A stretch of 33,955 nt of DNA. It comes from Microcaldota archaeon. GTDB lineage: Archaea; Micrarchaeota; Micrarchaeia; Anstonellales; Anstonellaceae. Shown here one piece after another: positions 1-33,955 of the stretch; positions within the stretch are counted from its first letter, which is position 1, and the number at the start of each line of letters is the position of its first letter. Position numbers and translations under genes: made by a program. The stretch is taken from NCBI GenBank assembly GCA_026414185.1, contig JAOAJL010000009.1:3798-37752 (forward strand), read 5' to 3'. The notes beneath the pieces are model-generated. The model searched no databases. It was not told where the DNA came from and saw nothing but the letters and a program-made list of their open reading frames with translations.

Positions 1-1
1 G

Positions 2-604
2 GCGCGCGACAACATAGAGCTTGGAAAGTTCTCGCTTGTAGGAATCCCCCCAGCCCCAAGGGGTGTCCCGCAGATAGAGGTGACATTTGACATAGACGCA
101 AACGGAATCCTGCATGTCTCGGCAAAGGACCTGGGCACCGGCAAGGAGCAGAAGATGCAGATTGTCGCGCCGCACAAGATGGACAAGGCGGAAATTGAAA
201 GGAAGATGCGCGAGGCGGAGCAGTTTGCCGAGGCGGACAGGCGCGCGCGGGAAGAGGCTGAGCTGAAAAACGAGGCAGAATCCCTTGCCTACACCGCAGA
301 GAAGATGCTTTCCGACCTTGGCGACAAGCTTGATTCTGCGATGAAGGAGAGGGTGAAAAAAGCAGCAGATGACGTGCGCGAGGCGCTCAAGAAAAACGAC
401 ATATCCGCGATAAAGTCCGCCTTTGATGCCCTAAAGCGCGCCCTTCAGGAAGCAGGCGGCTCCATCTACGGAAAAGGGCAGGGAGGGGCTGGCGGAGGAC
501 CGGGCGCAGGCTCTCCCGGCGATGACAGCGGGCCGACTGGCTACGGACCTGGTACTCAGGGCGGGGAGGGAAACGTTTATGATGCTGACTATAAGAAAGT
601 GTAG
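2..604 (+). CDS. dnaK: Chaperone DnaK (Hsp70), C-terminal part, 5'-truncated by window edge
   Basis: Frame 2 is open from base 2 ([50 protein letters not shown]...), the classic DnaK substrate-binding domain, ending in a G-rich tail. Confidence 0.97.
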
Positions 605-635
605 CAGCGCCAGATGGCGCAAGGAGGTGACGCTT

Positions 636-680
636 ATGGACAAGAAAAAGTCAAAGAAATCCGGCTGCGGCTGCTGCTAG
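636..680 (+). CDS. 14-aa Cys/Lys-rich micropeptide MDKKKSKKSGCGCC
   Basis: ATG at 636 preceded by AAGGAGGTGA (621-630) at ideal SD spacing; stop TAG at 678-680; 31 nt after the dnaK stop. Confidence 0.5.
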   Translation: MDKKKSKKSGCGCC

Positions 681-688
681 CCCCTTCC

Positions 689-722
689 TTTCCGCTTTTC
701 TTTTTTTCAAAAAGCGGGAAAA
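689..722 (+). terminator. Hairpin with T-rich loop after dnaK/micropeptide
   Basis: TTTCCGCTTTT (689-699) pairs with AAAAGCGGGAAA (710-721), with one bulged G; loop CTTTTTTTC. Confidence 0.5.
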
Positions 723-733
723 CAATATAAATA
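722..733 (+). promoter_or_regulatory. Archaeal TATA-box-like element for the pilin operon
   Basis: ACAATATAAATA centred about 25 nt upstream of the ATG at 754; spacing suggests a leaderless or short-leader transcript. Confidence 0.5.
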
Positions 734-753
734 GTCCCAGCGAATCCCGCTTG

Positions 754-2721
754 ATGAGAGGGCAGTCTTCAACCGAATTTATGCTGGTGGTAGCACTCGG
801 TTTAGTCTTCATCGCCTCGCTCTATTTTTTCACCTCAAGCTTTTCAAACGAGAACGTCAGGCTTTCGCAGGCGCGCGACACAGCAGACAAGCTCGCCTCG
901 TCCGCAGACTATGCCGGTTCGCTTGGGGAGGGGGCGAGCATAAAAGTAGCAATCAATATTCCCGAAGGCATATCCCTCATCAACGTTTCCGGAAACCGCG
1001 TGCAGTTGCGCCTCTCCACCCAAAGCGGACAATCCGACGTTTTCTCAAACACAAGATATTCCATTCTTGGCTCTGTCCCGACTTCTGCCGGCATGCATGA
1101 AATAACAATAACAAGGCTTTCTAACAACAGAGTTCTTTTCGGGCGCTCTTATCTATCCTGCAGTCCGAGGCAGATTTCCCTTGCTGTTGCGCAGGGGAAC
1201 TCTTCGCAATCAGCCGCCATCATCACAAACACAGCCAACTTTACGCTTACTTCCCTCTCCGTTTCAATCTCGGGCGAGGCAGCTGCAATGCTCTCTGCCA
1301 CGCAGCCCCCATCTTCTCTTGCCCCGCAGGCAAGTGCCGTTTCCAACATAACCGCTTCTGTTCCGCCTTCAAAGCAGCCTGGAGCATATCAGGCAGTCCT
1401 CAGCGCCACGGCAAGCAACAACTCCGAGTGCTCAAGCGTAATCACGATATTCGTCACCCGTGCGGGAGGGGAGGACATTTACGGGCCTGCAACCACCTCA
1501 ATCTCCTATTTTCCCTCTTTCCCAAACACCACGACAGCAATAACCGTCAATGCTACAGGAAACGACACCCTCTATGGCAACAGCACGATAATCTCCTGCC
1601 AGCTTGAGCTTGACTACTCGGGCATATGGATGGAAATGGCGGCGGCAGACGGCTCATTTGATTCTCCTGTTGAGAGGGCGACCCTTCTCATTGGCACTCT
1701 TCCCGCCGGAAATCGCACTGTGAGGGTGCGGTGCATAGACTGGATTGGCAATGTTGGCGCGCCCTCTTCAATCACAATAAGTGTTCTTCCGCCAACCTCG
1801 CCTGACAGCCAGGGGCCAGTCGTCCAAAGCCTCTCACTCTCCCCGCCAGCCCCCAACACATCATCCATAATAAGCGTCAGCGCAATAGCCAACGACACGG
1901 CAACCGGCGGAAGCAACATCAAGATGTGCGAAGCAAGCGTTGATGGCGGAAGCTGGCTGAACATGAGCGCAACCGACGGAAACTACAGCTCCCCAGTGGA
2001 GCAGGTCACCAGGACAATCGGAAGCCTGCCGCGCGGCACCCACAACGTTTCGGTCCGCTGCAGCGACGTCATAGGCAATAACGGAACGGCATCAACACTC
2101 TGGTTCAATGTCACAAGCGGCTACAAGAAGAACATCCTCATAATAACCGCCTCATCAACGCCGACAGCCGCAGAAAGCTACTGGATAAACTGGATAGCCA
2201 ACCGCACCTCAAATGAAAGTTTCAGCTGGGCATATGACTTGGCTACGCAGGCGGCGATTACCTCAAACGCCACCAATCTCTCAGATTACCGGATAGCGGC
2301 GCTTCCATCCTCGCCAGCAAGCAACCCAGCACTTTGGGCTGCGCTCAACGCCTACCGCAGCACAGGCAACTTCGTGGTGCTTCTTGGTCAGGGGATGCAA
2401 TATGGGGTTCCGGGGATGGGCGTCGGCTCAAGCATATCCACCCAAAGCACCAATTCGCTCGTCCCGCGAGTTTCCCACTACATCACCTCAGGCTTCACTG
2501 TCGGAACCACATACACCATACAGACCGCATCATCCACCATATATTATTCAACAAACATCACAACCAACGTGCTATCCACCACGACCAGCACACGCGCCGT
2601 GGTGGCTGCCGGCGCGACCTTCGTAACTCACGGCTCAACCAGGCCAGACACCTTCAACGCAAACGGAGACACGTTCGCAAGGCGAGTTATTGACTGGGCG
2701 CTCCTGAACTCGCCAAATTAG
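754..2721 (+). CDS. Large pilin-like surface protein: class III signal peptide, tandem Ig-like repeats, C-terminal alpha/beta domain
   Basis: N-terminus MRGQSSTEFMLVVALGLVFIASLYFF; many N-x-S/T sequons; two about 100-aa repeats each ending in VRC-D-IGN. Confidence 0.8.
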   Translation: MRGQSSTEFMLVVALGLVFIASLYFFTSSFSNENVRLSQARDTADKLASSADYAGSLGEGASIKVAINIPEGISLINVSGNRVQLRLSTQSGQSDVFSNTRYSILGSVPTSAGMHEITITRLSNNRVLFGRSYLSCSPRQISLAVAQGNSSQSAAIITNTANFTLTSLSVSISGEAAAMLSATQPPSSLAPQASAVSNITASVPPSKQPGAYQAVLSATASNNSECSSVITIFVTRAGGEDIYGPATTSISYFPSFPNTTTAITVNATGNDTLYGNSTIISCQLELDYSGIWMEMAAADGSFDSPVERATLLIGTLPAGNRTVRVRCIDWIGNVGAPSSITISVLPPTSPDSQGPVVQSLSLSPPAPNTSSIISVSAIANDTATGGSNIKMCEASVDGGSWLNMSATDGNYSSPVEQVTRTIGSLPRGTHNVSVRCSDVIGNNGTASTLWFNVTSGYKKNILIITASSTPTAAESYWINWIANRTSNESFSWAYDLATQAAITSNATNLSDYRIAALPSSPASNPALWAALNAYRSTGNFVVLLGQGMQYGVPGMGVGSSISTQSTNSLVPRVSHYITSGFTVGTTYTIQTASSTIYYSTNITTNVLSTTTSTRAVVAAGATFVTHGSTRPDTFNANGDTFARRVIDWALLNSPN

Positions 2722-2731
2722 GTTGATTGCG

Positions 2732-3148
2732 ATGAGCGGCGCCAAAAAAGCCCAAGCTTCGCTTGACCTTCTCTCCTCCAGCATGATAGCCCTTGCCGCC
2801 TCAGCAGCTCTTCTTGGAGCAGTCTTCCTTCTTTCAACCGATGCCTTTTCCATTTCCTATGCGAAGGATGCGGTGAGGCGCATCAGCTCAGCGATAGACG
2901 AGGTTGACGGGCTTGGGGAGGGCTCAAAAACAACTCTCCTTGTGCAGCTTCCCGCCGGCATAGAGTCATTTTCAGCCTCCGGCTCGGCAATAAGAATGCG
3001 CCTGCATACCGCAAGCGGCGTTAGCGATGTTTTCGCAAACACCAAGGCGCAACTGAATGGCACTCTTCCAAAAAGCCCTGGGTTGCACAGGATAACGGTT
3101 TCCGCAATGCCCGGCGGTGCAGTGCAGATAACCAACTACACGGGATAG
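2732..3148 (+). CDS. Pilin-like protein, paralogous to the N-terminal domain of the preceding gene
   Basis: KAQASLDLLSSSMIALAASAALLGAVFLLS N-terminus; LGEGSKTTLLVQLPAGIESFSASGSAIRMRLHTASGVSDVFANT aligns with LGEGASIKVAINIPEGISLINVSGNRVQLRLSTQSGQSDVFSNT. Confidence 0.75.
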   Translation: MSGAKKAQASLDLLSSSMIALAASAALLGAVFLLSTDAFSISYAKDAVRRISSAIDEVDGLGEGSKTTLLVQLPAGIESFSASGSAIRMRLHTASGVSDVFANTKAQLNGTLPKSPGLHRITVSAMPGGAVQITNYTG

Positions 3149-3150
3149 CC

Positions 3151-3579
3151 ATGGTCGCCCCTGCAAAGAAAAATGGCCAGTCCGGCATTGAGTTTCTCGT
3201 GATGTCCGGCATTGTCCTGCTTGCTTTTTCAGCCGCCTTGTCGGCTTATTTCCTGCTTTCCTCCGAAGCAGAGGCGAAGCAAGATGCGCTTGAGGCAAAC
3301 GCAGTATGCCTTGACGTTTCCGCCTCAATCAACTCCCTTGCCTCTCTCCGCGGGAACGCGAGCCATTCCTTCGCGCTCCCAAGGCAGATAAACGGGAAAA
3401 ACTACACAATCTATGTTTCATCAGCATCGCGGCTTGTAAAGGTGGATTATGGATACGGGGGCGTGGGGTGCCGCCTTGCCACCTCTGCCATATCAAACTC
3501 AACCGGCGCAGGGCTTTTTGTTCTGCGGAGGAATGCCACCATTGCGGCAAGCAACGGATTGGTGAGGGCAGTGCCATGA
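3151..3579 (+). CDS. Pilin-like protein with class III signal peptide
   Basis: MVAPAKKNGQSGIEFLVMSGIVLLAFSAALSAYFLL N-terminus. Confidence 0.75.
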   Translation: MVAPAKKNGQSGIEFLVMSGIVLLAFSAALSAYFLLSSEAEAKQDALEANAVCLDVSASINSLASLRGNASHSFALPRQINGKNYTIYVSSASRLVKVDYGYGGVGCRLATSAISNSTGAGLFVLRRNATIAASNGLVRAVP

Positions 3580-4073
3580 AGAAAAATGCAAGATCTCTCA
3601 TGAGGGGGCAGGCGCTATCTACCGACGCCATCATCTCGCTTAGCGCATTCTCCATCCTTCTTTTTTTCATCGCAAGCTACTGGACATACGCTTCCCAGTC
3701 GGCAAGCGAAGCGTATTCGCAAAGCAGGCTTGAAAAAAGCGCACTTTCAGCTTCAGATTTGCTTGTGAAAAGCCCAGGCTATCCGCCAAACTGGGAAAGC
3801 AACCCGCAAACAGCCTCGTCAATAGGGCTTGCGCAGTCTCCAAACAGGCTTTCCTCCCCCAAGCTTTCTGCCCTCGCCTCTCTTGGATACCAAAACGCCA
3901 AGCTTTATATGGGGCTTGAAAAGGACTTCTACCTTGCCATAACCCTGCAAAACGGAAGCACCGTCTTCTCCCTCGGAAACTCAACTTTCAATGCGAGCCA
4001 GTCGGTTACAATAACAAGGCTCGCCTTCCTGAATGGCTCGGCAGTGCGGCTGAGGCTGGTGCATTATGAGTGA
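3576..4073 (+). CDS. Pilin-like protein with class III signal peptide
   Basis: ATGA overlap with the preceding gene; MKKNARSLMRGQALSTDAIISLSAFSILLFFIASYW; the ORF-track extension to 3468 overlaps the upstream CDS. Confidence 0.7.
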   Translation: MKKNARSLMRGQALSTDAIISLSAFSILLFFIASYWTYASQSASEAYSQSRLEKSALSASDLLVKSPGYPPNWESNPQTASSIGLAQSPNRLSSPKLSALASLGYQNAKLYMGLEKDFYLAITLQNGSTVFSLGNSTFNASQSVTITRLAFLNGSAVRLRLVHYE

Positions 4074-4494
4074 GAAAAAAGCGTTCATCTTCACCCTTGA
4101 TGCCGCTTTCGCAGTCATAGTGCTGTCTGTCTTTGCCGCCTCGCTTTTCTTTTTGGCTTCCCAGTCGCACGAAGGCGGGGCGGTCCCCCTCGCCCAAAAG
4201 AAGCAGGCAGGCGATGCACTTGCGGTGCTTGACATGTCTGGCGCCCTCTCTTCCAAAAACTCCTCTCTTATGAACTCCACTTTAGCCTCTCTGCTGCCGC
4301 CCTCCCTGAGCTACAACCTCTCAGTTGCCTATTACAATTACAGCGGCGGTTTTGTTTCCGTTGCGAACGTTTCAGTTGGGGCGACCTCGCCCAACCAGAC
4401 GCAGTTTGTTGAGGCGGAGCGGCAGTTTATCATACTGAATGGCTCTGAGATAGGAAACTACGGAATAGCGGTCTTGCGGGTGTGGCAGCAATGA
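4066..4494 (+). CDS. Pilin-like/secreted protein with N-terminal hydrophobic helix
   Basis: MSEKKAFIFTLDAAFAVIVLSVFAASLFFLASQ; overlaps the preceding stop; N-x-S/T rich. Confidence 0.65.
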   Translation: MSEKKAFIFTLDAAFAVIVLSVFAASLFFLASQSHEGGAVPLAQKKQAGDALAVLDMSGALSSKNSSLMNSTLASLLPPSLSYNLSVAYYNYSGGFVSVANVSVGATSPNQTQFVEAERQFIILNGSEIGNYGIAVLRVWQQ

Positions 4495-5312
4495 AAAAAG
4501 GGATAATGACCATCGCAACCATGCTTCTTTGCGCAGCCCTGCTTGCGCTTGTGTCAGCCATCGCATTCCATTCAAGCGCGCTCCGCTTCTCTTCCGCCCG
4601 CCTTTCCCAGCTGGAAGACGCCTCCCAGCAGTATGACTCAGCCGCTCATGCCTTCATATCGCTCGCATCCGCCGGACCAGCAAATGTCTCAATCGTAGGC
4701 AACAACGTTTCAATATCCCACAACATAAGCTCGCTACCGGCATATCGGCGCGACATAGCCCGCCTCGCATCTTTCATATCCGGGCATTCCACGCAGGACA
4801 TAGTCCTAAATACCACTTATGCCTCGCGCCCAGCCATGCTAATACAGCCCCAAGAGGTAGCCATAGATGGATTCGGCTCCAAGCTGTCCTTCACTCCGGA
4901 AAACAGCGGCGCAAGCGCAGGCAACCTCTCCGCATATCGCATTCTCCTGCTTTCTTCCCAGCCAACTCCCTCATTTTTCTGGAACAACCTCTCCTCCGAG
5001 CCACCCTCAAGCCAGAATGCCACTCTGCTTTATGCCGGTTTTCAAGGCTCAAACGGCACTGTCTGGATTTTTCAGAGCCTACACAAGCACCAGTACAGCG
5101 AGCTTCGGCTTCTTTCAGCGTCAAACCAGTCGCTTGCCTCAATCTACCTTCAGTCTCCTGCCGCCCTAACCGTCAGCTATGATTCCTCTGCAATCGCCTC
5201 CATCTTGGCAACCCTTTCCTTCAACAGCACTGTCAGCGCGGTGGAGCTTGGCAATACCCTTATTAACATAGCCGGAGTAGCGAACCTGTCTGGTCCTGCG
5301 ACAATAAGGTGA
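4491..5312 (+). CDS. Membrane-anchored secreted/pilin-like protein
   Basis: ATGA overlap; MKKGIMTIATMLLCAALLALVSAIAFHSS N-terminal helix; multiple glycosylation sequons. Confidence 0.65.
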   Translation: MKKGIMTIATMLLCAALLALVSAIAFHSSALRFSSARLSQLEDASQQYDSAAHAFISLASAGPANVSIVGNNVSISHNISSLPAYRRDIARLASFISGHSTQDIVLNTTYASRPAMLIQPQEVAIDGFGSKLSFTPENSGASAGNLSAYRILLLSSQPTPSFFWNNLSSEPPSSQNATLLYAGFQGSNGTVWIFQSLHKHQYSELRLLSASNQSLASIYLQSPAALTVSYDSSAIASILATLSFNSTVSAVELGNTLINIAGVANLSGPATIR

Positions 5313-5317
5313 TTGCG

Positions 5318-6010
5318 ATGAAAGTCAAGGAAATAATGCGCAAGGACTTTGTCTATTTCCAAGCAGACGCAAAGATGGACTTCATAGTCCGCACTCTGGC
5401 GCAAAAGGGGATAAGTTCCGCTCCTGTTTTTGACCGCGGGGAGTTTCTGGGCATATTGGGTGAAAAGGACCTTCTGCGCTACTTTTCCCCCGCCCATTTC
5501 CCATTCCTCTGGATCAAGGACAAGCCATCTCCGATTGAGAAGATGAAATCGGTCACCGCTTCCGACCTTTGCCACAAGCCCGCATTTGTTCTCAAGCCTG
5601 AGGACAGGCTGGACGAATCGCTGTCCAAGATAGCCTCGGCAACAGAGTGCATTCCGGTAATTGATGACGGAAAAGTCGTCGGTCTGCTAAGAAGCGAAGA
5701 CATACTAAATTTCTTCCTGATGGAGCTTGCAAAGGGCGATTTTTCGTCCATCAAAGCAAGCGAGGAGGATTCCCAGAAAATGGGCAGCGCCATGGACGAA
5801 ATCCTGCGCATCGTCCGCAAGGAGAATGAGGTTTCGGTGAAGAGGATAAGCAGCGAGCTTGGCCTTTCGTTCAAGACCGCAGAAAAGCTCTGCGAAATAC
5901 TTGCCCGCCACCACCTGATAGAAATGCACTACTCCCTCCTAAAAGGGCCGCTGATAAGCGCACTTGGAATCGGACCTATCGTGAAGGCAAGTGAAAACTC
6001 CAAAAAATAA
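5318..6010 (+). CDS. Tandem CBS-domain protein with C-terminal HTH
   Basis: Two CBS repeats (KVKEIMRKDFVYFQ...GISSAPVFDRGEFLGILGEKDLLRYF; ...ATECIPVIDDGKVVGLLRSEDILNFF), then a winged-helix-like VSVKRISSELGLSFKTAEKLCEILARHHLI; SD AAGGTGATTGCG. Confidence 0.85.
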   Translation: MKVKEIMRKDFVYFQADAKMDFIVRTLAQKGISSAPVFDRGEFLGILGEKDLLRYFSPAHFPFLWIKDKPSPIEKMKSVTASDLCHKPAFVLKPEDRLDESLSKIASATECIPVIDDGKVVGLLRSEDILNFFLMELAKGDFSSIKASEEDSQKMGSAMDEILRIVRKENEVSVKRISSELGLSFKTAEKLCEILARHHLIEMHYSLLKGPLISALGIGPIVKASENSKK

Positions 6011-6018
6011 GGTGGATG

Positions 6019-7551
6019 ATGATGAAGAGAAAAAAGCCAAAAGCCGCAATCCAGGAAAAATCCCCAGCTCCCCTCAGCAGGCAGCCGAAAGAAGCCTACA
6101 CCCTCCGCGACGGAGAGCTTGAGGCAAGGATTTCAATATTCAAAAAGCAGGGTGAGCACGTCCTGACCTACGAGCTTTCAGCCCCAAAGTGGGAGCCCGG
6201 CACAGAGGCGTTCATGGAGGATGCCAAGCCTGAGCTTCTCAAGAAGGTTTCAATCTCAAGTCAGGAAGCCCTCAACATAAAGATGACCGATGAGCTTCGC
6301 ATGCGCTTTTTTGAGGAAGGCAAGAAGATGATAAGGGAGAACCTTCCCCAGCTTTCAGAGGAGAAGGCGGAGACGATGGCGCGCAAGCTTGTGCAGGAGA
6401 TGCTTGGGCTTGGTGAGATAGAATTCATGCTTAAGGACGACATGATAGAGGAAATCTGCGTAAATTCGTCCTCCCAGCCAATCTGGGCATATCACCGCAA
6501 GTACGGCTGGATGAAGACGAACCTGCGCATACCAAGCGAGGCGGAAATATGGAACTACTCCTCCTCAATTGCGCGCGGGGTCGGCAGGCAGATAAACACG
6601 CGCACCCCGCTCCTTGACGCCTATCTGCCGACAGGAGACCGAGTGAATGCGACGCTTTCCCCCATCTCATATTACGGGAACACCATAACCATCCGCAAAT
6701 TCGCAAGGAAGCCCTGGACAATAACCGACTACGTCCGGACAGGAACAATCTCAAGCGAGCTCGCGGCTATCCTCTGGCTTTCAATACAGTATGAGCTCAA
6801 CATGATAATATCCGGCGGCACAGGCGCAGGGAAAACCTCAATGCTTAATGTCCTTTCCATGTTCATCCCGCAGAACCAGCGCGTCGTTTCCATAGAGCAG
6901 ACAAAGGAGCTTACGCTTGACCCGGATTATTTCCAGTGGGTTCCACTGGTGGTGCGGGAGCCGACGTCGGAGGGCACGGGCGGAATCTCCATGCTGGACC
7001 TGATGGTCAACTCGCTGCGCATGAGACCAGACCGCATTCTCGTAGGGGAGATAAGGCGCGCGGAAGAGGCGCAGGTCCTTTTTGAGGCGATGCACACCGG
7101 GCACTCGGTTTATGCCACTCTACACGCAGAGACGGTGTCCGAGACAGTCCGCAGGCTTGCCAACCCGCCGCTCTCAATCCCGCCTGTCATGATGGAATCG
7201 CTCCACCTCGTCCTTGCGATGTATCGCGACCGGCGAAGCAACATCAGGCGAGTTTTTGAGCTTGGGGAGATAATCCCGACTGAGCGCGAGGGCATAGCGC
7301 AAAACATCATTTACCGGTGGCGGCCCTACAAGGACTCCATAGTCCCAGCCGAGCCCTCCGCGCGCCTCTTTGAAACAATCAAGCAATACACCAACATGGA
7401 TGATGCGGAGATAAAGCGCGACCTTGATGAGAAAAAGAAAGTGATTGACTGGCTTTGCGAAAAAGGGATAGACACGGTGAAGGAAGTCGGCGAAATAATC
7501 GCGGCGTATTACGACGAACCGCAGGAGCTGCGGGCGAGGATGAAGAGATAA
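6019..7551 (+). CDS. Type II/IV secretion system ATPase (TadA/VirB11/FlaI family)
   Basis: Walker A IISGGTGAGKTSMLNVL; DRILVGEIRRAEEAQVLFEAMHTGHSVYATLHAE; start could be 6019 or 6022. Confidence 0.95.
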   Translation: MMKRKKPKAAIQEKSPAPLSRQPKEAYTLRDGELEARISIFKKQGEHVLTYELSAPKWEPGTEAFMEDAKPELLKKVSISSQEALNIKMTDELRMRFFEEGKKMIRENLPQLSEEKAETMARKLVQEMLGLGEIEFMLKDDMIEEICVNSSSQPIWAYHRKYGWMKTNLRIPSEAEIWNYSSSIARGVGRQINTRTPLLDAYLPTGDRVNATLSPISYYGNTITIRKFARKPWTITDYVRTGTISSELAAILWLSIQYELNMIISGGTGAGKTSMLNVLSMFIPQNQRVVSIEQTKELTLDPDYFQWVPLVVREPTSEGTGGISMLDLMVNSLRMRPDRILVGEIRRAEEAQVLFEAMHTGHSVYATLHAETVSETVRRLANPPLSIPPVMMESLHLVLAMYRDRRSNIRRVFELGEIIPTEREGIAQNIIYRWRPYKDSIVPAEPSARLFETIKQYTNMDDAEIKRDLDEKKKVIDWLCEKGIDTVKEVGEIIAAYYDEPQELRARMKR

Positions 7552-7566
7552 GTTGCGGTGCGGCAG

Positions 7567-8481
7567 ATGAGAAACAGCGTTCCACTCTTCCCATTTCCCT
7601 TCCAGCCCATGCGCAAGCTGATACACGGCTTCTACCCATTCTCCGCCCTTGTCCTCAGGTTCTACCCTTCCCTTGAGCTTGAGCTTGCCGAAGCGGAATT
7701 CCGCATAGAGGCAAAGGACTACGTGGGCGCGGCAATCCTCGCCTTCCTCACCTATTTTTCTGCGGCAACAATAGTCCTTGCGAGCATAGCGCAAACAAAA
7801 AACCTGCTTCCGCAGATGGACAGCAGGCTGGCGGTGCTTTTTTTCTCCTTCGCAATCGCGTTTTCCATATTCGTATACATAATGTCAGTCCCAGCATGGG
7901 TATCAAGCAGAAGGAAAGCTGAGATAGAGAAGAATCTTCTTTTCGCAACCCGCCATCTCCTCATCCAGACAACTGCGGGCGTCCCGCTTTTTGACTCCAT
8001 CGTTTCCATAAGCGAGGACTACGCCGACCCAAACCTAAACTACGGGGAAATCTCCCGCGAATTCCGAAGGATAGTCAAGGAGGTGCGCGGGGGCAAGGAG
8101 CTTGGCGAGGCGCTTGAAGAATCGGCAGCACGCAACCCATCCCCATATTACAAGCGCCTTATGTGGCAGCTTGCAAACTCAAGCAAGGCGGGGAGCAACA
8201 CGGGCGCCGTCCTGCGCGATGTAGTAGATTTCCTCTCCAACGAGCAGCGCATTCTCATACGCAACTACGGCTCCGAGCTGAACCCACTTGCCATGTTCTA
8301 CCTTATTGCATGCATAATCGCCCCTACGATGGGGCTCATCTTCCTTGCAATATTCTCCAACATCGCAACAATCCCGATAACAGAATTCACGTTTATGGCA
8401 GCTATTGGAGTGCTCGTAGTGGGGCAGATAATCTTCATAGGGCTGATAAAAAGCAGGCGTCCTACGGTGGCGTTTTCATGA
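7567..8481 (+). CDS. Type II secretion F-domain membrane protein (TadC/FlaJ-like)
   Basis: RHLLIQTTAGVPLFDSIVSISEDYADPNLNYGEISREFRRIVKEVRGGKELGEALEESA plus TM helices; directly after the ATPase; GGTG SD before ATG 7567. Confidence 0.85.
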   Translation: MRNSVPLFPFPFQPMRKLIHGFYPFSALVLRFYPSLELELAEAEFRIEAKDYVGAAILAFLTYFSAATIVLASIAQTKNLLPQMDSRLAVLFFSFAIAFSIFVYIMSVPAWVSSRRKAEIEKNLLFATRHLLIQTTAGVPLFDSIVSISEDYADPNLNYGEISREFRRIVKEVRGGKELGEALEESAARNPSPYYKRLMWQLANSSKAGSNTGAVLRDVVDFLSNEQRILIRNYGSELNPLAMFYLIACIIAPTMGLIFLAIFSNIATIPITEFTFMAAIGVLVVGQIIFIGLIKSRRPTVAFS

Positions 8482-9428
8482 TGGAAAAGACACTTGAGCG
8501 AATACAGGGGCTTCTTTATTCCGCAGACTTGAACTATGACGCGCGCGAGTTCTCCTACCAGGCGGTTGCCTTCGGGCTGTTGCTTTCGGCAATTCTCTGG
8601 GCTGCAATTTCATTATTCAGTCCTCCTGCGGCGCTTCCTGTTGCAGCGGCTACATTTGCCATATTCATCATATCTATCTACGCCCTTCTTACAATACTGG
8701 CAAGCAGGCGCCTGGCGGTTATTGAGGACTGCCTGCCGGATTTCCTCTCCATAATGGCAAGCAACATAAGGAGCGGCCTCACTTATGACCGGGCATTGAT
8801 GCTTGCCGCCCGCAAGGAATTCGGACCACTCTCTTCCGAGGTGGATCGCGCTGCGAAAGAGGTATTCACCGGCAAGAGCCTTCAAGAGGCCATGATGGGC
8901 ATGACCCGCCGAGTCAAATCCGAGACTTTTTCAAAGACAATACGGCTTATAGTGGAAGGCATAAACTCCGGCGGCAACCTCGCAGAGCTTCTGGAGAACA
9001 CAGCACTTGACATAAGAAGATACTCGGCAGTCCGCAAGGAAATCTCCGCAACAGTGCTGACATACCGCATATTCGTGCTTGCGGCTGCGGCAATAGGCGC
9101 TCCGCTTCTTTACGCAGTCAGCGTCACGCTGATGGATTTCAGCGCCAGACTGCAGGCGATGATGCCAAGCAACGGGCTTCTCGCCTCCAACCTGCCTCTT
9201 GCAAGCGGGCACACGCAGATAGCCCCGGAGGCAATATTTGGCTTTTCCATAATTTCGCTGTCAATAACGGCATTTTTCAGTGCGCTTGCCTCAGGCGTAA
9301 TATCAAAAGGCAGGGAGTCCGAGGGCTTCCACCAGCTTCCAATCGTGCTGATTCTTTCGCTTGCGGTCTTCTTCGGTGCGCAGATTGCCCTCCGCACGAT
9401 ATTCAGCGTGTTTTTCTTCCAAGGCTAA
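8478..9428 (+). CDS. Second type II secretion F-domain membrane protein (TadB/TadC-like)
   Basis: DFLSIMASNIRSGLTYDRALMLAARKEFGPLSSEVDRAAKEVFTGKSLQEAMMGMTRRV plus TM helices; ATG overlaps the preceding TGA; the ORF extension to 8163 overlaps the upstream CDS. Confidence 0.85.
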   Translation: MMEKTLERIQGLLYSADLNYDAREFSYQAVAFGLLLSAILWAAISLFSPPAALPVAAATFAIFIISIYALLTILASRRLAVIEDCLPDFLSIMASNIRSGLTYDRALMLAARKEFGPLSSEVDRAAKEVFTGKSLQEAMMGMTRRVKSETFSKTIRLIVEGINSGGNLAELLENTALDIRRYSAVRKEISATVLTYRIFVLAAAAIGAPLLYAVSVTLMDFSARLQAMMPSNGLLASNLPLASGHTQIAPEAIFGFSIISLSITAFFSALASGVISKGRESEGFHQLPIVLILSLAVFFGAQIALRTIFSVFFFQG

Positions 9429-9449
9429 GCCCACAACCGCCCAGCCGCC

Positions 9450-9902
9450 TCACCCTACTCTGCCACTGACAACTCCCGAGTCAATATAGGAGTTGCCAGT
9501 AGCCATGTCGGTATAGGTGATGCCTATCCTGACTGTGTAGGCGCCGCCGGCAGATGCGCCTGAAAAAGTCCCTATCGGAAGCGTGCCGCTCTGCTCCCCA
9601 TTGAGCAAAAGCAGGGGCGCAGTGTAGTTTATGGTCTGCGTCCCATAAGTTGCGTTTATCCTCGTTATGTTTATGTCGGTGCCTGCGTTGTTTTTGAGCT
9701 TGAGCGTAAGCGCTCCAGCCGAATCAACCCTCCAGCCTTCCGCCGAAACCTGTGAAAAGCCCGACGCCCTGCTTCCAACGAAACTTATGGCATCAAAAGT
9801 TCCAAGCGACGCAAGCGCAGCCGCCACAAGCGCAATCAGAAGAAGCGCCCAGCCGTAAGTCATAAGAAAATCAAGCGCCGCCTGCCCAGCCTTCCGCCCC
9901 AT
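9450..9902 (-). CDS. Archaeal pilin with class III signal peptide (DUF361-like N-terminus)
   Basis: MGRKAGQAALDFLMTYGWALLLIALVAAALASLGTF; alternative start at 9911. Confidence 0.85.
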   Translation of the reverse strand: MGRKAGQAALDFLMTYGWALLLIALVAAALASLGTFDAISFVGSRASGFSQVSAEGWRVDSAGALTLKLKNNAGTDINITRINATYGTQTINYTAPLLLLNGEQSGTLPIGTFSGASAGGAYTVRIGITYTDMATGNSYIDSGVVSGRVG

Positions 9903-9927
9903 GAAAACCATATCCAAAACCAGCCGC

Positions 9928-10707
9928 TCACTCAAAAACTTCCGCGTCAGGATAGACCTCAATTCCGTCCTCCCCAATCTCAAAGGGCGCCCTCTTGAGA
10001 AGGTGCCTTGTCCTCTCCATCTTCCTGACAAAAACGGTCCTCACAAAAGATGACGAGTCCTTCCTCGTTATCAATTCAAGCAATATCACGCCGTTTGGCA
10101 CAAACTCCTCGTAGCCGCTTGAAGAGAAGGCTTCAGAGTCCTCCGCAACATCCGCCACTGCAAGCGCAGTGCAGCCAAGCCGCTGCATCTCGCGCCGAAG
10201 CTCATATAGGGACTTCCTGGCGTCATACACGTTGTTGAAGTAGGCGCTGATGAGAGAAAACGGCTTGATGACAAGGCGCTTTGCCCCAAGCCTTTCAATC
10301 TCGTCAATTATGGACTGCTTCAGGGTCTCAAAGCGGTGCATGTCCGGCTTTATCACCGAAAGCCTCTTTTCCGATACGAGCTCTTTTGCCTTCCAGCCGA
10401 AAGACTCTGCCAGCGCTATGACATCCTCAGGCTCCTTTTCCAGCGTTATGTATACTCCGGGCTCGCCTTTTTTTGCGCCATGAATGAGATATTGCAAAGC
10501 AAAGATGTTCCTGCCAGTGCCGACCTTGCCCGCCAGCAGGTTGAGAGTGCCCTCCGGCAAGCCCCCCTCCACCATGCTGTCAAATCCCGCAATGCCCGTC
10601 TCCACCCTCCTGACAGGAGAAGAGCGCTTCTCAGAGGGCGGTATGAGCGAACCTGCACGCACCTCTTTTTTCCCTGCACCTTTTTTGCCCCTTCTCCTTT
10701 TCTTCAT
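9928..10707 (-). CDS. KaiC/FlaH-like RecA-superfamily protein with degenerate Walker A
   Basis: VETGIAGFDSMVEGGLPEGTLNLLAGKVGTGRNIFALQYLIHGAKKGEPGVYITLEKEPEDVIALAESFGW. Confidence 0.85.
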   Translation of the reverse strand: MKKRRRGKKGAGKKEVRAGSLIPPSEKRSSPVRRVETGIAGFDSMVEGGLPEGTLNLLAGKVGTGRNIFALQYLIHGAKKGEPGVYITLEKEPEDVIALAESFGWKAKELVSEKRLSVIKPDMHRFETLKQSIIDEIERLGAKRLVIKPFSLISAYFNNVYDARKSLYELRREMQRLGCTALAVADVAEDSEAFSSSGYEEFVPNGVILLELITRKDSSSFVRTVFVRKMERTRHLLKRAPFEIGEDGIEVYPDAEVFE

Positions 10708-10727
10708 AAAGCCAATTGCGAAATCAA

Positions 10728-10737
10728 AATTTATAAA
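10728..10737 (-). promoter_or_regulatory. TATA box for the KaiC-like gene
   Basis: AAATTTATAAAG on the + strand (CTTTATAAATTT on -), about 25 nt upstream of the ATG at 10707. Confidence 0.5.
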
Positions 10738-10848
10738 GTCTTTAGAGGGCAGAGAGGAAAAAGTGCAGACTCCGCCAAGCAGGGCGCTATCATTATATAC
10801 CTTAGACACATCTGCTTTTTGCTGGTGGTCACGCAGCGGAGTGGTGCC

Positions 10849-11199
10849 ATGGCAAAAAAGATACTCGTAGTGGATGACGACTTTGAGGACTTGGAAACAA
10901 TGAAGTCAATTCTGGAAAAGGCAGGCTTTTCCGTTTCTGCCGCAACCAACGGCGCCAGGGCGCTTGACATTCTTAAGAAAGACAAATGCGACCTCCTCCT
11001 TATTGACATAAGGATGCCCACGCTTTCCGGCTACGACCTTCTGCAGCTTCTCCGCGAAAAGCTCAGCAAAGACGTGAAGATGGTCTATGTTTCAATCCTC
11101 CCGAAGCAGGAGGTGGATTTGCAAGGCGCAGACGGATTCATACAAAAGCCCTTCTCCCCATCATCTTTCCTAAAAGAAGTCAAAAAAGTCCTAAAATGA
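10849..11199 (+). CDS. CheY-like response regulator receiver protein
   Basis: MAKKILVVDDDFEDLETMKSILEKAGFSVSAATNGARALDILKKDKCDLLLIDIRMPTLSGYDLL...GFIQKPF. Confidence 0.92.
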   Translation: MAKKILVVDDDFEDLETMKSILEKAGFSVSAATNGARALDILKKDKCDLLLIDIRMPTLSGYDLLQLLREKLSKDVKMVYVSILPKQEVDLQGADGFIQKPFSPSSFLKEVKKVLK

Positions 11200-11209
11200 G
11201 GTGGGGCTT

Positions 11210-11563
11210 ATGGCAAAAACGATAATGGTGGTTGATGATGAAGAGGACATACGCTCCACAGTCAAAACAGTCCTTGAAAAAAAAGGCTACAAGGTGGTGG
11301 TTGCCGTAAACGGCGATGACTGCCTCAAAAAGCTGAACAAATGCAAGCCAGACCTCATACTGATGGACATAATGATGCCCGGCACTCCGGTCAAGGAAAT
11401 CATACCGAAAATAAAAAATGCCAAGATTGCCTACCTGTCAGTAGTCCGCACAGGGGAGGCGGAACGGGAGGAGCTGCTGAAGGAGAAGAACATAGTGGAT
11501 TTCATCCAAAAGCCGTTTGACATAGAGGAACTCCTCTCAAGAATAAAGAAAATATTGGGTTGA
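11210..11563 (+). CDS. CheY-like response regulator receiver protein
   Basis: MAKTIMVVDDEEDIRSTVKTVLEKKGYKVVVAVNGDDCLKKLNKCKPDLILMDIMMPG...DFIQKPF; GAGGTG SD. Confidence 0.93.
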   Translation: MAKTIMVVDDEEDIRSTVKTVLEKKGYKVVVAVNGDDCLKKLNKCKPDLILMDIMMPGTPVKEIIPKIKNAKIAYLSVVRTGEAEREELLKEKNIVDFIQKPFDIEELLSRIKKILG

Positions 11564-11567
11564 TGCC

Positions 11568-12098
11568 GTGGATGTGCAGGAGGAGCTTTCAAGGCACCAG
11601 GTTCTTCTGGTTTTAATGCCCAACGGCAATTACGACCACATCGCCCTGGCGCACCTAAAAAAGCTCTCAAAAAAGCCAACCTGCTTTGTCACCCTGAACA
11701 AGACTTATGAATCCCTAAGGGAGCTTTTGGAAAAGAAAAAAATAAGCCAGGAAAACATAGTTTTCATAGACGCCATATCCAAAACGATAAAGTCCATGCC
11801 CAACCAGACGAAAAGCTGCTATTTCATCACTTCTCCCACGTCCCTCACAGAGATGCAGATAGCAATCCTGCGGCTGATGAAGCACGGCTTTGAATACGTC
11901 ATTTTTGATTCTCTCTCCTCAATTCTTGTGTATCAGAAAAACGCCCCGATCGGGAAGTTCGTCTCGGCACTTTCTAACAACGCTCGGCAGAACAAAAACA
12001 AGCTCGTTTTCTATATGGTCAAGTCCAGCCAGCACAAGGCGCTGGTAGATGAATTGAAGATGTTTGTGGATGCGGTTTTGGCATTGCCGGGCGCCTGA
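11568..12098 (+). CDS. RecA/KaiC-fold-like protein lacking a P-loop
   Basis: HQVLLVLMPNGNYDHIALAHLKKL where a P-loop would lie; Walker-B-like YVIFDSLSSILVYQ; GTG start. Confidence 0.55.
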   Translation: MDVQEELSRHQVLLVLMPNGNYDHIALAHLKKLSKKPTCFVTLNKTYESLRELLEKKKISQENIVFIDAISKTIKSMPNQTKSCYFITSPTSLTEMQIAILRLMKHGFEYVIFDSLSSILVYQKNAPIGKFVSALSNNARQNKNKLVFYMVKSSQHKALVDELKMFVDAVLALPGA

Positions 12099-12127
12099 AT
12101 GCTGAAATCTGCCAAGAGGCGTCAATT

Positions 12128-13489
12128 ATGGAAGCGGCGGACAGAAAGGCAATTCGGAAAATCGACTGGAAGCTTGCCCAGCTTTTCCTGGCAATCTCCC
12201 TTCTTGCGACATTCTTCGGGATTATAAATATCGCCAATCTTGGCTCAATTCTCTCCAATCTCCAGCATATCTCAGCGGACAAGGACGCAGAATCGGCTAT
12301 GGCAGCGATAGAGCTTCAGCGGATTATCATAATCATCTCCGTCATAGGCATGTGCGCAGTAGCATTCGTAGTCTTTTACTACGTGCGCCAGAATATATAC
12401 CTCCCAATCCAGCAGTTGGAGTCTGCGATGCGCAAAATAGAGCAGGGAGACTATTCCGTAAGGCTGGATTTCGGGAATCACCCGGAGCTTCGGCACATCA
12501 GCGAAGCCTTTAACAAGGCTGCGGAGCAGCTTGCGCACCTGGAAGAGGAGCGAAAGCAGATTGACAAGGCAAAAACACAGTTTCTCTCCATCACTTCACA
12601 CGAGCTTCGCAGCCCCATGACTCCGATGAAGGCGCAGCTGCAGATGCTTGAGCAGGGATATCTGGGAAAGCTCAACAGAAAGCAGCGCCAGTCGCTGGAA
12701 ATAATACTGCGCAATGCGGACAGGCTTGACAAGATACTGGTTGATTTTCTTGACATATCCCGCATTGAAGCCGCGAGGCTCAAATTCGAATTCCGAAAGA
12801 CGGATTTGGCTGCTACTGCGCGCGAGGTAATAAAATATATGAAAGGCTATATGCCTGAGAAAAAGATAAAGATAAAAGACAGAATAGAAAAACTGCCCAT
12901 TATTGAGGCGGACCCTGACCGTGTCAGCCAGGTGCTCCGCAACCTCATAGGAAATGCCATAAAATTCTCAAACCCAGGAGGCACTGTTGATGTGAGCGCC
13001 AGGGCGGAGGGCAATTTTATCCTATTCAGTGTGAAAGACCGCGGCATAGGCATATCAAAGGAAAACCAGCTGCGGCTGTTTGAGCCATTCTTCCAGGTGG
13101 ACAAGTCATTTTCCCGCAGCCGGCAGGGGACTGGACTTGGGCTTGCAATCTGCCGCGGCATAATAGAATCCCAAGGCGGAAAGATATGGGTTGAAAGCGA
13201 GGAAGGCAAGGGCTCAACATTCTATTTCACAGTTCCGTTTGAGCCTGTAAGAGAGATAAAGCCGATAAGGATTCTCTTTTCGGCAAGGGCTGAGCTGGAA
13301 GACAGGCTGAAATCGTCATTCAAGGAATATCTCGGTCCGATGGGAGAATCAGAATTTGAGTCGCTGAAAAAGGAGGGAAAGCTTTCCAAAAAGGGCATGC
13401 AAGAATACATAGAGGACCTGTTTTCCAAAGGCATAATAGGGCAGGCCGAAAAGGAGAATTTCGCCAAATCTCTCCCAGAAGGTTTTTGA
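12128..13489 (+). CDS. Membrane sensor histidine kinase (2 TM, HAMP, HisKA, HATPase_c) with about 75-aa C-terminal extension
   Basis: FLSITSHELRSPMTPMKAQLQML (H-box); LIGNAIKFSNPGG (N-box); DRGIGIS, GTGLGLAI (G-boxes). Confidence 0.95.
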   Translation: MEAADRKAIRKIDWKLAQLFLAISLLATFFGIINIANLGSILSNLQHISADKDAESAMAAIELQRIIIIISVIGMCAVAFVVFYYVRQNIYLPIQQLESAMRKIEQGDYSVRLDFGNHPELRHISEAFNKAAEQLAHLEEERKQIDKAKTQFLSITSHELRSPMTPMKAQLQMLEQGYLGKLNRKQRQSLEIILRNADRLDKILVDFLDISRIEAARLKFEFRKTDLAATAREVIKYMKGYMPEKKIKIKDRIEKLPIIEADPDRVSQVLRNLIGNAIKFSNPGGTVDVSARAEGNFILFSVKDRGIGISKENQLRLFEPFFQVDKSFSRSRQGTGLGLAICRGIIESQGGKIWVESEEGKGSTFYFTVPFEPVREIKPIRILFSARAELEDRLKSSFKEYLGPMGESEFESLKKEGKLSKKGMQEYIEDLFSKGIIGQAEKENFAKSLPEGF

Positions 13490-13504
13490 CAAAGGGTGGT
13501 TGAG

Positions 13505-16462
13505 ATGGTGGAGACTGCAGCAATCGCAAAGAGGATTTCTCTCCTCATCATCCTGCTGGGGCTTTCAATCTCCGCAGCCTACATCCTTGACTTGTCATTG
13601 CTCAACCTCATCTTCCTGGGGACTGTCCCGATGAAGTTTTTTACAGCCGTGGCACTTGTCCCAAGCGGCTTAATACTTTACTCGCTTGCAGAAAGAAGAC
13701 TTTTGTACGACTTTCTGCTTCCAGTGGCAGCCATCTTCCTTGCGGTGCTTGTCATCCACATAAGCTTGGCAGGCTATTTCCATCTGAGCACCGATTTCCT
13801 TGATTTTGCTTTGAGAAAAGTCCCCAGCGCATCAAAAAACCTGCCCTCCGTTCCATCAGCAGGCACTCTGCTGTGCTTCATACTCATAACAACAGTCGCC
13901 ATACTGGAAATTGCGGGGAAGGGCGCGAATCTCGCCCCTCCATTCTGCTATGCCGTCGCTGCCATCGGCTTTTTCGGGCTTCTTGGTCACATCATAAATG
14001 CTCCTGCGCTCAGCTTTGGGATAGACGGAATAAGCAGCCCCATGTCACTTTATTCCACAATACTGTTTCTTCTATGGGGCTCAGCGGCAGTTCTGCTGTA
14101 CGGAAGGAAGCAGGAGGCAAGCCAGGCGGCATCCTACTCCACTGTTTCCATCAGCACCATCCTTCTTTTCGTCCTGCTTGCCATTTCCCTGATTGGCATC
14201 TCTATAGGCGCCTATCTTCTTTATATTGAGGCTGACAAGCTTCTGACCAATGCAGTTTATGAAAATCTAAAAGGCGCGGCAGAATTCAAGGCAGACCATA
14301 TCCGCACCTACCTTAGCGATATGAAGCGGCAGGCAGTCCAGGCAGCCAACCGCGTCACTTTCTCAAAGCTTCTCTCCACGCCAAAAGACAGCCCAGAATA
14401 CCCATCTGCGCTTGCTTCCGCGCAGGGCAGCATAGAACAACTGGCAAAATATGAGCCAACCTATCATGAAGCATTCCTTATGGATTTGAACGGCACTATT
14501 GTAATCTCAAGCGACCGAAGCAGGATAGGGGCAGATATGTCAAACGACGAATTTTTCTCAAATGGCTTGCGCGGCACCTCAATAAAAAGCGTCTATTACA
14601 GCCGTGTCACCGAAAAGCCGCAGCTTGGCGTCTCCTCTCCGGTATATGGCGCGAACGGCAGCGTCGTAGGAGTCTATGCCGCCCGGATAAACCTTGATGA
14701 GCTCAATAGCATAATGCAGGACAGAACAGGGCTCGGGATGAGCGGAGAGATGGTGCTGATTGACAGGAAGGGCAAAGTCCTCACACCCCTCTTGTATGCG
14801 CCAGACTCGGTCCTAAAGCGCACCATTCAGACAGACCTTGCCAGACAATGCATACTTGATATGGATATTCATATGCAGCAAAATGGCAGCATCGCTTTGC
14901 ATGATGAGGAAGTGATGGTATACAGGGACTATCGCAACATAACCGTCATCGGCACTCATGATTACGCTTTGCCGCATGCCGAATGGTGCATAATAGCCAA
15001 AATAGACGAGTCCGAAGCGCTTGGCAAACCGCGAAGCGAGCTTCTTGCAGTCTTCCTTATAATCCTGGTCGGGCTGATAATATCAATAGCAACTGCCGTC
15101 TATATAGTTTCAAGGAAGCTGTCCTTCTCCATCCGCTCTCTTACGCAAGATGTCGGGAAAATAACCCGCGGCGAGCTTGGCATCCGCCTGAAACCGTCAA
15201 ACATAAGGGAAATCCAGGAGCTCACAGATTCCCTCAACCGCATTCTTGCCAGCCTTAAGCTTGCCATCCTGCGAACAGGCATGACAAAAGAGCAGATGGG
15301 GCTTGGAGAAGCCATTGCTGCCAAGAAGGAGGCAGAGGACAGATACAGGATACTTTATGAAAGCTCAGGCGAGGCTATAATGACCCTCGAACCTCCAGAG
15401 TGGAAATTTACAGAAGCAAATCCAGCGGCTCTCAAGATTTTCGGCATTGAAAGCAAGGATGAATTTTCAGCCCTCTCCCCCGCAGACCTTTCCCCCAAAT
15501 ACCAGCCAGACGGTCTGCTTTCCTCAGAAAAGGCAAGGCAGATGATAGACAAGGCAATCAAGGAAGGAAGCAACTTCTTTGAGTGGATGCACAGGAAAGC
15601 CAGCGGAGAGGAATTCCTCTGCACCGTCCATCTAACACGAGCCAATATCGGAGGCAAAGAAATCCTGCAAGCGATAGTGCGGGATGTCAGCTCTTCCAAG
15701 AAGATGGAGGCTGAGCTTAAGCTATACCAGCGCGGCTTTGAGACCTCTCCAAACTCAAAAGTCCTCGTAGAATACCGAGACAGAAAGCCAGTCATCATTC
15801 ACGTCAATGAGAGCTTCACCCGCTACTATGGCTATAGCGCGGAAGAGGTGCTAGGCAAAAACCCATCCATCCTCAAGTCTGGGTTGCAGAAGAAGGAATA
15901 CTACAAGCGGATGTGGTCGGATTTGCTCAATCCAAAGATAGGCTACTGGCGCGATGAGATAGTCAACAGAAGAAAAGACGGAAGCCTCATAAGCGTACTT
16001 CTAATTATAAACACCTTCTTTGACAGCAAGGGCAAGCCAACGCATTTCCTTGCCGACCACATTGACATAAGCGAAAGAAAGGGGATGCAGAAGAAGCTGG
16101 CAGAGGTTCAAGCCCTCCAAGCATCCGCCCTTGACGCAATCCCTGATTCATTTTTCATCTGCGACCTCAAAGGCAGGTTCATCTTCTGGAACGCAGCCTT
16201 CAAATCAGAAACAGGCTACAGCGACGAGGAGATATCCAAGATGAAGCCCACGGACTTCTTCAGGGGAGCGGACATAGTGCGCATAGCGGGCGCAATCCGC
16301 AAAGGGCTTAAAACAGGCTCTGCCGTGGTGCGCGCAGACGTAATCACCAAAGACGGCAGGCGCATAGCAAAGGAGTTTTCAGGCTCCGTAATAAGGGGGG
16401 CTGATGGCAAGATTGTCGGCTTCGCAGGGGTTGGCAGGACGATAAAAAAAGAATCCGGATAG
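13505..16462 (+). CDS. Large membrane multi-sensor protein: multi-TM N-terminus, Cache-like domain, HAMP, three PAS domains; no kinase/output domain
   Basis: Multiple TM stretches; extracytoplasmic ...AFLMDLNGTIVISSDRSRIGADMSNDEFF...; HAMP LTQDVGKITRGELGIRLKPSNIREIQELTDSLNRIL; PAS motifs; ends GFAGVGRTIKKESG. Confidence 0.85.
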   Translation: MVETAAIAKRISLLIILLGLSISAAYILDLSLLNLIFLGTVPMKFFTAVALVPSGLILYSLAERRLLYDFLLPVAAIFLAVLVIHISLAGYFHLSTDFLDFALRKVPSASKNLPSVPSAGTLLCFILITTVAILEIAGKGANLAPPFCYAVAAIGFFGLLGHIINAPALSFGIDGISSPMSLYSTILFLLWGSAAVLLYGRKQEASQAASYSTVSISTILLFVLLAISLIGISIGAYLLYIEADKLLTNAVYENLKGAAEFKADHIRTYLSDMKRQAVQAANRVTFSKLLSTPKDSPEYPSALASAQGSIEQLAKYEPTYHEAFLMDLNGTIVISSDRSRIGADMSNDEFFSNGLRGTSIKSVYYSRVTEKPQLGVSSPVYGANGSVVGVYAARINLDELNSIMQDRTGLGMSGEMVLIDRKGKVLTPLLYAPDSVLKRTIQTDLARQCILDMDIHMQQNGSIALHDEEVMVYRDYRNITVIGTHDYALPHAEWCIIAKIDESEALGKPRSELLAVFLIILVGLIISIATAVYIVSRKLSFSIRSLTQDVGKITRGELGIRLKPSNIREIQELTDSLNRILASLKLAILRTGMTKEQMGLGEAIAAKKEAEDRYRILYESSGEAIMTLEPPEWKFTEANPAALKIFGIESKDEFSALSPADLSPKYQPDGLLSSEKARQMIDKAIKEGSNFFEWMHRKASGEEFLCTVHLTRANIGGKEILQAIVRDVSSSKKMEAELKLYQRGFETSPNSKVLVEYRDRKPVIIHVNESFTRYYGYSAEEVLGKNPSILKSGLQKKEYYKRMWSDLLNPKIGYWRDEIVNRRKDGSLISVLLIINTFFDSKGKPTHFLADHIDISERKGMQKKLAEVQALQASALDAIPDSFFICDLKGRFIFWNAAFKSETGYSDEEISKMKPTDFFRGADIVRIAGAIRKGLKTGSAVVRADVITKDGRRIAKEFSGSVIRGADGKIVGFAGVGRTIKKESG

Positions 16463-16520
16463 CCGCTTTGCCCTTCCAGCAATTCAGTCGCCTTGCCGCG
16501 TCTGTCAATACCATATTAAC

Positions 16521-16549
16521 ATTTATAAACTTAAATAGCAGTATCCTAT
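16521..16549 (+). promoter_or_regulatory. dnaJ promoter region: TATA-like elements plus ATAGCAGTATCCTAT element
   Basis: ATTTATAAACTTAAATAGCAGTATCCTAT upstream of the dnaJ ATG at 16566; the 15-mer recurs at 33506-33520. Confidence 0.45.
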
Positions 16550-16565
16550 CGGCAGAGTGATTGGA

Positions 16566-17699
16566 ATGACCACCAAGCGCGATTACTACGAGATACTGGG
16601 GGTTCCGCGCAACGCCACCAAGGAGCAGATAAAGGACGCCTACCGCACTCTTGCGCTCAAGTTCCACCCTGACAGGAACAAGGAGCCGGGAGCGGAGGAG
16701 AAGTTTAAGGAAATCTCCGAGGCATATGCTGTCCTTTCCGATGATGAGAAGCGCGCGGTTTATGACCAATACGGGCATGCCGGCTTTGACGCCCGCTACT
16801 CGCAGGAGGACATCTTCCGTAGCGCGAATTTTGAGGACCTCTTCCGCGAGTTCGGCTTCTCCTTCGGGGGCATGGGCGGCTCCCCATTTGAGGACTTGTT
16901 CTTCTCCTCTTTCTTCGGGGGCTCGCCACGCTCAAGAAGGGCTTCTGGCAGAGGGGCGGATTTGCGCTATGACCTTTACATAACGCTGGAAGAGGCAGCA
17001 AGCGGAACAGAAAAAGAAATCTCCTTCAAGCACAACTCAAGGTGCAACCGCTGCAGCGGAAGCGGGGCAGAGCCAGGAAGCAGGATATCTGCCTGCCAAA
17101 AGTGCGGCGGAAGCGGGCAGATAAGGCAGAGCAGGCGGCTTGGGGCGTTCGGCTCTTTCTCCTCTATCTCAACCTGCCCTGCCTGCGCAGGCAATGGCGA
17201 GAAGCCGGAGAAGCCCTGCCGAGACTGCCGCGGCTCCGGCTCAGTGATAACAAGCGAGAAGGTTTCAGTTGAGGTCCCCCCGGGCGTGGATAGCGGCTCC
17301 CAGCTGCGCCTGGCGGGGTTGGGGGAGCGCGGTCCAGCCGCAAACGGCGACCTCTACGTATTCGTTCACGTGAAGGAGCACCCTGTTTTCAGGCGCGAAG
17401 GCGACGACATCCACCTTGACGTGCCGATTTCGTTTTCGCAGGCGGCGCTTGGCGCGGAAATAGAGGTGCCCACCCTCACAGGAAAGGCAAAGCTGAAAAT
17501 CCCCGCAGGCACGCAGACGCACACGATATTCCGCATGCGCGGCGAGGGCATGCCACGCCTTCGCGGCAGGGGCAAGGGCGACCAGCTTGTCCGCGTCATA
17601 GTGCGCACGCCCACCAATCTTTCCGAAAAGCAAAAGAGGGCGCTGTCCGAGCTTGGCGACACGCCAAAAAAAGGCTTCTTTGACGGGATGTTCCGCTAA
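16566..17699 (+). CDS. dnaJ: Chaperone DnaJ (Hsp40)
   Basis: J-domain [36 protein letters not shown]; four CxxCxGxG-type zinc motifs. Confidence 0.98.
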
Positions 17700-17787
17700 G
17701 CAGGAGCAGACCTGAAAAGAAAGCCCGCCTGCGCGCGGAAACCGCCAACAGCATCTCTTTTTAGCATTTGCAGGACAATCATGCCTC

Positions 17788-19338
17788 ATGCCAGAAGCCA
17801 AATCTGAGGAAAAAAAGTCGCTTCACTGGTCCGAGCAGATTGCGCAAGAAATCATTGAGAAAAAAAGCGAGCCCTACGTGGTTTCCGGCGGGCTTACGAC
17901 CTCCGGACCGACTCACCTTGGCACAGTCTGCGAGTTCCTCTTTCCCCAGGCGATAGTGGATGCGCTGCACTACGCCGGCAAGAAGGCGAAATTCTACTTT
18001 GTTGCGGACATCGCGGACTCCTTTGACGGCGTGCCGGCTGTTTTTGAGGGATACGCCGACCAGCTTGCGCCGCACCTTGGCAAGCCGCTTTTTTGTGTGC
18101 CGGACCCGACAGGCAAGAGCGCCTCCTTTGGCGAGCACTTCCTTGCGGATGCGAAGGCGGCGATGGAGAGGCTTGGCGCAAAGCCGCAGATAGTCAGGGC
18201 AAACGAGCTTTACTCCTCCGGCGCATTTGACGGATATGCAAGGCTCTTTCTCTCGCAGGAAGAAAAGGTGCGGCAAATAGTCGCGCGCACCTCGCTTCGC
18301 GAGTCCCTTCCGCAGTGGTGGTCGCCCATAATGCCCACCTGCGAAAAGTGCGGCAAGAACGCCACCACCCGCGTGCTTTCCCACAAGGGCGAAGAATACG
18401 AATACGCCTGCGACCGCGACGTGAAATACGCAAGGGGCTGCGGGCATTCCGGCAAAGCCAGGCTCTCAGACCATCTCTACAAGCTCACCTGGCGGCTTCA
18501 CTGGCCCGCCTGGCAGGACCATTTTGGCACCTCTGCAGAGGGCGGAGGGGTGGACCACTTCACGCGCGGGGGAAGCCGCGACACGCTTGAGGCAGTTTTC
18601 CGCGAGATTTTCAAGAAAGAGCCGCCGATTGGCTACAAGTTCGGCTTCATACTGTTTGAGGGCAAAAAATACAGCAAGAGCAAAGGCACGGGCATGGGGG
18701 TTGCTGAGCTGATGGAGCTTCTGCCGCCAGAGGTGATGAAATACATGCTTCTCAAGCCGGACCTTCAGGAGAATGTGGATATCGTTCCAACGGGGGAAAA
18801 GCTCCTGCGCACGATAGAGGACTTTGAGAAGGCGCTTTCCCTCCTTCAGTCCGGCAAGCTTGACTCTCTTTCGCGAGCGGACAGAAAGCGCGCGCTTGCC
18901 GCCCGCTTGGCATCCGAATCTGACTCAGCCAGCCGCGGCTGGAAAACGCCTTTCCTTGACCTGATACTCTACCGCAGTCTTCAGCTTGGCTGGGGCGAGA
19001 TAGCCAAGAAAACAGGCGATGCGCTCTCGGTGCAGAAGCTCTCGCCCTACATAGAGGAATGGGAAAAGAAAAATTTCATTCCAGAGGATTACGCGTTCCG
19101 CTACAAGCCGCAGAAGGCAAAGGGCGCAGCCAGAAGTTTCTTCGCAGCGCTCCAGCCTGGTATGGATGCGCTTGCCATCCACAACCTGGCTTTCAGCACG
19201 GCAAAGCAGAGCGGCACTCCGCCTGCAAAACTGTTTGAGGAGTGCTACCAAGCCCTCCTTGGCAAGCCCAAAGGGCCGAAGCTTGGCAAGCTGATAGAGG
19301 CAATAGGGATAGAAAGGGTAAAGAAGGATGTTCTGTAA
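17788..19338 (+). CDS. lysS: Lysyl-tRNA synthetase, class I
   Basis: VVSGGLTTSGPTHLGTVCEFL (HIGH-like), KYSKSKGTGM (KMSKS), internal Cys-rich zinc-binding insert. Confidence 0.95.
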   Translation: MPEAKSEEKKSLHWSEQIAQEIIEKKSEPYVVSGGLTTSGPTHLGTVCEFLFPQAIVDALHYAGKKAKFYFVADIADSFDGVPAVFEGYADQLAPHLGKPLFCVPDPTGKSASFGEHFLADAKAAMERLGAKPQIVRANELYSSGAFDGYARLFLSQEEKVRQIVARTSLRESLPQWWSPIMPTCEKCGKNATTRVLSHKGEEYEYACDRDVKYARGCGHSGKARLSDHLYKLTWRLHWPAWQDHFGTSAEGGGVDHFTRGGSRDTLEAVFREIFKKEPPIGYKFGFILFEGKKYSKSKGTGMGVAELMELLPPEVMKYMLLKPDLQENVDIVPTGEKLLRTIEDFEKALSLLQSGKLDSLSRADRKRALAARLASESDSASRGWKTPFLDLILYRSLQLGWGEIAKKTGDALSVQKLSPYIEEWEKKNFIPEDYAFRYKPQKAKGAARSFFAALQPGMDALAIHNLAFSTAKQSGTPPAKLFEECYQALLGKPKGPKLGKLIEAIGIERVKKDVL

Positions 19339-19360
19339 AAGAAGGCAAGGGGAACCCGCA

Positions 19361-20272
19361 ATGCCCACTGAATTCTCCAAGGCAAACAGGCGCTACTATT
19401 CCTGCAGGGGCGGCAGGATTTACTTGGACTTTTCCACATTTGCGCAGGGTAAATGCCTTGCAAGGTGCAATGCGATTGAGTTCTGCCGCGACTTTGCTTC
19501 GCATCCCGCGCCAATAGTCGTCTGCGAATACGGGGTGGGCAGGGGCGATTTTGCCCGCACCTTCCTTGACGAGGTGAAAAAGCGCAACAAACGGCTCTAT
19601 TCAAGGACGCGCTATTACCTTTTTGACTTTTCCGAAAAAATGCTTTCTTCCGCAAGAAAAAACCTGCGTTCCCACCGCAAAATCTGCGTATTTGGCAAGT
19701 TTGACGCCTCCTGCGAGCAGCCCGACCTCCGCTTTGACTACTGCCGCATAAACGAGCTTCTCAGCGATCTGCCCCCGCAAATTTGCATGAAGAAGGGGGG
19801 CAGGATAACGGACGCAGAAGGGAAGGAAATCGTCTCTCCCTCGCCAGTCGTTTCGTCCTTCCTATCACGCGTTGAGGAGGGAAGGCAGATCCCCTTCAGC
19901 TTCTCAGCCGAAAAATTCCTGCTTCTGCTTTCCAGGCTTGGCAAGGCGGGCTTCCGCATAGACGTATTTGACTACGGCTTTTATTTCGCCGAGGACATCC
20001 TTCCTTTTCCTGTGGAGGAGTGGAACAGGCTGGCTGTCCGCAGCTATGGTGGGCAGCTTACTGCCGATTTGAACTTCCCGCAGCTTCTCTCCGCCCTTGA
20101 GGCGTCGGGCGTCCATGCGCTGATTGAAAAGCAGAAATTCTACTGCGAGAAGATTCTCGGAAGGCGCTTGCGGCTTTCGCACACAAAATCCGGCTTGGAC
20201 TACGCGGTAGCCAAAAAAGGCGAGTCTTTTTGCGAGGACGACGGGTTTTATCACCTGAGGGCGGGGAGGTAG
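19361..20272 (+). CDS. SAM-dependent methyltransferase, MidA/NDUFAF7-like (COG1565-type)
   Basis: VVCEYGVGRGDFARTFLDEVKKRN, NELLSDLPP, VRSYGGQLTADLNFPQLLSALEASGV; start could be 19328. Confidence 0.65.
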   Translation: MPTEFSKANRRYYSCRGGRIYLDFSTFAQGKCLARCNAIEFCRDFASHPAPIVVCEYGVGRGDFARTFLDEVKKRNKRLYSRTRYYLFDFSEKMLSSARKNLRSHRKICVFGKFDASCEQPDLRFDYCRINELLSDLPPQICMKKGGRITDAEGKEIVSPSPVVSSFLSRVEEGRQIPFSFSAEKFLLLLSRLGKAGFRIDVFDYGFYFAEDILPFPVEEWNRLAVRSYGGQLTADLNFPQLLSALEASGVHALIEKQKFYCEKILGRRLRLSHTKSGLDYAVAKKGESFCEDDGFYHLRAGR

Positions 20273-20276
20273 GTGC

Positions 20277-20597
20277 ATGCGGCTTACTAAAAACCAGCGC
20301 GCCGCTCTCGGCAGGCTCACCGCCTTTGAGCGCTCGGTGCTACTTGCCTGCTTGCGCATACCGCGGGGGCAGACGCGCACTTATTCGCAGATAGCGCGCC
20401 AGATAGGAAACCCACGGGCATGGCGCGCCGTTGGCAATGCCTTGGCGAAAAATCCGCTTGCCCCGCTCATCCCATGCCACCGAGTGATCCGCTCAGACGG
20501 AAAAATCGGCGGCTATTCAAAAAAGGGCGGTCAGAGGGCAAAGAGCAGGCTTCTTCTCTCAGAGCGCCTCAAGCGCACAAGCCAAACAAACATTTAA
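20277..20597 (+). CDS. Methylated-DNA--protein-cysteine methyltransferase-like (MGMT/Ogt C-terminal domain)
   Basis: PRGQTRTYSQIARQIGNPRAWRAVGNALAKNPLAPLIPCHRVIRSDGKIGGYS with intact PCHRV active-site motif; SD GGAGGTAGGTG. Confidence 0.9.
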   Translation: MRLTKNQRAALGRLTAFERSVLLACLRIPRGQTRTYSQIARQIGNPRAWRAVGNALAKNPLAPLIPCHRVIRSDGKIGGYSKKGGQRAKSRLLLSERLKRTSQTNI

Positions 20598-20718
20598 ATA
20601 CAGTTTTATACACTTTTTAGCTCCGCGTGGGAGTAAGATTATTAATAAGCTCTTGGCTATCTCAGCAAACTCCTTTACGCCAAAGCGATGGCGGACGGAC
20701 AAGCTGAGGTGTATAAAT

Positions 20719-21249
20719 ATGGGCATCAGACCTGCACGCACATTGAGGTCATTGGACAAGACTCCTTGGACCCGCTACTCAAAGAAGAAGCCGCGCAAGT
20801 CCTATGTTAAGGCAATGCCGCACCTTTCCCTTCTTGTCTATGAGATGGGAAACCGCAAGCAGGAGTTTGATTTCACCTACGAGCTTGTGGCGCAGGAAGG
20901 GGTGCAGCTGCGCGACAATGCGCTTGAGGCGGCAAGGCAGGCGGCAAACAAATACCTGGAAAAGACAATCCCGAACCAATATTTTTTCAAGGTGCGCGTC
21001 TATCCGCACAACGTAATCCGCGAGAACAAGATGATTGCTGGCGCCGGCGCAGACAGGCTTCAGAAAGGCATGCGGAGGGCTTATGGCAGGCCGACTGACA
21101 GGGCGGCAAGGGTGAAGGAAAACCAGCCAGTCTTCACAATTCACGTTTCCAAGGAAAACGCGCCGCATATTGAGGAGGCATTCCGCCGCGCAATGAGGAA
21201 GATGTCCGGCAAATACAAGATAGTGCGCAGGCAGTTTTCCGGAAAATGA
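20719..21249 (+). CDS. Large ribosomal subunit protein uL16 (archaeal L10e)
   Basis: MGIRPARTLRSLDKTPWTRYSKKKPRKSYVKAMPH...LEAARQAANKYLEK...VRVYPHNVIRENKMIAGAGADRLQKGMRRAYGRP. Confidence 0.95.
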   Translation: MGIRPARTLRSLDKTPWTRYSKKKPRKSYVKAMPHLSLLVYEMGNRKQEFDFTYELVAQEGVQLRDNALEAARQAANKYLEKTIPNQYFFKVRVYPHNVIRENKMIAGAGADRLQKGMRRAYGRPTDRAARVKENQPVFTIHVSKENAPHIEEAFRRAMRKMSGKYKIVRRQFSGK

Positions 21250-21261
21250 GAAGGGAGGGCT

Positions 21262-23517
21262 ATGGAAGAAGAGAGCATCCGAACGCAATTTGACGACCTC
21301 TTGTCAGCGCTGAAAGGCGCGCAAAAGCCGCTGAGCGTCCGGCAGCTCTCCTCGGTAGCGGCAATGAGCGAAAAAGACGTTTTGAAATGGCTCCACATAC
21401 TTGAGCAGCAGGGCGTCGTGAGGCTTGAGAACCGCCTCAGCGGCGTTTATGCCTCATACACAGGCGAGCTTCGTGCCGTGCCCCAAAAGCCAATGGCAGA
21501 CGGAAGCCAGATAGACGCAAAGAAGAGCGCAATCTACCAGCATTCTGACTCCTTTGAGCGGGAGCTTCAAGTCGCGCGGGAGAGGGAGGAGAATGCGAAG
21601 GGCAGGCTGTCGCACCTGCCGCCAGTTCCGCAGCCAAGCCCCCAGCGCCACAAAGTTGAGATAGCGAAAGCAGACATGGAGCTTGCGCAGGCTGCTGCGC
21701 AGCTTGAGAAAGTGGAAGCCATGCTTTCTGCCCTGCGGGAGCAAAAAAGGCTTGCCAAAGAAAAGAGAGAGAAAGCGCAGAAAGCCGCCCCGCAGTCCGA
21801 GGCGCAACTTCTGCAAGCCGAAAAGGATGGCATGACGATAATAACCGACGAGACAGCGGAAGAAAGGCGGGAGGGCGGGCTTGAGGAGGAAAAAAAGGAG
21901 CAACAGCTCTTGCCTGCCGCGCAGGTTTCGCAGCAGCCGGAAAAGCCACAGACCGCCTCGGCTGAAAAAGCGGCAAGCGCGCCTGAGCCCATAGTGCTGA
22001 ATCTTGAAGAGATAACGGAGCAAAAAACCCAGCCTTCCCAGCCAAAGCCCCAGCCTGCCGCCGACATGCCTGAGGCTGAAGCGGGAGAGAATGAACCAGA
22101 ATTGCGCATCCGGCCGGAGCAGGAAAACCCGCCGCAGGAGGCTCCCGCTAAGGATGCGGCTTTCAGTGCAAGTCGCGAAAAGGAGCTTAAAGAGGCTCTT
22201 GAGCACCTGGCGGAGGCAGGCAGGAAGCGCGGCAGGGCTTCAAAAATAAAAAAGCCCCAGCCCGTTGAGGTTGCCGGAGTTGCCACGCAATTTTCAGAGA
22301 GGCTTCATCGCCAAGTCCAGCGGATAGTCGCGCAGATGCAGAGCATAGACAAGCTCAGACTGGAAAAAGAGAGGCTCCTGACCGAGCATTACCTTCCGAT
22401 GCAGCGCAGGCTTGAATCCGAGATAGAAACAATCTCCGACCGGGTGCTCCGGATGGAAAGGAGCATAGTCGGCATGCAGGAGAGGGCGGCAAACCTGCCG
22501 GGCAAAGTCCAGGCGACAGAGAAGCTCCAGCTGCAGTCCATAAAGGCGCACAGCCAGATGCGCCGCGCTTACGACGAGGCATGCGCCCTCCTTGAAGAAG
22601 CCGGGCGAGAGCTTGGAGAGGAGAGGCAGAAGCTTGAGGCTCTCGCCGAGCAGTCGCGCCAGGAGATAGCGTCCCACCAGGCAAAGACTTTAGAGCTTGA
22701 AAAATCCCTCTCGCAGATTTCGCAGCTTGAGCAGGAGGTTTCAGAAAAAGTGCTTGAGGCGCGCGCCGCAGTCGCGCAGCAGGCTGAGAGGCTTGCCTCT
22801 GCTGAGAAATACGCCCGCGAGCTTTCCGAGCTGAAAGGGGAAATAAAAGAGGGCATAGCGGCGATAAAGCGCGAGCTTGGGGCTGCCAAAGGGACGCTTG
22901 GCGGGATTGAGCGCCAGCTTGAGCAGATGAGGCAGGTTGAGATTTACGCCGATTCGCTCAGGAAGGATTACGACGCAAAGATGGCTGAGCTTTCAGATTA
23001 CATAGCAAAGGGGAATGAGGATTTTGAGCTTCTGAGGGAATCGGTTGAGGCAAATTTCGTCAGACGCTACCTCAAAGAGCTCCGCGAGCTTACTGAAAGC
23101 TACTCATTTGAGTTTTCGCAGGCCAAGAGGCTTGAGGCGGACATAGACAAGCGGATTGAGCAGGAGAAAAACGCGCTTGAACAGCTCATTGACGAGGCGA
23201 AGCGGATCGCGCATCTTTACGAGCTCCAAGGCAGGCAGGCGGAAGGCGCAGAGCGCTTTGAGGAGCACGGAAAGAGGCTTGAGGAGATTGAGAAAATCTC
23301 GCAAAAGCGCACACAGATTGAGCAGATGATTGCCAAGATTGTCGGGGCGAGGCAGGAATCGGCAGTAAAAAGCGTCGCCTCCTCCCCAATAGCAGCCCAG
23401 GCAGTGACCAAAGGGCAAAGGGAAAGGCAAGCTGCCGCCGCAGGAGGCGCGAAGCGGAAAAAGCGGCTGGCTCGGCACAAAAGCGCAAGAAAGCGCGGCT
23501 CAAAAAGGCGAAGCTGA
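21262..23517 (+). CDS. 751-aa protein: N-terminal winged-helix-like domain, acidic/Pro-Gln linker, long coiled coil, Arg/Lys-rich tail
   Basis: KPLSVRQLSSVAAMSEKDVLKWLHILEQQGVVRLENRLSGVYASYTGEL; heptad-rich LEKSLSQISQLEQEVSEKVLEARAAV...; tail AKRKKRLARHKSARKRGSKRRS. Confidence 0.8.
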   Translation: MEEESIRTQFDDLLSALKGAQKPLSVRQLSSVAAMSEKDVLKWLHILEQQGVVRLENRLSGVYASYTGELRAVPQKPMADGSQIDAKKSAIYQHSDSFERELQVAREREENAKGRLSHLPPVPQPSPQRHKVEIAKADMELAQAAAQLEKVEAMLSALREQKRLAKEKREKAQKAAPQSEAQLLQAEKDGMTIITDETAEERREGGLEEEKKEQQLLPAAQVSQQPEKPQTASAEKAASAPEPIVLNLEEITEQKTQPSQPKPQPAADMPEAEAGENEPELRIRPEQENPPQEAPAKDAAFSASREKELKEALEHLAEAGRKRGRASKIKKPQPVEVAGVATQFSERLHRQVQRIVAQMQSIDKLRLEKERLLTEHYLPMQRRLESEIETISDRVLRMERSIVGMQERAANLPGKVQATEKLQLQSIKAHSQMRRAYDEACALLEEAGRELGEERQKLEALAEQSRQEIASHQAKTLELEKSLSQISQLEQEVSEKVLEARAAVAQQAERLASAEKYARELSELKGEIKEGIAAIKRELGAAKGTLGGIERQLEQMRQVEIYADSLRKDYDAKMAELSDYIAKGNEDFELLRESVEANFVRRYLKELRELTESYSFEFSQAKRLEADIDKRIEQEKNALEQLIDEAKRIAHLYELQGRQAEGAERFEEHGKRLEEIEKISQKRTQIEQMIAKIVGARQESAVKSVASSPIAAQAVTKGQRERQAAAAGGAKRKKRLARHKSARKRGSKRRS

Positions 23518-23626
23518 ATTTCCGCAATTTCCGCACTTTTTTCCTTGCGCGCCAGCCCGATTTGCCGAACATTTTTAAAGCTTTATCAGCTAATCCAACC
23601 CACAGCGGCTTTTGCCCGCCGTATCA

Positions 23627-23649
23627 CCATTCTCCCCTTGGGAAAATGG
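23627..23649 (+). promoter_or_regulatory. Stem-loop in the uL1 mRNA leader
   Basis: CCATTcTCCC-CTT-GGGAaAATGG: 9 bp with one C/A mismatch, abutting the SD GGGAGGGA and ATG 23661. Confidence 0.4.
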
Positions 23650-23660
23650 GAGGGAGCAAG

Positions 23661-24314
23661 ATGGACAGAAAGCAGATAACGGAAGCGATACAGAAGGCTC
23701 TCCAGTCCAAAGGCTCGCGCAAATTCGTCCAGTCGCTTGAGTTCATAATCAATTTCAGGAATATTGACTTTACCAAGGCGGAAAACAGGCTGAACCTTGA
23801 CATCGTTCTTCCCAAGGGCAGGGGCAAAATCCCGCCAGTTGTGGTGTTTGCGGAGGGGCAGCTTGCCCTTGACGCGAAGAACGCCGGAGCAGACGAGGTG
23901 TTTGATTCCGCCGGCATAGCGAAGCTTGCCTCAGACCGCCAGCGCCTGGCTGCGCTTGCGAAGTCCGCGGAGTTCATCGCCCAGCCAAACCTCATGATTG
24001 CGGTCGGAAAGTCGCTTGGGCAGGTTTTGGGCTCAAAAGGCAAGCTCCCTCGCCCCATCGCGGGCACGAATGTGAAAGAGGCGATAGACCAGGCGCGCAG
24101 AAGGGTCCGCCTGCTCTCAAGAGGCAAATACCTGCCAGTTTCACAGTGCGTCATCGGCTCAGAGAATATGGAGATTTCTGACCTTGTGGAAAACTTTGAG
24201 GCGGTCTACGAGAAGGTGAAGGGAAAGGTGCTTGAGCCAAACATAAAATCAGTCTATGTGAAGCTTTCAATGGGCAAGCCAGTGAAGGTCGGAAGCACGC
24301 AGGCGGCAGGATAG
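23661..24314 (+). CDS. Large ribosomal subunit protein uL1
   Basis: KFVQSLEFIINFRNIDFTKAENRLNLDIVLPKGRGK; RPIAGTNVKEAIDQARRRVRL; GGGAGGGA SD before ATG 23661. Confidence 0.95.
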   Translation: MDRKQITEAIQKALQSKGSRKFVQSLEFIINFRNIDFTKAENRLNLDIVLPKGRGKIPPVVVFAEGQLALDAKNAGADEVFDSAGIAKLASDRQRLAALAKSAEFIAQPNLMIAVGKSLGQVLGSKGKLPRPIAGTNVKEAIDQARRRVRLLSRGKYLPVSQCVIGSENMEISDLVENFEAVYEKVKGKVLEPNIKSVYVKLSMGKPVKVGSTQAAG

Positions 24315-24323
24315 GTGGCTTTG

Positions 24324-25274
24324 ATGACAAAAAGGAAATCCGGGGCAAAGGCTGGGGCAAAAGAGCGCCCAGCAATCCAGCTGAAAAAGAAAAGAGTGGA
24401 GGAGCTTGCGGCAGCTTCCAAAAAATACCCAGTCGTCGCCCTTCTGAACATACGCGCCCTGCCAGACAGGATACTCCAATCCGCAAAAAAGAAGCTTCGC
24501 GGAAAAGCCGAATTTGCAGTTGCCAAAAACAGCGTCATAAGCCGGGCTCTTGAGAAGGCGGGCAAAAGCGCGCTTGCGCAAAAGCTTGATTTCCCCACCG
24601 CCCTTGTCTTCACAAGCCTGACACCCTACGAGCTTTACAAATTCTTCAAACAAAACAAGGTGAAGGTTGCCGCAAAGCCGGGGCAGGTTGCGCCCTTTGA
24701 CATAGTGGTGCCGGAAGGGGAGACGGACCTGATGCCCGGACCTGCGCTCTCAGAGCTGAAAGGCGCCGGGATAAACGCGCAGATAAAGGGGGGCAAAATA
24801 GTAGTTGCAAAGGACTCGGTCGTCGCGAAAAAAGGCACAAAGATATCCGACACGGTCTGCAAGGCGCTTCAAAAGCTCGGTATAATGCCTTTTGAGGCGC
24901 AGGTTAACATGGTCGCCGCCTATGACGGCAAATTCCTCTACACCTCGGAAATTCTTGATATTGACGAGGCAAAGCTCATGGAAGGGCTTCTTGCCTGCCT
25001 GTCCGACGCGTTCAACCTCTCCTACAACTCCTCTTTCCCCACAAGCCAGAACATAGAGGCGCTTTTGTCTTTTGCCATTTCGCAGGCAAGGAGCCTGGCG
25101 ATAAACGGCGGGCTTTATTCCGATGCCTCCGCAGGCATCCTGCTTGCGCAGGCGGCGGCTCTTGGACAAGCCCTCTCGGGCAAGGTGGGCAGTTTAGATT
25201 CAAAGCCTGCAGATGCCGGTGCTTCTACGGCAGCTGCGGCTGAGCAGAAAACGGAGGAAAACAAAACGCAGTAA
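24324..25274 (+). CDS. Large ribosomal subunit protein uL10 (acidic P0 homolog)
   Basis: VEELAAASKKYPVVALLNIRALPDRILQSAKKKLRGKAEFAVAKNSVISRALEKAG; follows uL1. Confidence 0.95.
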   Translation: MTKRKSGAKAGAKERPAIQLKKKRVEELAAASKKYPVVALLNIRALPDRILQSAKKKLRGKAEFAVAKNSVISRALEKAGKSALAQKLDFPTALVFTSLTPYELYKFFKQNKVKVAAKPGQVAPFDIVVPEGETDLMPGPALSELKGAGINAQIKGGKIVVAKDSVVAKKGTKISDTVCKALQKLGIMPFEAQVNMVAAYDGKFLYTSEILDIDEAKLMEGLLACLSDAFNLSYNSSFPTSQNIEALLSFAISQARSLAINGGLYSDASAGILLAQAAALGQALSGKVGSLDSKPADAGASTAAAAEQKTEENKTQ

Positions 25275-25286
25275 GGAGGTAATGCT

Positions 25287-25607
25287 ATGAAAATCGACCC
25301 ATACCTGCACGCCGCTCTTCTGCTGAAGGGCGCAGAAAAGGAAATAACAAAGGACGCCTTGCTGTCCGTTCTGAAGGCGGCAGGTGCGCCAGCCGATGAG
25401 GCGAAGGCGCAGGTGCTGGCAGAAGCAGTCAAGGGGGTAAACTTTGACGAGCTTCTGAAGGCAGCCGCAGTGCCGGTAGCCGCATCTTCAGCATCTGGCG
25501 CAGCCGCTGCACCCGCGGCAGGAGAGGCGAAGAAAGAGGAGAAAAAGGAGGATGCCGCAAAGGCAGAGGCAGCGGCAGCCGAGGGGCTTGCTTCACTCTT
25601 TGGCTGA
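25287..25607 (+). CDS. Large ribosomal subunit protein P1 (archaeal L12)
   Basis: Archaeal P1 fold MKIDPYLHAALLLKGAEKEITKDALLSVLKAAGAPADEAKAQVLAEAVKGVNFDELL, Ala/Lys/Glu hinge, ends GLASLFG; SD AAGGAGGTAATG. Confidence 0.95.
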   Translation: MKIDPYLHAALLLKGAEKEITKDALLSVLKAAGAPADEAKAQVLAEAVKGVNFDELLKAAAVPVAASSASGAAAAPAAGEAKKEEKKEDAAKAEAAAAEGLASLFG

Positions 25608-25650
25608 CTGCGGCGCAGCCCCAAAAGCCAAAGCCCGAAGCCTGCCCATC

Positions 25651-25677
25651 CCTTTTTTCTTTTTTCCACCCTTTTTC
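25651..25677 (+). terminator. Poly-T tract terminator after the ribosomal protein operon
   Basis: CCTTTTTTCTTTTTTCCACCCTTTTT downstream of the P1 stop; archaeal terminators are typically T tracts. Confidence 0.45.
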
Positions 25678-25709
25678 TCCCTAACATCCCAGCCTTGCGA
25701 GGTTTCCTG

Positions 25710-27071
25710 ATGCACAAGAAGTCGCTTTTCATCTTTCGCCGAGATTTGCGCCTTGAGGACAACACCGGGCTTATTGCCGCCCTTTTGGAATCAAGGGAAG
25801 CAGTCCCATGCTTCATCTTTGACCCTGCGCAAAGAAAGGGCGCATACTTTTCCCAAAACGCCTTCCAATTCATGTGCGAGTCCCTCTCAGAGCTTGACTC
25901 GTCCCTCCGCGCGCTTGGCTCGCGCCTTTTTGTCCTTGAGGGAAAGCCGAAAGCGCTGGTGCGGGCTGTCGCGGAGGAGGAAGGCATAGAGGCGGTTTTC
26001 GCAAACCGCGACTACACGCCGTTTGCTGTCCAGCGCGACAGGGAAATCTCTTCCGCCTGCAGAGAGCTTGGCATCCCCCTTTACCTTTTTTCAGATGCTC
26101 TCCTGCACGAGCCTGAGGAAGTAAAGAAGCCGGATGGCACGCCCTATACAATCTTCACCCCCTTTTTCAGGGCGGCAAGCCGGCTTGCAGTCAGAAAGCC
26201 GCAGAAAAATTCAGGCAGGAACTATTTCAAGGGGGATTTGCGCGGCGCCGTTCCCATCCCGCCATACAGGAAAAACCCATCCCTTGCGCTGCGGGGAGGA
26301 AGAAGCGCTGGGCTGAAGCTTCTTGCGCGGATAGGGAAGCTGGCGGATTATCCGCGCAAACGCAACATACCTGCTCTTGACGCCACAACGCACCTTTCAG
26401 CGCACCACAAGTTCGGCACAGTCTCCATCAGGGAAACCTACTGGGAAATCGCCTCGCGGCTCGGGGATGCCCACCCGCTGATAAATGAGCTTTACTGGCG
26501 GGACTTCTTCACCCATATCGCATACCATTTTCCGCGCGTTTTCGGCAAGCCCTTCAACCCGCGCTACTCGGGCTTGAGGTGGAAAAGGGACAGAAAGGCG
26601 CTCGGATTGTGGAAAAGGGGAAAGACTGGCTTTCCGATAGTGGATGCCGGCATGCGCCAACTCAACACCACGGGCTTTATGCACAACCGCGTAAGGATGA
26701 TTGCCGCCTCGTTTCTCACAAAGGACCTGCATATTGACTGGCGCGAGGGAGAGCGCTACTTTGCGCAAAAGCTTGTTGATTACGACCCCTGCGTGAACAA
26801 CGGCAACTGGCAGTGGGCGGCTTCCACTGGCTGCGACGCACAGCCATACTTCCGCATATTCAACCCGTGGAGCCAGCAGAAGCGCTTTGACCCCGACTGC
26901 CTCTATATAAAGAAATGGGTGCCCGAGCTTTCTTCCCTCTCCGCCAAGGAAATACACTCGCTTGAAAAGCGCCTCCCGCCAAAAGGCTACCCTGCCCCGC
27001 TTGTCAATCATGCGCGCGAGGCGCACATCTCAAGGCTGATTTTCAGAAGAGCAAGGGAAGGCGGCAGATGA
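25710..27071 (+). CDS. Deoxyribodipyrimidine photolyase (cryptochrome/photolyase family)
   Basis: KKSLFIFRRDLRLEDNTGL; ELYWRDFFTHIAYHFP; GKTGFPIVDAGMRQLNTTGFMHNRVRMIAASFLTKDLHIDWREGERYFAQKLVDYDPCVNNGNWQWAASTGCDAQPYFRIFNP. Confidence 0.97.
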   Translation: MHKKSLFIFRRDLRLEDNTGLIAALLESREAVPCFIFDPAQRKGAYFSQNAFQFMCESLSELDSSLRALGSRLFVLEGKPKALVRAVAEEEGIEAVFANRDYTPFAVQRDREISSACRELGIPLYLFSDALLHEPEEVKKPDGTPYTIFTPFFRAASRLAVRKPQKNSGRNYFKGDLRGAVPIPPYRKNPSLALRGGRSAGLKLLARIGKLADYPRKRNIPALDATTHLSAHHKFGTVSIRETYWEIASRLGDAHPLINELYWRDFFTHIAYHFPRVFGKPFNPRYSGLRWKRDRKALGLWKRGKTGFPIVDAGMRQLNTTGFMHNRVRMIAASFLTKDLHIDWREGERYFAQKLVDYDPCVNNGNWQWAASTGCDAQPYFRIFNPWSQQKRFDPDCLYIKKWVPELSSLSAKEIHSLEKRLPPKGYPAPLVNHAREAHISRLIFRRAREGGR

Positions 27072-27074
27072 CTT

Positions 27075-27263
27075 TCAGAACATCGCAGGAATGCCCCAAA
27101 GCTCAGCCGCCTCATTCTGCGGAAGCTGCACAGGCCCCTGCTCTGTCTGCAGCACCACCGTGCCGCCCAGCCGCCTGAATTTCGCCTCAATCTTCATGTT
27201 TCGCAAGCGTTCCACCACTTCCTTTATCTCCTCGTAAGTCAGCCCGTCTATGTCTATTTTCAT
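27075..27263 (-). CDS. Small conserved-looking hypothetical protein (62 aa)
   Basis: MKIDIDGLTYEEIKEVVERLRNMKIEAKFRRLGGTVVLQTEQGPVQLPQNEAAELWGIPAMF; GGAGGCAGGTGG SD-like upstream on the minus strand. Confidence 0.55.
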   Translation of the reverse strand: MKIDIDGLTYEEIKEVVERLRNMKIEAKFRRLGGTVVLQTEQGPVQLPQNEAAELWGIPAMF

Positions 27264-27360
27264 TCCAGCCACCTGCCTCCTCTGAGAGGCAGCTACGGGC
27301 TGCCAAAGCGAGGCTTTTTAAGCTGGGCAGACAGTTTGGTGCCGGTGGGCAGGCTCCCCG

Positions 27361-29184
27361 CTACTCCGGCTTGTAAAGCACAGAGTTGCCGTCGTTATCA
27401 ACAGCAAGCGAAAGAGGCTTTTCAAATGAGTAAAGGATAGTGTTCTTCCCCTCTTTCCTTCCGCTTGCAAAAGCCTGCGCTTTCCCCAGGTCAATCTCGG
27501 CGCCCTCCCTTATGTGCGCAAAAGTCACTCCAGCGCTCCTGAATGCCTGATAATCGTGTATCGCCCCGCTCTTCTCTATGCTCCCAAGCTGCTCAACTAT
27601 GAGCCGCGCGTTGCTTGCCGTTTCAAACCGCCCTGGCACGCCGAGGGTGCTGTCTTTGGTGCACCACCTTCCCTGCGTCACAAGCACGTAGGCTGCCCTC
27701 TGCCCCAGCTGTGAAAGCTTCCTGTTGAGCCCATCTATTTCGCTTGCGATTTCATATGTTTTTCCAGCGGCAAAAGACTCGGGCTTGACGTAAAGCAGGT
27801 GGTAAAGCCCGCTTTGGCATCCGCCCTCAGTCTGCCAGAACCTTGCCAGCACGCAACTTTCATCCAGCTGCGGAAGCGCATCAAGAAGCCGCTCCCTGCT
27901 TCGCGGTATGGGCCTGACTTGAAGCGCGTAAAAAAGCCAGCAGTCGCGCCCGTCCCAGATTCCCCTGTCCGCCGCACCCTCAAACTCTATCTCCATGCCG
28001 TAATAATTCCGCAGAACCTCCATCACGCTGCGGAGGGTTTCAAGAAAGACGGAATTTTTTGGCTTGAGCAAATCCATAAAAATCATGACTGGCGAGGACG
28101 GCTCGCGCCTGTATTCCGTTATCCTGCCGTCATGGAGATAGACGCAGTGCGGCGCGTAGACTTCCGGCTGACCGTGGTCTTGCAGGTATATCTTGGAAAG
28201 GAACTCATCGCCTTTTTTCGGCACGCTCTCGTTTTGCGGGGAGAGCGGCAACACATACATCTTGTTGGGTCCGCTTCTTTTCAGCTGTTCGGCGTCGTAA
28301 ATTGGCACGGGCCAGGGCTTTCCGAGATTGAAGCTGAAGCTAAAGCCGCGCTCGCCTTCCACCGTGCCCGGACCAAGCCCCGCGCACATGGTTACGCAGC
28401 CATCCTCGGGTCTCTCGCCGCGGTGCCGCATCGCCTCTTCGTCCTTTGAAAGCCCGGCAAAGGCAAGGAGGGGATGGTAAAGCGTCTCCCCCTTCTGCTT
28501 TGCCTGCCAGTTCCTGCCAGCGACGTTCATCACCAGGCACGCCATTGCCTCCTGCGTTTTCAGCCCCATCATCCTGCGGTATTTTTTCACCTTCTCAAAG
28601 TAGGTGCTGGCATAAACAAGCTTGAGCGCCGCTTCAAACTGCGCAAGCCGCACCTGCATGCTGGGATGGCAATTCGGCAGGAAGACCGTAAGGTACATGC
28701 CGGCGAAATTGTACCTCTCGGCATCCTCGTTGAGCGCAGAGGAGCGCAGGGCGATAGGGCGCGTGTGGTGCGCAAGTATCCTCCTGAAAATCTCCCTCTG
28801 CTCCTCGGAAAACTTGCCCTCCATGAATTTTCCCGCAAGCTCATCATCGCTTATGGACAGGTGCGCCCAAGACGTCAGCCCGTTTTCCTTCATGAACTTC
28901 TCAAAAACGCTGATGCCGATGACGGTTGCCTTGGGGCAGGCAAAAAGCACGCTGTCGCCCAGCCTTTCGTGCAGAAGGCTCGTGTTTTCCAGAAGTGCGC
29001 TTCTGAATCGCATGAGGTTTTCCGCTTTTCCACCTATCGCATCAAGCCCGTCAGGATAAACCTTCATATTCGGCAAGCGGACCTTCGTCCCGCTGGCGTG
29101 CATCTTGGAGAAATAATCCTCAAACCTCGCGCTTTTCACAGGCAAAATCCGCATCAAATCAGGCAAAAATATAATAGTGGGCAT
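27361..29184 (-). CDS. PEP-synthase/PPDK N-terminal (PEP/pyruvate-binding, ATP-grasp-like) domain protein
   Basis: GLDAIGGKAENLMRFRSALLENTSLLHERLGDSVLFACPKATVIGISVFEKFMKENGL; HTRPIALRSSALNEDAERYNFAGMYLTVFLPN. Confidence 0.8.
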   Translation of the reverse strand: MPTIIFLPDLMRILPVKSARFEDYFSKMHASGTKVRLPNMKVYPDGLDAIGGKAENLMRFRSALLENTSLLHERLGDSVLFACPKATVIGISVFEKFMKENGLTSWAHLSISDDELAGKFMEGKFSEEQREIFRRILAHHTRPIALRSSALNEDAERYNFAGMYLTVFLPNCHPSMQVRLAQFEAALKLVYASTYFEKVKKYRRMMGLKTQEAMACLVMNVAGRNWQAKQKGETLYHPLLAFAGLSKDEEAMRHRGERPEDGCVTMCAGLGPGTVEGERGFSFSFNLGKPWPVPIYDAEQLKRSGPNKMYVLPLSPQNESVPKKGDEFLSKIYLQDHGQPEVYAPHCVYLHDGRITEYRREPSSPVMIFMDLLKPKNSVFLETLRSVMEVLRNYYGMEIEFEGAADRGIWDGRDCWLFYALQVRPIPRSRERLLDALPQLDESCVLARFWQTEGGCQSGLYHLLYVKPESFAAGKTYEIASEIDGLNRKLSQLGQRAAYVLVTQGRWCTKDSTLGVPGRFETASNARLIVEQLGSIEKSGAIHDYQAFRSAGVTFAHIREGAEIDLGKAQAFASGRKEGKNTILYSFEKPLSLAVDNDGNSVLYKPE

Positions 29185-29193
29185 ATATAATCT

Positions 29194-29221
29194 TTTGTGT
29201 CAAAAATCCTTTGTGTCAAAA
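29194..29221. repeat. Tandem direct repeat TTTGTGTCAAAA in a divergent promoter region
   Basis: TTTGTGTCAAAA at 29194-29205 and 29210-29221, period 16 nt, between genes starting at 29184(-) and 29248(+). Confidence 0.6.
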
Positions 29222-29247
29222 TATCCTCGCTTTTGAGGGATGAGCGC

Positions 29248-30381
29248 ATGCCCCACTTTCCGCTGGTGAAGAACACCAAGAAGACAGACAGGATAATAGT
29301 GGTAGGCACGCAGGCGGAGATAGACTGCACAAAAGACTGGCTGAAAAGATGCAAAGCCCAAATTCAAGTAGAAGGCGTATGCACTTTCAGCGGCGGCAGG
29401 CAGCTTAGCAGGCAAGAAGGGGAATACGGGCTGAAAAAGAGGCTGGAAAAGGCAACCTCATCCTCGCTTATAATAAGCGACATAGGCGAGGGGCGCGACT
29501 ACAAAATAGAGCATATCGCGCAGGATGCAAAGGAGGTCTCCGACGCCAAGGTGGGTGTGCTGACGAGCAACCGCAGCTTCACCGGAGAGGCGATTGTGCG
29601 CAACCTATTTGTAGAGCAGCGCGGCTTTGACCCCGCCATCCTTGAAAAGATGGACTACATATTCAACTACCACACGGGAGATGGCAGGGTTTTCTGGAAG
29701 CTCATTGAGCTTCATGAAAACACGCTCAATATGGACAAGGGCAAGTCAATCCTCGTGGTTGAGGACAGGCCAGAGTACTACACCAATTTCCTGATTGACC
29801 TTGACAGAATAATAGAGAAGCGCAGCCGCATTCTTGTTGCCCGCACCTATGAGCAGGCAAAAAGCCTGATTTCCCGCCTTAAAAACAGGCTGCTTGGAGC
29901 CATCGTGGATGTCCATTTCCCGAAGAAGAGCAAGGTTGAGTCCGACTCGCACTGGGAGATTTACTACATGATAAAGGGGCAGGATTCAAAGGTGCCAATA
30001 ATCTTCCAGTCAGCGGATGCGAAAATAATAAGGTCGCTCAAAAGCGACAAGCGCGCCTTTTCCCTCTGGAAAGAAGACCCCTCATTTTTCTCCAACCTGG
30101 CGGCGACCATCAACGATTATTTCGGCTTTGGCGACTTTGTCTTTGTCAATCCGGCAGATTTCCAGCAGGTCCGCCGAGCCTCAAGCCTCACGCAACTTGT
30201 GGAGGGCATAACGAAAGTAGAAGACGTTTCAATCCTGTATCATGCTTCCAACAACCACTTCTCCAACTGGCTCCATCTGCATGGCTACTCAGAGGCGGCG
30301 TCAAAAATAAAGCCAATCTCCTCTCCTGACGCAGACTTTGTGCGGGCTGAGCTTCTGCGCATACTCAAGCCCTACCTCTGA
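29248..30381 (+). CDS. Double receiver-like signalling protein resembling the N-terminal half of PEP-synthase-like multidomain proteins
   Basis: GKSILVVEDRPEYYTNFLIDL...LLGAIVDVHFPKK...VPIIFQSADAKI; GFGDFVF...VEDVSILYHASNNHFSNWLHLHGYSEAASKIKP. Confidence 0.7.
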   Translation: MPHFPLVKNTKKTDRIIVVGTQAEIDCTKDWLKRCKAQIQVEGVCTFSGGRQLSRQEGEYGLKKRLEKATSSSLIISDIGEGRDYKIEHIAQDAKEVSDAKVGVLTSNRSFTGEAIVRNLFVEQRGFDPAILEKMDYIFNYHTGDGRVFWKLIELHENTLNMDKGKSILVVEDRPEYYTNFLIDLDRIIEKRSRILVARTYEQAKSLISRLKNRLLGAIVDVHFPKKSKVESDSHWEIYYMIKGQDSKVPIIFQSADAKIIRSLKSDKRAFSLWKEDPSFFSNLAATINDYFGFGDFVFVNPADFQQVRRASSLTQLVEGITKVEDVSILYHASNNHFSNWLHLHGYSEAASKIKPISSPDADFVRAELLRILKPYL

Positions 30382-30919
30382 GCACTGCCCGCAGCCTCCT
30401 GAGCGGCAAGCCAATCACGGTTTCCCTCTCTCCCCTCACTGAAGCAACCAGTGCCGCCCCCTTCCCAGAGATGTCATAGCATCCTGCCCTTCCCTTCCAC
30501 TCTCCGCTTCTAAGATAGGCTAAAAGCTCCCCGTCAGAAAAATTTCGCATCCGCACCTTTGCCCTTTCGCCATACTTGACGCGCCTGCCATCCGGGAAAA
30601 GCACGCAGACGCCCGTTAGGACACAGTGCGTCTTGCCCCGCAGAAAAGACAGAACCCGCCTTGCCGCCCTCTCATTATCCGTCTTGCGGAAATTCCTCTT
30701 TCCAAGATAGGCGATAGTGTCAGCCCCAACCACGATGCTTTTGCCGTCCGCTACTGCCAAGGCTTTCTTCTCAGCAAGGCGCACGCAGGCTTCGGCAAAG
30801 CTCTCCTTGGGCAGAACCCTCTCGCCAATCTCCGCAGGCTTAACCCGGAAGCTGCGCACCAGCCTTCTAAGCAGGCTCTTCCTTCTTGGAGAGGCAGAAG
30901 CAAGCACAAGCCCCATCAT
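30365..30919 (-). CDS. Maf-family nucleoside triphosphate pyrophosphatase
   Basis: MGLVLASASPRRKSLLRRLVRSFRVKPAEIGERV; VVGADTIAYLGKRNFRKTDNERAARRVLSFLRGKTHCVLTGVCV. Confidence 0.93.
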   Translation of the reverse strand: MMGLVLASASPRRKSLLRRLVRSFRVKPAEIGERVLPKESFAEACVRLAEKKALAVADGKSIVVGADTIAYLGKRNFRKTDNERAARRVLSFLRGKTHCVLTGVCVLFPDGRRVKYGERAKVRMRNFSDGELLAYLRSGEWKGRAGCYDISGKGAALVASVRGERETVIGLPLRRLRAVLRGRA

Positions 30920-30981
30920 TTGCCCTTCCTTTGCAAAGCTTTAAAAAAACAACCAGTAATAATCCCGAAGCGGTGGCATTG

Positions 30982-31056
30982 ATGAAGGCAAAGGACCTGT
31001 TTTTTGCGCCTCTGCGGCTGTCCAGCCTCATCATCCTTATTCTTATTATTGGCTGA
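30982..31056 (+). CDS. 24-aa putative membrane micropeptide MKAKDLFFAPLRLSSLIILILIIG
   Basis: CGGTGGCATTG SD-like sequence (compare ATAGGTGGCTTTG before uL10) then ATG at 30982; C-terminal hydrophobic helix; TGA at 31054-31056. Confidence 0.4.
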   Translation: MKAKDLFFAPLRLSSLIILILIIG

Positions 31057-31128
31057 ATGCCATCCGCCTGTGTGATTGGCAACTTGCACGGGCGCCGGAA
31101 AAAAGAAAAAATATTGTGAGGTGTGAAT

Positions 31129-31413
31129 ATGGAGTATAAAAGAAGAGATGTTGTAAAAAATGGGACTGATAGAAAAAAGAGAGAAATGCCGGTCAAGACT
31201 TTCTTTGACCTGTACTACCCGAAAGACAAGATACCGACTGCCAAGGTGCCGGTTTCAAACGCAGAAGGCAAAACAAACAGCAGCCGTCCCGACGTGGGGG
31301 CATTTGACTGCCACGGCTTTCCGCTTCCAAAAAAGGAAAAGGAATCCCAAAAGAAACCCTCTGAGATTGCGTTTGACTGCCACGGCTTCCCCTTGCCTCT
31401 CACAGACAGGTGA
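31129..31413 (+). CDS. Small protein (94 aa) with duplicated AFDCHGFPLP motif
   Basis: GAGGTGTGAAT SD then ATG 31129; ...VGAFDCHGFPLPKKEKESQKKPSEIAFDCHGFPLPLTDR. Confidence 0.65.
   Translation: MEYKRRDVVKNGTDRKKREMPVKTFFDLYYPKDKIPTAKVPVSNAEGKTNSSRPDVGAFDCHGFPLPKKEKESQKKPSEIAFDCHGFPLPLTDR
31300..31398 (+). repeat. Two in-frame copies of the AFDCHGFPLP coding unit, period 69 nt
   Basis: 31300-31329 GCATTTGACTGCCACGGCTTTCCGCTTCCA and 31369-31398 GCGTTTGACTGCCACGGCTTCCCCTTGCCT; amino acids identical while wobble positions differ. Confidence 0.85.
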
Positions 31414-31528
31414 GTGAGCAAGCAAGCAGCCGCAAGCCTCTGCCCCCTTCCTTCATTTTTCCAATACTTATTTAAATACTTCCTAACACTTCTTTATCCG
31501 CTTCTGAAGTAAGAAGAGGAGGGGAATT

Positions 31529-32461
31529 ATGTCAAAGAGCAGCTTGCCGCTTGTATTTTTGGATGCTGGCCACGGGGGCAAAGACCCGGGCGCAATTGGC
31601 AATGGCTACAAGGAAGCGAGCCTGAACCGAGCCATTGCAAAACGCCTTCTTGAGAAGCTGTGCGATGAAAAAAGGGTGCGAGCAATTCTCACCCATCAAG
31701 CCGCCGGCAAGGACATAAATGAAACCTGGGCTGCGCGCGACCGCGCCGCTTTCCTGCGCGACTACAACAGCAGCAAGGAGAAGATTGACTATGTGCTCTC
31801 AATACACCTCAATTCCTCAACCTCTCAGTCTGCCTCTGGCTTGGTAGTTTGCCACAACAGCCGCGAGAAGGAAGCCTGGATGATGTATAATACAATGACA
31901 GAGCTTGCCCGGAAAGAAGGCTTTAACATCGAAGGCAACCGCGTGGAGAAGATACAGGACAGACCAGACCTTGCCATCCTCCGCGCATCACTACTTAAAC
32001 TTTTTGAGAAAAACGGCTTGAAGATAGGCGACAAGAAAGAGTTTGAAGATTACTTCAAGAAAGCCACCGATAATTTCAAGGGCGGCATTGCTGACTCTCT
32101 GGACAAAGTTATTGCCGACCGCGTTTCCATTCTGATGGCTACCATACGCGATGAAAGAAGCGCAAACAAGCCCTCCGCCGCATCTGAAAAGAAGACGGAG
32201 TCTCTTGAAAAGGAGATGGAGTCTCTTCGCAAAAAGGAGTGCGCGATACTTACAGGGATTGAGCCCCTTGTCAAGCCATACGAAAAATATTCCGTTCTCT
32301 GCGTAGAAAATCCACAGGAAGGCAAGGACTTGCGGATTCCCGCGCTTCTGGTTGAAACCGGCTTTATCAGCAACAAGGAGGATGCAAACAGGATTGCCAA
32401 GTACCCAAAGAACTACGCTGTCTGGATGGGCGAGGGGTTATATAAAATATTGCAAATCTAA
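31529..32461 (+). CDS. N-acetylmuramoyl-L-alanine amidase (Amidase_3 family), no evident signal peptide
   Basis: LVFLDAGHGGKDPGAIGNGYKEASLNRAIAKRL; DYVLSIHLNSS; IPALLVETGFISNKEDANRI; SD GAGGAGGGGAATT. Confidence 0.9.
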   Translation: MSKSSLPLVFLDAGHGGKDPGAIGNGYKEASLNRAIAKRLLEKLCDEKRVRAILTHQAAGKDINETWAARDRAAFLRDYNSSKEKIDYVLSIHLNSSTSQSASGLVVCHNSREKEAWMMYNTMTELARKEGFNIEGNRVEKIQDRPDLAILRASLLKLFEKNGLKIGDKKEFEDYFKKATDNFKGGIADSLDKVIADRVSILMATIRDERSANKPSAASEKKTESLEKEMESLRKKECAILTGIEPLVKPYEKYSVLCVENPQEGKDLRIPALLVETGFISNKEDANRIAKYPKNYAVWMGEGLYKILQI

Positions 32462-32482
32462 AATGGAGATAGTAAAGCTAAT

Positions 32483-32509
32483 AATCAATTGGAAATAATA
32501 ATATTGATT
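32483..32509. repeat. Inverted repeat AATCAAT-N13-ATTGATT upstream of the unknown CDS
   Basis: AATCAAT 32483-32489 and ATTGATT 32503-32509. Confidence 0.45.
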
Positions 32510-32535
32510 TAGAAAATGAGAGGCGGTTGAAAAAA

Positions 32536-33489
32536 ATGAAACTCTCTTCCAAAAAAGCAGTTATCTGCGCAACCCAGCCTCTATTTGAAAAAAGCCTAAA
32601 GCAGAAGTTTTTTCTTATTCCCCTTGTTGAGCCACTGACATCAAAGGACCTTATCTCCAGATATTTTGACGAGAAAATCGCCCCATCTTGCGTTCTTGAG
32701 ATAAGAAAAGCCATTCAGGAGGAACTTGGCGAGAATGCTTTTGTGAAGTGGAAGTATCTTGGCATATCCGCACGCCTAAGCCCAAGCGAAGAAATTGAAA
32801 AATTGAAATCCATTATGCATTGTGTGAAGAAAAAGACTGAACAGAAGCTGGACTATGTCTCCAAGAGAATTCCTCTTATTTCAAAAAAAATAAAAAATCG
32901 GGACGAGAGGCTGCAGAACCTCAACAAACGCATCTCTGATCAGAATACGCCTGAGCCCACAAAAAGAAAAATAGCCTGGCAGATTTCAAAAAACAAAAAA
33001 ATTCACGAGCAGCACCTGTGGAACCTCAACAAATGCATTTCCGAGCAGAAGGAGCTTGAGCTCAAAAAAGAAAAGATAAGCCGGCTTCTTATTCGCGTGG
33101 AGAGCATCATCTCCTCTTTCCAAAAAGACAAAAATGAAGAAATAATAAAAAGCGCCACAGAGAACTTTCACAAGGAAGGGGAGCTTTTGGCTTTCATCCG
33201 CCTATCAGAAAGCAAGGACCTTCCTCCGAACAACATAAGGATTACCACAAACCTGGATTCAACGCGGGATATCACGCTGGAAGAAATCCGGGAGGCGCTT
33301 TCAGCTTCAGTTCAAAAAAGCGGCCACTCGGTTTCCTTCGCCTTTTTTCCATCTGAGCAGAAATCTCCATTTTTTGAGCTCCAGTCGTCACAACCAATAT
33401 TATTATTCGCTTCGCTTGACGGGATAGTTGATATAATGACGAATATCTCCTATGTCAAGAACATCAATTATGTTTTCCATTCCGAGTAA
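32536..33489 (+). CDS. Hypothetical protein (317 aa), central charged coiled coil with internal repeat
   Basis: Long ORF with GGCGG before ATG 32536; repeat RLQNLNKRISDQ / HLWNLNKCISEQ; no recognised family. Confidence 0.65.
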   Translation: MKLSSKKAVICATQPLFEKSLKQKFFLIPLVEPLTSKDLISRYFDEKIAPSCVLEIRKAIQEELGENAFVKWKYLGISARLSPSEEIEKLKSIMHCVKKKTEQKLDYVSKRIPLISKKIKNRDERLQNLNKRISDQNTPEPTKRKIAWQISKNKKIHEQHLWNLNKCISEQKELELKKEKISRLLIRVESIISSFQKDKNEEIIKSATENFHKEGELLAFIRLSESKDLPPNNIRITTNLDSTRDITLEEIREALSASVQKSGHSVSFAFFPSEQKSPFFELQSSQPILLFASLDGIVDIMTNISYVKNINYVFHSE

Positions 33490-33494
33490 ATTTC

Positions 33495-33520
33495 ACTTAA
33501 ATACCATAGCAGTATCCTAT
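33495..33520 (+). promoter_or_regulatory. TATA-like element plus ATAGCAGTATCCTAT box shared with the dnaJ promoter
   Basis: ACTTAAATACCATAGCAGTATCCTAT; dnaJ has ACTTAAATAGCAGTATCCTAT (16529-16549). Confidence 0.45.
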
Positions 33521-33753
33521 TTTTTCCGGTAATCTCCCTTATCGGTAAACCGAACCATCGCTTTCCAGCCGCTTTCCCCTCTGCCGGTTTACTGCTACGA
33601 CGTTGATTGGCAAAAATGGAAGGCGGAAGCTGGCTTCCGCGGCAAAAGTGGGCAAAAGAATGGGATTTTTGCTCTTTACCGCCATTTTGGTATACTAAGA
33701 TGGGGTGCGGGGTTTGATGGTTTACTGAGACGGGGTTTTTTCTTCCTTTTTAA
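33521..33753 (+). ncRNA. Candidate structured non-coding transcript (hypothetical)
   Basis: No convincing ORF; promoter-like element upstream; hairpins CCGGTAA/TTATCGG, GTAAACCG/CGGTTTAC, GCGGAAG-CTGG-CTTCCGC and GCAAAAAT/ATTTTTGC; GGGGTTTTTTCTTCCTTTTT tract at the end. Confidence 0.3.
33688..33736. repeat. Imperfect 19-nt direct repeat, period 30
   Basis: TGGTATACTAAGATGGGGT (33688-33706) and TGGTTTACTGAGACGGGGT (33718-33736), 16/19 identical. Confidence 0.6.
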
Positions 33754-33955
33754 CGGGCATCTTAATTGCAACATACAACTCAACAGTCTCTTTCGCATTT
33801 TCTAAAGTAACCTTAGAAACGTCGTAATTCTCAATATTGTCCTTCCCAAGCACGCCGCTGATAATACTGGAAAGCTCCTCTTTTGTTGGCGCAAAATAAA
33901 TAACCACGCCTTGATCTGCTGCATTGAGATCCGACGGGTATACTGTGACTTTGCC
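33722..33955 (-). CDS. Hypothetical protein, C-terminal part, 5'-truncated by window edge
   Basis: Frame stays open to the window end: GKVTVYPSDLNAADQGVVIYFAPTKEELSSIISGVLGKDNIENYDVSKVTLENAKETVELYVAIKMPVKKEEKTPSQ*. Confidence 0.55.
   Translation of the reverse strand, partial: GKVTVYPSDLNAADQGVVIYFAPTKEELSSIISGVLGKDNIENYDVSKVTLENAKETVELYVAIKMPVKKEEKTPSQ

Follow-up and report, generated by a model that had tools for sequence, protein, structure and literature searches.

Why a small archaeal protein would carry the same ten residues twice is the question raised by a locus in the genome of a Microcaldota archaeon, which was analysed within a stretch of 33,955 nucleotides (contig JAOAJL010000009.1, positions 3,798 to 37,752 of the forward strand; hereafter the window). 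The open reading frame (ORF) at 31129–31413 (+) begins with ATG, has an alternative in-frame GTG at 31123, and encodes a protein of 94 amino acids, MEYKRRDVVKNGTDRKKREMPVKTFFDLYYPKDKIPTAKVPVSNAEGKTNSSRPDVGAFDCHGFPLPKKEKESQKKPSEIAFDCHGFPLPLTDR. Its translation bears out the preliminary description of two identical AFDCHGFPLP motifs 23 residues apart, measured from start to start: copy 1 occupies residues 58–67 (31300–31329, +) and copy 2 residues 81–90 (31369–31398, +), the latter ending four residues before the C-terminus. Between them lies a basic, Lys/Glu-rich linker of 13 residues, KKEKESQKKPSEI (31330–31368, +). The protein is basic (pI 9.4) and polar (GRAVY −1.04), and lysine accounts for 14 of its 94 residues, so that the earlier characterization of the remainder as Lys-rich stands, whereas low-complexity was an overstatement, as nothing outside the motif is repetitive. 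The linker and the flanks of the two copies do not match each other beyond an [RK]P preceding the motif, and a degenerate third copy (TFFDLYYPKDKIP, residues 24–36) fell outside the best internal matches and is not claimed.

The ORF is very probably a real gene. A putative Shine-Dalgarno-like GAGGTG, read directly from the sequence, is located 5 nt ahead of the ATG (31118–31123, +), and the codon score of the ORF (0.118) is the highest among the six frames. This coding score is marginal, lying just under that of the weakest known gene in the window (0.141). Two tiny ORFs, 30983–31056 and 31057–31119 (+), are found directly upstream in the same frame (MKAKDLFFAPLRLSSLIILILIIG and MPSACVIGNLHGRRKKEKIL, respectively); the first is membrane-like, and codon scoring gave no support for either.

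The strongest evidence comes from the comparison of the two copies at the DNA level. They differ at 6 of 30 nucleotides, and all six differences are synonymous, five at third positions and one at the first position of a codon (CTT/TTG), as is consistent with the earlier report of one peptide encoded by differing DNA. The probability that the peptide would stay intact after six random changes is 2.65e-5, or 1.4e-4 under strong transition bias (roughly 3e-5 to 1e-4). If two codon sets were sampled independently at the usage of the window genes, they would be expected to differ at 5.6 ± 1.5 positions, which matches the six observed, and hence the silent sites look randomised. Together with the synonymous-only differences, this indicates that the peptide was held while its DNA drifted, and purifying selection on AFDCHGFPLP, as initially proposed, is well supported by this sequence comparison, in which the constraint is measured between two copies only, since no homologue was found. 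The repeat is also unusual in length, as exact internal repeats reached at most six residues when the protein was shuffled 20,000 times, and no other frame in the window has an exact internal peptide repeat of more than five amino acids, save for an antisense shadow of eight (discussed below). In addition, an exact 15-mer, ATAGCAGTATCCTAT, is present at two intergenic sites of the window (16535 and 33506), one of them just ahead of dnaJ.

Relatives of the protein were searched for at several levels. A protein search gave none in 300 other genomes of the phylum, including nine of the same genus, and none in a set of 59 relatives; there is no second copy in its own genome, and a protein-level scan of genome contigs gave no relative. 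No family is recognised in any library searched, in agreement with the first reading: Pfam gave no match above threshold (the best, SAXO5-like, scored 15.4 bits where the cut-off is 27, and lies outside the motif), NCBIfam gave none, the best PHROGs match was not significant (E 0.37), no solved relative was found among PDB sequences, and no enzyme family could be assigned by sequence. The weak protein matches within the phylum (E 0.03–0.6) were, where inspected, frames with internal stops, unrelated proteins or intergenic chance; examples are GFPLEMT in L039, which we take to be AlaRS and thus an unrelated protein, and AFKCAGFPMPKK in L033, an intergenic chance match between two real genes. 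The protein thus appears to be a lineage-restricted orphan.

The motif was also traced on its own. DNA encoding FDCHGFPL was matched 15 times across 11.3 million contigs, which is about chance level, given a rough expectation of about 7 (from codon degeneracy and uniform bases); all 15 matches are bacterial, single-copy and in unrelated frames, so that the suggested multi-copy variants did not emerge. Three matches of viral contigs to FDCHGFP[LF] are likewise single, chance-like and in unrelated frames, and no match of the FDCHGFPL type was found in phage records. DxxGFPLP in 59 relative genomes led to unrelated frames only, and FDxxGFP in 301 genomes of the phylum led, among the portion of places read, to unrelated or spurious frames only. 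At the places read, a seeming enrichment of FDC.GFP in relatives came down to tiny spurious frames, a large protein (L111/L112) and further long frames. The strings FDCHGFPLP and CHGFPLP were absent from the literature searched, and AFDCHGFPLP appears undescribed as far as these searches go. The first reading had named absence of the motif from all other genomes as a refutation, and absence is what the search of the 300 other genomes of the phylum gave; this rules out a widespread DPANN motif and leaves room for a lineage-specific function.

Nothing around the ORF points to peptide processing. Upstream of it, on the opposite strand, lies a Maf gene (156 bits), preceded by genes for a DUF5752-like and a PPDK_N-type protein; the DUF5752-like protein (394 aa, 29197–30381, +) scores just below the Pfam cut-off and has relatives in 3 of 20 other genomes tested. 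An Amidase_3 gene (90.5 bits; 31529–32461, +) starts 115 nt downstream, followed by a gene for a 317-aa coiled-coil-like protein (32536–33489, +) with no significant Pfam, NCBIfam or PHROGs family. The former encodes an N-acetylmuramoyl-L-alanine amidase-like protein in an archaeon; of the 21 genomes tested, only 3 have it, namely its own and two of the genus (43% and 35% identity). In G009, the Maf and amidase genes adjoin convergently with no space for the ORF between them, and thus the gene order around it is not conserved. None of the neighbouring modification or protease genes that had been suggested was found in the window, the right edge of which is the end of the contig.

The favoured, still tentative, explanation is that of a genuine, lineage-restricted, mostly disordered small cytosolic protein, which may show two identical docking peptides to a partner. 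Single-sequence AlphaFold models, which are weak evidence, gave a pTM of 0.17 and no global fold for the full 94 residues, and a pTM of 0.24 for the C-terminal 45 residues. Local confidence is raised at both motifs (block means of 76 and 86), where one bridge per motif is predicted (F59–P65 and F82–P88), which recurs in the 45-residue fragment. These models would fit a flexible chain with two small local turns. We infer that the protein is expressed and disordered and that it docks bivalently to a partner: the C-terminal half would display the two peptides, joined by the flexible basic linker, each peptide would adopt a small turn at D-C-H-G, and one and the same groove of the partner would accept either peptide. 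Such contacts would be bivalent if the partner is oligomeric, or would link two partner molecules, and the basic N-terminal tail could add a contact to nucleic acid or membrane. An oligomeric partner seems favoured, given that a basic linker of 13 residues connects the copies. Of the three functions initially put forward (metal binding, docking motif and processed peptide), docking fits best.

The main rival is the binding of a metal or metal cluster, which we consider rather unlikely. Here, the Cys-His pairs, one per copy, would give a Cys2His2 set, either with the linker forming a hairpin or with two chains being bridged. Metal binding ranks as the main rival because every cysteine and histidine of the protein (two each) sits inside the motif copies, providing four potential ligands. 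Metal ligands usually follow CxxC or CxxH spacing, whereas in this protein Cys and His are directly adjacent and the pairs lie 23 residues apart; Pfam gave no zinc-finger match, and the AlphaFold model does not join the copies in a confident fold. Moreover, the other eight residues (AFD..GFPLP) are equally invariant, which metal binding alone leaves unexplained. As it is the entire decapeptide that is invariant rather than Cys and His alone, a groove-held peptide would fit better than a metal site.

There is a paradox in that the copies look old, yet the gene is private to one genome. It would be explained by acquisition from an unsampled source, or by loss or fast divergence in distant relatives; the relatives are themselves quite distant, with Maf identities within the genus of 46–63%. 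Recent acquisition from an unsampled virus or element, in which case the function (for example as inhibitor or decoy) would concern the element rather than the cell, is unlikely. It would account for the absence of the gene from 9 of 9 other genomes of the genus and for copies that look old in an unshared gene, and the GC content of the ORF (0.479) is lower than that of the window (0.53). However, this difference is small, no viral or phage match was found, and no mobile-element gene was seen beside the ORF. A combination, namely a hitherto undescribed docking or metal-binding module with a specific archaeal partner, duplicated in a protein whose source was a virus, element or sister lineage not yet sampled, is improbable.

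It is quite improbable that the ORF is not coding on the + strand and that the signal stems from an antisense ORF (31215–31421, −), which has its own eight-residue repeat GKPWQSNA, or from a DNA or RNA element. The two copies share an identical 17-nt core, TTTGACTGCCACGGCTT (31303–31319 and 31372–31388, +), as would be expected from codon drift alone only 5% of the time. However, in the sense frame none of the six differences alters a residue, whereas the antisense frame changes residues just beyond the eight and leaves the other silent changes unexplained. When sense-constrained pairs were simulated, 20% of them showed an antisense identity of this length spontaneously. Elsewhere in the genome, the 17-mer occurs only with three mismatches, so the core does not belong to a repeat dispersed in the DNA, and there was no Rfam match. 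Most improbable is a precursor with two core units (a peptide signal, modified peptide or bacteriocin-like product), which two identical units with Lys-rich spacers do resemble, but there is no maturase, peptidase or transporter/exporter nearby in the window, inspection by eye revealed no signal peptide, and the last unit, with unmatched flanks, stops four residues short of the C-terminus.

In bivalent short-linear-motif proteins, a disordered chain carries a peptide in duplicate, with a flexible linker between the copies. The protein resembles these in its duplicated peptide and linker, and its copies are identical and under constraint; its chain may be disordered, given low pTM in the single-sequence models and polar composition. 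To our knowledge, no known linear motif matches AFDCHGFPLP. An aromatic-Asp-x-x-Gly turn is also found in the FDxxGxP β-turns of YD/RHS-type proteins. AFDCHGFPLP may form such a turn, and the model shows a weak tendency towards a hairpin, a likeness taken as a lead only; unlike YD/RHS proteins, the protein has no Pfam RHS or YD-repeat match, and two copies rather than an array.

Orphan small proteins with a repeated linear motif are already known as a kind, for example the amino-acid tandem-repeat proteins of Borg elements, which are archaeal, mostly disordered, contain perfectly repeated peptides and show similarity to short linear motifs (PMC9879509). The 94-aa protein shares with them its archaeal origin and a perfectly repeated peptide. 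Borg repeats stand in tandem, are recent, and in nearly all cases are perfect in their DNA as well (PMC9879509), whereas the two copies described here are separated and randomised at silent sites, in a small protein encoded on an ordinary chromosomal contig.

The reach of the finding is limited for now, as the protein has neither relatives nor a partner. Orphan genes make up a large share of small archaeal genomes, and most offer no functional handle. This gene holds internal evidence of selection, in that two copies of a decapeptide were preserved as the DNA encoding them became randomised, and AFDCHGFPLP is a ready synthetic-peptide bait for a partner search.
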